Positions 1-64,000 of a stretch of 64,000 nt of DNA are shown here, in pieces. Positions within the stretch are counted from its first letter, which is position 1, and every line of letters begins with the position of its first letter. A model generated the notes under the pieces. That model was given only the letters and a program-made list of their open reading frames with translations, was not told the origin of the DNA and did not search any database. Source of the DNA: Deltaproteobacteria bacterium (GTDB lineage Bacteria > Desulfobacterota > B13-G15 > RBG-16-54-18); the NCBI GenBank assembly GCA_016927065.1, contig JAFGNJ010000019.1, forward strand, positions 1-64,000. Reading direction: 5' to 3'. The translations under genes and the position numbers were made by a program.

Positions 1-573
1 GTGAGTCTGCCAATCGAAAGTGTGTCATTGAGAATCAAGAATGCTTATTACTACCGCAACATTGAGCTCTGGACCGCTGAAACGGATGATGAACAATCAT
101 ACCACCGAGTAGCGCAAAATTTCGTCTATAAGATCCCTGGGGTTTCCGAGGCACGAGATACGCTGTCTTTTAATCAACCTCAGCAGGCTTATGTTAGGCT
201 GAAGGTAATCAATCACGATAACCCACCGCTTCAGATCGAAGAGGTGACAATCGAATGGCTTCGCCGCAATCTGTACTTTATACCTGAAGCGGATCGCCGA
301 TATACCCTCTATTGCGGCGGAGAGGATATTCAATCACCGCGCTATGAACTGGGAAAACTCGTTCCGAATCGCTACGATCAATTGATGGGATATGCCGAAT
401 GGAAGATAGAAGCACTGAAAAAAAATGAGATGTACAAGCCCAAGGCCGATATCCGCTCCAAGGAAAAATTTGAAACGTACGTGCTTATAATATTGGTAAT
501 TATATTGGTATGTGGTCTCGCCATATGGACCTTTCGGTTGATGAAGAAAATCCCGGGTAACAAAAGCCATTAA
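1..573 (+). CDS. DUF3999-type membrane-anchored protein, C-terminal part
   Basis: The frame is open from the first base, so this is very probably the end of a longer gene whose start lies outside the window; the GTG at base 1 need not be a start. The 190 residues resemble the C-terminal part of DUF3999 proteins: a beta-rich region with a 'YVRLKVINHDNPPL' stretch (about residues 64-77), a 'DRRYTLYCGG' stretch (about 98-107), and one transmembrane helix near the end (about 160-180) followed by a short basic tail. The function of the family is unknown. A bulk of the protein outside the cytoplasm with a C-terminal anchor is inferred from the single helix. Family assignment is from memory of the motif pattern. 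Confidence 0.6.
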   Translation: MSLPIESVSLRIKNAYYYRNIELWTAETDDEQSYHRVAQNFVYKIPGVSEARDTLSFNQPQQAYVRLKVINHDNPPLQIEEVTIEWLRRNLYFIPEADRRYTLYCGGEDIQSPRYELGKLVPNRYDQLMGYAEWKIEALKKNEMYKPKADIRSKEKFETYVLIILVIILVCGLAIWTFRLMKKIPGNKSH

Positions 574-648
574 TGGCGTTTTCTCCCCTAAAAGAAATAT
601 ACCCTCTTTGCATGCAGGAATTATTGTTTTCCGTAAAACTGATTCCTC

Positions 649-676
649 TTGACCTTCCCGATCAACTTTGTATACT
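649..676 (+). promoter_or_regulatory. Sigma-70-type promoter of the acetolactate decarboxylase gene
   Basis: TTGACC (649-654) and TATACT (671-676) are separated by 16 bases. The start codon lies 60 bases downstream at 736, preceded by AGGAG at 721-725. The preceding gene ends at 573, so this gene probably has its own promoter. Confidence 0.6.
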
Positions 677-735
677 AGAGCATAATATGCCATAATCAAA
701 ATTTAAAGTTAATTCACTATAGGAGTATATAAACT

Positions 736-1518
736 ATGAAAATTATTATTAATTTATTTTTAGCGATTTTGCTTTGCGGTATATCAGCATGCATGGATTC
801 TCGCCAAGATCAAGACACCCTATTCCAAATATCAACCATCAACGCGCTGTTGGATGGAGAGTACGAAGGCGCAATGACGTTCGGGGAACTGAAGAAACAC
901 GGCACCTTTGGGCTTGGGACCTTTGACGCGCTGGATGGGGAGATGATCGGTTTGGAGGGAGGCTTCTATCAAATCAAGGCGGATGGGATAGCCTACCCTG
1001 TCCCAGATTCGATGACGACCCCCTTTGCCGTGGTAACGGTCTTTGACGCTGACAGAACCGTAGCTGCACAGGAAGGCATGGTCTACGAGGTGTTGCAACG
1101 ATATCTCGATGGGATAATACCTAATAAAAACATCTTTTATGCCATCAAGATTGAAGGCACGTTCACATACATCAAAACGCGCAGTGTACCCAAGCAACAA
1201 GAGCCCTACCCTCCCCTGGTCGAGGCTATAAAAGAACAAACCTTTTTTGAATTTCATGATGTCGAAGGAACCATTGTGGGCTTCCGATGCCCGGATTCCG
1301 TAAAAGGAGTCAATGTCTCTGGCTATCACCTACACTTTATCACGGCGGACCGAAAGGCCGGCGGCCACCTCCTGGCGTGCCAGCTTCATGATGGAACCAT
1401 TGGCATCGACTATACATCTGAATTCTACATGGTACTGCCGCAGCATGCTGGCACCTCATCTAAAACTACATCCCCCATGGATAGAAGTGAAGAATTGAAA
1501 AAAGTGGAACAGGAATAA
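736..1518 (+). CDS. budA: Exported alpha-acetolactate decarboxylase (predicted lipoprotein)
   Basis: Alpha-acetolactate decarboxylase (EC 4.1.1.5) converts acetolactate to acetoin and CO2. The 260 residues carry the family pattern: 'LFQISTINALLDG' near the start of the mature part, 'GELKKHGTFGLGTF' and 'LDGEM', and the zinc site HLHF...GGHLL near residues 198-215. The first 19 residues form a lipoprotein-type signal ending in ISAC, so the mature enzyme probably begins at Cys19 and sits in an envelope membrane; export is known for some Gram-positive homologues. The tail after about residue 240 is Ser/Thr/Lys-rich and not part of the fold. Start chosen from AGGAG ten bases upstream. No acetolactate synthase or butanediol dehydrogenase gene lies nearby. 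Confidence 0.88.
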   Translation: MKIIINLFLAILLCGISACMDSRQDQDTLFQISTINALLDGEYEGAMTFGELKKHGTFGLGTFDALDGEMIGLEGGFYQIKADGIAYPVPDSMTTPFAVVTVFDADRTVAAQEGMVYEVLQRYLDGIIPNKNIFYAIKIEGTFTYIKTRSVPKQQEPYPPLVEAIKEQTFFEFHDVEGTIVGFRCPDSVKGVNVSGYHLHFITADRKAGGHLLACQLHDGTIGIDYTSEFYMVLPQHAGTSSKTTSPMDRSEELKKVEQE

Positions 1519-1574
1519 ATGATCGAATCTAGATGTTTTGATTAATCAATAATCAATTAATATAGATTCAAAAA

Positions 1575-1919
1575 ATGGATTTCATAACACAATCAACCAG
1601 AGACCTTGTAGAGATAATCTTTCCTGAAAAGATGATAGATTCAGTTATTTCTCGTCTGGATGGTTATTGTCGCTGGCTCCATTCTTCCGCAAACTGGAAA
1701 AATGCTGAGGGTTATGAACGACTCTGTTTCGCCATCCTCAAACTGGCAAAAGGATCTGAAGCTAAGCTTGATATAGCATTGGAACTAGCTAGAGCAGATT
1801 ATAGGGATCTACTTGTTGCTGCAAAGTTTGCAAACTCAACTACTATCCACAAGGATTGGGATAACAGCCTATTGAGAAAAGCAAAGAAGAAAAAGGAAAC
1901 TAACCACTCCTGCATCTGA
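1575..1919 (+). CDS. Small hypothetical protein, 114 aa
   Basis: Not recognised. The sequence is helical, with no signal peptide or membrane segment. The middle ('ERLCFAILKLAKGSEAKLDI') and the following 'ALELARADYRDLLVAAKFA' look like amphipathic helices, and the end is a basic tail with KKKK. No good ribosome-binding site precedes the ATG; the upstream 55 bases are AT-rich. It lies between budA and the convergent amidohydrolase operon. The composition reads like a real protein, but expression is uncertain. Confidence 0.5.
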   Translation: MDFITQSTRDLVEIIFPEKMIDSVISRLDGYCRWLHSSANWKNAEGYERLCFAILKLAKGSEAKLDIALELARADYRDLLVAAKFANSTTIHKDWDNSLLRKAKKKKETNHSCI

Positions 1920-1981
1920 TAGCTTTACCACTTCGCTGAACCTCTACAGTAAGCTCATCGTTTCTATTTATGATAGCTTTC

Positions 1982-2698
1982 TTAAATTAATCCAATCAGC
2001 CTCTTGATATTCTTCGAAAGGATCAATTCCTTTTCTTCATCCCCTATTGGCAGTGATAAGACCTTATTCAGCTCGTTTTTCATCGTTCCAAAGGGTATAT
2101 CAGAGCCGAAGAGGATGCGCTCAGGCCCTATCTCTTTCACAAACCTCAATATCGTCTCCTGACCTGCCAGGGCGGTATCAAAATAGCAATTATCACGTCC
2201 CTTAAAGGCCTCAAGGAAATCCAGGGGATTGCCCCCCAAGAGTCCTAGGTGGGGGATGATGATCTTAAACGTCTTTGTCATTTCCACAAAGGTCTTAGTA
2301 AATGCCAACTCCTCTTCAAAGACGATGGGAAGATCGATCTCTTCCGATGCCTCGATAAAGCCGTGTAAGCCAGAATCGTCTAAGACCGTGTAGTTGGACG
2401 AACAATCCTGCACTCCCCTGGTCCAATGCCACTTGCCGCCATAAAATCCCTTTTCCTTAGGGATAGGGCGCAGATCTTCAGGAATGTAGTAGTAGGGGAT
2501 AAATGTCTTGTCTTTTCTTGCCTCTTCTAATACGTCTTCATTGATCCCTTCATCAGCTATAGCCTGTGATGGAAAGGGAAAGATAACAATCCTCCCTACC
2601 CCGCTCTGCTCGGCCTGGCCTAGGAGCTCTGCGGTCGTCACCTCCGTGCCCATGGTCACGGATGGTCCCCAATGGGTGTGCGAGTCGATAATCTCCAT
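1982..2698 (-). CDS. Amidohydrolase-family (TIM-barrel metal-dependent) hydrolase
   Basis: Member of the amidohydrolase_2 family (PF04909 type), which hydrolyses or decarboxylates small organic substrates with a metal in a TIM barrel. The N-terminus has the metal motif 'DSHTHWG' (HxH, residues 6-8). 'IIPHLG' (about 147-152) supplies a further histidine, and 'ILFGSDIPFG' (about 195-204) contains the catalytic aspartate. 238 residues is on the short side for the family. The substrate cannot be told. The ATG begins one base after the TGA of the DUF3786 gene upstream, so the two are almost certainly translationally coupled and this is the last gene of a four-gene leftward operon. Confidence 0.8.
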   Translation of the reverse strand: MEIIDSHTHWGPSVTMGTEVTTAELLGQAEQSGVGRIVIFPFPSQAIADEGINEDVLEEARKDKTFIPYYYIPEDLRPIPKEKGFYGGKWHWTRGVQDCSSNYTVLDDSGLHGFIEASEEIDLPIVFEEELAFTKTFVEMTKTFKIIIPHLGLLGGNPLDFLEAFKGRDNCYFDTALAGQETILRFVKEIGPERILFGSDIPFGTMKNELNKVLSLPIGDEEKELILSKNIKRLIGLI

Positions 2699-2699
2699 A

Positions 2700-3329
2700 T
2701 CAGACTACCATTCTTCCTTTTGCGGTCATACGGTGGCAGATCTCCGTTACTAAACCATAGATGGCGTCGAGGGAGAGCTGCTGATCTATGGAGGTATCAA
2801 AAAGAACGCTGAGCCTGGAAGGAAACTCCTCATCCGCACCCCACAGTATCATGACCACCGGTACACGGGGGAGGGCAGGAAAGCGTATACTGATATCACC
2901 GTAGTCCTCTTGAACGCCCCCCAAGGACAATCCTCGGTTCAGAAACCCTTGTGTATCCCGGCCGTATTGCTCTATCAGGGGATCGAGGGGAAAACTGTGG
3001 GACCCCTGGAAAAAGCTCTTCCCCCCCCTGAGGCTACTACCAGCCACGAGTTTATCAACAAGGGGTTTCTCCTGGGCACTCAACAGGTAGGTGATGAGGA
3101 TTACCTGAAGATCTATGGAAGGACCCCCTTCTGGTATGGGACCTGCAACCGATTCAATGGCCTGGCTGTTTGGTTCTATTCGATAGCGTTCTTGCAAAAA
3201 ATCCAAGAGATACGATTTGGTTGCCTCATCGAATCGTGCTCGGCTGCGTTTGCATACGTTAGCGGGGTCAGCCTTAATGAGGCTCTCCCAGAGGGATGGG
3301 TGTAAAATATGAACAGGTTCGGTCATCAT
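2700..3329 (-). CDS. DUF3786 domain protein
   Basis: The 209 residues match the DUF3786 pattern known mainly from anaerobes: an N-terminal helical part with a Cys ('DPANVCKRSRARF'), 'YLLDFLQERYRI', the middle 'ILITYLLSAQEKP' and the C-terminal 'PVVMILWGADEEFP', followed by 'LPLDAI'-like helices. Function unknown; some family members occur as C-terminal parts of corrinoid or Fe-S proteins. No signal peptide. Starts with ATGATG; either may be used. It lies 16 bases after the MFS gene and one base before the amidohydrolase gene, so it is co-transcribed with both. Confidence 0.7.
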   Translation of the reverse strand: MMTEPVHILHPSLWESLIKADPANVCKRSRARFDEATKSYLLDFLQERYRIEPNSQAIESVAGPIPEGGPSIDLQVILITYLLSAQEKPLVDKLVAGSSLRGGKSFFQGSHSFPLDPLIEQYGRDTQGFLNRGLSLGGVQEDYGDISIRFPALPRVPVVMILWGADEEFPSRLSVLFDTSIDQQLSLDAIYGLVTEICHRMTAKGRMVV

Positions 3330-3345
3330 TTACTCTCGTAGGGAT

Positions 3346-4764
3346 TTATCCAACGTCCCTTTTGCGCGCTGTAGGATCAAACGTGCGCGCATCAACATGT
3401 ACCGAGCCCCTTGCGAGAGACGCCCAAATGCCCACAAAACATAGGAGAGAAAAGATGGCAAAAGCCATTCTCATTGCCTTCAAAAAAAGCGGGTAGTATG
3501 GGGGCGTAATTTGGACGTCCCCTATGTAAACCGCAAAAATCAACATGGCAATCCCCATGCTGAACATCATTCCGATCAACCGCATGGTACCTACCGTCCC
3601 TGAAGCGACGCCGTAAAATCGTTTTTCGACAGAACCCATTACTGCATTGGTATTGGGAGAAGAAAACAAGGCATAGCCAAGCCCTAAAAAGATCAAATCG
3701 GCAACGATGAATCTTATATGGGTCTGCTCCGCGACCAAAATGAGGAATGCAAGCCCGACGGCCATCACCGCCATTCCTGCCGAAGCAATAAGGCGAGGTT
3801 CAATCTTATCCGACAGCCGACCGGCAAGGGGTGAAAAGACGGCCATAACAAGCGGCTGAGCTGCCAAAATGAGACCTGCCGACTGAGGTGAAAACCCCTT
3901 TATATACTGGAGGTAGAGGCTTAGCAAAAAGGCAATGGCAAAGGTCCCGCTATAGTTGATAAGAGCGGCCATGTTGGAGAAGGCAAATACCCTATTGCTT
4001 CTAAAGATTCGCACGTTAAAAACAGGATGTTCAACCCGCATCTCCCAACGAACAAAAACAACAATCCCGACAATCCCGAACAAAATAAGCCATCCTCCTA
4101 TCAAGGCCGGCAATTGGGAAAAACCGTACATGATTACTGCCAACATAAGAGAGTAAATTACAGCACCGATAGTGTCAAAACGCTCACCCTTCGCCTCAGC
4201 CCATTCTCCCTTGAGCTTCCAAAATATCAAGACTATGACGACAAGACCGAGCGGTATATTGCTGAAAAAAACGCTTCTCCATCCCAGATGTTGTGTAAGC
4301 ACGCCTCCTAAAAACGGGCCGATGGAGAGTCCAAGATAGGTCGCAGCCACACTGATCCCCAATGCCATACCCCGCTCCCTTGCAGGGAATACCGACGTCA
4401 GGATAGCCACCCCTGTACCAAAAATCATGGCGCTCCCTATCCCATGGACAACCCGAAACGCGATCAGGACGAGGGGAGAAGGTGCAATGGCCGAGAACAG
4501 CGACGCAAGAGTATAGGTCACAATGCCGTAAGTGAAGATCTTTTTTCTGCCATAGATGTCGGCAAGTCTGCCGAATGGAACGATAAACATGGCTGCTGCC
4601 AGCAGATATGAAGTAGCAACCCAACCCAATAAAACGGCATTCATTGCAAATTCTCGCCCTATGGAGGGAAGCGCGGTATTGATCGAAGAACCCATAAAGG
4701 GCGTTAAAAACGCGGCCACCGTTGCGACAACTAAAACCGACCTCTTCAGATCATTAGCATCCAT
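3346..4764 (-). CDS. MFS transporter, DHA2 (EmrB/QacA-type) family
   Basis: A 472-residue multi-spanning inner-membrane protein, probably 14 helices. It shows MFS motif A ('GRLADIYGRKK', about residues 66-76) and motif C-like glycine-rich 'GLSIGPFLGGVL' (about 144-155), typical of proton-driven drug/H+ antiporters. The N-terminus is cytosolic with no signal peptide. It most likely exports a small toxic compound; the substrate is unknown. It lies 9 bases downstream of the flavin enzyme gene and 16 bases before DUF3786, and is the second gene of the operon. Confidence 0.88.
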   Translation of the reverse strand: MDANDLKRSVLVVATVAAFLTPFMGSSINTALPSIGREFAMNAVLLGWVATSYLLAAAMFIVPFGRLADIYGRKKIFTYGIVTYTLASLFSAIAPSPLVLIAFRVVHGIGSAMIFGTGVAILTSVFPARERGMALGISVAATYLGLSIGPFLGGVLTQHLGWRSVFFSNIPLGLVVIVLIFWKLKGEWAEAKGERFDTIGAVIYSLMLAVIMYGFSQLPALIGGWLILFGIVGIVVFVRWEMRVEHPVFNVRIFRSNRVFAFSNMAALINYSGTFAIAFLLSLYLQYIKGFSPQSAGLILAAQPLVMAVFSPLAGRLSDKIEPRLIASAGMAVMAVGLAFLILVAEQTHIRFIVADLIFLGLGYALFSSPNTNAVMGSVEKRFYGVASGTVGTMRLIGMMFSMGIAMLIFAVYIGDVQITPPYYPLFLKAMRMAFAIFSLLCFVGIWASLARGSVHVDARTFDPTARKRDVG

Positions 4765-4773
4765 TTGTTATAA

Positions 4774-5757
4774 TTACCTCTTCTTACCGATGCCCATTTC
4801 CCCAAGACGTCGGTAAATCGTTTGTGCACCCTCGACAACCTCCTGGATGACCTCTTTAACACTCTTGAGATCATCAATCAAGCCGACCACCTGACCACAT
4901 GAGATCACACCGGCATCACTGTCACCATCCTTAAAGGCCTTCAAACCCAATTGTCCGCTGATAACGGGGAGGAGTTCTTCTAGGGTAGCCCCACGTTGCT
5001 CCATTTCAAGAGCGCACACGGCAGCATCGTTTTTGATAACACGCGCTGCATTATTAATAGAGCGTTCGATGATCATCGTGTCAAGCTCCGTAGCCTGGAG
5101 CAATCGCTCTTTGACCTGTTGGTGCGCCCAGCACTCACGAGTGAGCAAAAATCGCGTGCCCATGAGCACACCCTCGGCACCAAGGGCAAGGGCAGCCATA
5201 AAGCCTTTGGCATCAAAAATGCCGCCACCGGCAATTACGGGGATGCTCAGATAACGGGCAGCCTTTTGTACAAGGATGGAAGTTGTGACATCATCCATAC
5301 CTGGATGTCCGGCGCACTCAAACCCCACCAGGGCTACCGCATCAACCCCAATCTCCTCTGCCCTCTGCGCGTGTCGTACAGCAGGGACCTTATGGATAAC
5401 CTTAATTCCGGCTTCCTTGAGCTTGGGAAGATACGGCTCAGGGTTTCTACCCGCGGTCTCCACTGCCGCAACGCCTTCTTCACATATTGCATCAAAGTAT
5501 TCCTCAATTCTCTCCACAGTTGCGAGATCGGGGAGCATCGAGACATTGACCCCGAAGGGCTTATCCGTCAGGTCTTTGCATTTCCGGATCTCTTCCTTAA
5601 CTCCCTTTCCGCTCCCGCTGTTTAGGGCGGCGATGATCCCGAACCCCCCGGCGTTTGATACCGCTGCTGCAAGCTCTGCTGTGGCGAGCCACATCATGCC
5701 ACCCTGGATAATGGGATAATCAATATTGAGCATCTCAGTAATACGTGACTTAAGCAT
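4774..5757 (-). CDS. NPD-family flavoenzyme (nitronate monooxygenase / FabK-like)
   Basis: An FMN-binding TIM-barrel protein of the 2-nitropropane dioxygenase superfamily. Visible are the N-terminal 'YPIIQGGMMWLA' (about residues 14-25), 'NAGGFGIIAA', the active-site region 'GFECAGHPG' (about 144-152) and phosphate-binding 'IPVIAGGGIFDAKG' plus 'GAEGVLMGTRFL'. The family includes nitronate monooxygenases and the enoyl-ACP reductase FabK; the sequence does not decide between them, although 'HPG' rather than FabK's 'HIG' favours the monooxygenase group. First gene of the leftward operon with the MFS exporter, DUF3786 and amidohydrolase. Confidence 0.8.
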   Translation of the reverse strand: MLKSRITEMLNIDYPIIQGGMMWLATAELAAAVSNAGGFGIIAALNSGSGKGVKEEIRKCKDLTDKPFGVNVSMLPDLATVERIEEYFDAICEEGVAAVETAGRNPEPYLPKLKEAGIKVIHKVPAVRHAQRAEEIGVDAVALVGFECAGHPGMDDVTTSILVQKAARYLSIPVIAGGGIFDAKGFMAALALGAEGVLMGTRFLLTRECWAHQQVKERLLQATELDTMIIERSINNAARVIKNDAAVCALEMEQRGATLEELLPVISGQLGLKAFKDGDSDAGVISCGQVVGLIDDLKSVKEVIQEVVEGAQTIYRRLGEMGIGKKR

Positions 5758-5874
5758 CAGTTCTCCGTATCAATACCCTCAGAAAACGTATCATGAACGA
5801 TTAGAACATAAAGTTTGCATTCTACACCTCAAACTAAAAAAGTGCAGTAAAAAAGTCCTGAACACGAAATACAA

Positions 5875-6324
5875 TCAATATTCCTCAATAATGACTTGTT
5901 TGCCTTTCAGTAACCCTTTGAAAACCGCGACAGCCTTTTCTTGTAAGGCCGGTAACTCCTCGGAGAAAAAGAGATGGCTTGGGCAGCGGCAGTCGCTGGA
6001 GCCGAATCCAGGAAAAGATTGGAAGACTTTTCCGACTCTCTGCGCCAACTGACATTCCAATCGTTTATTCGTCTCAGCGAACATCACCTTTTTCACACAT
6101 CAATTTTTTAAAAGATAATCGACATGCCATCGAATCTTTTTCTTGCTCCCCAGGTGGCGATCAATCCTGCCCCTCAAACCACCCATGGCTGAGCCGCAAT
6201 AGGCATAATACCCCTGCGGGAATTTCAGTAAACCTAGAGCCCCAACTTCTATACTCACTTCTCGGGGTATTTCAATGAGGAGGATGTAGTTTCCACGCAC
6301 TCGACTGTCGATGGCGGTCTTCAT
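5875..6324 (-). pseudogene. DUF123 (GIY-YIG-like) protein interrupted by an in-frame TGA
   Basis: Two adjoining open stretches (6324-6103 and 6099-5875) lie in the same frame and together make a full-length DUF123 protein, a family related to GIY-YIG nucleases. The first half has 'GNYILLIEIP', 'FPQGYYAYCGSA', 'RIDRHLG' and 'WHVDYLL'; the second has 'RLECQLAQRV' and 'GFGSSDCRCPSHLFF'. They are separated only by TGA at 6102-6100, followed by TGT GTG AAA. The spacing between 'DYLL' and 'FAET' matches intact family members, so the defect is one substitution, not an indel. It could be a nonsense mutation, readthrough, or recoding; no SECIS-like hairpin was obvious after the TGA. Last gene of the ACP/radical SAM cluster. 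Confidence 0.78.
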
Positions 6325-6341
6325 GTGGGGTAATGAGAACG

Positions 6342-7670
6342 TTACGAAAGACTCGCAGGAAAGGTAATTGATCTCAGTCGCTTTATTACCCGCATCTGGG
6401 CCTTACGCAGGACGAAGTTGCTGAGCAAAAAGTATCCCAAATGGTTTCGTGGCCCAAAGAGGAGCCTCGTAAGGATAGAACGGGGGGCACAACTGTATTT
6501 TTGGGCCCAGAGGTACCCCCGCTGGAGCTGCTCTGGGGTCAACCGTTTTGGCATAAACACCACCCTGCTCATGTCGTAATGTGACCAATCCGTGTCAAAT
6601 ATCCTCCCCTCTCTATCGAGGCGCTCCCACAAGGGCGTTCCAGGAAAGGGGGTGAGCACGGAAAAGGTCGGCAGTTCTATTTTATTACGCTGAATAAACT
6701 CAACCGTTCGTTCGAAGACATCAGAATCATCATGGTCAAAACCAAATATGAAAGATCCTTGAATTCCGATCCCATGATCATGGATCCGTTCAATAAATCC
6801 ATGTAAATCCTCTATCCCCTGAAACCGCTTCTTAGGCCCATCAAGATTCTCTTTCTGTAAAGACTCAAACCCAATAAATAACGAGATGCACCCGCTCTCG
6901 GCAGCCAGTTTCAGCAATTCTGCGTCTTTGGCGATTTCAATAGTGACAAAACCCATCCACCGTACCCGCAACTCCTTGAAGATCTCGAACAGACCCTTGG
7001 CATGAGTCCTTTGAGCGATGACATTATCATCAGCCAAAAAAATATACTCCCCTTGTTTTTTTACGATGGTCTCCAATTCACGTCTGATATCGGGCAATGG
7101 CCTCGTACGGTACCTACGGCCTGCGATCACCGGCACGGAGCAGAATTCACATCGGTTGGGGCACCCGCGGGTCGTCTCTATAACCTTGAAGATGGGACTA
7201 TACCCCTTACCCAAAAGTTCACGGCGGGGTAAAGGAAGATCGTGGAGGTCGTGGAGTCGTTCAGCGCGATAAAAGGGTTTGAGATCTCCCTGTTCAAAAT
7301 CGTCGATCAACTGCTCAATAATCAACTCCCCCTCTCCAAGGACCACGGCATCGGCGTGTTTCTTCGCCTCCTCAGGCATAAAAGTGGGATGTACCCCTCC
7401 CAGGACAACCGGTACCCCTCGCTCCCGAAACTTGTCCGCGATTTCATAGGTCCGCTGCGCTTGCGTGGTGAGCGCCGTAATCCCCACCAGGTCCACTGCC
7501 TCTTTACAATCGACCTCTTCGAGAAACTCGTTGACGATTCTTACCTCATAGCGGGGGGGAAAAAAGGAAGCCAGAAGTGTGAGTCCCAACAATGGAAAGG
7601 GATACGGCGTGTCTGTGGACATGTAGACATCTTTTTGACGTGGATAGATCAAGAGGACAGATTTCGCCAT
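6342..7670 (-). CDS. B12-binding-type radical SAM protein
   Basis: A 442-residue class B-type radical SAM enzyme. Residues 1-125 form a cobalamin-binding Rossmann-like domain ('YPFPLLGLTLLASFFP', 'VVLGGVHPTFMPEEA', 'VLGEGE'), without a clear DxHxxG motif, so base-off B12 binding is not certain. The [4Fe-4S] motif is Cys170-x3-Cys174-x2-Cys177, followed by the radical SAM barrel with 'FLADDNV' and 'IGFESLQKENL'. The C-terminal ~120 residues have the 'LTPFPGTPLWERL' pattern seen in this family. Such enzymes methylate or rearrange unactivated carbons. It lies 8 bases downstream of a second radical SAM gene, in the operon with ACP, acyltransferase and thioesterase, so an acyl or lipid substrate is a reasonable inference. 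Confidence 0.87.
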   Translation of the reverse strand: MAKSVLLIYPRQKDVYMSTDTPYPFPLLGLTLLASFFPPRYEVRIVNEFLEEVDCKEAVDLVGITALTTQAQRTYEIADKFRERGVPVVLGGVHPTFMPEEAKKHADAVVLGEGELIIEQLIDDFEQGDLKPFYRAERLHDLHDLPLPRRELLGKGYSPIFKVIETTRGCPNRCEFCSVPVIAGRRYRTRPLPDIRRELETIVKKQGEYIFLADDNVIAQRTHAKGLFEIFKELRVRWMGFVTIEIAKDAELLKLAAESGCISLFIGFESLQKENLDGPKKRFQGIEDLHGFIERIHDHGIGIQGSFIFGFDHDDSDVFERTVEFIQRNKIELPTFSVLTPFPGTPLWERLDREGRIFDTDWSHYDMSRVVFMPKRLTPEQLQRGYLWAQKYSCAPRSILTRLLFGPRNHLGYFLLSNFVLRKAQMRVIKRLRSITFPASLS

Positions 7671-7678
7671 TTAAATTC

Positions 7679-9130
7679 CTAGGACAGTTTTGATGCCTCA
7701 AAAGGGCGATAACCAGGTTGTTGCCAGGGACGACGGGTGGCGTTCTCCCAAACATAGCGCATGATAAGCCGGTAGGCCATCCTCTTAAAGGGGTTTCTAT
7801 TGAAGAGGGCTCCCAATAAGATACGAGGCTGGGTATAAAATTTACGCAGATACTTCTGTTGGAGTGTCCATACCTCATCTCGACTGAGGTCCTTGCTGCG
7901 CACAATGGGATGCATAAAATCATAGTGCGCGTAATCTCTGTTCTGGATAAGCCCCTGTTTCTCCACTTCTCGGTGGTAGCGGGTCCCTGGCAAGGGCGTG
8001 GTAATGGTCAGCACCAAGAAATCACCTTGCCGCTTTACAAAGTTAAATATCTCTCGGAGGGACTCCTCGGAATCGTACCAATCACCAAACATCACATTGG
8101 TCATCACCATGATGTTGTTGCGCCTCAAGATATCGATGGCCTTCTGGGCTAAGTCTCTGTTTTGCTTCTTCTGGTAGTGATCGAGGACCTGGGGATTGAT
8201 GCTCTCCACCCCGAGCATCACTTCATACAAACCGAGCCGTTTAAATTCAGGCATGAGGTCAGCATCACGGATGATATCCCTCAACCGCGATTGGAACCAG
8301 AAATCAACCCTCATCCCAGAACGTCCCAGCTCTTGAAGAAATTCCTCCACCCTGGCCCTGCTCCAGTTGAAACTGTTTTCATTGAACACAAAAAGGGACT
8401 TGCCATAGTGCTTGTTTAGATATCTCATCTCCTCTACCACCATACCGCCACTTCTCCCCCGCCACACTCCCCCCCAAAACTGCGATTCGGAGCAATAGGC
8501 GCATCGATCACCACACCCCCGGCTGGTGGAGATGCCGAAAGCCCGTCTGCCCATCCCGTGCCAGTAATAGGCGTCGGCCTTCATATCCAGGAGGTGGTAG
8601 GCCGGCATGGGGAGGGAATCGAGATTTGTGATCAACCCTCTAGGATCAGAAAAAACAACCTCTCCATCCTTGCGAAAGGCCATTCCAGGAATATTCACAA
8701 TCTCGTTATTATCTCCGTCCTCAATACGGGAGGCAAGTTCCAAAAAAGTAGCCTCCCCTTCACCAGTGACGATATAATCCAACTCTTGTACTTCAGACAG
8801 AACCTCTTTAGCCATAAGACTGAAGTGCCCTCCCCCGGCCACAACCACAGACCTGGGCAAATGTTTTTTAATAAGCGTAATGGCCTGTAATGCTTCAGGC
8901 GAAAGACAGGTGGCCGAACAGGTCACCCCAACAAGCTGTGGTTTGGCGGCGTAGATCCGTTGAACCAGCTCGTCCCACGGATCGGAAAAGGTAGTACAAT
9001 CAAGGATTTCGGCGGAAAAGTTAGTCTTTTCCTGAAGATATGCCGCGATGCTCAGCAGTCCAAAAGATGGGGTCCACATCCTGAGTCCGGGAAAGAGTTT
9101 GTGGGGAGGATCAACTAGTACAATGTGCAT
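7679..9130 (-). CDS. B12-binding-type radical SAM protein
   Basis: A 483-residue radical SAM enzyme with an N-terminal B12-binding domain (about residues 1-130; 'SFGLLSIAAYL', 'VVVAGGGHFSLMAKEVL', 'VTGEGE') and cluster motif Cys206-x3-Cys210-x2-Cys213 ('TSRGCGDRCAYC'). Further on are 'MLGVESINPQVL' and 'TPLPGTRYH', family features. The C-terminal ~70 residues are basic ('RNPFKRMAYRLIMRYVW') and may contact membrane. It differs clearly from the next gene's enzyme and is not a recent duplicate. Starts 2 bases after the thioesterase stop codon. Probably acts with its partner in the same pathway; the substrate is unknown. Confidence 0.87.
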   Translation of the reverse strand: MHIVLVDPPHKLFPGLRMWTPSFGLLSIAAYLQEKTNFSAEILDCTTFSDPWDELVQRIYAAKPQLVGVTCSATCLSPEALQAITLIKKHLPRSVVVAGGGHFSLMAKEVLSEVQELDYIVTGEGEATFLELASRIEDGDNNEIVNIPGMAFRKDGEVVFSDPRGLITNLDSLPMPAYHLLDMKADAYYWHGMGRRAFGISTSRGCGDRCAYCSESQFWGGVWRGRSGGMVVEEMRYLNKHYGKSLFVFNENSFNWSRARVEEFLQELGRSGMRVDFWFQSRLRDIIRDADLMPEFKRLGLYEVMLGVESINPQVLDHYQKKQNRDLAQKAIDILRRNNIMVMTNVMFGDWYDSEESLREIFNFVKRQGDFLVLTITTPLPGTRYHREVEKQGLIQNRDYAHYDFMHPIVRSKDLSRDEVWTLQQKYLRKFYTQPRILLGALFNRNPFKRMAYRLIMRYVWENATRRPWQQPGYRPFEASKLS

Positions 9131-9132
9131 CG

Positions 9133-9570
9133 TTACAGCCCTAAAGAGGTAAACATTTGTTCAAGCCTCTGTTGTAGCTCAGGGGGAACTCTATAGAGCA
9201 GGGTTCCCGTGAGGTCGGTCAATACATGGACAGTACTTCCTTCAGCAAGCATTTCATTGTCTCGCAGCACACCATAGTGAAATATCATCTTTGCCGTTTC
9301 ACATCGTTCCGTAGTAGTCTGAACTACAACCACATCACCATAGCGGGCAGGACGCTTGAATTTGCACGAAAGGTCAATAACTGGGGCCATGAGACCTATT
9401 TCCTTCAGTTGTTCTGGATCTAAACCAAATTGAGAGGCAAGTTCATTTCTCCCCACTTCGAACCATGATATATAGTGGCCGTGCCAGACCACCTGATAGG
9501 AGTCTACCTCATAGAAACGGACCTTAAATCGAGTCTCATGCGGCACCGTGCACCACCCTCTGCATTTCAT
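9133..9570 (-). CDS. Acyl-CoA/acyl-ACP thioesterase, hotdog fold (4HBT/YbgC type)
   Basis: A single hotdog domain. 'VRFYEVDSYQVVWHGHYISWFEVGR' (about residues 18-42) matches the 4-hydroxybenzoyl-CoA thioesterase pattern, where Asp/Glu and His near 'VDSYQVVWHGHY' are catalytic. It hydrolyses acyl thioesters in the cytoplasm. The ATG at 9570 has no strong ribosome-binding site; a GTG at 9546, preceded by AGAGGG, would give a protein starting just before 'PHETRF' and fits the family length better. Its place between an acyltransferase and two radical SAM genes suggests that it releases an acyl product from the carrier protein. Confidence 0.83.
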   Translation of the reverse strand: MKCRGWCTVPHETRFKVRFYEVDSYQVVWHGHYISWFEVGRNELASQFGLDPEQLKEIGLMAPVIDLSCKFKRPARYGDVVVVQTTTERCETAKMIFHYGVLRDNEMLAEGSTVHVLTDLTGTLLYRVPPELQQRLEQMFTSLGL

Positions 9571-9595
9571 CCAACATCGTGAGCCTCACTAAATC

Positions 9596-10522
9596 TTATA
9601 TAATATCACGCACACCGTATGACAAGGCCTTGACGTCTCGGTTGATCCAACGAATCAACCGCGTAAGGGTGTCATGTGGCCCCATTTCTATAAAACACGT
9701 AACGCCTGCCGAGAGAAGATATTGAACGCCTCCCTCCCAGTCAACAGGCTTACAGAGCTCTTCTGCCAAAAAATCCCTGATCTCATCAGGATCGCTTAAG
9801 TGCCTTCCGCCCCAGTGACTCACCACGGGGATTCGGGGAGGATGTATCGTGAATCCCGTTACGAATTTTCGGACATCGCTCATTGCGGATTCCATTAAGG
9901 GTGAGTGCAAGGGTGTATTGAAGGTGAGACGTTGTGCAGAGATGGCTCCCTGTTGCAAAGCCAGTTCCATACCGCGTTCTATAGCCTTCTTATCCCCTGA
10001 AAGGACAAACTGCCGAGAGCCATTCACGTTGGCAACATAGAGATCGCCCTCTACGCTTGAGCATATTCCCTTAATGTTCTCGCTTGCAAGACCAATAATT
10101 ACGATGAGCCCGCCGGGTGATTGCTCCTCTACACGTTCTAAAATAAGGCCTATCCCCTTGACCATCTCCAATCCTTCCTCAAAGGTCATGACTTCTGCTG
10201 CCGCCAAAGCGGCATAAATCCCCATGCTATGTTCAGCGATAAAATCCCCTCGTCCTCCTTTACGACAATACTGATCAAAGGAAACCATGCTTAACAGGTA
10301 GCTTGCCACCTGTAATTTCAAGTTAAGACAACGATCCTCCTCCTCTTGCTGAAAGAAAAAAGAGAAAAGATCGAAGCCGACCTTTTCCCACGTCTTCTCA
10401 AAAAAGGGGTGGGGGAACCGTTTTTCTCCCCCACTACTCATCTCACCACCTAGTTCATCCGGTACCTTGCTAAGCTGACCGGGGAAACAGAGGGCTACCT
10501 TCCCCGCATTACGCTGCTCCAT
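9596..10522 (-). CDS. FabD-like ACP acyltransferase without the usual malonyl-binding Arg
   Basis: Acyltransferase fold of the malonyl-CoA:ACP transacylase family, 308 residues. The nucleophile elbow is E97-H98-Ser99-M100-G101, where GHSxG is usual, and the second catalytic residue is His206 in 'NTPLHSPLM'. 'FPGQ' near residue 13 is the oxyanion strand. In malonyl-specific enzymes an Arg about 25 residues after the Ser (R117 of E. coli FabD, in 'MRG') holds the free carboxylate; here the aligned segment 'VKGIGLILE' has Ile124. This points to a non-carboxylated acyl donor. Overlaps the ACP gene by 14 bases, so the ACP is the likely acceptor. No ketosynthase lies nearby. Confidence 0.8.
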   Translation of the reverse strand: MEQRNAGKVALCFPGQLSKVPDELGGEMSSGGEKRFPHPFFEKTWEKVGFDLFSFFFQQEEEDRCLNLKLQVASYLLSMVSFDQYCRKGGRGDFIAEHSMGIYAALAAAEVMTFEEGLEMVKGIGLILERVEEQSPGGLIVIIGLASENIKGICSSVEGDLYVANVNGSRQFVLSGDKKAIERGMELALQQGAISAQRLTFNTPLHSPLMESAMSDVRKFVTGFTIHPPRIPVVSHWGGRHLSDPDEIRDFLAEELCKPVDWEGGVQYLLSAGVTCFIEMGPHDTLTRLIRWINRDVKALSYGVRDII

Positions 10523-10805
10523 CAGCTACCGCTACAGGTTTTCCCTGATTATCAACGATATATTGAGCAATGGTCCTGACCGATTGAAAGACTGTTTTAC
10601 CAACCTCGGCATCTGGGATACTGACCCCGTACTCCTTTTCCAAACCGATAACTAACTCCAGGGCATCAATAGAATCAAGTCCCAGACCTTCCCCGAAGAG
10701 TGGTGCGTCGGTAGCTATATCTTCAACGGATATTTCCTCTAGTTTGAGCCGTTCAACGATCAACTTTTTCACCGCTGCAATCAAATCTCCTGTAACTCCT
10801 GACAT
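10509..10805 (-). CDS. Acyl carrier protein
   Basis: A 98-residue carrier protein. The phosphopantetheine site is 'LGLDSIDALEL' with Ser45; the rest is the usual four-helix pattern, followed by an Ala-rich tail. A longer reading from GTG at 10835 is unlikely, because that segment contains AAGGAGGT (10819-10826), the ribosome-binding site for the ATG at 10805. First gene of the leftward cluster with acyltransferase, thioesterase, two radical SAM proteins and the broken DUF123 gene. It probably carries a specialised acyl group and is less likely to be the housekeeping AcpP, whose 'DSLD' it lacks and whose fab neighbours are absent. Confidence 0.87.
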   Translation of the reverse strand: MSGVTGDLIAAVKKLIVERLKLEEISVEDIATDAPLFGEGLGLDSIDALELVIGLEKEYGVSIPDAEVGKTVFQSVRTIAQYIVDNQGKPVAVADGAA

Positions 10806-10934
10806 TTTCCTTTTTACTACCTCCTTGAGTCTCACGCTGTATTGATATCATAACAAAAACTAGACTATACTTTCAACTCGTTTTGTTTTGAAGTCCCCAC
10901 CGTAATTATAAACCGAGGTAATTAAGTGAACGGC

Positions 10935-11582
10935 TTATGTAGTGTGTATTCTCTCTTCCACCGTAAACCCCTTATCCTTGAGCTGTTTCATTAAAGGGGT
11001 AATATTCTCCGTATTCAGGTGGAGGACGAAATCATTTTCTCGAGATTCCATCGACTTAAAAGAACAAAAGGATTTTAGCTCAATATCAGATTTTCTCACG
11101 ACGTCGAGCACCTTATACATTTCTTCAGGATCACCGGCTCCGCGTACTATTATCCGCTTGCCGGCCTCACCAATTCCTAAAAGGGGATTCAGTATTTGGT
11201 AGAAGAAATCGTTGGTTGTCACTATACCTACGATTTTACTTCCTTGAAGGACCGGAAGACAGCCAACCTTATTCTTTTGTGCAATGGCAGCGGCCTGTTC
11301 CACGGTGGTATCTGGGGGAACCGTCACCACATCTTTTGTCATGATTTCCTTAACGGTCAACTTCGACAGCAAATAATAGAGCTCACCTCGACTAAACGTC
11401 GTGGCATTCGAAGGACTAGCCCTTAAGAGGTTATCTTTGGTCACCAACCCCGACAATTTACCCTTGTCTACCACAGGAAGACGTTCAAATCTATGAAACA
11501 CCATAAGCTGCTCGGCTTCAAATACCGCGGTATCGCTGGGGATAGTAATAACGTTCTTTGTCATGATATCGCTCACTAACAT
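10935..11582 (-). CDS. CBS-pair protein with C-terminal ACT-like domain (AcuB type)
   Basis: Two CBS domains (about residues 1-60 and 75-135, each with 'DIMTK'/'EIMTKDVVTVPPDTTV' and a 'LPVV/LPVL...GIVT' strand), followed by an ACT-like domain (about 140-210, 'KRIIVRGAGDPEEMYKVLDVV'). CBS pairs bind adenine nucleotides, so this is probably a cytosolic sensor or regulator. The architecture matches AcuB-like proteins. Start supported by GGAGGAG just upstream. It is divergent from the YHS gene. The partner protein is unknown. Confidence 0.8.
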   Translation of the reverse strand: MLVSDIMTKNVITIPSDTAVFEAEQLMVFHRFERLPVVDKGKLSGLVTKDNLLRASPSNATTFSRGELYYLLSKLTVKEIMTKDVVTVPPDTTVEQAAAIAQKNKVGCLPVLQGSKIVGIVTTNDFFYQILNPLLGIGEAGKRIIVRGAGDPEEMYKVLDVVRKSDIELKSFCSFKSMESRENDFVLHLNTENITPLMKQLKDKGFTVEERIHTT

Positions 11583-11672
11583 AGTATCTCCTCCCCCATA
11601 CTATATTATTTTTGCCATTACTTACCATTGATTGCTAGAGGTGTCAATGAAAATCACACAAGGGAAGTAATA

Positions 11673-11701
11673 TTGACAAACCTCTCATTTTGATTCATCA
11701 T
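11673..11701 (+). promoter_or_regulatory. Possible promoter giving a near-leaderless YHS mRNA
   Basis: A perfect TTGACA (11673-11678), 17 bases, then CATCAT (11696-11701, four of six matches). Transcription would begin at about 11708, at or next to the ATG at 11707. No ribosome-binding site precedes that ATG. Confidence 0.35.
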
Positions 11702-11706
11702 AGAAT

Positions 11707-11964
11707 ATGCGATATATTATAATTTTTCTCATAATCTATCTCTGCTACGTTATCCTGAGAAAGGCCCTCATCCCGCTTCTGCGTACGTATAAGCTCTTTA
11801 AGAGGTATCAGAAAACCTCAAACTCAAATGCCAAGGAAATGGTCCAAGACCCCTACTGCCAGACCTACATCCCCAAAGAAACGGCCCTGAAAGCAACCAT
11901 CGGAGGAGAAGTCTTCTACTTTTGCAGCCGGAAGTGCTTGGAGGAATTCAAAAAGAATTCCTGA
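11707..11964 (+). CDS. YHS-like metal-binding membrane protein, 85 aa
   Basis: An N-terminal membrane segment (about residues 2-24) is followed by a basic linker and a YHS-type domain: 'MVQDPYCQTYIPKETAL' and 'FYFCSRKCLEEF'. The three cysteines (one in the DPYC motif, two in CSRKC) resemble those of YHS domains that bind metal. Probably a small inner-membrane metal-binding protein; the role is unknown. No Shine-Dalgarno sequence is visible, and the next Met (residue 44) would remove the membrane helix, so the first ATG is kept. A perfect 8-bp inverted repeat (11942-11962) overlaps the 3' end and stop codon. Confidence 0.75.
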   Translation: MRYIIIFLIIYLCYVILRKALIPLLRTYKLFKRYQKTSNSNAKEMVQDPYCQTYIPKETALKATIGGEVFYFCSRKCLEEFKKNS

Positions 11965-12028
11965 TATCAGAATGGATGGGAAACAAGCTAACGTATCACT
12001 TTTTCAAAGATTAAGGTGCGCTTTCCCC

Positions 12029-12057
12029 TTGACCCATCACTAGCTTTTTTCTATACT
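12029..12057 (+). promoter_or_regulatory. Sigma-70-type promoter of the LsrF-like aldolase gene
   Basis: TTGACC (12029-12034) and TATACT (12052-12057) with a 17-base spacer. The start codon is 80 bases downstream, with AAGGAGGT at 12123-12130. Confidence 0.65.
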
Positions 12058-12137
12058 CATCCCAACAAGAAAGGAGTAGGAACCGATAAATTTCCTACTT
12101 AGAAACACTAAAACTACACAGCAAGGAGGTCGTTTTA

Positions 12138-12929
12138 ATGGATTGGGGTATGAGAAATCGCATTGCACAATTGATACAGCCTGACGGACACTGCTTTTTT
12201 ATGCCAATCGACCATGGCTACTTCCAAGGGCCTACAAAACGCCTGGAGAAACCCGATGAGACGGTCAAACCTCTCCTTCCCTATTGTGACGCTCTCTTTG
12301 TCACTCGCGGCATTTTGCGTACGTGCATTGATCCGACCTCGAGCAAGCCGATTATTCTCAGGGTATCCGGTGGAACAAGCCTTGCGGGGAAAGACCTGGC
12401 CCACGAGGGCATCACCACCTCGGTTCGCGAAGCTATCCGTCTCAATGTGGCCGCGGTGGGGATCTCCATCTTTGTCGGCAGTGAGTACGAGCATGAAACG
12501 CTGCTGAACTTAGCCAACCTCGTGAATGATTGTGAGGAATGCGGCATTCCGGTCATGGCGGTTACCGCCGTGGGGAGAGAGTTAGAAAAAAGAGAGGACC
12601 GCTATCTCGCCATGTGTTGTCGTATCGCCGCCGAACTGGGCGCTCGGGTTGTAAAGACCTACTGGTGCAAAGATTTCGAAAAAGTCACCACTGGGTGCCC
12701 TGTTCCCGTAGTCATGGCAGGCGGCCCAAAGTGTAAGACAGAACTTGAGGTGTTCGAGTTTGTTTATGATGGGATGCAAAAAGGGGCCATTGGGGTAAAC
12801 CTAGGGCGAAACGTCTGGCAAGACAAACACCCGGTGGCCATGGCAAAGGCCTTGAGGGCCATTATCCATGAAGGCGCCACACCCCAAGGAGCCCAGGAAT
12901 TGTACAACATTACCAAAAACAGCAAATAA
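12138..12929 (+). CDS. LsrF-like class I (DeoC/FbaB-superfamily) aldolase or thiolase
   Basis: A 263-residue TIM-barrel Schiff-base enzyme close to LsrF, the 3-hydroxy-5-phosphonooxypentane-2,4-dione thiolase of AI-2 breakdown. Shared stretches are 'DWGMRNR', 'DHGYFQGPT', 'VMAVTAVG', 'VVKTYW' (with the probable Schiff-base Lys), 'GCPVPVVMAGG' and 'GRNVWQDKHPVAM'. It lacks the ~30-residue N-terminal extension of enterobacterial LsrF. No other lsr gene is present; the following gene is a zinc-dependent dehydrogenase, so the two may act on a sugar or sugar phosphate instead of AI-2. Preceded by AAGGAGGT seven bases before the ATG, and by a strong promoter. Confidence 0.82.
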   Translation: MDWGMRNRIAQLIQPDGHCFFMPIDHGYFQGPTKRLEKPDETVKPLLPYCDALFVTRGILRTCIDPTSSKPIILRVSGGTSLAGKDLAHEGITTSVREAIRLNVAAVGISIFVGSEYEHETLLNLANLVNDCEECGIPVMAVTAVGRELEKREDRYLAMCCRIAAELGARVVKTYWCKDFEKVTTGCPVPVVMAGGPKCKTELEVFEFVYDGMQKGAIGVNLGRNVWQDKHPVAMAKALRAIIHEGATPQGAQELYNITKNSK

Positions 12930-13052
12930 TAGATTATTACCGGCCAATGGGTCTAACGGAGAAAGATTACCAGACAAGGTGCTTGTATGAGATTGTACGT
13001 CTTTTCATCCCTTTTTCAGATGATCAAACTCGGTTGCTGATAGAAACATAGC

Positions 13053-14078
13053 ATGCGCGTAGCAATGTATTATAACAACCAGGATGTACGCTTAGAGGAA
13101 TTGCCAACGCCTCAAATCGGCCCTGGTGAGTTATTAGTCAAAGTGCAGGCCAGTGGCATCTGCGGCAGCGATGTCATGGAATGGTATCGCACCAAAAAAG
13201 CCCCGATGGTGCTCGGTCATGAAATCACTGGAGAAGTCGCCGAAATCGGAAAGGACGTTGACCGTTATAAAGTCGGCGACAGGGTCTTTGTTTCCCATCA
13301 CGTTCCGTGTAATACCTGCCGTTACTGTCTCAATGGCCTTCACACGGTCTGCGAGACCCTGCATACCACCAATTATGATCCTGGGGGCTTTGCCGAATAT
13401 ATACGGGTACCACCTCTAAACATGGATCGAGGGGTTTTTTTGCTCCCTGAGGAGATATCGTTTGAGGTCGGAACATTTATCGAGCCCCTCGCCTGCGTTG
13501 TCCGAGGACAGCGATCTGCACGGCTGCTTCCTGGACTAACGGTCCTTGTCCTCGGTAGCGGTATCTCCGGCCTCCTGCACGTAGCCATGGCTCGCGCCTC
13601 AGCTTCGGGGCGCATCATTGCCACGGATATCAGCGACTACCGTCTAGATGCGGCGCAACGTCTTGGGGCCGATGTTGCGATCGATGCCAAAGAAGATGTA
13701 CCAGCACGCCTGCGCCAGGCCAATGACAAGAGACTGGCCGATTTAGTCATCGTCTGTACCGGTGCTCTGTCCGCCTTTCAACAGGCCTTACAATCGGTTG
13801 ATCGCGGAGGAACGGTTCTCTTTTTCGCCCCAACCGAGCCAGGGGTTGACCTTCCCGTCCCAGTCAATGATTTCTGGCGAAACGGGATCACTTTAATGAC
13901 CTCGTACGGTGCCGGCCCCTTGGATATCGCTGTAGCCATAGGCCTGATTCGCGCCCACCGGGTGCCCGTACAAGAAATGATCACCCACCGTCTGGGCCTT
14001 GCGGAGACCGGATTAGGATTTCAGATGGTAGCGGATGCCGGAGAGTCTATCAAGGTAATTATTGAACCACAGAGATAG
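13053..14078 (+). CDS. Zinc-dependent alcohol/polyol dehydrogenase (MDR family)
   Basis: A 341-residue medium-chain dehydrogenase. Catalytic zinc ligands are in 'GICGSDVMEW' (about residues 36-45) and 'LGHEITGEV' (about 55-63); the structural zinc is held by four cysteines in 'CNTCRYCLNGLHTVC' (about residues 89-103). The NAD(P)-binding motif is 'VLGSGISGLLH' (about 168-178), with Asp at the end of the next strand ('IATDIS'), which favours NAD. Resembles sorbitol/threonine dehydrogenases. It lies 123 bases after the LsrF-like gene with no obvious promoter between, so it is probably co-transcribed. Confidence 0.87.
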   Translation: MRVAMYYNNQDVRLEELPTPQIGPGELLVKVQASGICGSDVMEWYRTKKAPMVLGHEITGEVAEIGKDVDRYKVGDRVFVSHHVPCNTCRYCLNGLHTVCETLHTTNYDPGGFAEYIRVPPLNMDRGVFLLPEEISFEVGTFIEPLACVVRGQRSARLLPGLTVLVLGSGISGLLHVAMARASASGRIIATDISDYRLDAAQRLGADVAIDAKEDVPARLRQANDKRLADLVIVCTGALSAFQQALQSVDRGGTVLFFAPTEPGVDLPVPVNDFWRNGITLMTSYGAGPLDIAVAIGLIRAHRVPVQEMITHRLGLAETGLGFQMVADAGESIKVIIEPQR

Positions 14079-14117
14079 CTTGTGGTAAAACACTAACATC
14101 ACACAAGGAGGCAAAAG

Positions 14118-16217
14118 ATGAAAAAAAGGGTGAAGCTTATCGGAATCATCATCCTTTCCTCTTTTCTGTTCCTAATTGCAGCAGCCGTTGTACTCCCCTA
14201 CCTCATCAGCCTCGATAACTATAAGGGAATAGCTGAGGAAACACTAGAAAAGGCTTTACAGCGAGATTGCTCAATAGGCAAGCTGCGTATCACTATTCTC
14301 CCGACCATCGGAGCCAAGCTAGAAGATTTTGTTATTTCCAATCCCCCGGGTTTCTCAGAGACGCCGCTGATTTCCCTACAGACCTTAAAGATCAAAATTA
14401 AAATCATCCCTCTCTTGTTCGGGAAAAAGGTGATATCCGGTACACTCTACCATCCCGAGATATTTATCGAAAAAGATCCACGGGGGCGATCCAACATCCC
14501 CTATATGGAAAAAACGAGCACATCGGATCGAAAGGGAACACTCAAGAGCGGAAAGGTGAAAACTGATGAATCAAAGGCCCTACAAGGTATTTCCCTTACC
14601 AAGGCCTCGATCAAGGAGGGGAAATTTATCTACTTGGACAGGACCATGGCACCCGCCCGTCGGACAGAAATTGAGCGAATAGATCTGGACCTAAAGGACC
14701 TCTCATTAGAGAAAAAAATACTATATAAACTCTCCCTGCAATGGTCCCCTGGTGCAGTAACATTGGAAGGCTGGGCAGGCCCCCTTGGAAAGACCATCGA
14801 TATTAAGAACATACCCCTGGAGGGACAAATTCGGGCGGATTTCCCCAAACTGGACGGTCTCATGCAGCAATTGACGGGGGAGAAAGAGAGTACCATGCAG
14901 GGCGCATTAAAGGCCGATCTGGACTTCAAGGGAAATACGAGTTCTGCGCTTACGGCTCAGGGTGAAATCCTCCTTAAGAATCTCACAGTGGGAGAGAAGG
15001 AAGCGAGGACAATTGAGGATCTCGATATCGTGTTGCGGCCTGAGATTGATATTTCTGGGGGGGCGGAACGATTGCAATTGAACGCGACACTCCTATTGGA
15101 CAAAACCCCTTTCAAAATCAATGGTCTGTTCAGAGATCTTCAAAGAAAACCCGTCGGTAAACTGACGCTGTCTTCTCAAGAGGGCGTCGATCTCGAGGAG
15201 TTGGGGCCAAAATTCCCTGCTTTGCATCAAATGGCCAAACTAAAAGGGCAACTGGACCTCACCGGAGACCTTATAGTCCCAGCCCAAGGCACCCCGCTCT
15301 TCTCTCTTGAGGCAAATTCCTCACGAATTGATATCACGCTGGCTGAGCAGAAAAAGGCTACAGAAAAAGAGCCTGAGCCCAAGGCTCAGAAAGAAGAACC
15401 TGCAGCTAAAAAACAATCCGCGAAAAAAAGCAGTTTCGATGCAGAAGCAAAGGTCACGGTCAAAAAAGGAACGTTTCAAGGGACTGATTTTCAGAACTTC
15501 CTTCTGACAGCAGAAATGAAGGGTGGTGAGGTGCGGATCACGCGTTTTACCTGCGCTGCGTTCGAGGGGACGATGGAGGGAAATGGGACATTCAATATGG
15601 GGCAGGAGCCTTCCCCCTTCCGCATGAAGACCAAGGTAACCGGGGTCGACGCCAACGCCCTCTTAAGTAGCTTTACTTCGGCAAAGGGAATGTTGAAGGG
15701 AAAGTTTAATGGAGATATTACGCTCGGAGGGGCGGGTTTTTCTCTTGACACCTTGAAGAAGAATCTTACCGGCACGGGGACCGTGCAGATTATGAATGGA
15801 GAGCTTTCCTGGCTAAACCTCATTGGCCGGATAGTACAGGCCCTGGGAGGAAAAGGTTGGGGAAAGGATAAAACCACCTTTGAAGACCTCACGTCTGTTT
15901 TTACCATCAAGAACGGCAGAGTTTCTATTCCGGACCTCAACATCTCTCAAGAGGATGTGTATATCAAGCTTTTTGGCGATATCGGCCTGGACGCTACTGT
16001 GAAAATGGACGGCGAGGCCCATCTTCCACAGTCAGTGACCGGAGATCTTTCAGGTAAGGGATGGAGGTTTTTTGCGGATGACAAAGGACGGCTCACTATC
16101 CCCTTTTCCCTCAAGGGTGACATTAACGATCCAAAGGTGGGAATCAGCACACGGCTCATTGAACAGGGCGTCAAGGGGCTGCTGGATGAATTCCTCAAGA
16201 AAAAAACTGATAAATAA
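14118..16217 (+). CDS. AsmA family envelope protein
   Basis: A 699-residue protein with an N-terminal membrane anchor (about residues 7-30) and a long beta-rich periplasmic part of AsmA type: the N-terminal AsmA pattern ('DNYKGIAEETLEKALQRD', 'GKLRITILPTIGAKLEDF') and the C-terminal pattern ('LTGTGTVQIMNGELSWLNL', 'GDIGLDATVKMDGEAHLP'). AsmA-like proteins are thought to help lipid transport between the membranes and outer-membrane assembly. A Lys/Glu-rich linker lies at about 410-440. AAGGAGG precedes the ATG. Its last 22 codons are echoed at 17221-17286, where a relic of a second copy lies. Confidence 0.83.
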   Translation: MKKRVKLIGIIILSSFLFLIAAAVVLPYLISLDNYKGIAEETLEKALQRDCSIGKLRITILPTIGAKLEDFVISNPPGFSETPLISLQTLKIKIKIIPLLFGKKVISGTLYHPEIFIEKDPRGRSNIPYMEKTSTSDRKGTLKSGKVKTDESKALQGISLTKASIKEGKFIYLDRTMAPARRTEIERIDLDLKDLSLEKKILYKLSLQWSPGAVTLEGWAGPLGKTIDIKNIPLEGQIRADFPKLDGLMQQLTGEKESTMQGALKADLDFKGNTSSALTAQGEILLKNLTVGEKEARTIEDLDIVLRPEIDISGGAERLQLNATLLLDKTPFKINGLFRDLQRKPVGKLTLSSQEGVDLEELGPKFPALHQMAKLKGQLDLTGDLIVPAQGTPLFSLEANSSRIDITLAEQKKATEKEPEPKAQKEEPAAKKQSAKKSSFDAEAKVTVKKGTFQGTDFQNFLLTAEMKGGEVRITRFTCAAFEGTMEGNGTFNMGQEPSPFRMKTKVTGVDANALLSSFTSAKGMLKGKFNGDITLGGAGFSLDTLKKNLTGTGTVQIMNGELSWLNLIGRIVQALGGKGWGKDKTTFEDLTSVFTIKNGRVSIPDLNISQEDVYIKLFGDIGLDATVKMDGEAHLPQSVTGDLSGKGWRFFADDKGRLTIPFSLKGDINDPKVGISTRLIEQGVKGLLDEFLKKKTDK

Positions 16218-16389
16218 CATTAACTATTACTTATAAGCTTTTTTATCTAATTTTATTAATATATTAACTGTGCAGCAAAAAAGCTGCTTATACGTTGGAT
16301 AATCTCAGGTGATTGCCATGTTAGGCTTTTAAATTGCCTATGATCAATGTAATGAGTAGACGTTACTCTTAAGGAGCAAAAAATATCCG

Positions 16390-17145
16390 ATGTCAAATAA
16401 ATTTTTCAAAGTACTACTAATAATCAACGTTAGCCTTCTTGTGATCGCGTATACTCAGAAAAACAAGCTTCCTGACCAAGAAGATATTATAGACCAGTTA
16501 TATAGCCCTCCTTACCAAGCAGAAACTCAAAAACCTTCTTTTGAAGCTACTAGAGGGGGCATCACATATACAATCAAACCAGTGTATGAATATACACTTT
16601 ATGGTATGGTTGTATCCTATCATCATAGTTCTAGTTGGCTTGATCTTGCCCATAAAAGCTGGAGGGATTTTATTAATATTAAAGATATTTGTGTAATCTG
16701 GGGAGAGAATATTAAATCAGAGGTTTACAAAGATTTAAAATTTTCAAGCCGTGATTTTACATGCCATATCAAATGGTCAAATCGAGAAAGGAGCAAAAAA
16801 TACAGAAATAACTGCCTGTCAAATAACCATCTTTTATCTGATGATCAAAAATTGAATAAAATTATTATGAATACTCAAAAAGGAGATCAAATCTATCTTA
16901 AAGGTTATCTGGTTCATTATTCTCACACAAACAAGACTTTTAACCGTAAAACAAGTATTTCTCGAGACGATACAGGTAATGGAGCCTGTGAAACTATTTA
17001 TCTTAACGAATATGAAATCCTAAAAAAGGCAAATCCAGGATGGCGTTTATTATATTCCATTACAAAGTATGGTACTATTTTCTGCCTAATTATTCTAACA
17101 ATTTCTTTCTTGATAACTCCTTCAAAAATCAAGAAAGTTAAATAG
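16390..17145 (+). CDS. Hypothetical membrane protein, AT-rich, possible insertion
   Basis: Function not recognised. The 251 residues have a membrane segment at each end (about 5-22 and 226-243) and a soluble middle with 'LYGMVVSYHHSSSWLDLAHK', 'DICVIWGEN', 'GDQIYLKGYLVHY' and 'DTGNGACETIYLNEYEI', a pattern seen in a widespread uncharacterised protein group. The middle is predicted to be outside the cytoplasm. Base composition is clearly richer in A+T than both neighbours. It sits between the AsmA gene and a relic of a second AsmA 3' end. AAGGAG lies about 15 bases before the ATG. Confidence 0.7.
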   Translation: MSNKFFKVLLIINVSLLVIAYTQKNKLPDQEDIIDQLYSPPYQAETQKPSFEATRGGITYTIKPVYEYTLYGMVVSYHHSSSWLDLAHKSWRDFINIKDICVIWGENIKSEVYKDLKFSSRDFTCHIKWSNRERSKKYRNNCLSNNHLLSDDQKLNKIIMNTQKGDQIYLKGYLVHYSHTNKTFNRKTSISRDDTGNGACETIYLNEYEILKKANPGWRLLYSITKYGTIFCLIILTISFLITPSKIKKVK

Positions 17146-17220
17146 AGGCTATTCTCGATGGTAAAATATGGATTGTACCTCGTGAGTATAATCGCAGAAA
17201 AATAGAACCATAAGCACTCA

Positions 17221-17286
17221 CGGCTTATTGAACAAGGCGTCAAAGGCCTGCTGGACGAATTCTTACAGAAAAAACGTAAGAAATAA
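17221..17286 (+). pseudogene. Relic of a second asmA-like 3' end
   Basis: The 66 bases encode 'RLIEQGVKGLLDEFLQKKRK' plus K and a stop, matching residue for residue the end of the AsmA protein at 16152-16217 except near the tail. Most differences fall at third codon positions, and similarity continues about 15 bases past the stop codon ('TAACTATTA'). The relic has no upstream coding frame. It was therefore once part of a functional paralogue, later truncated or displaced by the AT-rich gene. Confidence 0.75.
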
Positions 17287-17412
17287 CTCTAACTATTATT
17301 GACAAGTAGGCTGTTTTTATTAGATAAATGTAATCATTTTCATTTGTAAAATACGAATCTGTATATAGGCGCTGAGCAATCCAAGGTTAGGCCGCAAGTC
17401 GAGGATTCCTGA

Positions 17413-17952
17413 ATGGCGAAAAAGAGAACTGAAAAAGGCCACAGAGCGAAAAACCAAGACGACAACACGAAAGTCGAGAACTGGCGAATCCAACTGGGTG
17501 AACTGAATGCTCGCTCCCGGATGTACGCAACACAGCTCTGGGCACTTCCGTTCCTCTATTTAACTGCTATAGGTGTTGTTCTGTCATTCGTCGAGGATGC
17601 TTGCAAGCTGAACAGTCCAATCGCTTCCACTTTATCCGCACTAGGTATACTAGTGTTTACGGCAATGATAGGCACGCGACATGCTAACGACCGTGTTGTG
17701 CAATGGATTGCAAAAGTGGAAAAGAGGCTTGGCCTTCCACAGACGGTTCAAGTCCGCCACAACGTCGTTGATTGGTCCTATTATTCTATTGTGTTGGTAG
17801 CGGTGGCGGTTATGAGTTTTTTTGCGACTCAGCAACTTATCACTAAAACCTGGCTGAGAGCAGCCATCTCATTGTCTCTAGTTATCTTAGGTGTTATTAC
17901 GGCAGCTTTCAACGGGGTGAAGAGTTTAGAGGAAAGTTGTCCCGATCCGTAG
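17413..17952 (+). CDS. Hypothetical membrane protein, about 4 helices
   Basis: Not recognised. The 179 residues start with a charged cytosolic stretch (1-40), then membrane segments at about 43-63, 70-88, 121-141 and 150-170. A charged loop with 'GTRHANDRVVQWIAKVEKRLGL' lies between segments two and three. No conserved catalytic motif seen. It stands alone between the asmA relic and the convergent hsp20 gene. A possible GGGG/CCCC hairpin at 17983-18001 follows. Confidence 0.6.
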   Translation: MAKKRTEKGHRAKNQDDNTKVENWRIQLGELNARSRMYATQLWALPFLYLTAIGVVLSFVEDACKLNSPIASTLSALGILVFTAMIGTRHANDRVVQWIAKVEKRLGLPQTVQVRHNVVDWSYYSIVLVAVAVMSFFATQQLITKTWLRAAISLSLVILGVITAAFNGVKSLEESCPDP

Positions 17953-18013
17953 TGCTACAAACGCAGAGCATAACTCCTCATCGGGGTTTGACTAAAGCCC
18001 CAATACCTTTTCT

Positions 18014-18457
18014 TTACTCCCCCACCTCCACCTTAATCTGCTTCGGCTTGGTCTCTTCCTTTTTGGGAAGGGTTATGCGCAGGATACCATCGTCGTGGCT
18101 TGCTTTGATCTTTTCCTGGTCAACGGTATTGGGGAGGCTGAACGAGCGGCTGAACGTGCCATACGGGCGTTCGAGCCTGTGGTAGTCTTCTCTCTTTGTC
18201 CCCTCTTCTAGCTGCCGCTCCCCTTTGATGGTAAGAACAGTACCTTCCATCTTGATGTCAATTGACTTCTGGTCGACTTCTGGTATTTCCATTTTGAGAA
18301 CAATCTCTTCCCCTTTTTCCATGATATCAACGGGAGGTGACCAAACTCCCGATTCCTGATCATGCGTCCCTCTGGAAAAGGTCTCATCAAAGAGCTTGTG
18401 CATCCTCTCCTGCAAGTCCATGAGGTCCTTCAAAGGCTCCCATCTCGTCACACCCAT
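18014..18457 (-). CDS. Small heat-shock protein, Hsp20/alpha-crystallin family
   Basis: A 147-residue ATP-independent holdase. The alpha-crystallin domain spans about residues 40-140, with 'PPVDIMEKGEEIVLKMEIPEV' before it, 'RPYGTFSRSFSLPNTVD' in the middle and 'DDGILRITLPKKEE' near the end. The C-terminal IxV-type motif appears as 'IKVEV'. The start follows GGAGGAGG. It is the gene downstream of the NuoF/HoxU-like operon on the same strand, but has its own upstream promoter-like sequence. Confidence 0.92.
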   Translation of the reverse strand: MGVTRWEPLKDLMDLQERMHKLFDETFSRGTHDQESGVWSPPVDIMEKGEEIVLKMEIPEVDQKSIDIKMEGTVLTIKGERQLEEGTKREDYHRLERPYGTFSRSFSLPNTVDQEKIKASHDDGILRITLPKKEETKPKQIKVEVGE

Positions 18458-18490
18458 ATGCTGAACCTCCTCCGCTTAGATTATACAGGA

Positions 18491-18518
18491 ATTTTAATCA
18501 TCCCCTTCTTTCTTTCAA
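18491..18518 (-). promoter_or_regulatory. Possible promoter of hsp20
   Basis: Read on the minus strand: TTGAAA (18518-18513), 16 bases, TAAAAT (18496-18491). The preceding base makes CTTGAAA, as in sigma-32 -35 elements, but no CCCCAT-type -10 is at the right distance. A TATAAT at 18485-18480 is an alternative -10 without a good -35. Confidence 0.4.
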
Positions 18519-18616
18519 GAAAAAAGTATCTTTTTAAGCACGTTGTTTGATTGCATACGGTGTAAAAAGTATACATCCTAATGCAAAAATGTGAAAGGTA
18601 ATCAAGCAGGTTGCTG

Positions 18617-19360
18617 TTACTTTTTCTGCTTACGGCAAACAGGACAGAGCTCGAAAAAGTCTTTGGGCAACTGGACTCGGTCAACAATCCAGTTCAATTG
18701 AAACTGCGGGGCAAAGGGTTTGCCGCAGGATTTACACGGCTGCATCTTCAAGGTCCGCTTCCACCTGACGATGGTCCGCTCATCCCCTTGTTCTTCCATC
18801 TTGATGCAGTCGGTCGGGCAGACGTATACACACGCCCCACAGGCGATACAGGCCATAGGATCCCAAAAAGGAGGGGCCATCTCCCGCTTATCCCCTCGGT
18901 TAACGAAGGTAATAGCGTTAGCCCCGACCACTTCTCGACATACACGCTCACAGAGGCCGCAGAGGATACAGCCATCAGCGTCATCTATAATTGGAAACCT
19001 CGTTTCCTCAATCCCTGCGCTCCGGGCCATCGTGAGGATCGTCTCAGAATGAGGAGCCCTGGCAAGGAGCATTTCCAGGATCATACGGCGGGCGCGCAGC
19101 ACGTTCTCGGTCGCGGTGGCGACCTCTATACCGGCATCCACCGGATAGTTGCAGGAAGTAGTCATTCGCGTGCGCCCACCCTTGGTCACTTCCACCAGAC
19201 AGAGTCGGCACGCCCCATACGGGGAGACGGCCTCGTGATAGCAGAGGTGAGGGATCTCAAAACCGTACTCGAGGGCAACCGGGAGGAGCATCTGCCCCTT
19301 CTCTGCTTCCACCTCAAGGCCATCAATCTGAAACCTGACCAGCTCTTTCTCAGACATCAT
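18617..19360 (-). CDS. HoxU/NuoG-N-terminal-type Fe-S subunit with C-terminal CxxC pairs
   Basis: A 247-residue electron-transfer subunit. Residues 1-80 form a [2Fe-2S] plant-type ferredoxin domain ('CYHEAVSPYGACRLCLVEV', with a fourth Cys in 'TSCNYP'). Two [4Fe-4S] motifs follow at about 130-185 ('CILCGLCERVCREVVG', 'CIACGACVYVCPTDCI'). The last ~45 residues hold two CxxC pairs ('CKSCGKPFAP', 'CPVCRKQ'), a zinc-ribbon-like tail that HoxU and NuoG do not usually have. There is no H-cluster hydrogenase domain, so it is not HndD/HydA. Its ATG overlaps the NuoF-like stop by 4 bases; last gene of the por-nuo operon. It probably wires electrons between the POR ferredoxin and the NADH-binding subunit. 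Confidence 0.83.
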   Translation of the reverse strand: MMSEKELVRFQIDGLEVEAEKGQMLLPVALEYGFEIPHLCYHEAVSPYGACRLCLVEVTKGGRTRMTTSCNYPVDAGIEVATATENVLRARRMILEMLLARAPHSETILTMARSAGIEETRFPIIDDADGCILCGLCERVCREVVGANAITFVNRGDKREMAPPFWDPMACIACGACVYVCPTDCIKMEEQGDERTIVRWKRTLKMQPCKSCGKPFAPQFQLNWIVDRVQLPKDFFELCPVCRKQKK

Positions 19361-21204
19361 TCCACCTTCACCGCATCCACCGGGCAGACCTCTTTACACG
19401 TGCCGCACTTGATGCATTTTGCTTGAACGATCTCATGGGGTACCTTTTTCTCGCCGGTGATGGCCTTCGTTGGACACTCTTTTTTGCACTTCCCACAGGC
19501 AATGCAGGCTTCGGCATCAATGGTGTATGTAATCAATGCCGGGCAGACACCGGCAGGACACCGTTTGTCCTTGATATGGGCCTCGTACTCATCTCTGAAA
19601 TAGCGGATGGTGGAGAGCACCGGGTTGGCGGCCGTGCCCCCTAAAGCACAGAGGGAGGCCTCCGTTGTCGTCCAACCAATCTCCTCCAGGAGCTCGATAT
19701 CTCCCTCTTTCCCTTCACCCTTGGTTATCCGATCCAAAATCTCATACATCCTGAGAGTCCCGTCGCGGCAAGAGGTGCACTTGCCGCACGACTCATCCTT
19801 GAGGAAATTGGTGAAGTACTTAGCTACATCCACCATACAGGTGGACTCATCCATCACGATCATTCCGCCGGAGCCCATCATCGAACCGGCCTCGGTCAAC
19901 GCATCAAAGTCCACCGGGAGGTCGAGCATTTCTTCGGGGATACACCCTCCCGATGGTCCGCCGGTCTGCACCGCCTTGAAGCGCTTGCCGTCGGGAATAC
20001 CGCCTCCAATGTCATAGACGATCTCTCGCAGGGTCATCCCCATGGGGACTTCGATAAGACCGGTGTTGTTGATCTTGCCGACCAGGGAGAAGATCTTGGT
20101 CCCCTTGCTCCCCTCGGTGCCGATTTTGCTGTACCACTCAGCCCCCTTCTCTATAATGACCGGGACATTGGCCCAGGTCTCCACGTTGTTGAGGTTTGTC
20201 GGCTTATCCCACAGGCCGCTCTCCACCGTGTGGATATATTTGGCCCTCGGTTCCGCCACATACCCCTCGATGGATGCCATAAGGGCCGTGGACTCCCCTG
20301 CCACAAAGGCGCCGCCGCCCTTGCTGATTGTGACGTCGAAATCAAACCCGGATCCAAGGATATTCTCCCCCAAAAATCCCATTTTGTGCGCCTGTTCGAT
20401 GGCAATGCCTACGTTCTCCACGGCCAGGGGATACTCATGTCTGACATAAACATATCCCTCATGGGCACCAATGGCGTAGGCGCCGATGATCATCCCTTCC
20501 AGCACACGGTGGGGGTTCCCCTCCATGAGGCTACGGTCCATATAGGCGCCCGGATCCCCCTCGTCGCAATTGCAGATGACGTACCTGACATCGCCAGGGG
20601 CCTGGCTGCAACTTTCCCATTTCCTCCCCGCGGGGAAGCCCCCGCCCCCACGGCCCCTCAGTCCGGAGCTCTTCACCTCCGCGATAATCTCCTCAGGGGA
20701 CATGGAAAAAAGTGCCTTGACCAAGGCCTGATAGCCGCCGACGGCCAGATAGTCCTCGATCTGCGTGGGGTCAATCAGACGGTTGTGACCAAAAACTAAT
20801 CTGTTCTGTTTTTTATAAAAGGGGATGTCCTTCTCGGCGGGAATCGCTTCTTCCGTTTGAGGGTCCTGGTACAGTAGCTCTTCGATCATCTGGTCTTTTT
20901 TGACGGTCTCGGCGATGATTTGAGGTACTGTTTCAGGGGTCACCCGCTGGTAAAATATCCCCTCCGGTTCTATAATCGTTATAGGACCCCGCTCACAGAA
21001 GCCGTGGCAACAGGTGGTCTTGAACTCAATATCTGATTTGTTTCCTAATGCCTTCTTGAAGGCATCATAGACATCCAGCGCCCCCGCCCCCCTGCACCCT
21101 GTACCCGTGCAGAGGACAACTCGTTTCTTCGTATCCTGCGCCTTCCGCTTTTCGAGGATTCGCGTGCGAAACTGCTCTAAATCGTCAGGACTTTTTAGAT
21201 GCAC
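19357..21204 (-). CDS. NuoF/HndC-like NAD(H)-binding flavoprotein subunit
   Basis: About 615 residues. Order: thioredoxin-like [2Fe-2S] domain (about 25-80, 'CTGTGCRGAG' and 'CCHGFCERGP'), then the NADH/FMN domain ('RGRGGGGFPAGRKWE', 'CNCDEGDPGAYMDRSLMEG'), the SLBB part, the N3-type [4Fe-4S] site ('ESCGKCTSCRDGT' plus 'SLCALGG'), and a C-terminal two-[4Fe-4S] ferredoxin domain ('CIACGKCKKECP', 'CIKCGTCKEVCP'). This is the architecture of HndC/HydB, catalysing electron exchange with NAD(P). GTG at 21204 is chosen as start: it follows AAAGGAG and overlaps the nuoE-like gene by 20 bases; a longer ATG frame from 21273 lies wholly inside that gene. Confidence 0.88.
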   Translation of the reverse strand: MHLKSPDDLEQFRTRILEKRKAQDTKKRVVLCTGTGCRGAGALDVYDAFKKALGNKSDIEFKTTCCHGFCERGPITIIEPEGIFYQRVTPETVPQIIAETVKKDQMIEELLYQDPQTEEAIPAEKDIPFYKKQNRLVFGHNRLIDPTQIEDYLAVGGYQALVKALFSMSPEEIIAEVKSSGLRGRGGGGFPAGRKWESCSQAPGDVRYVICNCDEGDPGAYMDRSLMEGNPHRVLEGMIIGAYAIGAHEGYVYVRHEYPLAVENVGIAIEQAHKMGFLGENILGSGFDFDVTISKGGGAFVAGESTALMASIEGYVAEPRAKYIHTVESGLWDKPTNLNNVETWANVPVIIEKGAEWYSKIGTEGSKGTKIFSLVGKINNTGLIEVPMGMTLREIVYDIGGGIPDGKRFKAVQTGGPSGGCIPEEMLDLPVDFDALTEAGSMMGSGGMIVMDESTCMVDVAKYFTNFLKDESCGKCTSCRDGTLRMYEILDRITKGEGKEGDIELLEEIGWTTTEASLCALGGTAANPVLSTIRYFRDEYEAHIKDKRCPAGVCPALITYTIDAEACIACGKCKKECPTKAITGEKKVPHEIVQAKCIKCGTCKEVCPVDAVKVE

Positions 21205-21658
21205 CCTTCTTCTCTCCTTTGAGCATCGACAGAACCGTGGTCCCGAGCATTCTGCCGTGATATGTTCCATCAATCACCACCAGGGGGGCCAAGGCACAGG
21301 AGCCAAGGCAGTTCACCGTCTCCAGGGTATATTCTTTATTTGTGGTCGTCTCGCCCGGTTGCACCTTCAATTCACGTTCCAGGTTATTGAGGATTGACGC
21401 CGCCCCTTTCACATGACACGCCGTACCCGTGCACACCGTCACCACATGTCGTCCGCGGGGGGTGAGGCTGAAGGTGCGATAAAAGGTCGCCAGATGATAG
21501 ATCTGCGTAAGAGGTACCAGCAATCGCTGCGAGACCTCCTCCAATGTCTTGCGGGGAAGATAGTTTTCCGAGGCCTGAATATCTTGTAAGATGGCCAAGA
21601 TGTTTGAGCTCTGATTGTCATGTTTCTTCAAGATCTTTTCTAGCTGAGCGCCCGTCAT
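21185..21658 (-). CDS. NuoE/HndA-like [2Fe-2S] subunit
   Basis: A 157-residue thioredoxin-like ferredoxin subunit of the complex I 24-kDa type. An N-terminal helical part ('SNILAILQDIQASENYLP', 'TQIYHLATFYRTFSL') is followed by the cluster ligands 'CTGTACHVKGA' and 'CLGSCALAP'. It partners the NuoF-like subunit in NAD-reducing modules. It starts with ATG overlapping the PorB stop by 4 bases, and ends inside the start region of the next gene. Confidence 0.9.
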   Translation of the reverse strand: MTGAQLEKILKKHDNQSSNILAILQDIQASENYLPRKTLEEVSQRLLVPLTQIYHLATFYRTFSLTPRGRHVVTVCTGTACHVKGAASILNNLERELKVQPGETTTNKEYTLETVNCLGSCALAPLVVIDGTYHGRMLGTTVLSMLKGEKKGASKKS

Positions 21659-22611
21659 TCCTGCCCCTCATTTGTCATGCGTACCTTCTTTTTTAGTTTC
21701 TCATATTCCTCGCCTACTCGCTGTTGAATCTGCTCGATCATCTCCGGGGTTAGGTGTCTAAACCTCCCCTGGATCTTGAGATATTCCTCAATGGGGCGCA
21801 GTTCAGAGAGGTCAATGTTCAAGTGATACCTCCCCTGTTCCACCTCATACAGGGGAAACATCCCAGTCTCTACTGCCAGGCGCCCGGCATGGATGGCCAT
21901 TTGGGGAGGAAGACGCCATCCCGTAGGGCAAACCGATAGAATATGGATATAGGCAGGCCCCTCGATGGCAGCCGCCTTTTTCACCTTTTCCATGAGATCA
22001 AAGGGATAGCTGGAACATGCCGTAGCCACATAGGGAATATTGTGGGCCACAGCGATCTCGGGCATGTTTTTCTTCCATGTTGTCTGCCCAGGGACTACCG
22101 AGCCTGCTGGAGAGGTAGTCGTGGAGGCCCCAAAGGGGGTAGAGGATGAGCGTTGAATTCCTGTATTCATATATGCCTCATTGTCAAAGCAGACATAAAT
22201 GAAATCATGTCCCCGCTCCATGGCGCCTGAGAGGGCCTGCAGTCCGATATCGCTTGTCCCCCCGTCGCCGGCCATCGCCATAACGTTGATCCGCTTGGGG
22301 GGGATCCTCCCCTTCCTCATAAGGACCTTAAGCCCTGCCTCGATCCCCGATGCAACGGCCGCCGCATTCTCGAAGGCGACGTGTATCCAGGGGACGTTCC
22401 AGGAGGTCAAGGGAAGAGGAGATGAAACGATCTCCATGCATCCGGTGGCGCTGGCGATGACGTTATTTCTCCCCAGGGCCTTGGCCACAAGTCGCAAGGC
22501 CAATGCCTCGGCGCACCCCTGACACGCCCGATGTCCGGGGACAAAATACTCCTTTTGTGATATCAGCCTCGATGCGTAGACGTTTAATCTATCCAGATTC
22601 TTATCCATCAT
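21655..22611 (-). CDS. porB: Pyruvate/2-oxoacid:ferredoxin oxidoreductase, beta subunit
   Basis: The thiamine diphosphate-binding subunit, 318 residues. Visible are 'GHRACQGCAEALALRL' (cysteines of the subunit's Fe-S site), 'GCMEIV', the ThDP motif 'MAGDGGTSDIGLQALSGAMERG' and 'NEAYMNTGIQRSSSTPFGA', typical of the pyruvate/oxoisovalerate group. With PorA, PorD and PorG it converts a 2-oxoacid plus CoA to acyl-CoA, CO2 and reduced ferredoxin. Pyruvate is the likeliest substrate, but branched-chain 2-oxoacids are not excluded. Overlaps both neighbours by 4 bases. Confidence 0.9.
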   Translation of the reverse strand: MMDKNLDRLNVYASRLISQKEYFVPGHRACQGCAEALALRLVAKALGRNNVIASATGCMEIVSSPLPLTSWNVPWIHVAFENAAAVASGIEAGLKVLMRKGRIPPKRINVMAMAGDGGTSDIGLQALSGAMERGHDFIYVCFDNEAYMNTGIQRSSSTPFGASTTTSPAGSVVPGQTTWKKNMPEIAVAHNIPYVATACSSYPFDLMEKVKKAAAIEGPAYIHILSVCPTGWRLPPQMAIHAGRLAVETGMFPLYEVEQGRYHLNIDLSELRPIEEYLKIQGRFRHLTPEMIEQIQQRVGEEYEKLKKKVRMTNEGQE

Positions 22612-23771
22612 TCCCTCACGCCGTATAGCTCATACCACTCTCCAGGCCGCTCCTGAGCCTGTTGGATCATGTGCACAAAATCCTCTGGTGCAACATCTCG
22701 CCCTGCTATCCCGGCGATAAAATTCACGATGCGCGGGCGCTTCTCCTGGGCGTAGAGGGCCGAGCGGATCTCAGAGGCCAGGGGGCCTCCCGGCCCTCCA
22801 TAGGATATGGCCCGGTCCATAACCACCACGAGGTCGGCGCCTGCAACAGCCTCCTTGAACTCCTCAAAGGGGAAGGGGCGCCAGAGCCGAATTTTGACCA
22901 ATCCGACCGGTTCCCCCGCTCCTTGCAAGCTATCAATAGCCAGTGTTGCCGTTTCGCTTAAACTTCCCTGAGTAACCAAAACGACCTTGGCACCTTCTGT
23001 CTTGTATGTTTCAACCGGGTGATAGTATCTCCCGGTCATATCCCCGAATTCCTGCCATGCTTTTAGGACATAGGGCATGGCCTCCGTAAGAGATTCAGTC
23101 TGGGCCTTTTTGGTTTCGGTGTAGAGCGCAGGAGTGGCAAATGCCCCCATAGTCACGGGGTGATCCGGATGAAGGCTGTACTTGGGTTGATAGGGAGGAA
23201 GATAGCGATCCACGATCTCCTGGTCCAAGAACTCGATGGGCTCGATCACGTGGGTAAGGACAAAGCCGTCCAAATTGACCATAAAGGGCAGCAGGACATT
23301 ACGATCCTCAGCGACCCGATAGCCGATAAAGACATGATCGTAGACCTCCTGCCCATTCTCTACAAAGACCTGAATCCACCCACAATCCCTGATGGACATG
23401 ACATCGGTGTGGTCGTTCCAAATGCTCAGCGGACCGGAGAGGGATCGGTTGGCCAGCAACATCAAGATCGGAAGCCTAAGCGAGGAGGTAATATAGACGA
23501 TCTCGCTCATGAGGGCCAGCCCTTGGGAACTGGTGCAGGTAAAACTCCGGGCCCCGGCAGCCGAACTCCCCGTGCAAACACTCATAGCGGAATGCTCGGA
23601 CTCAACCGGAATGAACTCGGCATCCAGCTCGCCGTTATTCACGACCTCTGAAAGATGTTCCACAATATGGGTCTGCGGGGTTATCGGATACGCAGCGATG
23701 ACATCAACATTGGCTTGTTTGACCGCCTCAGCCGCCGCAATCGAAACCTCCATTCCCACCCTTGTTGCCAT
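22608..23771 (-). CDS. porA: Pyruvate/2-oxoacid:ferredoxin oxidoreductase, alpha subunit
   Basis: A 387-residue subunit with 'MEVSIAAAEAVKQANVDVIAAYPITPQT' at the N-terminus (start of the pyrimidine-binding domain) and 'FIPVESEHSAMSVCTGSSAAGARSFTCTSSQGL', the ThDP-activating Glu region. The transketolase-C-like part contains 'VVLVTQGSLSETATLAID'. The ATG follows the PorD stop directly. Function as for PorB. Confidence 0.91.
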   Translation of the reverse strand: MATRVGMEVSIAAAEAVKQANVDVIAAYPITPQTHIVEHLSEVVNNGELDAEFIPVESEHSAMSVCTGSSAAGARSFTCTSSQGLALMSEIVYITSSLRLPILMLLANRSLSGPLSIWNDHTDVMSIRDCGWIQVFVENGQEVYDHVFIGYRVAEDRNVLLPFMVNLDGFVLTHVIEPIEFLDQEIVDRYLPPYQPKYSLHPDHPVTMGAFATPALYTETKKAQTESLTEAMPYVLKAWQEFGDMTGRYYHPVETYKTEGAKVVLVTQGSLSETATLAIDSLQGAGEPVGLVKIRLWRPFPFEEFKEAVAGADLVVVMDRAISYGGPGGPLASEIRSALYAQEKRPRIVNFIAGIAGRDVAPEDFVHMIQQAQERPGEWYELYGVRE

Positions 23772-24065
23772 CTATTCCTCCTCATCCACCATAGTTATGG
23801 CATCGGTTGGGCACTCCTCAACGCATATCCCGCACCCTTTACAGTAATAGAGGTCATGCTCGATGTACCCATCCGCGAGTATCTTGATTGCCATATCCGG
23901 GCAAAAGATATAGCACGTGCCGCATCTGATGCATCGGTCCTTGTTATAAACCGGACGCTGCGAGCGCCAGTCGCCGGTGCGGTAGGCGGCAGCATTGCCG
24001 GGCTCATCTATCACACAGCCGACATTTAATTCTTTCCACGTTATCTCGTGCTCTGGCTTGGCCAC
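23772..24065 (-). CDS. porD: Pyruvate/2-oxoacid:ferredoxin oxidoreductase, delta (ferredoxin) subunit
   Basis: A 97-residue ferredoxin subunit with two [4Fe-4S] motifs, 'CIRCGTCYIFCPDMAI' and 'CKGCGICVEECPTDAI', in the last 60 residues and 'GDWRSQRPVYN' just before them, the typical PorD arrangement. It carries electrons out of the ThDP subunit. Lies 14 bases after porG and abuts porA. Confidence 0.92.
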   Translation of the reverse strand: MAKPEHEITWKELNVGCVIDEPGNAAAYRTGDWRSQRPVYNKDRCIRCGTCYIFCPDMAIKILADGYIEHDLYYCKGCGICVEECPTDAITMVDEEE

Positions 24066-24079
24066 TGCTCGCTCCTCTG

Positions 24080-24625
24080 TTACGAAATTACCGTTTCTTC
24101 ATAGGCCCGTCTGAAAGCGTTGATATTCTTTTCAGCAATCCGGCCAAATCGCTCCTTGAGGGGATCAATTAGTGCCTCCTTATCCATCACATCCGCTGCC
24201 TTGAGTAAGGCCCCCAGCATGGTCGTATTCGTGATGGGCAATCCGATTACTTCTCTGGCTATCCTGGAGGCATTTACCGTGGCTACCGGTGTCGTAAAAC
24301 CCAACTCTTTCTTGATCTCTTCAGGGGAAAATCGGGTATTGGTCACCAGAATCCCGTCCGCTTTGAGGCCATTACTGACATCCACGAGTCGCAAAATGCT
24401 CGGATCCAGTACCAGGACAATATCAGGTCTGTCTATTGCAGCCCTCACCTTAATCTGCTCCTCGCTGATCCGGCAATAGGCCACCACCGGAGCACCTCTG
24501 CGTTCTGGACCAAAACTCGGGAAGGCCTGGGCATATTTCCCCTCTTTAATGGCGGCTAAAGCCAAAAGTTCCGCCGACGTAACCGCCCCCTGCCCTCCCC
24601 TGCCATGTAGTCGTATTTCAATCAT
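24080..24625 (-). CDS. porG: Pyruvate/2-oxoacid:ferredoxin oxidoreductase, gamma subunit
   Basis: A 181-residue gamma subunit: 'MIEIRLHGRGGQGAVTSAELLA' at the start and 'QAFPSFGPERRGAPVVAYCRI' in the middle are characteristic. A GTG at 24637 would add four residues but has no ribosome-binding site, so ATG at 24625 is preferred. First gene of the seven-gene operon, with a strong promoter about 80-105 bases upstream. Confidence 0.9.
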   Translation of the reverse strand: MIEIRLHGRGGQGAVTSAELLALAAIKEGKYAQAFPSFGPERRGAPVVAYCRISEEQIKVRAAIDRPDIVLVLDPSILRLVDVSNGLKADGILVTNTRFSPEEIKKELGFTTPVATVNASRIAREVIGLPITNTTMLGALLKAADVMDKEALIDPLKERFGRIAEKNINAFRRAYEETVIS

Positions 24626-24701
24626 TTTATCTCGCACTATTTTTCACAATAAATGTCTAAAATAAAGATACCACAAGGTTATAAGAGTATATAAATTTTA
24701 C

Positions 24702-24730
24702 TTTATATGTTAAGAAAGGATCCATGTCAA
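24702..24730 (-). promoter_or_regulatory. Strong sigma-70-type promoter of the por-nuo operon
   Basis: On the minus strand: TTGACA (24730-24725), 17 bases, TATAAA (24707-24702). It lies in the 114-base gap between recR and porG, so the operon has its own promoter even though recR runs in the same direction. Confidence 0.7.
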
Positions 24731-24751
24731 CACTTTTTTTAAATTATTTTC

Positions 24752-25351
24752 TCATACCTCTTTCCTTCCCTCGAGAGACCTGCTCATCGTTCTACTGTCT
24801 ACGTATTCTATATCCCCCCCAGCAGGAACTCCCTGAGCGATACGAGTTACCATTATCCCTAACGGCTTGATGACCTTGGCAAGGTAGAGTGCGGTAGCAT
24901 CGCCTTCAACTGTTGGGTTCGTGGCGATAATAACCTCTACCACCTTGTCTCGCTCTAAACGCTCCAGGAGCTCAGCGATTTTCAACTCCTGTGGTCCAAC
25001 CCCGTCTAAAGGGGCTATAGCTCCATGCAACACGTGATAGAGCCCTTTAAATACGCCCGTTGCTTCTACGGATATAAGGTCATTCGGGTCCTCTACAACA
25101 CACAGAACGGAACGGTCTCTCTGGGAATTCCTACAGATCACGCATTGATCTCCCTCTGCAATATTAAAGCAGATCTGGCAAAGGCCTACTCTCTCCTTGA
25201 CCCTCAGAATGCTTCTCGCTAAGGCCTGTGCTTCGTCTTGAGAGGAACGAAGTATATGGAGTGCAAGACGTGCTGCCGTCTTCTTACCAACGCCCGGGAG
25301 TGTGGCAAGCTTATCAATCAAATCTTCTACAGTTGGAGTATACGTGGACAT
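24752..25351 (-). CDS. recR: Recombination mediator RecR
   Basis: A 199-residue RecR, which with RecO/RecF loads RecA at gaps. The N-terminal helix-hairpin-helix 'LATLPGVGKKTAARLALHIL', the Cys4 zinc finger 'CQICFNIAEGDQCVIC' and the Toprim domain ('LCVVEDPNDLISVEATGVFKGLYHVLHG', 'IATNPTVEGDATALYL') are all present, at normal length. Begins one base after the ybaB stop; the order dnaX-ybaB-recR is common in bacteria. Confidence 0.96.
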   Translation of the reverse strand: MSTYTPTVEDLIDKLATLPGVGKKTAARLALHILRSSQDEAQALARSILRVKERVGLCQICFNIAEGDQCVICRNSQRDRSVLCVVEDPNDLISVEATGVFKGLYHVLHGAIAPLDGVGPQELKIAELLERLERDKVVEVIIATNPTVEGDATALYLAKVIKPLGIMVTRIAQGVPAGGDIEYVDSRTMSRSLEGRKEV

Positions 25352-25352
25352 A

Positions 25353-25667
25353 TTACGTCAAACCAGGGATAGCCATGCCGCCCGTTAATCCTTTCATCTC
25401 CTCGGCCCAAATCTGCTGGGCCCTCCTGATCCCGTCATTCACTGCAGCGATGATCAAGTCCTGGAGCATCTCGATCTCTTGATGATCAACGACTTCGGGG
25501 TCAATCTTCAGGGATATCAGTTCCTGTTTTCCATTCAGCACCACTGTGACCATCCCTCCCCCGGCTGTGGCCTCTATCGTCTTGTCAGCAAGCTCTTCCT
25601 GAAGTTCCATCATCTTGGACTGCAGCTTTTGTGCCTGTTTCATTAAATCTCCTAAACCCTTACTCAT
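25353..25667 (-). CDS. ybaB: Nucleoid-associated protein, YbaB/EbfC family
   Basis: A 104-residue DNA-binding dimer protein. 'GDLMKQAQKLQSKMMELQEELADKTIEATAGGGMVTVVLNGKQELISLKIDPEV' is the standard family pattern (written here only as its parts: helix, then beta strands). Preceded by a GGAGG-type site. Second gene of the dnaX operon. Confidence 0.94.
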   Translation of the reverse strand: MSKGLGDLMKQAQKLQSKMMELQEELADKTIEATAGGGMVTVVLNGKQELISLKIDPEVVDHQEIEMLQDLIIAAVNDGIRRAQQIWAEEMKGLTGGMAIPGLT

Positions 25668-25691
25668 CTCACCACCTCCTTATGATCACAA

Positions 25692-27380
25692 TTATTCATT
25701 TACCTTAACTTCTACGATTCGCCCTTGGAATATCTCAACGGCCTCTTGCACAACATGGTTATCAATGGCCTCCTTCTTTCTGTGCCGCACCAGATCCGTC
25801 TCACTGCCAGGAGGTGCCTTTGTAGACGTCTTCGCATCCTTGGATGGACTGGTGGGGGTAATCCTTATCTGTAACGCATCTTTGAAATGGCGCTGTGCGA
25901 GCTCCTCAACAGACTGTAAGGTAGTGCGCTCTGAGATCCGGTCGAGCGAGAAAGAATCTTTAGCAAAACCTATCTCCAAAATGGTATCAGTAAGCCTTAA
26001 GGGACGCCCTTGGGTCAAAAAGGAGGCGAGAATAGGATTTTCACCTCGAACAAAGTTGATAAACTCATCCCACTGCCGCACCTCCTCTTCACTCGCCTCT
26101 ACTCCTTCTTGAGAATCATGTGCAATCTCTTCCCTACACCCCCCTACTGGCTTTCGGCTGTTCGGTCCTCCACTCCCCTTGTTACTAACCGATTCTGAAA
26201 CGGCGCGGCGGTTTTCTGTATTACTCGCATGAGGTGAGAGGGTGTTTTCTAATCGTTCCACTCGTGACAAGATCTCATCAAGTGGAAGCAGTGACTCCAG
26301 GCGCGCCATCTCTACTACCGTCATCTCCAATACGACCTTTGGAAAGGGGGTTCGTGTCATCAATTCTTCACCCTTGAGTAAAATCTGAAATAATCGATGA
26401 AGGTCCTCAAAACTTACCCCTCCCCCTTGACTCAATAGCTCCTTCGCTTCATCCTCAGGTACTGAGATTACAGAACTTTTACCTCCTTCAAGTTTCATTA
26501 CCAATAGATTACGGAAGTGGTTCAGAAAATCCTTGCAGAATTGTCCCAAATCATAACCGCGATTATACAGATCATCAATGAGAGCGAGACACCGTTTCGC
26601 GTCCTTCTCAAAAATAGCTGCGGAAAGATCGAAAAGGATTTGTCGATCGCCAATTCCAAGCAAGGTTAAGATATCATCTTTCTGTATCTCTTTCCCACTA
26701 TAAGAAATGACCTGGTCGAGAAGACTCTGAGCATCCCTCATACCCCCTTCCGCTTCTCGGGCGATGAGCATAAGGGCATCGTCATCTATTCGCACCTCTT
26801 CAGCTGAAGCGATCGCCCGCAACCGCTCAAAGATCAAATTTAAGGGGATTCGCTTGAAATCAAAGCGCTGACAGCGCGAGAGAATGGTCAGCGGAATCTT
26901 ATGGGGCTCGGTAGTGGCAAAGACAAAGAGGACATGAGAAGGTGGTTCTTCTAATGTCTTCAGTAAGGCATTAAAGGCGCTGGTAGAGAGCATATGGACT
27001 TCATCAATAATATAAATCTTGTACCTGCTTTTGCTGGGGAGATACCTGACGTTCTCCCGCAGCTCCCGCACATTATCCACGCCGGTATTTGAGGCCCCGT
27101 CAATCTCCAATACATCTATGGAGCTCCCCTCAGCGATCTCCTTACAGTTTTCACATTGATTACAGGGCTTTTGGGTCGGACCTTGGACACAGTTTGCCGC
27201 CTTGGCCAAGATCCTGGCCGCTGAGGTCTTCCCAACCCCCCGGGGGCCAGCAAAAAGAAAGGCATGAGCCAGCCTGCCGGCGGCGATGGCGTTCTGGAGG
27301 GTCCGGGTCACGTGGTCTTGCCCTATGAGCTCCTCAAATACCTGCGGTCGCCATTTTCGTGCTAAGACAAGATAAGACAT
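25692..27380 (-). CDS. dnaX: DNA polymerase III subunits gamma/tau
   Basis: A 562-residue clamp-loader ATPase. Walker A 'FAGPRGVGKTSAARIL' (about residues 43-58), a Cys4 zinc module ('CVQGPTQKPCNQCENC'), Walker B 'IYIIDEVHML', sensor 1 and the 'SRCQRFDFKRI' Arg finger are present. The C-terminal ~200 residues are less conserved, with a charged linker at about 385-430, and would form the tau part. No slippery run for a programmed frameshift was noticed. First protein gene after the SRP RNA gene. Confidence 0.95.
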   Translation of the reverse strand: MSYLVLARKWRPQVFEELIGQDHVTRTLQNAIAAGRLAHAFLFAGPRGVGKTSAARILAKAANCVQGPTQKPCNQCENCKEIAEGSSIDVLEIDGASNTGVDNVRELRENVRYLPSKSRYKIYIIDEVHMLSTSAFNALLKTLEEPPSHVLFVFATTEPHKIPLTILSRCQRFDFKRIPLNLIFERLRAIASAEEVRIDDDALMLIAREAEGGMRDAQSLLDQVISYSGKEIQKDDILTLLGIGDRQILFDLSAAIFEKDAKRCLALIDDLYNRGYDLGQFCKDFLNHFRNLLVMKLEGGKSSVISVPEDEAKELLSQGGGVSFEDLHRLFQILLKGEELMTRTPFPKVVLEMTVVEMARLESLLPLDEILSRVERLENTLSPHASNTENRRAVSESVSNKGSGGPNSRKPVGGCREEIAHDSQEGVEASEEEVRQWDEFINFVRGENPILASFLTQGRPLRLTDTILEIGFAKDSFSLDRISERTTLQSVEELAQRHFKDALQIRITPTSPSKDAKTSTKAPPGSETDLVRHRKKEAIDNHVVQEAVEIFQGRIVEVKVNE

Positions 27381-27420
27381 ATTTGCAACATTCCTCTTTT
27401 ACAACCTGTTCTACCACCCA

Positions 27421-27544
27421 CCAGGTACTATTGATAGCTAGGTTTACTGCGACACCTGATAAAATTACTACCGCTGCTTCCTTCCGGACCTGACGGGGTT
27501 TGTAACTATCCGGTACGCAGGACCTAGCTATCAATAGTACCTGG
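27421..27544 (-). ncRNA. ffs: Signal recognition particle RNA, small bacterial type
   Basis: On the minus strand the conserved 4.5S domain is plain: GGTCCTGCG at the 5' side, then CCCCGTCAGGTCCGGAAGG and AAGCAGCGGTA, which form the GNAR-loop hairpin bound by Ffh. The ends 27544-27522 and 27443-27421 are perfect 23-base inverted repeats and would form the terminal stem. Ends are set to this stem and may be off by a few bases. It sits just upstream of dnaX, a frequent position. Confidence 0.93.
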
Positions 27545-27741
27545 TGAGAGACGCAGAGTCATACACTGCACATTCTCGCTGACATTCTTATGCTGGCACC
27601 AACCACCATCAGTCACAAGCTCATCTCTATAAGCTAACTAAGACATTGAACCTTGCTAAATTTTCTGGCGGATCCGGCAAAAGCCTTTATAGCTTTCTTT
27701 TGACAAGATCTCGCCAATCTTTTTGCTTTGCAAAAAATTGG

Positions 27742-27827
27742 CGGAGAGAGAGGGATTCGAACCCTCGGTACCGTTAGGCACACACGATTTCCAATCGTGC
27801 CCCTTCGGCCAGCTCGGGCATCTCTCC
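27742..27827 (-). tRNA. tRNA-Ser(GGA)
   Basis: A full cloverleaf with long variable arm. Acceptor GGAGAGA/TCTCTCC, D arm, anticodon loop TTGGAAA (anticodon GGA at 27792-27790), T arm with GGTTCGAATCC. The CCA is encoded (27741-27739). The 3' end with CCA forms one arm of a hairpin at 27713-27742. Confidence 0.95.
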
Positions 27828-27970
27828 GGGATTCTGTCGCTCCCGCTCTCCTCTTTAAATACAGGGATTACGGGATCCCGAAACGGGAAGAGCGGCAGGT
27901 TATAACTAAGCATTAAATAAAAACCCATTATAAGCTATACGTGGAATGTAGCAAAGCTACATTACCTGGC

Positions 27971-28005
27971 GGATCCGCTTCTCCGCCTTCGGCGGAGGAC
28001 GAGAT
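27971..28005. repeat. GC-rich palindromic repeat, copy 1
   Basis: Contains the hairpin CTCCGCCTTCGGCGGAG followed by GACGAGAT. A near-identical copy lies at 44849-44883, and a degenerate one at about 44918-44950. All are next to serine tRNA genes. The copies resemble REP-type or tRNA-trailer-derived repeats. Confidence 0.6.
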
Positions 28006-28167
28006 TTCAACAGACTTCTCTTATAATAAAGTAGGCGGATTCGTCGAAATCATTTTTAGTTTTTGTCGTAATCTCGCCATGTTTTTTGCTTTCAATAAGA
28101 TAGACGAATCCGTCAAAAGTATTTTTGGCTATTGACGAGATCTCGCCAAAATTTGCTTCGCAAATTT

Positions 28168-28260
<93 letters not shown>

Positions 28261-28262
28261 TT

Positions 28263-28727
28263 TTATCCCCGCCGAGCGTTAAAAAAGGACTGCATGATCT
28301 CCTGACAGCGCTCGGAAAGTATACCCTCTGTTACTTGCACCTGATGGTTTAATCTCTTATCGTTCAGCAGGCGATAAAGGGATTTAACTCCCCCACCCTT
28401 CTCGTCCCGCGCCCCGAAGATGAGGCGAGAGATTCGGCTGTGCACGATTGCCCCGGCACACATAGGGCAAGGTTCAATGGTCACAAAGAGTTCACAACCG
28501 TTTAGGCGGTAGTTCCCCACCTGTGCGGCCCCCTCGCGCAGGACCAATATCTCGGCATGAGCAGTGGGGTCATCCAAGGAGAGGGACCGGTTGTGATTCC
28601 GGGCCACAACCTGGTTATCACTGACCAAGACCGCGCCAACGGGAACCTCCCCTTCCCGCGAAGCTTGTAACGCCTCCTCTATGGCCAACTCCATAATTTC
28701 GTATTCTGTCAAAGAGCTTGTTCTCAT
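28263..28727 (-). CDS. tadA: tRNA-specific adenosine deaminase
   Basis: A 154-residue zinc deaminase that makes inosine at the wobble position of tRNA-Arg(ACG). 'PTAHAEILVLREGA' (HAE, about residues 51-53) supplies the zinc His and catalytic Glu, and 'EPCPMCAGAIVHSRI' the two zinc cysteines. Its tRNA substrate gene is in the same window at 43908-43981. The gene directly precedes tRNA-Ser(CGA), so the two may share a transcript. Confidence 0.93.
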   Translation of the reverse strand: MRTSSLTEYEIMELAIEEALQASREGEVPVGAVLVSDNQVVARNHNRSLSLDDPTAHAEILVLREGAAQVGNYRLNGCELFVTIEPCPMCAGAIVHSRISRLIFGARDEKGGGVKSLYRLLNDKRLNHQVQVTEGILSERCQEIMQSFFNARRG

Positions 28728-28860
28728 CCCTGCTTCGGTAACTAATAATATCTACATGCTAACAAAAAAACAAGGGAGGGGCAAGGGATATCAGATGATG
28801 CGTTTCCACGTGCCGTGCTCGGTGCTTTACATCAAAGGTTTTTCTTGACAATACAGCCAT

Positions 28861-28888
28861 TTTACACTACCGTCCTTATTGCTATAAA
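28861..28888 (+). promoter_or_regulatory. Possible promoter of the 89-aa membrane protein
   Basis: TTTACA (28861-28866), 16 bases, TATAAA (28883-28888). A TTGACA at 28845-28850 lies just upstream but has no good -10 at the right distance. Confidence 0.45.
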
Positions 28889-28926
28889 AAAATTATTAAA
28901 AAATATCTTGATATGAGGAGGAAATT

Positions 28927-29196
28927 ATGAATATCTTTCAGAGGATCATCCTAGTGTTGGGAGCTGCTACATTGGTTGCAGCTATCTTGACGACTCCGAT
29001 GATAGTTAATGTGCAAGGGATGTATGCAAAACCTTCTGCGGCTGATCTTATTCAGATAGAATTAGAGCCCATGATAACACCTTCCACTGCCATTGTGCGC
29101 TCAGTCGGTGTTATCGGCGTAACGGTCTTGCTCTTCTTTGCACTCAGTGGCATTGAGCTCAAAAAACGGGCGAAAAAGGCTAAACCCAAAATGTAA
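28927..29196 (+). CDS. Small hypothetical membrane protein, 89 aa
   Basis: Not recognised. Two membrane segments (about residues 5-22 and 58-75) flank a short, mostly external loop with 'DLIQIELEPMITPSTA'; the C-terminus is strongly basic (KKRAKKAKPK), so both ends are probably cytosolic. AGGAGG lies six bases before the ATG, a promoter-like sequence precedes it and a strong terminator follows, so it looks like a real single gene. Confidence 0.65.
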   Translation: MNIFQRIILVLGAATLVAAILTTPMIVNVQGMYAKPSAADLIQIELEPMITPSTAIVRSVGVIGVTVLLFFALSGIELKKRAKKAKPKM

Positions 29197-29266
29197 CATC
29201 AAAAGAACGCTCGTATATGATGTAACAGGTAAGCACGTGGCCGAAGAGGCCTCCACAAAAACACGT

Positions 29267-29296
29267 AAAGGGCTAGCCGATATCGGCTAGCCCTTT
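29267..29296. terminator. Bidirectional terminator
   Basis: A perfect 30-base palindrome (AAAGGGCTAGCCGAT and its complement) followed by TTTT on the plus strand. It can end the 89-aa gene from the left. From the right it follows the giant gene and the tRNA 3' relic. The GGGCTAGCC stem resembles those at 39107-39130 and 43870-43894. Confidence 0.8.
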
Positions 29297-29305
29297 TCAT
29301 ACGTA

Positions 29306-29340
29306 TGGCGCGCCCAAGAGGTTGTGAACCTCTGACCTAT
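29306..29340 (-). repeat. tRNA 3'-half relic
   Basis: On the minus strand this reads as the 3' part of a tRNA: the 3' side of an anticodon stem (TCCAT), variable loop AGGTC, a paired T arm (AGAGG/CCTCT) and acceptor TGGGCGC-G-CCA. Acceptor strand and CCA are identical to tRNA-Arg(ACG) at 43908, and the sequence around the variable loop is nearly so. The T stem differs, yet still pairs. There is no matching 5' half. The relic directly follows the giant surface-protein gene. Confidence 0.7.
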
Positions 29341-29362
29341 GGATTCTTTCTAAGACAGTTTA

Positions 29363-32300
29363 TCACCACTTGGCGACAAAATTAACGAACCACCCTCCTG
29401 CATCATAACTCAAGTTTGTCAGATCATCATTAAAATCGGTGAAATTGTACCCTACGCCGACCTTAATGTGGTCTCCAAAATGCCGGTAGAGGCATACCAA
29501 CGGCCCATGCTTGTAGTCCTCCGCCTGAAAAACCTTCAAAAAACGGTATTCAAGACTGGCGTCCCAGTTCTTGATAACATGATAATCAAGCCTCCCCGCG
29601 AAAAGCACAGTGTCCGAAGAAAACCACTCCCCGCTCGTCCTTCCCATTCGCATCTGCGCCGATTTGTAGGCCGCCTTCCCTCCTACGCTAAAATATCTGG
29701 AAAGGTCATATATCCCTTCCAATGAAACCACATGGCTTCTCTCATCTACTTCAGTGCTACCAACCTGAGAAAGCGGCGGGAGGTCTTCTAAGAATGTATA
29801 TTTAAACAACATGTTGAGTTTATCCACCTTTATTGGTCTATAAGCAAAACCTGTACTAATCTCGAAAAAGTGGGCATCGTCCATATTCATCGTTTGATTG
29901 TGGGTCAAAGAAAAATTGCAATTGGCGAGAAAAGACCACTCTTTATTCACCGTATATTTGAGCGACGTGGTTGTAATGTATTGGTTCTCATCCACATCTC
30001 CCCTATCGAAACGCATTTCAAATCTGGAAGATGCTTTAAAAGGTTCATGGTCGTATGTCACCCCGAAAGAAGCGGTATCCCTCTTGATGATATTATGCTC
30101 CACATATGAATCCGCCGTGTCTTTGGTCACATGGGCGCTTTCATACTTTACATCAATATTCCATCTATCGTTCGGGAGATACCTGATTCCGATGATATCT
30201 GAGAAGGCATTCTCCAACCTGGATTCCTTGAATTGGTTTTCAGAATAGACGTCTGTCCTCTCGTTCACCTTAGCAGTAGAGCCAAAGGTAACCGTATGCG
30301 TTCTCCCTTCTGTTCTGTCGGTAGAAAACATATAACTTGTGTACGTATTAACCTTGTCATTCATGCTGCTCATGAGCCCTACCCTTCCGCCATACCCCAA
30401 ATTGCCCCCAAAACCTTCGAGGCCGGCCCTAAGCCATTCCGTGATCTGCGAGTTTATCCCGATGGTCGTCTTATTGTTTTCCGGGGTATTATCGTTGTTA
30501 TAGAGCGTTACCTGCTGGGCTGCGTATAACTCGGTACCGTTATTAAAATCATACGAGAGTTTGATCCCGGCAATCACATCCTCTTCCGTGCCGAGGATGG
30601 TATCGGCTTCAGGATGCTCCGGTTGTATATTGTTCTCGTCCTCGTCTAGTTTTTTATGTCTCACCTCGAAAATGCTTCTGAATCTGTCTGTCCAGTGACT
30701 TTCCAGTTGAGCCGTTGAGATGCTCTCATAGAAATCGTCCGCTTCATCAAAGGTGGAATGCTTTACGCTTACGAAGTGATTTTTTGTAATATCGTATCGT
30801 GCGTTCACGCCGAATTCAGTGGTATCGTGTTCCGTTTCTTTGCCTAAACTAGAAAATCCCTCTTCTCGAAAGACATAGTATGCCTCGAGGCCCAGCGGGA
30901 ATGCGCCGTCCGTAATTTCTTTAAAATCAATTACCTGACCCGCCTTAAAGGCGTTCCCTCTGTCCGTCGTGGCCGATGACTCTATGGGCGCAAAGCTCAG
31001 GCCGCCATCGACGGAAAATAATCCAGGTATCTGTGTCTGTTGGGAAGAGGCAAATTCAAAATTGGTATACGTCCCTTTAAAGAGCTTGATCTTCGCATCT
31101 ACGCCATAGAGGTTATAGTCCTGGTTATCCCGTGTCTCCCTCACAAAGGTAGAGCCCAGGCCGAATTGATCGAAGATCCACCAAAAACCTCTTGCCCCAG
31201 CGGTAAGATTTTCTACCCCCTCGGTGCAGCCGAAGCAGTCGGTGTTATATTCATAGTCCACTACTAAAAAGACACTATCCCCATTTATGAGGGCGCTGCT
31301 TATAATGGTCTGAGAATTGGCAAGGATGGGAAGCGGTGAACTGAGCAAAATGCGGCCTTGATAGTAGTCAATCTCGTAATCCGCCCCCGCTAACAGCGTT
31401 GCGATACTGATCACCCTGCCGGAATCTTTATCTCGTATCTCAATAGCAACCTTCTCCGATCCTTCCACTACCCGCTGGTTTCTCAAATAATAGAGGCTGC
31501 CGCCGGTAGACAAAAATTCATTATGGTCTTGCAGCGTCTGGCATTGGGAAACAAACCCGGTGAACATTCCTTTGGAATCTCCGAATTGCGTCTCGGCGAG
31601 GGATTCATAATAGACCTTGGCGCCGTAAAGGCTGCGGTTGTATCTGGCGAGTTCTGTACCGGTAATTTGGGTATTATAGTTCCCCCAGAGGACCTCGGAT
31701 TTGTCCCACTCAAGCCTTACATAAAATCTACCTTGGGTCTCGACATCGCTGATAAGGGTCGAATCATCGCCATAGACCGGGTAATATTTATCAGGGTCGA
31801 GGTTACGGAAGATACGCTTGGGGTCCTTATCATCGAACCGCTTATAGATATCTTGAATCTCCCCATCTTCCGTATCCAGGTACGCGGTCAGAAGATATTT
31901 GCCCTTTATTTTCCCTTTTAGATAAAAGGCCGCCCTTCCGTCTACATAGATCTCTTCATCATAATGGTCATCCTGTGCAACCGGCTCGACATGGCCGCTG
32001 AAGGAATATTGTCCGAGGTTCACATCGACGATGCCGACGATAAAGAACTCGGTAAAAAAGTCCTTAAAAAAGGCCTTTACCCCTCCTCCTTCTTTATTGT
32101 TAATATCAACATCTACCTTCTCCGTCTGAGAAGCCTTCACGCCCCCCTCATTATCCTTGACGATTATGGTAGCGTGATGCTCTCCCGGAGGCTTGATCGA
32201 CTCTGCGATAAATCCCCCCTCTTCATCTACTGGAACATACTCCTCATCGATATAGACGTGGTCAGTTGGGGCCAGATTTTTCCCATAAAATACGACCTTT

Positions 32301-35300
32301 TCGCCTTTGGGAATGATACTCCGTTGAGCGGTATTATCGATGCCAAAACCAGGAAATTTCCCCTCTGTTAAGGCCTTTACACTATCGTGCTCTCCTTCTT
32401 CAAACAATGCCCCACTTGAGACCGTGAAAAACTTGGGTATCGTCTCATCCCTTCTGCCTTCTTCGTTATAGACTTCGAGGATGTACTTGTATTCTTTGTT
32501 GATATCTATTAATTCGCCGTTGTCCAGGATGCCATTCCAATACACCGGCTCATAATTACTGGCCTGCTGTAACTCGATGGTCTTAAGGGGATAGATGCAT
32601 TCAACATCCTTCTTGTCATAAATGCTAATCTTGTACTCCTGGATGAAATCGGGGTAGTTCGTATAAATGTAAAAGGCGATGTCCTCCTTCAAACCGGCAT
32701 CCGTTCTCAGGATTGCATCATTCATGAGCGATACGTTCAGCCTTGGATCAGTTATAAAGCGATCCTGGGAAACCGTTATAATGGGAGTTTTACCATCATG
32801 AGTATCCTGCACGGGCTCAACACCCTCCTGCGACGAGGGAACTGCGGCGGGCAACTGGACCCCGAAATTTATCTTTTTCATAAGGGCGGAGGTAATTCTG
32901 ACGACACGGGGGTTCTCAGTAGTAAATCTTGTGCCTGCGGGGAGAGATTTGGGGTCGACTTTTAAGATAAAGTTCCTCCCCCTGTCCCATCTGCCGGGGT
33001 CGACCCCTGCAATGTGATACCTCCCAAACTTATCCGTGGTAACAATCTCTCCCCGCACCGATATCACCTTTGCCATGGCAATACCCTCTTCCCCCTCATC
33101 CTGAATCCCATTGCCATTCTTATCATGAAAGACCTTGCCGATGATCGTGGTAAGCTCAAATATTGGATCTTTTATCACACAGACACTTGCACTGGCGATA
33201 TTCGAAATGCGATTGCCGCCTCTCATGGCGAAGGCGGTATTTTTATATTCCCCTTCCTGCACCCCCGAGCCGACCACCAAGATATAGGTGATGGTTCTTG
33301 TTTGACCGACTGCAAAGGTAAGGTTCTGAAATTCGAGCGGACGAGTGCCCACCGGGTTGATACTTTGTCCATCAATCCGCGCCGACCCATCCACATACTT
33401 GAACCCAGCGGGGATGTTGTCACGAATGGTAATAGTACCCACGAAGGGGGCACCGGTCGTGTTTTGTATCCTCAGTGTATAGAGGATGAGATCGCCGATA
33501 CTCACGGTCTTCTTGTTAACAGACTTAGTAATAAAGAAGGCCTCACCTGCGGGGTCCAAGGGGATATGGTTGTTCACCACGTTGGCCGATACCAGGGGGG
33601 TAAAGGAAAACGAAAGGAAATATTGAGTCGTATCAGCGCCTGCGGCAAGCCCTCCTGAGTCTGCCGGACACACCCCTGGCAAGTCCGTTGACGGCGGACC
33701 GTCATTGTTCTGGACCACCGCCGGAGCAGGCGCCGCAAGGACTGTCAGCGTGTTGCTGCACGGAGGTATGAGAGTCGAGATGCCCGGCACATACCCTGGG
33801 GGTGATGTGGTTGTTAGGGTATAGGTGCCTGTCGGGGCGGTATTTAAGAGCAAAAACTGGTAGTCTCCCATGGGACCAGTGGTCTGGGTCGCATTGGCTG
33901 CCCCACCGACAAGATGCACGGCCGGATCGAAACCAGGCGGTCCTGAGATGGTTATGGTAGCCCCCGCTACTCGAACACGGGTCACGGCATCGTAAATCAC
34001 GCCCGAAGGATCCAACGGCAGATTCTGATTTATAGCGTCGTCGCCGCCGGCGAGCGTCAGATCACGAATAGTACCGTAGTCAAGATCAACCCCAGGCCAC
34101 ACAGAGATGGGATGACCGTAAATGTAACCACCGGACGGGTGGCGGAAGCGAATCTCATAGGTACCGGGAGACAGGCCGGTAATGGCATATGCTCCGGCGG
34201 CATTAGTTGTCGTCGTGGCAATAAGTGTATAGGTAGTATCAGTGGGGTTTGCGCGCTGGATCAGCTCGACAGTCCAGTTAGCCATGAGAGGTTCGCCCGC
34301 ATCGAGATCACGCTGGTGGTCAAGGTCAAGCCATACCGTGCCCGAGACCTGGGCAACACCGGCCGCCCCTTGCCTCTCCCCGAAGTTGTATCCGGTCCCC
34401 AAGGCCCCGGGAGTGGGAAAAACGATTGCTGAAAAGACATCGTTTACCGCCGTGCTACCGCCAAGCGTACCAACGGTATCTTGCCCGTCGATCCACCCAG
34501 CCGGTGGTGTCTCGGTTATCGTATATCCCGCCGCATTCGGCATCGGCAGGTTGTCGAAACTATAGCTGCCGTCAGACGCGGTGGTAGTGACAAGGTTTAC
34601 GGCATTACCGTTGATGTCTGTGCCAGTAAGCGTGACCGTGACGTTGGGTATGCCCGGCTCAGCCGGCTCATCGATGCCGTTGTTGTTGATATCGTTGTAC
34701 ACGGTCCCGGCAAGACTGCCGCCGATCTCACCAAAATTATAGTCAGTAGCAATGGTAGTAGTACTGAGGTCAATGTTGCTAATTATGTCGTTGCCGAGCG
34801 TACCACCGGCCGAGCCGACACTGTCCAGGCCGTCTGCCCAGGCAAGGGGTTGTGTTTCAGTGACGGTATAGGTGCCGGCGCGCAGGGGGCCAAAACCATA
34901 GGCGCCGCTGGCATTGGTGGTGGTGCTGACAGTGACGGGGTTACCAAGGTAATCGGTCCCCGTGAGGGTGATCTGCACATTGGGGATACCGGTAGTCTCA
35001 CCGGCATCTCGAACGCCGTCGTTGTCTTCATCACTCCAGACGTATCCGGAGATGCTTGCGGCCGGTATCTCACCGAACAGATACCCAGCCAGCGCGGTGT
35101 TGGCGGGAACGATGATGCTGGATATGACGTCAGTCGTCCTGCTGCCTGGTATAGCACTAGCGCCGTTGTCCCTGCTGTCGAGGCCGTCGAAATAAGATAA
35201 AGGCGGCTGGGTTTCAGTTATCGTGTACCCGGAAGCGTCAGAGGGCGACAGGTTGTTAAAACGGTAAAAACCACCGGCATTGGTAGTGGTGGTTCTATCG

Positions 35301-38300
35301 ACCGTGTTTCCATAGTCGTCGATGCCGGCGAGGGTAAGGGTTACGCCGTTTATACCGGTTTCACCGCCTTCCATAGCACCATTGTCATTCAAATCGCGGT
35401 AGACATATCCCTCGATACTCGATCTCTGAACTGTTACCGTGCCGCATCCTGTATTATTGCCTGGGTTAGGGTCATACTCGCTGGTGGTTGCCGTAGCGCA
35501 GTTCGTGGTGGTGCCGCCGCCGGGGTAGGCGGTGACGCGTACCGGTACGGTGATGGTGGCTACCTCGCCGGGCTCAAACCAGCCGAGATCACAGGTCAGG
35601 TCTTGGCCAACAGGGGAACAGGTGCCGGTGAGCGGAGCGGTTCCGCTTTTGTCCCAGGATGGTGGAGCTGGTCCATAGAATTCCATGCCGGCAGGCAGGG
35701 TATCAGTCACATTGGTATAGATGCTTTGGCCCGGCCCGTTATTAGTCACCGTAATGATCCAGTTGAAGGGCTCACGCAGTTGGACTATAGGCGATGACGG
35801 AACTTTTGCAGCTACCAAATCGACACGCTGGCGCACAGAGGTGTTCTCTTCCTCTGCGTTGTTATTCACATTTCGCTCGATTTCGTTTGAGCTCACCGTA
35901 GCGATGTTGTAATGCGTATCGCCAGTTGCATCCGGGGCTGTTATCACCTCGAAGAGGAGGTAGCGTGTATACGTGCTGTTAGGGGCCAGATTCGGGAAAT
36001 TGCAGGTAATATTTTGCGTAACAGGGCCAGTTACCGAATTCCCGACGTTGTCACACAAACAACTAGGAACACCCGATCCATTTGGGTTATCCCAGTCACC
36101 ACGAAACGTGAGGGTCTTGCCGTTCTTCGGCGTCATGGCATCGGCCAGGACAACGGTAGTGGCAAGTGAAGGCCCCCGGTTGTTAATGACCACTTCATAG
36201 GTAATGATGTTGTTGGCTGGGACTCCTGGATCATACCCGATGGGGTCTACGAGATCGGTCTTATTGACCAGCAGGTCAAGATCGGATGTCTCTACATTTA
36301 AGGTCGCAGTCCGGCTGTTGTTCCCAGCGTTGCTCTCGGTGGTGCCCGTGCCGATAGTAGCGATGTTGCTGAAGGTCCGATCCGGATCTCCGCTCTGCCA
36401 GTTGGGGCGGATAACCACAGTCAGGGTTTCGCTCTGGCCGTTGGTCAAGGTACCGATAGTGCAGGTCAGAGTATAGGCACCCTCACCGTAGCTGTTGCCC
36501 GGGATCAGACCAGCGCAAGTTCCCTGAGTGGAGTCCACCGAAACAAGCGTAAATCCGCTATCTGGGGGAACTGAGGCGGGAACCGTGATTGTGTCGGTGA
36601 CGACGACATCATCCCCGGCGACAAAACCTCCCGCCGACGATGGCCCGTTGTTGCCAAACGTCATCACATAGGTGGCTTCGGTACCGGCGGTTACGGGATT
36701 GGGGGAAACAGTCTTACCCTGCATCTGCACGTCGCAGATAGGATCGATGGTCACGGTCGCGGTATCGGAATTGTTGGTATGATCGGGATCGCCGACATCA
36801 GTGGAATTGACCGTTGCCGTGTTGGTCTGGCTACCGTCGAACAGGGGGCGCGTGACGTCGATGGTGATGGTTGCGGTCTCACCGTCTGGAATGTTTCCGC
36901 CAGTGCAGGTGACCGTTCCGTTAGTGTGATTGCAGGTGAACCCATGGGTGGGTGGTGTTGCCACAGGAAACGCAACACCGGTGGTGACGGGGACACCGGT
37001 ACTGCTCGAGAAGTACCCCGCTACAGTGTCCGTTACCACTACTCCGGTCGAAGCATCAGGGCCGGTGTTAGTGACGGCAAGCGTATAGGTAATTGTGGTT
37101 TCGCCAACGGTGAGCGTTGTATCGCCACCTGCATCGGCGCTCTTGGCGATGGTCAAATCAGCTTTCTCGGCGGTGCTGACAACGGTTTCACTGTCATCAT
37201 TATTGCCCGGTACCCCGTCTGGTTGACCACCAACATCGCTGACAGTGCCGATGTTGGTCAAAGGACCAGTGCCGGTTGCCGTGGTGATGATGGTCAAGGT
37301 AGACGTTGAGGCTCCGACAGCCAGGGGTGTAGCGCTGTATGTACAGGTTAGTGTCTCTGGAGGTCCTGCAGCATAGCTACATGACCAGTCGGTACCGCTA
37401 TACGATTGATAGGTTTCACCTGCCGGCAAGGTTTCGACGAGGGTAAGGGTCCCTGATGTGGCGCGCGGACCATTATTGGTCATCACGAAGGTACTGGTGA
37501 TATCAGAGCCCTGGGCTACGGGATCAGGCGATTTGGTCTTGTTGACGGACAAATCGGCGCCGTCCGGTACGATATCGAAGGTTATTGAATCCGAGTTGTT
37601 GCTGAGATTGGGGTCAGGAGTGGTTGAGGTTATCACTCCAGTATTGGTAATGCCGGCCCCGCTTACAGGCGCAGTGGCCTGGACCAGGATATCATCCGTT
37701 GCCCCCACTGCGTATGTCGCGCGTGTACAAGAAACGTCTTGACCAACCACATTGCAGGTCCAGCCAGGACCGCTCGCGCTGATGCCGGTAAAACCAGCCG
37801 GAATTATATCAGCTACTTCAACGGTTTGGGCATCAAACGGGCCGTTATTACGCGGGCGCAGCCTAAAGGTGGCCGTGTCGCCGCCGATGACGAATCCCAC
37901 GGCTTGCTTCGTGATCGCCAGATCCGCCCCTTCATTTACTATCGTATCTTCGGTAATGGTATTGTTATTGATATCCGGGTCGCCGGTGGCTGCGGAAACA
38001 TTCACCGTATTGGTAATGGTGCCGGTGAAAGCACCGGTCTCTTGCACTACCAGCGAGATGACCGGAGCAGTCACCCCGTTTGCAATGGTCGTTCGCTGGC
38101 ACGTTACCACGCCTCCGGGATTCACGCCGTTGTGGCTGCATGACGACCACCCCGTACCACCGGCAGACACATAGGTCATGTTGGGGGACAAAGTGTCTTC
38201 TACGGTGATTGTGTAGGCATCATTTGGGCCGTTGTTCGTTACATCAATAGTGTAGGTGACATTCCCACCGGCAATGACCGGATCAGGGGTATCACTTTTT

Positions 38301-38845
38301 GCGACTATCAGGTCCGCGCCGTCATCAATAGTCGTATTCTGAGTCAAGGAGTTATTGGCTGGGTTTGTATCGGGTGGGATTGGATCAGAGGTGATCGTAG
38401 CGGGACCAGTAGGAGGGCCAATATTAATGGTTGAGGGGGTAGTTGCTGTGGTTTGGATGACCACATCAATCGTGATAATCGGTCCTGGTCCTGTGGGGGG
38501 AGGGACGAGCGTTCCGACGAGGTCACCCAAGTTGCAGGTGACGGTGCCCGGAGTGCCGCCGTCGTGGCTGCAGCTGGGGTGGCCGCTGACCGAAACAAAA
38601 CTGGTATCGGCCGGCAGAGGTACGGACAACTGCACGCCGGTGGCAGTATCGTTGGCATTGTTTTCTACCGTGATGGAATAGGTTATCTGGCCGCCGCGTA
38701 TTCCGGGGTCGGGATTATCGACAAGCTGGGATATCTGTAAATCGACCGCAAATGCCTGGCAGCAGAGAAAAACAGGGAACAAAAGGCCGATAATAAAAGT
38801 TATTGAACTGAAGAGTCTTTTCACATTTAAAGGGTAACTAAACAT
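29363..38845 (-). CDS. Giant surface protein: DUF11 and SdrD-B repeats with C-terminal outer-membrane beta barrel
   Basis: 3160 residues. A signal peptide ends in 'CCQAFA' (about residue 33). Then come eight DUF11-type repeats (about 35-1140, each starting like 'ADLxxxKxxxPDPVxxG' and holding 'VTNNGPN'), four SdrD-B-like repeats (about 1142-1600, each starting like 'GYVYxDxNxNGxxDxGE', probable calcium loops), another DUF11 unit (about 1770), a further SdrD-type unit (about 1900), mixed beta domains, and from about 2300 to the end a beta-barrel region ('VYGDDSTLISDVETQGRFYV', 'GTGGSLYYLRNQ') ending in Trp, as outer-membrane barrels do. It would anchor itself in the outer membrane and expose a long stalk, probably for adhesion. 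The only purine-rich ribosome-binding site is about 24 bases before the ATG. Confidence 0.85.
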   Translation of the reverse strand: MFSYPLNVKRLFSSITFIIGLLFPVFLCCQAFAVDLQISQLVDNPDPGIRGGQITYSITVENNANDTATGVQLSVPLPADTSFVSVSGHPSCSHDGGTPGTVTCNLGDLVGTLVPPPTGPGPIITIDVVIQTTATTPSTINIGPPTGPATITSDPIPPDTNPANNSLTQNTTIDDGADLIVAKSDTPDPVIAGGNVTYTIDVTNNGPNDAYTITVEDTLSPNMTYVSAGGTGWSSCSHNGVNPGGVVTCQRTTIANGVTAPVISLVVQETGAFTGTITNTVNVSAATGDPDINNNTITEDTIVNEGADLAITKQAVGFVIGGDTATFRLRPRNNGPFDAQTVEVADIIPAGFTGISASGPGWTCNVVGQDVSCTRATYAVGATDDILVQATAPVSGAGITNTGVITSTTPDPNLSNNSDSITFDIVPDGADLSVNKTKSPDPVAQGSDITSTFVMTNNGPRATSGTLTLVETLPAGETYQSYSGTDWSCSYAAGPPETLTCTYSATPLAVGASTSTLTIITTATGTGPLTNIGTVSDVGGQPDGVPGNNDDSETVVSTAEKADLTIAKSADAGGDTTLTVGETTITYTLAVTNTGPDASTGVVVTDTVAGYFSSSTGVPVTTGVAFPVATPPTHGFTCNHTNGTVTCTGGNIPDGETATITIDVTRPLFDGSQTNTATVNSTDVGDPDHTNNSDTATVTIDPICDVQMQGKTVSPNPVTAGTEATYVMTFGNNGPSSAGGFVAGDDVVVTDTITVPASVPPDSGFTLVSVDSTQGTCAGLIPGNSYGEGAYTLTCTIGTLTNGQSETLTVVIRPNWQSGDPDRTFSNIATIGTGTTESNAGNNSRTATLNVETSDLDLLVNKTDLVDPIGYDPGVPANNIITYEVVINNRGPSLATTVVLADAMTPKNGKTLTFRGDWDNPNGSGVPSCLCDNVGNSVTGPVTQNITCNFPNLAPNSTYTRYLLFEVITAPDATGDTHYNIATVSSNEIERNVNNNAEEENTSVRQRVDLVAAKVPSSPIVQLREPFNWIITVTNNGPGQSIYTNVTDTLPAGMEFYGPAPPSWDKSGTAPLTGTCSPVGQDLTCDLGWFEPGEVATITVPVRVTAYPGGGTTTNCATATTSEYDPNPGNNTGCGTVTVQRSSIEGYVYRDLNDNGAMEGGETGINGVTLTLAGIDDYGNTVDRTTTTNAGGFYRFNNLSPSDASGYTITETQPPLSYFDGLDSRDNGASAIPGSRTTDVISSIIVPANTALAGYLFGEIPAASISGYVWSDEDNDGVRDAGETTGIPNVQITLTGTDYLGNPVTVSTTTNASGAYGFGPLRAGTYTVTETQPLAWADGLDSVGSAGGTLGNDIISNIDLSTTTIATDYNFGEIGGSLAGTVYNDINNNGIDEPAEPGIPNVTVTLTGTDINGNAVNLVTTTASDGSYSFDNLPMPNAAGYTITETPPAGWIDGQDTVGTLGGSTAVNDVFSAIVFPTPGALGTGYNFGERQGAAGVAQVSGTVWLDLDHQRDLDAGEPLMANWTVELIQRANPTDTTYTLIATTTTNAAGAYAITGLSPGTYEIRFRHPSGGYIYGHPISVWPGVDLDYGTIRDLTLAGGDDAINQNLPLDPSGVIYDAVTRVRVAGATITISGPPGFDPAVHLVGGAANATQTTGPMGDYQFLLLNTAPTGTYTLTTTSPPGYVPGISTLIPPCSNTLTVLAAPAPAVVQNNDGPPSTDLPGVCPADSGGLAAGADTTQYFLSFSFTPLVSANVVNNHIPLDPAGEAFFITKSVNKKTVSIGDLILYTLRIQNTTGAPFVGTITIRDNIPAGFKYVDGSARIDGQSINPVGTRPLEFQNLTFAVGQTRTITYILVVGSGVQEGEYKNTAFAMRGGNRISNIASASVCVIKDPIFELTTIIGKVFHDKNGNGIQDEGEEGIAMAKVISVRGEIVTTDKFGRYHIAGVDPGRWDRGRNFILKVDPKSLPAGTRFTTENPRVVRITSALMKKINFGVQLPAAVPSSQEGVEPVQDTHDGKTPIITVSQDRFITDPRLNVSLMNDAILRTDAGLKEDIAFYIYTNYPDFIQEYKISIYDKKDVECIYPLKTIELQQASNYEPVYWNGILDNGELIDINKEYKYILEVYNEEGRRDETIPKFFTVSSGALFEEGEHDSVKALTEGKFPGFGIDNTAQRSIIPKGEKVVFYGKNLAPTDHVYIDEEYVPVDEEGGFIAESIKPPGEHHATIIVKDNEGGVKASQTEKVDVDINNKEGGGVKAFFKDFFTEFFIVGIVDVNLGQYSFSGHVEPVAQDDHYDEEIYVDGRAAFYLKGKIKGKYLLTAYLDTEDGEIQDIYKRFDDKDPKRIFRNLDPDKYYPVYGDDSTLISDVETQGRFYVRLEWDKSEVLWGNYNTQITGTELARYNRSLYGAKVYYESLAETQFGDSKGMFTGFVSQCQTLQDHNEFLSTGGSLYYLRNQRVVEGSEKVAIEIRDKDSGRVISIATLLAGADYEIDYYQGRILLSSPLPILANSQTIISSALINGDSVFLVVDYEYNTDCFGCTEGVENLTAGARGFWWIFDQFGLGSTFVRETRDNQDYNLYGVDAKIKLFKGTYTNFEFASSQQTQIPGLFSVDGGLSFAPIESSATTDRGNAFKAGQVIDFKEITDGAFPLGLEAYYVFREEGFSSLGKETEHDTTEFGVNARYDITKNHFVSVKHSTFDEADDFYESISTAQLESHWTDRFRSIFEVRHKKLDEDENNIQPEHPEADTILGTEEDVIAGIKLSYDFNNGTELYAAQQVTLYNNDNTPENNKTTIGINSQITEWLRAGLEGFGGNLGYGGRVGLMSSMNDKVNTYTSYMFSTDRTEGRTHTVTFGSTAKVNERTDVYSENQFKESRLENAFSDIIGIRYLPNDRWNIDVKYESAHVTKDTADSYVEHNIIKRDTASFGVTYDHEPFKASSRFEMRFDRGDVDENQYITTTSLKYTVNKEWSFLANCNFSLTHNQTMNMDDAHFFEISTGFAYRPIKVDKLNMLFKYTFLEDLPPLSQVGSTEVDERSHVVSLEGIYDLSRYFSVGGKAAYKSAQMRMGRTSGEWFSSDTVLFAGRLDYHVIKNWDASLEYRFLKVFQAEDYKHGPLVCLYRHFGDHIKVGVGYNFTDFNDDLTNLSYDAGGWFVNFVAKW

Positions 38846-39100
38846 ATCAAAAGTAAGAGTAGTGATTTCCCTCCAGGAATTATTGGGTAAGAATTATACG
38901 AAGCTGAACAGTAAGAATAATGCCGCATTGGGTCTTATTATTTGCAATTCAGCTGCCAAAAATTTATTCCTTCTGGCGTTAAGGTAGTGAAAAATATTAC
39001 ACTTTCCAAAGAAAGGCAAGATAAATATTGAGTGGATGCTGAGGAAAATACGCTTTTGGGCATATTTGGTTATAAAAATTGTCACCATGTCGCAACATAA

Positions 39101-39130
39101 AGAAAAGGGCTAGGCCGAAACGCCTAACCC
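39101..39130 (-). terminator. Terminator behind the RND gene and tRNA relic
   Basis: Minus strand: stem GGGTTAGGC / GCCTAGCCC with a GTTTCG loop, followed by TTTTCT. It lies 11 bases after the CCA of the tRNA-Arg 3' relic. Confidence 0.75.
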
Positions 39131-39141
39131 CCCCAAATCCC

Positions 39142-39171
39142 TGGCGCGCCCAGGGCGACTCGAACGCCCGA
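39142..39171 (-). repeat. tRNA-Arg(ACG) 3'-end relic, 30-bp direct repeat
   Basis: Thirty bases identical to 43905-43934, that is the encoded CCA, acceptor 3' strand and complete T arm of tRNA-Arg(ACG). Identity stops at the variable loop and no 5' half exists. Such truncated tRNA 3' ends are typical att sites left by site-specific integration. Confidence 0.85.
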
Positions 39172-39255
39172 ATTGGTAACTCTCAGTGCAAGAATTTCGT
39201 AATAACGTATTGGCGAACAGTGACCGGTTTTGCGTTGGGTTCACTAATCGCCATA

Positions 39256-42200
39256 TTACTTTTTACCATATTCTTCCATCGCCTTCGCCAGCCGGTCCTG
39301 ATGTTCACTCTTTCCTTCAAAGCGTTCCATCATACTGTAAAAACAAGGAACCACATAGAGCGTCAGCAACGTCGAAAAGATCATGCCTCCGATAACCGCA
39401 ATGGCCATGGGGTTGCGACTTTCAGCCCCGGGACCAATGGCTAAAGCAACGGGAATGGCAGCCGCAATAGTAGCCACCGAAGTCATCAGGATAGGCCTCA
39501 ACCGAATGGGGCAGGCCGTTAACAGGGCCTTGCGGACCGACGTCTCACCCCGCTCTCTTACCTGATTCGTAAAATCGACTAGAAGGATCGAATTTTTCTT
39601 GACGATCCCCATGAGCAAGATCAGGCCGATAACGCTGTAAATGTTGATTGATCGCTGGCTGATAAACAAGGCCATGAGTGCGCCGGAGACGCTGAAAGGA
39701 AGGGCCATCAGTACCGAGAGGGGGTCGATAAAGCTGTTAAACTGAGCAGCCAACACCATGTAGGCCACGAGAATACCGAGCAAGAGGACCCAGATGAGGC
39801 TTTGGAGAGAATCGACAAATGTTTGTGAGCTCCCGCTCAGCGTAACATGATACTCAGGCGGCAAGATCCGCTTGGCAATATCCTGGGCCGCCCGCAGGGC
39901 CTTTTGCTGGGACTCACCGGCCTTAACATTGGCATAGACAGTGATCGACCGTTCTCGATTGCTTCGCGAGATCGATACCATTGATTCTTTTTCCTCCATA
40001 CTAATCAATTTAGCAAGGGGAGCCAATTCCCCACGGTTGTTGCGGACAAAAAGTCTGTTTACCTTGGTTCGCGGGTCTTCTTTTCCCTCTTCAAGCTTCA
40101 GGCGGATGTCATACCGGTGTCCGCCTTTTTCATACGTACCGATATCGACGCCGCCGATCATAGCCTCGACAACTTGGGAAATGCTGGCAATAGTTACTCC
40201 GTGCGCAGCAGCCTTTTTTCGGTCCGGCACCACATGGAGCTCGGGCTGGCCAATAGAATAATTAGTATCCACATCGGTGACTAGATCGGTTTTCTCCAAC
40301 TCATCCATTATCTGTCTTGAATAGGCCGCCAGTTTGTCCCAATCCGGCCCTTGAACGGTAAACTCCACCGGGAAACCTCGGGAAAAAGAAAAACCTCTGG
40401 TTGAAGGGTCTTGGATTACCGCACGGACATCCGGGATTTCGTTAAACTGCTGCCGGCAGACGTTCATAAATTCCTGCTGACTCAGCTCGTGTCCCACAGT
40501 CGGATCGATACCTCGCTTGCCCCGGTCCTTCATCGTGACCATCATGAAGCCACTATTCGCGTCACCGGGAGACCCGCCCCCCACATGCATGACATAGCTA
40601 TCCACCTCGGGTCGCTGCGAGAGAAATTTTTCCGCTTCACTGAATTTTAAATCGGAATATGAGAGAGACGAACCAACAGGAGTCTTAAGGCGGACAACAA
40701 AACGACTCTGATCCTGGGCAGGGATAAATTCCTTATTGAGAAATATAAGGGCCGAAAAACTCAACGCAAAGACTGCCAGTGCCAAAACAATCACCTTCCA
40801 GCGATTGTTCAAGGCCACGGCAAGCGAAGCGGCGTACAAAACCCTGGTCTTGTTCATCAACAATTCGACGCCCCGACCGAGCCACGTCGTCCGTTCTCCG
40901 ACATCAACGAATTGTGAGCACCGCATCGGGGTCAGGGTCAGGGCTTCTAAAAGAGAGAGTAATACGGCCACCGTGATGGTCACGCCGAACTGGAAGAAAA
41001 ACCGCCCGATAACGCCGCTCATGAAGGCCACCGGAAGGAAGATGGCAACAACGGAGACCGTGGCAGCGACAGCGGCAAAGGTAATCTCTCGGGAGCCGGT
41101 CAGGGCCGCCAGAATCCTGTTGTGTCCCTTTTCCTGGTGGCGGATAATATTCTCGAGGACCATGATGGCATCATCGACCACGATCCCAATGGAAAGGCTG
41201 AGACCCAGCAGCGTAAAGGTATTTAACGTGAAACCGGAAAAATAGAGTACAATAAAGGTGCCGACAACCGAGGTTGGAATCGCCATCAACACGTTTACCG
41301 TGGATGACCACGAACCCAGAAAGAGCCAACACACCAGCGCGGTCAAAATGGCCGAGAGAAGCAACGTAAAGTTTAATTCGTTGACCGTTTGTTCGATATA
41401 GCTGCTGCTGTCATAAGTTATGCTTAGCTTCATGCCGTCCGGCAGCCCCTGCTGCACCTCGGCAACCCTAACTCGTACCGCCTTCGCCACAGCAACGGCA
41501 TTAGATCCGCGCTGCTTGAGGATACTGACCGCGACACTGGGAGTCCCTATAGCTCGGCTGATGCTCGTGGTGTCGGCCATACCTTCTTCGACTCGCGCGA
41601 CTTGATTGAGGCGGATGGGGCTATAATTCGGCTGCCCGCCCCGTTGATTGATGATCAAGTTGCCAAACTCTTCTATGGTTTTGGCCTCACCCATGGTCCG
41701 AACGTTCAACTGCCGTTTTCCTTCTTCCAGCTGCCCCGCTGGTCCCTCCCGGTGCTGCGTTTGGACCGTGTTGATAAGATCATTGACCGATAGGGCATAA
41801 CGGTTTAGGGCCTTCTCGTTCACCCAAATGCGCAGGTTGGGGCTACGGTAACCCCAAAGGCTGATATCACCGACTCCCGCGACCGTGGAAAACTGATTTT
41901 TAACGCGGTCATTCGCATACGACATCAGGTCTTCCAGTGGATATGTATCGCTCTCGAGGCTCAGGAGCAAGATCGGCATATCTTCTGGATTTGACTTGCG
42001 TATATTCGGTGAAGAGATCCCCTCGGGAAGCCGCCGCAAAACAGAGGAGACCTTGGTTTGAACGTCCTGGACAGCCAGATCGATGTCACGGTCCAGTTCG
42101 AATTCGATCCTAATGATTCCTTGGCTATTTTCCGACTCAGAGGTAACGTTGCGGATGCTTGAAATGCTCATGACGGCGTCTTCGATGATATCAACGACGG

Positions 42201-42384
42201 AGGTCTCGATGACCTCCGGCGCCGCCCCTTCCAGGCGGATGCTGACGGAAACCACGGGATAATCGACATCCGGGAGCAAACTGATTCCTATGCGCATAAA
42301 GGAGATCCCCCCGAATATAATGAGCCCGGACATAAGCATCCAGGCGAAGACGGGCCGCTTGATGGAGATCTCGGATAGTTTCAC
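39256..42384 (-). CDS. RND efflux transporter, HAE1 (AcrB/MexB) family
   Basis: A 1042-residue inner-membrane pump with 12 helices and two large periplasmic loops, driven by protons. Typical stretches are 'SIKRPVFAWMLMSGLIIFGG' at the N-terminus, 'GISLLPDVDYPVV', 'LSIGIVVDDAIMVLENI' (helix 4, with the two proton-relay aspartates) and 'GLILLMGIVKKNSILLVDF'. Full length. It overlaps the TolC-like stop by 4 bases. No membrane-fusion protein gene is adjacent, so the adaptor must be elsewhere or absent. It ends 85 bases before the tRNA-Arg relic. Confidence 0.92.
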   Translation of the reverse strand: MKLSEISIKRPVFAWMLMSGLIIFGGISFMRIGISLLPDVDYPVVSVSIRLEGAAPEVIETSVVDIIEDAVMSISSIRNVTSESENSQGIIRIEFELDRDIDLAVQDVQTKVSSVLRRLPEGISSPNIRKSNPEDMPILLLSLESDTYPLEDLMSYANDRVKNQFSTVAGVGDISLWGYRSPNLRIWVNEKALNRYALSVNDLINTVQTQHREGPAGQLEEGKRQLNVRTMGEAKTIEEFGNLIINQRGGQPNYSPIRLNQVARVEEGMADTTSISRAIGTPSVAVSILKQRGSNAVAVAKAVRVRVAEVQQGLPDGMKLSITYDSSSYIEQTVNELNFTLLLSAILTALVCWLFLGSWSSTVNVLMAIPTSVVGTFIVLYFSGFTLNTFTLLGLSLSIGIVVDDAIMVLENIIRHQEKGHNRILAALTGSREITFAAVAATVSVVAIFLPVAFMSGVIGRFFFQFGVTITVAVLLSLLEALTLTPMRCSQFVDVGERTTWLGRGVELLMNKTRVLYAASLAVALNNRWKVIVLALAVFALSFSALIFLNKEFIPAQDQSRFVVRLKTPVGSSLSYSDLKFSEAEKFLSQRPEVDSYVMHVGGGSPGDANSGFMMVTMKDRGKRGIDPTVGHELSQQEFMNVCRQQFNEIPDVRAVIQDPSTRGFSFSRGFPVEFTVQGPDWDKLAAYSRQIMDELEKTDLVTDVDTNYSIGQPELHVVPDRKKAAAHGVTIASISQVVEAMIGGVDIGTYEKGGHRYDIRLKLEEGKEDPRTKVNRLFVRNNRGELAPLAKLISMEEKESMVSISRSNRERSITVYANVKAGESQQKALRAAQDIAKRILPPEYHVTLSGSSQTFVDSLQSLIWVLLLGILVAYMVLAAQFNSFIDPLSVLMALPFSVSGALMALFISQRSINIYSVIGLILLMGIVKKNSILLVDFTNQVRERGETSVRKALLTACPIRLRPILMTSVATIAAAIPVALAIGPGAESRNPMAIAVIGGMIFSTLLTLYVVPCFYSMMERFEGKSEHQDRLAKAMEEYGKK

Positions 42385-43700
42385 GGTTTTTCCTGGCCCT
42401 CCATAAGATTGAGCCGACGGGCCACCGCCGCTTCCAATTTGTTGTAATCAATCTTGACTGCGTAGCGGATCTTTTCCAGAGAACGCAGGGTATCCTGATA
42501 CGCCGTCAGCGCCTGCAGCACGTCAAGGTTCGTCACCAAATTAAACTGGTAGTCCTTGACATTGGCCTCGTAATTTTTCTTTACTATGACAAAGGCCTCT
42601 TCTAAAGCTTCCAGCTGAGCCAGATCGGCCTCGAGGTTATGGTACAAGGAACGAACATCTTCCAAGGCCAACCGCTGAACTTGACTTAATTGTATCTCGC
42701 TCTGGCGTTTCTGAGACTTGGCTGTCTGTACGTTAGAAGAAATAATTCCACCGGTAAAAATCGGTATCGTTACGGCAATCTGGGCATCCCACGTTCCTTT
42801 TTGATCTCGATCAGGGCGATCGATATAGTAGTTTCCGATCAGATCCGCGGACGGCAGATACGCCCCCTTGGCAACAGAAACTTTGGAATTGAAAGCTTCA
42901 ACGTTTTTTTGGGCAGCCTTGATATCGGGTCGTGCCGAAATCTCGGCCTGATAGCTCTCCAAAGATTCAAGAGAAACGGGGACTACGTCGGTGTCGTCGA
43001 GGGGGAGATCCGGGTCCAAACCGGTAAGGAAGGCCAAGACTTCTTTGGCCACATTCAATTGTCCCACCACCTGTTCCCGTTGAGCCCTGAGAATAGCCTG
43101 GGCCGCTTGGACGGTGAGCACTTCCGTTGCCCGGGAACGCCCGATGGCGCGCCGCTGTTCAAGTTCTTTGATCCTCTTCCGATATAGTTCAAGCTCGCTC
43201 TCAAGGACCTGGAGGTCTTTGTGTACGGCCAACCGCCCATAAAAGGCCTGTGCCACATCGCGATAGAGCTGCATGCCAGCCCATTGACGGGCTTGTTCCT
43301 GCGCCGTAATAAAGGCCTTTGCCGCCTTTATGGCGGCAAATTCTCTAAAGCCCCGAAACAAAGGTTGGTCGGCCGTAATTTTCAACGTATGTTGTGCGGC
43401 GGAATTCGCTCTGTTACCCGAATTGGAAAGCCCCTCCGCATTCCGATAGAAATAAGAATAAGATCCTTCGATAGTGGGCAAAATACTACCCCAGGCACGA
43501 TTATAATTTTCTTCCGCTTGGACGACCAACTCTTGTTGGGTGGCCAGGATTTCACTTCTTTTCAATGCCGCCAGAAAACAATCCTTAAGAGTCAGTTCTT
43601 GACCCGCCCATAATGAAGAGGGATGTAATAAATAAATAATGATGGCAATGCTCAAGAATAACCTTGAGATGTTGCAGAGAGATGTTCGATATTGATTCAT
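42381..43700 (-). CDS. TolC-family outer-membrane channel
   Basis: A 439-residue outer-membrane efflux protein. A signal peptide (about 1-33, hydrophobic core 'LFLSIAIIIYLL') is followed by two repeats of the TolC helical domain; 'VSVAKGAYLPSADLIGNYY' and 'VTIPIFTGGIISSN' are typical, as are the long coiled-coil helices with 'AQAILRAQREQVVGQLN'. It forms the exit duct for the RND pump encoded next. First gene of the two-gene operon downstream of tRNA-Arg. Confidence 0.9.
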   Translation of the reverse strand: MNQYRTSLCNISRLFLSIAIIIYLLHPSSLWAGQELTLKDCFLAALKRSEILATQQELVVQAEENYNRAWGSILPTIEGSYSYFYRNAEGLSNSGNRANSAAQHTLKITADQPLFRGFREFAAIKAAKAFITAQEQARQWAGMQLYRDVAQAFYGRLAVHKDLQVLESELELYRKRIKELEQRRAIGRSRATEVLTVQAAQAILRAQREQVVGQLNVAKEVLAFLTGLDPDLPLDDTDVVPVSLESLESYQAEISARPDIKAAQKNVEAFNSKVSVAKGAYLPSADLIGNYYIDRPDRDQKGTWDAQIAVTIPIFTGGIISSNVQTAKSQKRQSEIQLSQVQRLALEDVRSLYHNLEADLAQLEALEEAFVIVKKNYEANVKDYQFNLVTNLDVLQALTAYQDTLRSLEKIRYAVKIDYNKLEAAVARRLNLMEGQEKP

Positions 43701-43862
43701 ATGCCCTCTTGTTTCTCGCCAATAACATGCATCTCTATTGACGAGACTTCCACGCGTTTTTCAGAAAGCAGCGATTAAAGGCAGCTACATCATCCATTAT
43801 AAGACTTTTTTTACTGAGCGAAGTATAAAATGACCATTAATCGTTGGTCAAGCTAATAAATC

Positions 43863-43894
43863 AAAAAAAGGGTTAACCCATTATAGGCTAACCC
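43863..43894 (-). terminator. Terminator of tRNA-Arg(ACG)
   Basis: Minus strand: GGGTTAGCC, loop TATAAT, GGGTTAACCC, then seven T. It begins 10 bases after the encoded CCA. The stem resembles the two terminators behind the tRNA relics. Confidence 0.85.
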
Positions 43895-43907
43895 ATTTAT
43901 ATTGTGG

Positions 43908-43981
<74 letters not shown>

Positions 43982-43993
43982 CTTTGTAAAACG

Positions 43994-44890
43994 CTACCAC
44001 CTTTTGCTGCTAGCGTCAAGCTGCGCTGTAAACGCCTCGGCTGCCTGATACCCCATCGGATTGCCCACGTCAAACCCCCTACCCTCCAGAATCTTTCCCA
44101 CTACTTCCTTTTTCCGGCAGAGCATTTGCAAGGCTGGGGTGTCATCCCACTCACCCTTCCCTTTCGCCCGTTCAAGGTACGAGAAAAAGTCCGGACCGAG
44201 GATCCAGTGCGCAGCAGCCTTGAGAACACCTTTATCTTCTTTGACGATGAGAGGATCGGGAGTCTTCCCTGATAAGCTATTGATCACTACAATCCCTTGT
44301 TCCCTCTCTTCCCCCTGGACGATTCCGACATTACCGAACCCCTTAACTTCTTTCCCCCGCAAAGAAAGGAGGCCGACGATATCGCTTTTACATTGCTCAT
44401 AGAGGGGAATCATCTGACCCAACGCAGGGGTATCCCCGAAAAAGACAAAATCAGGCATCATAAGGGCAAAGGGTTCATCCCCTATCAACTCTCTGGCACG
44501 ATAGATGGCATCGCCGGAACCCGCAGGTGTGGGTTGATCGATAAACGTCAAGCGTGGGGGAAGAATGTTCTGACCGTGACCTTCTCGAATGCCTCGCATC
44601 ATATCTCCTGATTCAAGGTAGCGGCGAAGGGGTTCCTTGTTTTTATTGATTACTAAGTAGAGTTCTTCCAGACCGGAGAGCACGGCCTCTTCGATGGCGT
44701 AGGAGATCATGGGTCTGCCCCCAATGGGGAGCATCTCCTTGGGCTGGTCTTTTGTCAAAGACTGCATCCTGATCCCCAACCCCGCGGCGGGGATAATGGC
44801 TTTAGTGATCTGTCGTGGCGTCTTCAAGGTCAAAAGATGAGTTTTGCGTATCCGCCTCTCCGCCTTCGGCGGAGGGCGAGATCTCGTCAT
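43994..44890 (-). CDS. galU: UTP-glucose-1-phosphate uridylyltransferase
   Basis: Makes UDP-glucose for envelope polysaccharides. The nucleotidyltransferase signature 'IIPAAGLGIRMQSLTKDQPKEM' (the family's GLGTR appears as GLGIR), 'EAVLSGLEELYLVINK', 'DQPTPAGSGDAIYRA', 'MMPDF' and 'RGFDVGNPMGYQAA' identify it. The start is uncertain: ATG at 44890 lies inside a palindromic repeat, so about 14 of the first residues (TRSRPPPKAERRIR) would be repeat-encoded; TTG at 44827 would begin 'MKTPRQITKAIIPAAG', the usual length. Neither has a clear ribosome-binding site. The frame is open as far as the tRNA-Ser gene upstream, but that part is not coding. Confidence 0.87.
   Translation of the reverse strand: MTRSRPPPKAERRIRKTHLLTLKTPRQITKAIIPAAGLGIRMQSLTKDQPKEMLPIGGRPMISYAIEEAVLSGLEELYLVINKNKEPLRRYLESGDMMRGIREGHGQNILPPRLTFIDQPTPAGSGDAIYRARELIGDEPFALMMPDFVFFGDTPALGQMIPLYEQCKSDIVGLLSLRGKEVKGFGNVGIVQGEEREQGIVVINSLSGKTPDPLIVKEDKGVLKAAAHWILGPDFFSYLERAKGKGEWDDTPALQMLCRKKEVVGKILEGRGFDVGNPMGYQAAEAFTAQLDASSKRW
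44849..44883. repeat. GC-rich palindromic repeat, copy 2
   Basis: CTCCGCCTTCGGCGGAG hairpin plus GGCGAGAT, almost identical to 27971-28005. It overlaps the possible 5' end of galU. Confidence 0.6.
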
Positions 44891-44985
44891 GTTTTTTGAC
44901 TTAAAATAAAAGGAGGCGGCTTCGCTTCTCCGTCTTCGGCGTAGCGCGAAATCTCGCCAATCTTTTTGCCCGGCAAAAAGATTGG

Positions 44986-45076
44986 CGGAGAGAGAGGGAT
45001 TCGAACCCTCGATCCCAGTTTCCCGGGATACTCGCTTAGCAGGCGAGCGCCTTCGGCCATACTCGGCCATCTCTCC
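44986..45076 (-). tRNA. tRNA-Ser(GCT)
   Basis: Cloverleaf with long variable arm. Acceptor GGAGAGA/TCTCTCC, anticodon loop CTGCTAA within CTCGC/GCGAG (anticodon GCT), T arm GGGTTCGAATCCC, encoded CCA (44985-44983). The CCA end is one arm of a perfect 14-bp hairpin at 44956-44986. Confidence 0.95.
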
Positions 45077-45297
45077 GCGGTTCTATTGCTGTGCGACAGT
45101 ATACTATTGGCTTATAGCTAATAGCCTATAATCTTTGTATGAAATTTCAGCAAAACTTGCAATAGTTTTTATCATCCTAGCAAATCAAAACATTCCTAAT
45201 GTGCATACTTGATCTCTGGCAAGCATCTCAAACCAAAAGCTATTGGCTATAAGCCACGCGTATCTCGCCATATTTTTTTGCAAGGCAAAAATGATGG

Positions 45298-45383
45298 CGG
45301 AGGGAGAGGGATTCGAACCCCCGTCTCCTTTCGGGAGAAGCGGTTTTCAAGACCGCCGCCTTAAGCCGCTCGGCCATCCCTCC
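45298..45383 (-). tRNA. tRNA-Ser(TGA)
   Basis: Cloverleaf with long variable arm. Acceptor GGAGGGA/TCCCTCC, anticodon loop CTTGAAA within GCGGT/ACCGC (anticodon TGA), T arm with GGTTCGAATCC, encoded CCA (45297-45295). A hairpin containing the CCA lies at 45267-45298. It lies downstream of serS on the same strand. Confidence 0.95.
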
Positions 45384-45505
45384 GAGATTCCCGCGGTAGC
45401 GGGAATACGATTAGCTTGTAACTTGTAACTAATAGCTTTTTCTAATTAATACAAAACACTCGAACCCAAGACCCCTCAGAATCCTCGGCCCCTTCTCTTA
45501 TAATT

Positions 45506-46786
45506 TTACCTTTTCCGCTCTATCTTTTCAATGCCGCCCATATATGGCCGCAGGGCCTTGGGAACCACCACGCTGCCGTCCTCCTGCTGATAGTTCTCGA
45601 GGACGGCCACCAGCGTCCTGCCCACGGCCAGGCCCGAACCGTTGAGGGTATGAACCAGTTCCGTCCCCTTTTTCCCCTCGCGGCGCAAGCGAATACCGGC
45701 CCGGCGGGCCTGAAACGTTTCGTAGATACTGCAGGAAGAAATCTCTTTAAATTCCCCCTGACCAGGGAGCCACACCTCGATATCATAGGTCTTGGAGGCG
45801 GCAAACCCTAAGTCTCCGGTGCAGAGGGCGACCACCCGATAGTGGATATCTAACCTGCGCAGGACCTCTTCGGCATCCCTCAAAAGCCCCTCCAACTCGG
45901 CGTACGAGGTCTCCGGCACGCAGAACTTGACCAGCTCCACCTTGTTGAATTGGTGCTGGCGGATGATACCCCGCGTGTCCTTCCCGTAGGAACCCGCCTC
46001 CTTGCGAAAACAGGGGGTATAGGCACAGTAGTACAGAGGCAAGTCCTGCTCGGAGAGGGTCTCATCCCGATGGATATTGGTCACCGGGACCTCGGCCGTG
46101 GGGATGAGAAAGTAGTCTAACCCCTCGATCTTGAAGAGGTCCTCTTCGAACTTGGGGAGCTGCCCGGTGCCGGTCATCACATCTCGGTTAACCATAAAGG
46201 GGGGCAAGACCTCCTGGTAGCCGTGCTCGTTGATGTGCAGATCGAGCATAAAGTTGATCAATGCCCGCTCCAGCCTGGCCCCCAGGTCCTTATACAGGGT
46301 AAACCGGGCCCCTGCCAGCTTGGCCCCCCTTTTAAAATCGAGGATACCAAGGGCCTCGCCGATATCCCAGTGGGGCTTGGGCTCAAATGAAAAGGCAGGC
46401 AGTTGACCGCACTTCCGTACCTCTTTGTTGTCCACTTCATTCTTTCCCACAGGGACCGACTCATGGGGGATATTGGGGATGACGAGGAGAAAGGACTGGA
46501 GCTTTTCCTCTTTTTCCTTCAGGTCTATCTCCAGCTTTTTGATCTCCTGGGAGACCTCGCGCATCTGGGCGACCAAATCCTCAGCCGCATCACCTTTCTG
46601 TTTGATTTTGCTGATCTCATCCGATACCTGATTGCGCTGGCTCCGAAGGGCCTCGACGTTTTGGATAAGGTCCCGACGCTCCTGGTCAACCTGGATAAAG
46701 GAATTCAGATCAAGATCGTCACCCCGCAAGGTTAGCTTTTTCTTAAGGAGATCTATGTTTTCTCTCACAAACCGCAGATCAAGCAC
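45506..46786 (-). CDS. serS: Seryl-tRNA synthetase
   Basis: A 426-residue class II synthetase. An N-terminal coiled-coil arm (about 1-110, '[20 protein letters not shown]') binds the long variable arm of tRNA-Ser. The catalytic domain has motif 2-like '[30 protein letters not shown]' (given here only to name the region) and motif 3 '[21 protein letters not shown]'. It starts with ATG at 46786 and is of normal length. The tRNA-Ser(TGA) and tRNA-Ser(GCT) genes follow directly downstream on the same strand. Confidence 0.95.
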
Positions 46787-46866
46787 GCTTATCCGCCCCT
46801 TTCCAAGCGATACGAGGGTGAAACGAAATTAACGTTCAATATCTTTCTAACATCTTCAAGTAACTA

Positions 46867-47460
46867 TTATTTCATTAGCTCGTCGGCCTTGTCGTAGTCA
46901 GCATCTGCCTTGTCATACTCACCTTTGGCCTCCCAGCAGTAGCTGCGAGCGTCGTAGGCGTTGGCGTGTTTCGGGTTTATCTCTATGACCCTGGTGAAAT
47001 CGGCTATGGCCCTGTCATAATTGCCCTTGTCATACCAGATGAGGCCGCGGTTGTAGTAGGAACTGGCGTGTTTCGGGTTGATCTCGATGGCCTTAGTGTA
47101 GTCGGCAAAGGCCTTATCATTGTCACCCTTTTTGCCCCAGGAGCAGCCGCGGTCGTAGTAGGCAAGGCCATCCATCGGGTTGATCGCTATGGCCTTGGTG
47201 AAATCAACAATGGCCTTGTCCGCGTCACCTTTGTGAACCCAGGCGAGGCCGCGGTTGTAGTAGGTTATAGCCAGGTCCGCCTGAGAAAGCTCGCCCGACT
47301 CAATGGCCTTGTTGCAGAGCCTGATGGCCTCGTCATAGTTGCGACCATTGAGTGCCGCCAGGCCGGCCTTGGCATCGTCCAAACCGCCTGCCCCAGCCGG
47401 CGAGGTGAAGCAAACCATCAGGGATAAGAAGAGCAATACCGTAAGCAGAATCTTTTTCAT
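46867..47460 (-). CDS. Exported tetratricopeptide-repeat protein
   Basis: 197 residues with a Sec signal peptide (about 1-23, 'ILLTVLLFLSLMVCFTSPAGA'-type core) and four to five TPR units, each with 'xxYYNRGLxWxxKGDxDKAIxDFTKAIEINP'-like helices. Predicted periplasmic scaffold for protein contacts. ATG at 47460 is chosen because GGGGGA lies just upstream and it begins the signal peptide; a longer frame from 47574 has no such support. It follows uvrA on the same strand with a 114-base gap. Confidence 0.85.
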   Translation of the reverse strand: MKKILLTVLLFLSLMVCFTSPAGAGGLDDAKAGLAALNGRNYDEAIRLCNKAIESGELSQADLAITYYNRGLAWVHKGDADKAIVDFTKAIAINPMDGLAYYDRGCSWGKKGDNDKAFADYTKAIEINPKHASSYYNRGLIWYDKGNYDRAIADFTRVIEINPKHANAYDARSYCWEAKGEYDKADADYDKADELMK

Positions 47461-47574
47461 AACTGATCCCCCTTTCTGGCTGAGGGAAAAAAATTTGATG
47501 AATCTACTCCTCTCACTGATGTGAACTATAGCTTTATTTCCCCAAACGATCAAGATAAAAGGAAATTTATTCAA

Positions 47575-50109
47575 TTAACTCAACGCCTTTTTCAGAAACC
47601 CCCCGGTATAGGAATGAGCGCAAGCAGCCACCTCTTCCGGGGTACCCATTGTAATCACCTCCCCCCCTGCATCCCCCCCTTCCGGCCCCAGGTCGATGAT
47701 ATAGTCGGCGGACTTGATCACATCGAGGTTGTGCTCGATGACGATGACGGTATTGCCGGCATCCACGAGGCGGTTGAGGACATCAAGGAGCCGCTGGATC
47801 TCGGCAAAGTGCAGGCCGGTGGTGGGCTCATCGAGGATGTAGACGGTTCTGCCGGTGTCCCGCTTGCCCAGTTCCCGCGCCAACTTCACTCGCTGGGCCT
47901 CACCACCGGAGAGGGTCGGGGCGGGCTGTCCCAACTGTATGTATCCAAGCCCCACATCGTCCAATATACCAAGTCTCTTCTTCAAGGGTGGGATGTGACG
48001 GAAGAACTCCAGGGCCTCCTCCACTGTCATCTTCAGGACCTCCGCAATATCCCTCCCTTTGTACCTGATCTCCAAGGTCTCGCGGTTGAAGCGCATCCCC
48101 TTGCACTCATCGCAGGTCACGTAGACATCAGGAAGAAAGTGCATCTCTATTCTAATAATGCCCTCTCCTTGACACGCCTCACACCTTCCCCCCTTAACAT
48201 TGAAGCTGAATCTCCCTTGGGGATAGCCTCTCACTCGCGATTCGGGGAGCTGGACAAAGAGATCACGGATGATGGTGAAGACCCCGGTATACGTTGCAGG
48301 GTTGGATCGCGAGGTCCTGCCGATGGGCATTTGGTCGATTTTAACCACCTTATCCACCCCTTCGGTTCCCTGAAGGGCCGTAAACTCACCGGGTAATTCC
48401 CTGGCGCTGTGAAGCTCTTGGGCCAGGGCCCGGTGGAGGGTGTCGATGACAAGGGTACTCTTGCCGGAGCCTGAAACCCCGGTCACACAGGTAAAGACCC
48501 CGTACGGTATTGCTACCGTTATCCCCTTGAGGTTGTTAGCCTTAGCCCCCTTGATGACCAATGATCCCTTCTCACTTTTTCTCCTCTGCGCAGGGATAGG
48601 GATGGTAAGGCGATGGGAGAGGTACTGCCCGGTTAAGGATTCTTTGTCTTTCATCAATGCTTGCGGGGTGCCTGCAAAAACTATTGCACCTCCATGCACC
48701 CCTGCACCAGGCCCCATGTCGATAACGTGATCGGCGGAGAGCACGGTCTGGGGGTCGTGCTCCACCACAATGACGGTGTTACCAAGATCGCGCAACTGTT
48801 TGAGGGTATCCAACAATCTGAGATTATCCCGCAGGTGCAGGCCGATGCTCGGTTCATCGAGGACGTAGAGGACCCCGGTGAGGCCCGATCCTATCTGCGT
48901 GGCCAGCCTGATCCTCTCCCCCTCACCGCCGGAGAGGGTCGCGGCGGTCCGATCGAGGGAGAGATAGGTGAGTCCCACACGGACAAGAAAACTGAGCCGC
49001 TCCCTGATCTCCCGCAATACGAGTTTCGCAATCTCCTCCTCCTGCGGGGTAAGCGTGACACCCCCAAAAAAAGCGAGGGCATCTTGAATGGAGAGCTGCG
49101 TTATCTCAGTGATGGACCTCCCTTGAAAACGCACGTGGAGGGCCTCTCTGCGCAGCCGAGCCCCCCCGCACACCGGACAAGGGGCAGTACCCACTTCCTC
49201 CTCAGTTGCCTCAAATGTCGGGAATTCATTGGATACGGGGTGTTCCCATGAGGGAAGAAACCCCAGTCCGCTACAACGCTGGCACGCCCCATAGGGGCTG
49301 TTAAAGGAAAAGAGTCGGGGGGATAGCTCAGGATAACTCACACCGCATTCCAGACAGGAGAAGCGTTCGCTGAAGACAAGTTCCTCACCCTCATCCGCCG
49401 TCACCTTTACCAGCCCTTCACCATAGCGCAGGGCCAACTCTACCGATTCGGTGATCCTGTTCTTGGCCCCTGCACGCATCACGATCCGATCAACCACCAG
49501 ATCGATGTCGTGACGCTTGTTTTTGTCGAGGGCAATCTCCTCACTCAGGTCCTTGATCTCACCGTCGATCCTCACCCTGATAAACCCCTCACCCCTGAGT
49601 TGATCCAGGAGCTTCCTGTACTCCCCCTTGCGTCCCTGCACGAGGGGCGCTATGACGACCAGTCGGCTCCCCTCGGGGAGTGTGAGGAGCTGATCGACCA
49701 TCTGTTGAGGAGTCTGTGATCGGATCTCCCGACCGCAGATATAGCAGTGGGGATGGCCCACCCGGGCGAAGAGGAGGCGGAGATAGTCGTAGATCTCCGT
49801 CACCGTCCCCACGGTGGAGCGCGGGTTCCGGCTGAGCCCCTTCTGTTCGATGGCGATGGCGGGGGAGAGACCCTCGATGAAATCCACATCGGGCTTGTCC
49901 ATCCGCTCCAAAAACTGCCTGGCATAGGCGGAGAGGGATTCCACATACCTCCTCTGTCCTTCGGCGTAGATGGTATCAAAGGCAAGAGAGGATTTCCCCG
50001 ACCCGCTGACCCCGGTGAGTACCACCAACCGTCCTTTGGGGATCTCCAGATCTATGTCCTTGAGATTGTGCTGTCTCGCCCCTTTAATGACTATCGTATC
50101 TTCTCTCAT
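47575..50109 (-). CDS. uvrA: Excinuclease ABC subunit A lacking the insertion domain
   Basis: The DNA damage sensor of nucleotide excision repair. Both ABC ATPase halves are present: '[30 protein letters not shown]' (region near residue 33) and '[10 protein letters not shown]', and two 'LSGGE' signatures. The UvrB-binding region after '[12 protein letters not shown]' is present, and zinc cysteines 'CLECG...CQRC' and 'CEACQGEG...CDECKG' are kept. At 844 residues it is about 95 shorter than usual (~940): only about 28 residues join 'CQRCSGLG' to '[13 protein letters not shown]', where E. coli has about 120. That missing piece is the insertion domain. Starts with ATG at 50109; UvrB and UvrC are not in the window. 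Confidence 0.93.
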
Positions 50110-50281
50110 ACGCGAACCCTTGTCAGGGATATCAATCCCTCCTTACAAACATATCACATTCCTTTCTGAGGACTCAACGGTGCAAACGAGGAACCCTGTG
50201 TAGCCTCCTCATGAGGCAATACCCGTTACCATCATAAGGGTATGGCATGTATCATGCATATGATTTTAGACTAAGGAATAA

Positions 50282-50310
50282 TTGACAAAAGTTTTATTTT
50301 GGCTTTTACT
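50282..50310 (+). promoter_or_regulatory. Promoter of the 100-aa membrane protein
   Basis: TTGACA (50282-50287), 17 bases, TTTACT (50305-50310). AAGGAG at 50335-50340 and ATG at 50352 follow. Confidence 0.5.
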
Positions 50311-50351
50311 ATCGATTAACGTTTTACTTAATGTAAGGAGCAAGATATCGT

Positions 50352-50654
50352 ATGTTAGCCATCCTTCAAGAAATATTTGATATCATGTATGGAGCAAGAG
50401 TGTACCTCCCGGATATCAAGATAACCATCGGCATTGCCATTGTTCTGGCACTAATAATATACTTCAAAGGACCTGTGGGTGCTTTGATCACGTCTATACT
50501 GGTAACCATCCTTGTTGCAAAATCCTACTTCGCTGATAGTGATCTATATACTGTATCAATGGACAAGGCAGTCGCCGGCCTGATACTTGGACTCACCGCC
50601 TTTCTCATAAATCTCTACTTCCTCGTCCGTTCTCTTGCCGACTGGAGAGACTAA
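50352..50654 (+). CDS. Small hypothetical membrane protein, 100 aa
   Basis: Not recognised. Three predicted membrane helices (about residues 24-38, 40-58 and 73-92), with short loops and a charged C-terminus (LADWRD). A promoter and AAGGAG precede it. It stands alone between uvrA (divergent) and the AAA ATPase operon, with 155 bases to the latter, so a link to that operon is only possible. Confidence 0.65.
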   Translation: MLAILQEIFDIMYGARVYLPDIKITIGIAIVLALIIYFKGPVGALITSILVTILVAKSYFADSDLYTVSMDKAVAGLILGLTAFLINLYFLVRSLADWRD

Positions 50655-50809
50655 AATCCCTCTCATGCCCTATAAATCTCAGCTTTTTCCTTCTACTTTT
50701 TAGCGGAGCAGAAGTCAAATAAAAAACAGTTTGCCGTCTTGATTTCCGCGATTCAGAATGCTAATTTTAGATTATAAGCAATGCCTACAACATACTGAGG
50801 TTTCTATCA

Positions 50810-52144
50810 ATGAAAAACGGCTCCTATCAAAAAAGAATCATGGGGATATATTCGTATATCAGTGAAAATCTCTACCTCAACAGACCGGATATAGAGATCA
50901 AAGGAAACCATTTCAACTCAACCCTCTTCTTCGGGATCCTGACCGGCCTCAATAGGGGCAAGGAACTGATCATTGGGGAACCTGGGTTGGGCAAGACCAC
51001 TTCAGCTGAGTACATAGGTTCTATCCTCTACCAATATCCCCTCGGAACCATCTGGGGAAGCGAAGTCTCCGGGCATCCTGAACAAACGGAGGAAAAGATT
51101 ATCGGGCGGCCCGATCTCGGTGAGCTCAATCAGGGCAAGGAGCAGGTGGTCTGGAGCAATTTCGCACAGATCCCCGTGAAGATCGTGGATGAGCTAAATC
51201 GTCTCCCTGAGACTAAACAAAGCATGATCTTGAATGGGGTCGATCGAGGAAACTGGGAATACCTCAATGAAATCCTTATCAATAACGAATATTCTCTCTT
51301 TGCAACGTCCAACTATCAAGACCGAGGGACAAACACCATTATCTCCCCTCTCATCGACCGGTTCGATGTCCTTATAGAATCGAGACACCCAGGTGCAAAC
51401 ATAGCATATAGCATCGGTAAAGAGGCGGAGACGAACCATATCCTAAGACACCCTGAATATGAAAAAGAACTTCACCATATATTAAGGGCAGATAAACCTT
51501 ATCAAGAAAAGATGGCACTGGCCGAGGGGATCTGCGATCTTTTCGGCAAATACCTCAAAGAACAGCTAGAAGTGGAAGGGCTTACTCTAGGTGAGAGAAA
51601 AAAGGTCAAGGAAGAGATGTCGGAACTAGAGTTCGATGTAGATGCCAACGCCTTCGTACGGATGGCGCTGGCCGAACTTTCATTCTGCTATAAGTACGGA
51701 CAAAAGAGGTCGGTGGACAACTGTGAGGAAGGATGTCACTATACAGGATATCTCTGCCATGACATCAAAAATTGTGCCTCCAATCGTCTCCCCGTATCCC
51801 TTAGAAATTACGCTCAGGCCGCAGCCTGGTTTTTGGAGGATGAGGGGGTAGACTTAGAACATGCTCGCTTGATCATGCCGCACGTCCTTGCTCACCGAAT
51901 CCAGTGGAAAGATTCCTACCTTTCCAAAAAGGAAGGGGAGGCAAGGGATGACCCCTTCCCAATATATCTAGCCAAGGAAGCAACGGAGGAGATATTTCAA
52001 CGCTACACCGAACAGAGAGAATATCTCCTGGAGGCCCTCTCGGTGGGATATAGAGCCTTCGCTGGAGAAGAGGCGTCCCTCCTTGAGGGAGACCATCCTA
52101 TTTATGAAGAAATTAAAAAGGATGTCGGATTCAAGAATGAATAA
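50810..52144 (+). CDS. MoxR-type AAA+ ATPase with a Cys4 insert
   Basis: A 444-residue ATPase. Walker A is G56-EPGLGKT63, Walker B 'VKIVDE' 123-128 continuing to 'LNR', sensor 1 'FATSN' 164-168, and a probable Arg finger at R184, as in MoxR/NorQ/CbbQ proteins that remodel or activate metal enzymes together with a VWA partner. Unusual is a cysteine group Cys305-x3-Cys309-x6-Cys316-x5-Cys322 with a His between, possibly binding zinc or Fe-S. The C-terminal ~120 residues are helical. It overlaps the next gene by 8 bases and is the first of a three-gene operon. There is no obvious target enzyme in the window. Confidence 0.83.
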   Translation: MKNGSYQKRIMGIYSYISENLYLNRPDIEIKGNHFNSTLFFGILTGLNRGKELIIGEPGLGKTTSAEYIGSILYQYPLGTIWGSEVSGHPEQTEEKIIGRPDLGELNQGKEQVVWSNFAQIPVKIVDELNRLPETKQSMILNGVDRGNWEYLNEILINNEYSLFATSNYQDRGTNTIISPLIDRFDVLIESRHPGANIAYSIGKEAETNHILRHPEYEKELHHILRADKPYQEKMALAEGICDLFGKYLKEQLEVEGLTLGERKKVKEEMSELEFDVDANAFVRMALAELSFCYKYGQKRSVDNCEEGCHYTGYLCHDIKNCASNRLPVSLRNYAQAAAWFLEDEGVDLEHARLIMPHVLAHRIQWKDSYLSKKEGEARDDPFPIYLAKEATEEIFQRYTEQREYLLEALSVGYRAFAGEEASLLEGDHPIYEEIKKDVGFKNE

Positions 52145-52835
52145 TCCCTTTGAGGCATTTCAACAATCCGTCGCTCACAATCGTACAATACCCTTGGATA
52201 ACATCTTAAAATCCAAAGGAGAAACGCTCAATAAGATTCTCACGGGGTATGAAGAACTTCTCAAGAACGAAGCAAAAGACTTAGTATGGCTCATGCAATA
52301 TAGCACCGTCATCAAGGCCTACAGCATAGCCGAAAAGGGGATAGTGGAAATCGATTATACGGCTGAAGATATCGAGGAGTTTTGCTATGCCCTTGACCAT
52401 TCCGACCAGATTCCCTACCTCATAACTGGTCCTGCCGGAGTATACGTCTCTGTCCTGTGCAACCACGCAAAAGAGGAGGAAATTAACCTTCACCTGCGGG
52501 ATCTCAATGTCAAGATTAACTTATTGGGTTACCGCCTCCCCTACAATAAAAAATTAGTTGTAGAGGGGAATGTAGGTGACTTTGCAGGGATAGGATTGGA
52601 TGGAGGTGAACTGATCATCGAGGGGAGCGGAAAAAACTATACAGGTGCAGGAATGAAGCAGGGTAAGATCTATGTGCGGCATAACCTCGGTTTTAACACC
52701 GGCCACGGTATGACAGGCGGGCAACTGATTGTAGGGGGGCGGATTAAAGGGTTAGGGAAAATAGTGGGAGGAGAAATATACGAGAGGGATCAGCTCATTT
52801 TTCCTCCTGATGGGATAAAACCTTTTAATTTTTGA
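52137..52835 (+). CDS. GXGXG-domain protein between the ATPase and VWA genes
   Basis: 232 residues. Residues 1-135 are mixed helical and not recognised. Residues 137-223 form a GXGXG beta-helix turn series ('EGNVGDFAGIGLDGGELIIEG', 'GAGMKQGKIYV', 'GHGMTGGQLIVGG'), the fold of the C-terminal domain of glutamate synthase GltB and of the formylmethanofuran dehydrogenase C subunit. No catalytic residues are evident, so it may be a scaffold or substrate-recognition part. ATG at 52137 overlaps the ATPase stop; AAGGATG lies about ten bases upstream. A longer frame from 52083 lies within the ATPase gene and is rejected. Confidence 0.75.
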   Translation: MNNPFEAFQQSVAHNRTIPLDNILKSKGETLNKILTGYEELLKNEAKDLVWLMQYSTVIKAYSIAEKGIVEIDYTAEDIEEFCYALDHSDQIPYLITGPAGVYVSVLCNHAKEEEINLHLRDLNVKINLLGYRLPYNKKLVVEGNVGDFAGIGLDGGELIIEGSGKNYTGAGMKQGKIYVRHNLGFNTGHGMTGGQLIVGGRIKGLGKIVGGEIYERDQLIFPPDGIKPFNF

Positions 52836-52844
52836 CCATTAACA

Positions 52845-54410
52845 ATGGAACTAGAAAAAATAATTAAAAAAGTTTGGCCCCTGGTAAGGAAAAAACACCT
52901 TTTTCCCCATATACCACTGCCTTCAGTTGTTGAAGGAGGTGATGATATCGCCCTAGAGATCAAGAGCAAACAACTCCTCATCAGCAACGCCTTTTTCGAA
53001 AAACTCAAGGCCAAAATGGATGAAGAGGAAATCGTCGAAACTATTCTTGACCACGGACTTACCCATTATATGTATTGTCCCTGGGATTTTCACACCCATC
53101 TCTCTCTCTATAGCGAGGCAAAAAAAGTGGTGCACCAAAAAGAACAGGCCCAGCGGGCTACCACCTATTTCATGGATGTGGTAACTGATACCTATTGTAT
53201 CAAAGAAAAAAACACAAAAATAGCGAAATTATATAAAAACCTCCCCAAGAATGGTATGACCGAGGTCCTCACTGCCCTCTATGAAAAGATCTGGGGGGAA
53301 GATCTGGAAAGTGGAGGGCATGAAGAACTCGTCAATCGCCTCTCCCGGATTCCTTACTTGGAACGGGCGAAATGGGGAGACAGCGTCAAAAAATTCACTC
53401 AAGTTATCCAACCCCTCCTCGAAGAAGAAGTTGAAAATACACACCAGAACTCCCAGAGAGGACCAAATCCATTAGGAGAGCATTCTCTTGATAACTACTC
53501 TTTAGATGAAATTGACCGTGGAATGAGGGAATTCGCCTCCGCAGTGGATAACCTCCAGGAGTTCAAGGAGACGGTTGAAGATTTGCGAGAGGAATTAGAA
53601 AAAAAGGGTTACGGCACAGGCGGCATGGGCAGAGGTAGAGGCAACCACCCCCTCGATGCCAACCTCCTTTATTATATGAAGCTGGCCGAAAGCTATACAC
53701 TTCCTGTTAGACAACTCCCCATCGAAAAGCGAGGATACCTTCATCCACATTCCCATAAACCCTGGGAAATAGGGAAACCCTTCGCAGATATCGATCTATG
53801 GACCAGCTTCGGCAAAATCATGCCGGGCATGACACAAATTTGGACCAAGCAAGAGGGAGAAACTCACGGAGAGCTAGAGGGTACACCTGATTGCCTTATT
53901 ATAATCGATTCTTCCGGAAGCATGATTAATCCGAGCGAAAGGTTATCGTACGCTGTCTTGGGGGCCGCCTGTGCGTGCAATGCCTACCGCAAACAGGAAT
54001 CAAAAGTGGCTGTGTATAATTTTAGTGACGCCTTACGAGGAAATAAAATTATCGTGGACTTCAACTGTGAAAAGGACCGGATTTACGCCGCCATCTGCCG
54101 ATATTTCGGTGGAGGCACCGCCTTGGATTTGAATGATATTATACACCTCCTTTCACGTACCGATATTCCCGATATCTTTATCATAACGGATATGCAGATA
54201 ACAAATCTCGAAAAGGTCATCGATTTCGTCAACACGATTGAAAACAGGGTAACAGCGGTCCATGTCGGGCATAATGCCCATTCCACGCGTTTTAAGGATG
54301 GAACCAAAAAAAATAGAAATATTTCTCTTTTTAACATCAAGGAAAAAGAAGATATTCCGAAGATAATTCTTGGGAAAGTAGACGAATATTTGAACTCTCC
54401 CGTGAGATAA
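52845..54410 (+). CDS. VWA-domain protein with N-terminal HxxxH minigluzincin-like domain
   Basis: 521 residues. The N-terminal ~130 residues resemble the putative metallopeptidase part of DUF2201-like proteins: 'ETILDHGLTHYMYCPWD' has His70-x3-His74, but Gly stands where HExxH has its catalytic Glu, so peptidase activity is doubtful. A Gln/Glu-rich helical linker and a Gly/Arg-rich stretch (about 255-268) follow. The C-terminal VWA domain starts near 345, with MIDAS D355-S-S357-G-S359, 'GGGTALD' and 'IITDMQ'. VWA proteins pair with MoxR ATPases (CoxE, NorD, CbbO). Nine bases after the GXGXG gene; last gene of the operon. Confidence 0.8.
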   Translation: MELEKIIKKVWPLVRKKHLFPHIPLPSVVEGGDDIALEIKSKQLLISNAFFEKLKAKMDEEEIVETILDHGLTHYMYCPWDFHTHLSLYSEAKKVVHQKEQAQRATTYFMDVVTDTYCIKEKNTKIAKLYKNLPKNGMTEVLTALYEKIWGEDLESGGHEELVNRLSRIPYLERAKWGDSVKKFTQVIQPLLEEEVENTHQNSQRGPNPLGEHSLDNYSLDEIDRGMREFASAVDNLQEFKETVEDLREELEKKGYGTGGMGRGRGNHPLDANLLYYMKLAESYTLPVRQLPIEKRGYLHPHSHKPWEIGKPFADIDLWTSFGKIMPGMTQIWTKQEGETHGELEGTPDCLIIIDSSGSMINPSERLSYAVLGAACACNAYRKQESKVAVYNFSDALRGNKIIVDFNCEKDRIYAAICRYFGGGTALDLNDIIHLLSRTDIPDIFIITDMQITNLEKVIDFVNTIENRVTAVHVGHNAHSTRFKDGTKKNRNISLFNIKEKEDIPKIILGKVDEYLNSPVR

Positions 54411-54481
54411 AGGTAACACATATCTATTATCCCGATAAGAACTGTGTAATGGCTGCCAAAACTAAAATAGATTGTAAGCGA

Positions 54482-54510
54482 TTGACAGAATGAGATGCTG
54501 TGATTATGAT
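54482..54510 (+). promoter_or_regulatory. Strong sigma-70-type promoter of lon
   Basis: TTGACA (54482-54487), 17 bases, TATGAT (54505-54510). The lon ATG is 45 bases downstream, preceded by AAGGAGG (54543-54549). No sigma-32-type element seen. Confidence 0.75.
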
Positions 54511-54554
54511 TTACCCAAGGACTATATTTCCCAAAGGTACCCAAGGAGGAAGGA

Positions 54555-56915
54555 ATGATATTCGTACCACGATCTAAAGGCGAAAAGGGGACTGAAAAAA
54601 TCTTTATCCCCAACCGCCTGCCTATACTACCCTTACGCGGAACCGTCCTTTTTCCTGAACTTATCCTCCCAATCATGGTAGGGCGTAAAAAATCCGTAAA
54701 ATTGATAGACGAGGCCATGGAAGGAGACCGGATTATCGGGGTTGTAACCCAACATAGCTCTGAAGTTGAAGAACCTGATGCACATGAACTGTATGACATC
54801 GGGGTAGCAGCGCATGTGGTCCGCATGGTTCGGGAAATGGACGGAACTCAACGGGTTATCGTCCAAGGACTTGAGCGTATTAGGATTTCTCGTTATACGC
54901 AAAAAGATCCCTATTTTATAGCAGAGGTAAAGGTACTCCTAGATGAAGAGACAAGTGGAGTTGAAATCGATGCGCTCATTATGAATCTGAAAAATCTCTT
55001 TCAACGGGCGGTGGAATTAGCACCGCACCTCACCGTTGATCTGAAGAACATGGTCCTGAATATCAAGGACCCCGGTATCCTTGCCGATATAGTTGCTTCC
55101 AACCTCAATATCAATCCAACGGAAAAACAAGAGGTATTAGAAATAGAAAACGTAAAGACACGCCTTGATAAGGTTCATCACTTGTTAGCCCGGGAGGTTC
55201 AGATATTGGAATTGGGTGACAAAATTCAAACCCAGGTTAAAGAGGACATTGACAAGACGCAACGAGAATACTATCTCCGAGAACAAATGAAGGCCATCAA
55301 AAAAGAACTGGGAGAAATAGATGATCATAGTTCCGAGTTAAAGGAGTTAAAAGAAAAGGTGGAAAGTGCGGGAATGCCCGAAGAAGCGCGCAAGGCCGCC
55401 GATAAGGAACTTGATAGACTCACCAAGATGCCGCCCGCTTCCGCCGAATATACAGTGGCTAGGACTTATCTCGATTGGCTTGTAGATCTCCCCTGGGCCA
55501 AAAGTACTGATGATAACCTCGATATTGACCATGCCCAGAAGATTTTGAACGAAGATCATTATGACTTAGAGAAGGTGAAAAAACGGATTTTAGAATATCT
55601 AGCCGTGCGCAAGTTGAAGAAGGACATGAAGGGCCCTATCCTCTGTTTTGTGGGGCCACCCGGAGTCGGGAAGACCTCCCTGGGAATGTCCATCGCCAGG
55701 GCCATGGATCGTAAGTTCACCAGGATCTCTCTAGGCGGTGTACGAGATGAGGCGGAGATCCGGGGACACAGGAGAACCTATGTCGGTGCCCTGCCAGGCA
55801 GGATCATTCAAGGCGTAAAAAAAACCGCAAGCAACAATCCTATCTTTATGCTTGATGAGGTGGATAAGATCGGCACAGATTTCAGGGGGGATCCATCCTC
55901 TGCCCTGCTGGAGGTGCTGGACCCTGAACAGAACTTCTCATTTTCAGACCACTACATCGACATCCCCTTTGATCTCTCTAAGGTCATGTTCATCACCACG
56001 GCCAATATACTCGAGACCATTCCACCGGCCTTAAAGGACCGTATGGAGGTCTTGGAGCTGCCCGGGTACTCTGATGATGAGAAGCTGATGATTGCCAAGC
56101 AACATCTTATCCCCAAACAGCTCAGCGAACACGGGCTCTCTGATGAGCTCCTAGAATTCAAAGATGAGCCTCTCCTGGCGATCATAAACTCCTACACGCG
56201 AGAGGCCGGGGTGCGAAACCTCGAGCGGGAGATCGCAGCAGTCTGTCGGGCAGTTGCCAAAGAGGTGGCCGAAGGAAAACAGGAAAAGGTGACGGTGCAG
56301 ACGGATAAGACGGACATGCTGCATAGATTCTTAGGGCCTGTTAAGTTCTTCCCTGAGGTGGCGGAGAGGACGTCCCACCCGGGGGTGGCAACCGGGCTTG
56401 CCTGGACTCCCACCGGCGGAGACATCATCTTCGTGGAGGCCACCAAGATGAACGGCGAAAAGGGACTCTCCCTCACCGGACAACTGGGGGAGGTGATGAA
56501 GGAATCCGCCCAGGCCGCCCTCAGTTACATCAGGTCCAAGGCCAAGGATCTGGGCATCGAGGAAAACTTCTATCAAAAAAACGATATCCACATCCACGTC
56601 CCGGCCGGCGCCATTCCCAAAGATGGACCGTCAGCAGGGATTGCCATGTTTATAGCCCTAACTTCATTGCTGACCAATAAACCTGTGCGCAACGATGTGG
56701 CCATGACCGGTGAGATCACCTTGCGGGGTCTCATCCTCCCCGTCGGCGGTATCAAGGAGAAGGTCTTGGCGGGGAAGAGAGCAGGAATCAAAACTATCAT
56801 CCTCCCTAAAAAGAACGAGAAGGACCTCGAAGAGCTGGCAGACCATGTCAAAGAGGGACTGGAATTCAAGTTTGTCCAACGGATGGATGAAGTAGTAAAA
56901 ATAGCCCTCTCATAG
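54555..56915 (+). CDS. lon: ATP-dependent protease Lon
   Basis: 786 residues, normal length. N-terminal substrate domain ('LPILPLRGTVLFPELILPI'), AAA+ module with Walker A 'GPPGVGKTS' (about residue 367), Walker B 'FMLDEVDKIG' and the C-terminal serine protease domain with 'DGPSAGIAM' (Ser about 693) and the catalytic Lys in 'GGIKEKVLAG' (about 735). Cytosolic quality-control protease. It follows the VWA gene after 144 bases but has its own promoter. Confidence 0.96.
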   Translation: MIFVPRSKGEKGTEKIFIPNRLPILPLRGTVLFPELILPIMVGRKKSVKLIDEAMEGDRIIGVVTQHSSEVEEPDAHELYDIGVAAHVVRMVREMDGTQRVIVQGLERIRISRYTQKDPYFIAEVKVLLDEETSGVEIDALIMNLKNLFQRAVELAPHLTVDLKNMVLNIKDPGILADIVASNLNINPTEKQEVLEIENVKTRLDKVHHLLAREVQILELGDKIQTQVKEDIDKTQREYYLREQMKAIKKELGEIDDHSSELKELKEKVESAGMPEEARKAADKELDRLTKMPPASAEYTVARTYLDWLVDLPWAKSTDDNLDIDHAQKILNEDHYDLEKVKKRILEYLAVRKLKKDMKGPILCFVGPPGVGKTSLGMSIARAMDRKFTRISLGGVRDEAEIRGHRRTYVGALPGRIIQGVKKTASNNPIFMLDEVDKIGTDFRGDPSSALLEVLDPEQNFSFSDHYIDIPFDLSKVMFITTANILETIPPALKDRMEVLELPGYSDDEKLMIAKQHLIPKQLSEHGLSDELLEFKDEPLLAIINSYTREAGVRNLEREIAAVCRAVAKEVAEGKQEKVTVQTDKTDMLHRFLGPVKFFPEVAERTSHPGVATGLAWTPTGGDIIFVEATKMNGEKGLSLTGQLGEVMKESAQAALSYIRSKAKDLGIEENFYQKNDIHIHVPAGAIPKDGPSAGIAMFIALTSLLTNKPVRNDVAMTGEITLRGLILPVGGIKEKVLAGKRAGIKTIILPKKNEKDLEELADHVKEGLEFKFVQRMDEVVKIALS

Positions 56916-57010
56916 GCCATAGGCCGTGGGCCTGAAGTCGCAATAGACACCTCTTCTCTCGCAGGCATCTGGAACGATGTAGAACAACAAATTTGCTTAC
57001 TATTCCTAAC

Positions 57011-58108
57011 CTACTTTCGCTCGCGTAATCTCTTTATGGCAAGGCGGATGCTTGTCTGCATGCGGTCTAAGGCATTAGCCAGGTCTCCGATCTCATCCCC
57101 TGCCTTGCTTTCTCCAATATTTACATCCAAGTTGCCCACACTGATACGGTCAGCGGCATCAGATAGCCCCTTGAGTCTTCCAGATAATCGGTAACCGTAG
57201 ACAACTACAAAGAGGGCAACGAGTAGCGCTGTGGCGATTAAAATAAGCATCACGGTACGTCTCGCATGTGACGTCATCGCTATGGCCCTTTTTTCGAGCT
57301 CTGTCATCGGTAACGTAAATTCATCAAGGTACGTGGTACTGGCGATAAAGAAATCAGTTCCCTCAACAGGTACCATAACCATGTACTTTTCACGCTTATC
57401 GTACCACATATAATAACCGGCAGCCTCTTGCCCCTTCCCTTTAAAGGCGTTTACGGTAATATCATACCAGCGTTGGAAATCCTCTCCCAGGGTTTTTTTC
57501 ATGGCTGCATCAATGTCCACACCAATTAAATTTTCTATTGGATGCGCCCAAAGTTTACTGATCGGTTCACTCTCTGTATGTTTGGCAACCAGACAAGTAT
57601 ACCCTGTTTGTCCCACCTTTTGAATCGCAATGCTTTGAAACTCAGGATAGTTTTTATAATCCTCTTTGGGGAAAGGAGGGTTCTTTGCGAGTTCAGGATG
57701 GCTCACTATATAGCGTTCAATCTCATTGGCCACAGTTCTGCCCTTTTCTGCTATCGCCTGCTCGGCCATTTTGGTAACCACCTGGGAACTCTCTTGTGTG
57801 ATGAGTCCGGAAAGGGTCTTCATGTGATCCAAGTAAAAAAGACTGGCAGCGACAAAAAGGCAGATCGGAACAAAAAAGAATAGAAAAAACATCTTGCCTC
57901 GCAAGCCGATCCCTCGCCTCCTGGCTCCAGACGGTGGCGGAGCCGTACCAGCTGTTTCGGATGAAGCATCTTTCGTGGGATTTTTTCCTTCTTTTGGAAT
58001 GGTAATGACGCTTTTACAAGATTCACATTGAAACTGAGTTATCCCCTTGTTTAAGTGCTCAGGATCTACTTGATATTTCTTCCCGCATTTTTTACAAGCA
58101 ACAATCAT
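57011..58108 (-). CDS. Zinc-ribbon, Cache and HAMP membrane sensor without output domain
   Basis: 365 residues. An N-terminal zinc ribbon (MJ0042 type: 'CKKCGKKYQVD', 'FQCESCKSVI', residues 5-35) in the cytosol is followed by a proline-rich linker, a membrane helix (about 74-95), a periplasmic Cache-type sensor (about 100-275, with 'PEFQSIAIQKVGQTGYTCLV' and 'YYMWYDKREKYMVMVPVEGTDFFIASTTY'-like strands), a second helix (about 285-305) and a HAMP domain (about 310-360). It ends there: no kinase, GGDEF or methyl-accepting domain follows. Perhaps it signals through a partner. It is convergent with lon. Confidence 0.8.
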   Translation of the reverse strand: MIVACKKCGKKYQVDPEHLNKGITQFQCESCKSVITIPKEGKNPTKDASSETAGTAPPPSGARRRGIGLRGKMFFLFFFVPICLFVAASLFYLDHMKTLSGLITQESSQVVTKMAEQAIAEKGRTVANEIERYIVSHPELAKNPPFPKEDYKNYPEFQSIAIQKVGQTGYTCLVAKHTESEPISKLWAHPIENLIGVDIDAAMKKTLGEDFQRWYDITVNAFKGKGQEAAGYYMWYDKREKYMVMVPVEGTDFFIASTTYLDEFTLPMTELEKRAIAMTSHARRTVMLILIATALLVALFVVVYGYRLSGRLKGLSDAADRISVGNLDVNIGESKAGDEIGDLANALDRMQTSIRLAIKRLRERK

Positions 58109-58611
58109 AATTGGCCTCCTTACTGCTAGCGACTGTTTTTCAATACATTGACGTGGAGTTAAATCCTCCTCCTAAACGTCGATATACAAATCTTCTAAAA
58201 AACAGCAGGTGTTCTTTAAATGCCGCCGTACTTTTGTAGTCTCTTTTAATCTCCCATTTTTGTTATCGCAAAAAAAAATTTTGCATGGCTTAACAATTTC
58301 CACTTGCTCATTGAACTGGTGCTTTAAATTTTATAAAAAATCACAAAAAAAATAAAGAAGTAATTGATGCCTTTAGACAATTTGTTATTTTTTTAAATAC
58401 GAATTGAATATTTTTCTTGACAATTCTATAGGTCTTCTCATTAAACTGAGGATTGTCTCAACAGTCTGGATATGCTATACCTCAAAACGTGTTCTTTTCT
58501 CGAAAAACAGAATGATCTTGTAACTTTTTTTAAACCCAAACTACGCCAACGTCACGTGCTATCTGTGGTTAAAGAGGTGCAAAGCGATCTAACCAGGTAT
58601 CAAGATATAAC
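58109..58611. other. 503-base gene-free, AT-rich region
   Basis: It separates the divergent sensor gene and kdsB. Long A and T runs, no coding frame of note. On the plus strand TTGACA at 58417-58422 is followed 19 bases later by TAAACT (58442-58447), a weak promoter. A GTT(C)TTTTC/GAAAA(A)C hairpin at about 58489-58509 and a run of seven T at 58525-58531 follow, which could mark a short untranslated RNA or the kdsB leader. Confidence 0.4.
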
Positions 58612-59388
58612 GTGAAAACAGTCGCCATTATACCTGCCAGATACGGCTCCACCCGCCTGCCCGGCAAGCCTTTGATAGAGATCAAAGGGAAAACCCTCAT
58701 ACAGTATGTGTATGAACGGATTCAGGCATCGTCCGTCCAGCAGGTCATCGTCGCCACCGACGATGAGCGGATAGCCTCAGTTGTCAGGTCATTCGGCGGA
58801 GAGACAGTGTTGACTTCTCCTCAACATCGTTCGGGTACAGAACGAGTAGCCGAAGTGGCCGCGGCTATCGACGCGCCAATCGTGGTGAACTGCCAAGGCG
58901 ATGAACCTCTTATTCAACCTGAGGCAATCGACCAGGCCATCGCAGCGTTCGCACAAGACCCGTCGATCGTAGTAACAACCCTGATAGCTCCCCTTGAGAA
59001 CAGTGCTGACCTGTACAACCCCCATGTCGTCAAGGTCGTCGTAGATCACGAGGGATTCGCCCTCTACTGCTCCCGGGCACCCATTCCCTATCCCCGGAAC
59101 ATATTAGAGCAGGCGGGTGAGAATTCAGGCAATGAGATCGAACTCATCAAAAACCTAGAAAAGAAGGACCTTATTGGTTACTGGCAGCACATCGGCCTGT
59201 ACGCCTTTCGGCGGGAGTTTCTCCAGCAACTTACCACCCTCCCCCCCACACCTCTTGAAGAGCAAGAGAAATTGGAACAACTCAGGATATTGGAAAACGG
59301 GTATAAGATCAAAACTGTTGTCTGTTCCACTCCCTCCATCGGTATCGATACACCGGAGGATATCGAGCGGTTTAAATCGCTTCTCTAA
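58612..59388 (+). CDS. kdsB: 3-deoxy-manno-octulosonate cytidylyltransferase
   Basis: Activates Kdo to CMP-Kdo for LPS (EC 2.7.7.38). 258 residues: 'VAIIPARYGSTRLPGKPL' at the N-terminus, 'VVNCQGDEPLIQP' and 'YWQHIGLYAFRREFL' are diagnostic. Begins with GTG; the upstream ribosome-binding site is weak. Its 3' end overlaps the convergent pyrF by 17 bases. Its presence indicates a Kdo-containing outer membrane. Confidence 0.94.
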   Translation: MKTVAIIPARYGSTRLPGKPLIEIKGKTLIQYVYERIQASSVQQVIVATDDERIASVVRSFGGETVLTSPQHRSGTERVAEVAAAIDAPIVVNCQGDEPLIQPEAIDQAIAAFAQDPSIVVTTLIAPLENSADLYNPHVVKVVVDHEGFALYCSRAPIPYPRNILEQAGENSGNEIELIKNLEKKDLIGYWQHIGLYAFRREFLQQLTTLPPTPLEEQEKLEQLRILENGYKIKTVVCSTPSIGIDTPEDIERFKSLL

Positions 59389-60100
59389 TTTCTTGCAGGA
59401 TATCCTGGGCCGCCTTCTGGGGATTAGCGGCCTCCCTGATGGGACGGCCGATGACCAGATAATCGGCCCCTGCCTGGATTGCCTCAGCAGGGGTCATCAC
59501 CCTGACTTGATCATGTCGCGGGCCTTTGTATGGCCTCACCCCTGGGGTCACAATGATCATATCCTCGCCGCAGGCTCGTCGCAAAGGCTCAATCTCCAAA
59601 GGTGAAGCGACCACCCCCGTGAGGCCCGCTTGTTGAGCCAAGGTAGCCAGATGAACCACCTCTTCCTCGAGCGGAAGGGTAATACCCACGTTCTTGAGAT
59701 CACCTTCCTGTAGACTCGTCAAAACGGTGACACCCAATATCATCGGAATGGGCAGGCCCTCCTTGTGGGCCGCTTCATGGGAGGCCTCTACGGCCGCGCG
59801 CATCATCGCTAATCCGCCCAGGGCATGGAGGTTAAACATGGATACCCTGAGCCGTGTGGCCATAGCAGAGGCCCTGGCCACCGTCGCCGGGATATCGTGA
59901 TATTTTAAATCCAGAAAGACCTTACTGCCTCCCTCCTGCACCATCTCCACCACCTTGGGCCCCATCCAGGTGAAGAGCTCTTTCCCTATCTTGAAGCCCC
60001 ACACCGACTCCCTGAGCTCCTCAACGAATCGCTGGGCCTCTGCCCAACTCCCGACATCCAAGGCGAGGATAATGGGGTTGGCTTCACGCACTGTCGACAT
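59372..60100 (-). CDS. pyrF: Orotidine 5'-phosphate decarboxylase
   Basis: Last step of UMP synthesis (EC 4.1.1.23). About 242 residues; 'ILALDVG' at the start, catalytic 'FLDLKYHDIPAT' (DxKxxDI), and phosphate-binding 'IVTPGVRP' and 'ADYLVIGRPI' near the end are present. An upstream GTG (60112) would add four residues but its codons contain the AGAGGAG that best serves the ATG at 60100. Convergent with kdsB. Confidence 0.93.
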   Translation of the reverse strand: MSTVREANPIILALDVGSWAEAQRFVEELRESVWGFKIGKELFTWMGPKVVEMVQEGGSKVFLDLKYHDIPATVARASAMATRLRVSMFNLHALGGLAMMRAAVEASHEAAHKEGLPIPMILGVTVLTSLQEGDLKNVGITLPLEEEVVHLATLAQQAGLTGVVASPLEIEPLRRACGEDMIIVTPGVRPYKGPRHDQVRVMTPAEAIQAGADYLVIGRPIREAANPQKAAQDILQEIREAI

Positions 60101-60157
60101 CTCTCCTCTCACAGTTTGATGTAATCCGACACACTGGATTAAAAGAAACCGTGAAGA

Positions 60158-61306
60158 TCAAATATCACCGTTGTCCAGGGCCTGAGCAAAGGCCTCTACC
60201 ATGCGCGGGTCAAACTGGGTCCCAACATTCTCTACAATCTCTGCAACCGCCTCGCTCTTGCTCACCCCCTTTTGATATGCTCGTTCATGGATGATGGCAT
60301 CGAAGGAATCGGCCACTGCAATGATCCGGGCGATCAGGGGAATTTCCTCCCCCGCGAGCCCCTCAGGATATCCGGAACCATCATAATGTTCATGGTGGTA
60401 TTTGATCCCCGGTATAATGGGCCTCAACTGTTTGATGTGCCCCACGATTTCTGCGCCGGCATGGGGGTGCTCCCTAATGATCTCCATCTCCTCCACAGAC
60501 AATACCCCATTCTTGCCCAGGATGTGATCAGTAATCCCCACCTTTCCTATGTCATGGAGTATGGCCGCTAGCGTAAGCTGCCTCTTTTCTTCGGGCGTCA
60601 ACGACAGATAGTTGGACATCGCCATACAGATCTTCAAGACCCGCTGGGGGTGCCCGCCGGAGTAAGTGTCCCGCTTTTCGATGGCCTCTGAAAGTCCCTC
60701 AACAAGCTTTTGTGCCATCTCGTTCATTTCCGCATACAACCGGGCGTTGTCGAGGGCAATGGCAATTTGATCTGCGAGGGCTTGAAAGAGATCGAGATCA
60801 TCATGACGAAATTCCCCTTTCCGCTTGTTGATACCCTGGATGACCCCGATGATATGATCCTTAATCCGCAAGGGGACACAGATCATCGTATGGGTGATGA
60901 AACCAGCTGCTTGATCAACCTTTTTGAAAAAACGGGGGTCCTCTTGTGCATTGGAGACGATAAGTGGCTCACCATGCATCACCACCCACCCTGCAATTCC
61001 CTCACCCTTTTTGAGCTGAAATCGCTTTACGGTTTCCCCCTTTTCACCTAAAGCGACCTCAAAGAAGAGCTCCTCCTTTTCGCCTTTCAAGAGGAGAGAG
61101 CTGGTCTCACAATCAAGGAGTTCCGTCACAGCCGCTATGGCCTTCCTCTTTACGTATTTAAAATCCAGAGATGAATTAAGGAGCCCGCTGAGCGTGGTGA
61201 GGATTTCCAATTTCCCACACCTCTCTCGTGTCCGCTCCAGCTCGCTCTGTAAAAACCCAATATCCTGCTGTGATTCTTGAGGCTCCACTGCCATGGTCTT
61301 ACGCAT
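60158..61306 (-). CDS. GAF-HD-GYP protein, probable cyclic-di-GMP phosphodiesterase
   Basis: 382 residues. A short N-terminal coiled coil (about 10-40), a GAF sensor domain (about 40-195, 'GEGIAGWVVMHGEPLIVSNAQ'-type region, 'MICVPLRIKDHIIGVIQGIN'), then an HD-GYP domain (about 200-380) with 'HDIGKVGI', 'EHPHAGAEIV', 'HHEHYDGSGYPEGL' and 'ARIIAVADSFDAI'. All HD-GYP metal ligands and the GYP motif are present, so c-di-GMP hydrolysis is likely. No membrane segment; cytosolic. Six bases downstream of the CooT-like gene. Confidence 0.9.
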   Translation of the reverse strand: MRKTMAVEPQESQQDIGFLQSELERTRERCGKLEILTTLSGLLNSSLDFKYVKRKAIAAVTELLDCETSSLLLKGEKEELFFEVALGEKGETVKRFQLKKGEGIAGWVVMHGEPLIVSNAQEDPRFFKKVDQAAGFITHTMICVPLRIKDHIIGVIQGINKRKGEFRHDDLDLFQALADQIAIALDNARLYAEMNEMAQKLVEGLSEAIEKRDTYSGGHPQRVLKICMAMSNYLSLTPEEKRQLTLAAILHDIGKVGITDHILGKNGVLSVEEMEIIREHPHAGAEIVGHIKQLRPIIPGIKYHHEHYDGSGYPEGLAGEEIPLIARIIAVADSFDAIIHERAYQKGVSKSEAVAEIVENVGTQFDPRMVEAFAQALDNGDI

Positions 61307-61312
61307 CCTTTG

Positions 61313-61510
61313 CTAATCAGCTTCAACTTCCTGTAACACAATTTTATCTTCGGACAAGGCCAAAACCTTGAAGGTACCTCGCAGGACTTTTTGTTCGCCA
61401 AAAATGTTCTCCAGATGCCATCTATCCCCTTCAGACTCAATGAGGTACACCGATTCTAGCAGGAGATCCACATGTCCATCCTTTTCTACATACACATTCG
61501 CCTCACACAT
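61313..61510 (-). CDS. cooT: CooT-family nickel-binding protein
   Basis: 65 residues beginning 'MCEANVYVEKDGHVDLLLES' and containing 'NIFGEQKVLRGTFK', the pattern of CooT, a small dimeric nickel-binding protein (first described with carbon monoxide dehydrogenase maturation). Cys2 is the likely metal ligand. Its start overlaps DUF3842 by 8 bases. No CO dehydrogenase gene is in the window, so the target nickel enzyme is unknown. Confidence 0.85.
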   Translation of the reverse strand: MCEANVYVEKDGHVDLLLESVYLIESEGDRWHLENIFGEQKVLRGTFKVLALSEDKIVLQEVEAD

Positions 61511-61937
61511 CGATACGCTCCTTTAATTCTTTCGAGATTAAATCTTCTACCAAATGGGGCAACGGTTGGTGGGTCACACCCACAATAGATACCCTTTCCT
61601 GAGAAAGGGGAAGCAAAATCTTGTGGGCGTCGCTGGATGCGATGGCCTCGGCCATGGGGGGGGTCAACTCACCCATCATGGCGTTTGCCATTATGATGCT
61701 GATGGGGCCAATGAGATAGTCGGCCTGAGAAACCATCCGCACAATGGCATTCTCCCCGGTGGCCCCTCGATTGGCCCTCGCCTTCATCATAGCCGCTGTG
61801 GCGATAGAATTGGTCCCCAATGCAATGATCTCTACGCGCTCTCCAAATTCTTCTTTGAGTCTTTTAACGATGGCACTCCCTATCCCACCCCCTTGCCCAT
61901 CGATGACACAAATGCAAATCTTCTGCTTCCGCATCAT
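61503..61937 (-). CDS. DUF3842 family protein
   Basis: 144 residues, Rossmann-like. 'CVIDGQGGGIGSAIVKRLKEE' near the start (nucleotide-binding glycine loop), 'ALGTNSIATAAMMKARA', 'GATGENAIV' and 'IGPISIIMANAMMGELTPPMAEAI' match DUF3842. Function unknown; the family commonly sits beside CooT-like genes in anaerobes, so a role in metal or cofactor handling can be guessed but is not shown. Starts ATGATG. Confidence 0.8.
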   Translation of the reverse strand: MMRKQKICICVIDGQGGGIGSAIVKRLKEEFGERVEIIALGTNSIATAAMMKARANRGATGENAIVRMVSQADYLIGPISIIMANAMMGELTPPMAEAIASSDAHKILLPLSQERVSIVGVTHQPLPHLVEDLISKELKERIDV

Positions 61938-61939
61938 TA

Positions 61940-62671
61940 TTACCTTACCTCCTCTATCACCCCTGTCATCGGGACGAAAACGACACCCGTAATCCGTTGT
62001 TGATTAACCTTGCCCCCTTTTTTAGTAAGGACAGTGAGGGCCTGAAGAAATGGGTCATCACCTAAGGGGAGGATCATCCGCCCCCCTTCCTTGAGTTGCT
62101 CAATCAAGCGTTCAGGAATAGTCGGTGCAGCACAAGTTACGATAATGGCATCATAGGGGGCGTGCTCCTCCCAACCGTAAAAACCATCGCCGCACTTCAC
62201 CCACACATTATGGTAACCCAACGCCTGAAGGCGTTCTTGGGCTGTCTGGGCCAACGACTCAATGATTTCGATAGAATACACTTCCTTGGTCAATTCAGCC
62301 AAGACAGCGGCCTGGTAACCAGATCCGGTGCCTATCTCTAAGACCTTTTCGTCCGGCAGAAGGTGAAGATGATAGGTCATCAGGGCCACAATATAGGGCT
62401 GGGATATGGTCTGCTCCTCGCCGATGGGCAGCGGGCGGTCTGCATAAGCCAGGCGGCGATATTGTTCCGGAACAAAGAGGTGTCGTTCCACCTTTAACAT
62501 GGCCTGCAATAATCTCTTATCATCAATCCCCCGCCCTTGGATGTCTTCCTTGACCATCTGTTGGCGGGCGGCTTGATAAAAATCCTCTGGCCCCTCCTGG
62601 GCGGCGCAGGTGAGCAAAAACATGGAGGCCACTAAGACACAACCGAGCTTAATGAGGGAATCCATGGCCAT
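61940..62671 (-). CDS. pcm: Protein-L-isoaspartate O-methyltransferase, exported form
   Basis: 243 residues. The methyltransferase core has the SAM motif 'VLEIGTGSGYQAAVLAEL' (about 90-107), 'VERHLFVPEQYRRLAYAD', and 'YDAIIVTCAAPTIPERLIEQL', typical of Pcm, which repairs isoaspartyl residues. An extra hydrophobic N-terminus (about 5-23, ending 'LLTCAAQ') looks like a signal peptide, with Cys22 in an imperfect lipobox; an extracytoplasmic place is inferred, though SAM supply there is puzzling. Overlaps the ttcA-like gene by 23 bases, 2 bases before DUF3842. Confidence 0.87.
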   Translation of the reverse strand: MAMDSLIKLGCVLVASMFLLTCAAQEGPEDFYQAARQQMVKEDIQGRGIDDKRLLQAMLKVERHLFVPEQYRRLAYADRPLPIGEEQTISQPYIVALMTYHLHLLPDEKVLEIGTGSGYQAAVLAELTKEVYSIEIIESLAQTAQERLQALGYHNVWVKCGDGFYGWEEHAPYDAIIVTCAAPTIPERLIEQLKEGGRMILPLGDDPFLQALTVLTKKGGKVNQQRITGVVFVPMTGVIEEVR

Positions 62672-63389
62672 TTAACAGGTATTCACCCCTCACATTACTG
62701 AGGGCGGCAAAGATGTTCTTTTTTATTCTCCTATCCATCTTATCAAGCTCTCCGAGCAGGTATTTTACGGTTCCTCTACGGGACGTACCGCGCGTGGGAC
62801 AACCATCTTGAACCTCGGGGAACGCACGAAGTTTGGCGTAGGCGAGGGCCTTTACCTCCTCTAGTAAGGCCAAGGGTCTGATGATGGTAAGTTTGCCACC
62901 AAAAAGGACCTGATGGGGTATCATGGTGCTTATCTCACCGGAGTAAAAGGTATTGAGCAGGAAGGTCTCTATGATGTCATCCTTGGTATGCCCCAAGGCC
63001 ACCTTATTACACCCCAGCTCCTGAGCGGTCTCAAATAAAATCTTTCGTCGCAACCGCGCGCAGAGGAAACAGGGGTTCTCTCGGTTTGCGTCGCTGTGGG
63101 CCAAAGGCCCTATCTGCGTCTTTTTGAGGACAAGATCATAGCCGTAATCCCTCATATACGTTTCTAATGACTTACAGTTAAACCCTTCGTATCCAAGATC
63201 GATTGTTACTACCTTCAGGTCATAGTCTATGGGCACCCGTGCCCTGCGCTCATGCAGGATGTTCAGCATTACCATGCTGTCCTTTCCTCCAGAGAGGGCT
63301 ACTAGTATCTGATCGCCATCCTCGATCAAGTGATAGTGGTGTATCGCCTTCCCCACCAGCCGCCTTACTTCACGTTCGAGGTAGGCCAT
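62649..63389 (-). CDS. ttcA: TtcA-family tRNA thiolation enzyme
   Basis: A PP-loop ATPase of about 246 residues. 'LVALSGGKDSMVML' (about 28-41), CxxC 'ENPCFLCARLRRKIL' and 'VALGHTKDDIIETFLLN' match the TtcA/TtuA group, which adds sulfur to a tRNA base (2-thiocytidine 32 in the case of TtcA) using a [4Fe-4S] cluster. An ATG at 63416 would add nine residues, but GGAG lies at a good distance before the ATG at 63389. Overlaps the glycosylase gene by 25 bases. Confidence 0.87.
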   Translation of the reverse strand: MAYLEREVRRLVGKAIHHYHLIEDGDQILVALSGGKDSMVMLNILHERRARVPIDYDLKVVTIDLGYEGFNCKSLETYMRDYGYDLVLKKTQIGPLAHSDANRENPCFLCARLRRKILFETAQELGCNKVALGHTKDDIIETFLLNTFYSGEISTMIPHQVLFGGKLTIIRPLALLEEVKALAYAKLRAFPEVQDGCPTRGTSRRGTVKYLLGELDKMDRRIKKNIFAALSNVRGEYLLNGHGFPH

Positions 63390-64000
63390 CCATTCTCCAC
63401 AGGGCACCCTGAACATAGGGGCTTGGTTTTACAAAAGGTCTTGGCTAATCTGACAAAGAGGGCGTGATATTCCTTGTAGAGTGCCACGTCCTGGGGAAGG
63501 CTCTGCATGAACAGGTCTTGGATTTCCCCATAAGACGCCCCGTCGCTGATCATACCGTGTCGAAACAGTACCCTGCGCGTATAGGCATCGACCACAAAGA
63601 TCGGTTTTTCACCTGCATAGAGAAGGATGCTGTCAGCCGTCTCAGGGCCGATTCCCTTTACCGCGAGGAGCTTCTCCCGTAAGGACGAAAGTGGTTCAGC
63701 GAACATCCGTTTGAGATCCCCCCCATATTCCCCTGCAAGAAAATTCACCAGGTGCTTGAGCCGCCGGGCCTTGACGTTATAGTATCCCGCCGGGCGAATG
63801 AGTCCTGCTAATCTTGTTTCATTGAGCTTCAGCAAAACCTGCGGCGTCAATGCCCCCTCTTCTTTGAGGTTTTCTATCGCTCGTTCTACATTCCTCCAGG
63901 CCGTATTCTGTGTCAGAACGGCCCCCACCATCACCTCAAAAGGGGTCTCTGCTGGCCACCACCCCTGCTCCCCGAAAAAACTCAATAATGTATGATAAAT
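63365..64000 (-). CDS. EndoIII/MagIII-like DNA glycosylase, N-terminus cut by window end
   Basis: An HhH-GPD repair protein. The frame stays open to the window edge (...'YHTLLSFFGEQGWWP'), and family members have about 15-20 more residues, so the gene continues outside. 'FEVMVGAVLTQNTAWRNVERAI', hairpin 'VKGIGPETADSILLYA' and the catalytic Asp in 'FVVDAYTRR' are present. The Lys that makes EndoIII a lyase is Glu here (GPETA), as in MagIII-type 3-methyladenine glycosylases. Of the usual four cluster cysteines only three remain ('CKTKPLCSGC'); Trp stands where the fourth is expected. Confidence 0.82.
   Translation of the reverse strand: MYHTLLSFFGEQGWWPAETPFEVMVGAVLTQNTAWRNVERAIENLKEEGALTPQVLLKLNETRLAGLIRPAGYYNVKARRLKHLVNFLAGEYGGDLKRMFAEPLSSLREKLLAVKGIGPETADSILLYAGEKPIFVVDAYTRRVLFRHGMISDGASYGEIQDLFMQSLPQDVALYKEYHALFVRLAKTFCKTKPLCSGCPVENGWPTSNVK

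Follow-up and report, generated by a model that had tools for sequence, protein, structure and literature searches.

MoxR-VWA pairs are usually encoded beside their target. The window studied here, i.e., the whole analysed stretch of 64,000 nucleotides of DNA, carries such a pair with the gene of a GXGXG protein between its two members. The question is what the middle protein does in this company and where the target is encoded. The three genes span positions 50810-54410 of the + strand in the order AAA, GXGXG, VWA:

50810..52144, + strand: AAA+ (MoxR-like) gene, 444 aa
52137..52835, + strand: GXGXG beta-helix gene, 232 aa
52845..54410, + strand: VWA gene, 521 aa

The first-pass annotation described the genes as overlapping or 9 bases apart, and this is their arrangement: the GXGXG gene, with its ATG at 52137, shares 8 nt with the end of the AAA gene, and the VWA start follows 9 nt after the GXGXG stop. 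The start of the GXGXG gene is best set at this ATG because the homologues open with “M.NPF” there. A scan of the window for terminator-like sites gave no more of them than shuffled sequence did, and the next gene, lon (54555-56915, +), has its own strong promoter-like site (54482-54510). Together these observations make a single transcription unit for the triad most likely, as far as the sequence can tell. The position of lon directly 3' of the triad is shared by the window's family and, within the same order, by a single genome of another family (L037-L042), even where the upstream genes differ. Elsewhere in the window, two tRNA-Ser genes (TGA, 45295-45383; GCT, 44983-45076) come after serS (45506-46786, -) on its own strand, and two further tRNA-Ser genes are located at 27739-28260.

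To assess the spread of the triad beyond the phylum, the middle protein was searched against 84,980 named species genomes. This yielded 39 loci, nearly all in MAGs of Deltaproteobacteria/Thermodesulfobacteriota, and the order AAA-GXGXG-VWA is found in all 38 loci with a complete middle gene. Within the phylum, we used an evenly sampled set of 297 genomes with thresholds of E<=1e-20 for the AAA protein and E<=1e-15 for the VWA protein. The two proteins occur in an identical set of 34 genomes. GXGXG matches that include the N-terminal domain are confined to the same 34 genomes, and the remaining matches among the 297 cover the beta-helix part only. The middle gene could have been found mostly without the other two; instead, its full-length form is found only in genomes with both AAA and VWA. 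The three genes are adjacent in 33 of the 34 triad genomes, so that their co-occurrence is partly plain linkage; the single unlinked case is G046, which retains all three genes with a distance of 0.33 Mb between AAA and the VWA-GXGXG pair. The gene trees are congruent (tree-distance r 0.90-0.94, with 0-1 supported conflicts), and dN of ~0.01-0.13 against dS of ~0.13-2 indicates purifying selection. The fixed order, the shared set of genomes, the agreement of the trees and dN far below dS show that the triad is not a chance assembly. Its neighbourhoods differ between clades (uvrA/lon, gmk-rpoZ-HD, type IV pilin genes, AOR genes and others). Thus the conserved unit is the triad and not its surroundings, and on these comparative grounds the three genes are inherited as one unit. 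The GXGXG gene had been grouped earlier with the MoxR-VWA pair as a three-gene operon, and the counts of 34/297 and 38/38 support the GXGXG protein as a conserved third part.

Candidates for a fourth part were rejected. The HD-domain gene, present at 14 loci, is limited to one clade with conserved synteny; the same is true of lon, which in addition has the promoter-like site mentioned above. A phage or plasmid origin of the triad was rejected as well: there was no PHROG match of note and no plasmid match.

Two of the 34 triad genomes have an additional lone GXGXG paralogue. These stand-alone proteins of 217-222 aa (L107 8458-9126, -; L124 5579-6232, -) have a charged helix-rich N-terminal part and a very short GXGXG part, belong to two genomes of family f39 and lie away from the triad genes. 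In another sequence, labelled Dehalococcoidia (L075 1119-4208), residues 1-92 of the GXGXG protein are joined in frame with unrelated sequence in a 1029-aa ORF; misassembly or a deletion is possible there.

A divergent sister set, designated type B as opposed to type A of the window, keeps all three parts in the order AAA-VWA-GXGXG. It was found in G013, G141, G167 and G046; in G167 the set is split across contigs, and in G046 its AAA gene is unlinked. Type B proteins are ~25-35% identical to those of the window, and both types are present in G013 and G167. The GXGXG families of the two types match each other in a profile comparison with a probability of 99.4%, from residue 92 (in the helical N-terminal domain) onward. 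In G046, the unlinked AAA gene of this type (L106 7705-9030) is oriented divergently from heterodisulfide-reductase-like (HdrA) genes.

The AAA protein matches AAA_5 with 26.3 bits (Pfam cut-off 22). It has Walker A (GEPGLGKT), Walker B/DE (D127, E128), the sensor-1 Asn (N168) and the Arg of a DRF motif (R184). These motifs are invariant in 44/44 type A sequences (one is truncated before Walker A) and are also kept in the type B sequences checked. The closest solved structure by sequence is 2r44, a weak match. The protein also has a cysteine cluster that the first-pass annotation missed:

51686..51775, + strand: codons of the Cys cluster in the AAA lid, C293 to C322, C-x11-C-x3-C-x6-C-x5-C

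The cluster is placed at the start of the lid because the match of AAA_lid_2 (PF17863) begins at residue 329. C293, C305, C309 and C316 are invariant in type A (44/44) and in type B, and C322 is invariant in type A. The four lid cysteines probably form a Zn or Fe-S site or act as a redox sensor. By its conserved residues, the AAA protein is an AAA+ motor whose catalytic positions are intact and whose lid has a four-cysteine site. Since it adjoins a VWA protein with a MIDAS, the early recognition of a MoxR-VWA pair was correct.

The GXGXG protein consists of two domains, a helical N-terminal one (~19-110) and a short beta-helix (~115-222). The AlphaFold2 model (pLDDT 83.5, pTM 0.79) places helices at 19-45, 55-69, 76-87 and 97-110, with the beta-helix after them. 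The Pfam GXGXG score of the window protein (18.4 bits) is below the cut-off of 32.5, which its relatives exceed. A profile search recovered FwdC of known structure at 3.5e-25, and the best Foldseek matches of the model were FhcC, FwdC and GltS, all of them weak (best E 0.08). Against the FwdC model (TIGR03122) the protein scores 40.4 bits, with a curated cut-off of 130.65, and no Fwd genes were recognised next to the triad in the loci examined. The low score, the extra N-terminal domain and the lack of Fwd partners mean that the protein is not a FwdC. Its conserved positions are mostly glycines and structural residues, and the alignment of homologues contains no invariant His or Asp cluster. 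Judged by this alignment, the protein has two domains, one of them a beta-helix, and no conserved catalytic site. It may serve as the substrate-recognition part, as suggested earlier.

The VWA protein has a metallopeptidase-like N-terminal domain (H70, H74, D111), a linker and a C-terminal VWA domain. Its VWA_2 match of 22.3 bits is below the Pfam cut-off of 27, while the sister set is above it. The MIDAS is intact (D355, S357, S359, T425, D449) and is kept in all readable sequences. An HxxxH motif had been noted at first reading, and H70 and H74 are indeed invariant in 44/44 homologues, as is D111 in type A. At position 71, 44/44 type A sequences have Gly or Ala and type B has Glu, i.e., type A has HG/AxxH, whereas HHELNHW (HExxH) is found in 4/4 type B sequences. 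The type A domain therefore looks like a metal-binding, non-proteolytic version. A profile-profile comparison gave a weak match (probability 56%) to DUF2201_N, a “putative metallopeptidase”, which covers the HxxxH helix and the Asp after it; the Pfam search gave no PF13203 match at E<=1. With the whole AlphaFold2 model (pLDDT 80.2), Foldseek retrieved mainly VWA domains, among them that of NorD (NorQ-NorD entries 9qh8 and 9qhd), and no peptidase fold. The linker is a separate feature:

53655..53885, + strand: codons of the VWA linker, residues 271-347, directly before the VWA domain

It is conserved like the VWA domain itself (mean majority 0.75), and residues 294-343 are predicted with pLDDT below 50. 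The linker is likely an interaction surface, to judge by its conservation. In NorD, which is driven by NorQ, iron insertion requires the linker that precedes the VWA domain (PMC13036017). Neither the metallopeptidase-like domain nor the conserved linker was seen in the first-pass annotation.

Comparison of the loci revealed no neighbour gene shared across the triad clades other than the triad genes themselves, in agreement with the initial remark that no target enzyme is adjacent. The best reading is that the client is encoded elsewhere in the genome. If a client is dedicated to the triad, no complete triad genome should lack it. Other GXGXG proteins, glutamate synthase, molybdenum hydroxylases and CODH/HCP are each absent from at least one triad genome of at least 95% completeness. 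In particular, the GXGXG gene of the triad is the only one (PF01493) in G006 (98% complete), G171 (99%) and G140 (95%), and G006 has no glutamate synthase. The proposal that the middle protein mimics a GXGXG-bearing enzyme is therefore rejected as a general rule, and glutamate synthase is rejected as an obligate client. Molybdenum hydroxylases (PF02738) are missing in the complete triad genomes G046, G140 and G141, and CODH/HCP (PF03063) in G046, G141 and G171, so that neither can be an obligate target. Of the candidates tested, only aldehyde:ferredoxin oxidoreductase (AOR, PF01314) occurs in all 34 triad genomes. In family f9 there are single ORFs of ~2530-2570 aa with a GXGXG domain (G258:C6, G195:C5, G088:C90, G238:C106, G145:C74, G053:C21); most of them also carry a glutamate synthase domain, which makes an unusually large fused glutamate-synthase-like protein.

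Several known systems resemble the triad in part. NorQ/NorD and CbbQ/CbbO share with it an AAA+ motor and a VWA adaptor built of an N-terminal domain, a linker and a C-terminal VWA domain with a MIDAS; unlike them, the triad has an obligate GXGXG subunit, a Cys4 lid, a metallopeptidase-like N-terminal domain and no adjacent target. Pairs of MoxR with DUF2201_N/DUF2201 proteins (PF13203, PF09967) likewise have an HExxH-type N-terminal domain followed by VWA and an adjoining AAA gene. However, the triad VWA protein is below the Pfam cut-offs, the AAA proteins align at the P-loop only, and the examples of DUF2201 pairs that we examined have no GXGXG gene alongside. FwdC/FhcC and the GXGXG domain of glutamate synthase share the GXGXG beta-helix and give the best sequence and fold matches, but the triad protein has a shorter helix, an extra helical N-terminal domain and no Fwd or Glt partner genes. 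Finally, MoxR-vWA-centric ternary systems combine MoxR and vWA with a further conserved component such as VMAP, iSTAND, FtsH or a beta-propeller (PMC7159879), whereas the third part of the triad is a beta-helix, no effectors are seen and inheritance is stable. The triad had been called a system of an undescribed kind. None of the family libraries searched (Pfam, NCBIfam, PADLOC, PHROG) assigns it a function; nor did any paper combine MoxR with GXGXG in the literature searched, which covered few subscription papers. The label nevertheless goes too far, because MoxR-vWA systems with a third component are already known, with other third parts. What is new is the beta-helix third part, the Cys4 lid and the change from HExxH to HGxxH in the N-terminal domain.

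We consider it somewhat more probable than not that the triad is an ATP-driven remodelling machine of the MoxR-VWA class, in which the beta-helix protein is an obligate clamp or adaptor and whose client is encoded elsewhere. The AAA subunits would assemble as a hexamer, on which the VWA protein may dock as NorD does on NorQ, with a finger in the pore. ATP hydrolysis would then pull on the VWA linker. The GXGXG protein would hold or present the client, by analogy with FwdC, which bridges the two catalytic modules of formylmethanofuran dehydrogenase and strengthens the interface between them (PMC11656701). The opened client could receive a metal or cofactor, or be freed of an inhibitor; a role in metal insertion would apply by analogy with other MoxR-VWA pairs. 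This reading draws on the identical set of 34/297 genomes, which includes the unlinked G046, on the 38/38 order, the congruent trees and the kept AAA and MIDAS residues. The NorD match of the VWA model, FwdC as the nearest relative of the beta-helix and a sister triad with all three parts point the same way.

Since targets of MoxR-VWA pairs are usually adjacent, the GXGXG protein could itself be the client: it strictly adjoins the pair in both triad types and is the only invariant neighbour. The AAA-VWA pair would then assemble or disassemble the GXGXG structure or load it with a metal. The glycine-rich, structural character of its conservation, without a His or Asp cluster, and the lack of an associated enzyme subunit make this unlikely, if still worth serious weight. 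A regulated peptidase, in which the AAA protein feeds substrates picked by the GXGXG protein to a zincin-like VWA N-terminal domain that is active in the sister set, would fit the HHELNHW motif, the invariant H70, H74 and D111 and the weak DUF2201_N match. However, the catalytic Glu is replaced in 44/44 type A sequences, so proteolysis cannot be a function shared by both triad types, and the VWA model has no peptidase-fold match; we regard this explanation as improbable. Lower still, and hardly credible, is a defence or conflict system like those of Kaur et al. 2020. The logic of MoxR-vWA plus a third part is shared (PMC7159879), but Pfam, NCBIfam and PADLOC reveal no VMAP, iSTAND, FtsH or beta-propeller part and no PADLOC match of note, no plasmid copy of the VWA gene was found, and the triad is stably inherited, its trees being congruent and its effectors showing no turnover.

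A narrower form of the clamp or adaptor machine, counted inside it, takes the tungsten/molybdenum AOR family as the client. AOR is present in 34/34 triad genomes versus 196/263 others (Fisher 9e-5, with kinship ignored). In G284 and in one genus of family f3, the triad has an AOR gene 2-5 kb upstream, and the only f1 genome without the triad (G002, 82% complete) also has no AOR. On the other hand, the nearby AOR genes are on the opposite strand and could be there by chance in AOR-rich genomes, and AOR alone remained from a small fishing exercise in which four other families failed. Because the triad genomes represent ~14 families and AOR is common in the phylum (230/297), AOR is a lead and not a result, and we hold it to be decidedly unlikely as the client. 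A bolder version, in which an FwdC-type beta-helix clamp docks the client, a metal or redox-sensing Cys4 lid gates the motor and the whole is a new class of MoxR-VWA maturation machine of strict anaerobes, for tungsten or other low-potential metalloenzymes with the AOR family as first suspects, is quite unlikely, marginally less so than the AOR assignment.

MoxR-VWA pairs mature important metalloenzymes. The triad has been kept in many families of uncultured anaerobes, mostly known from MAGs. A strictly conserved third subunit with a fold that clamps enzyme modules would give a direct handle on how such machines dock their clients.
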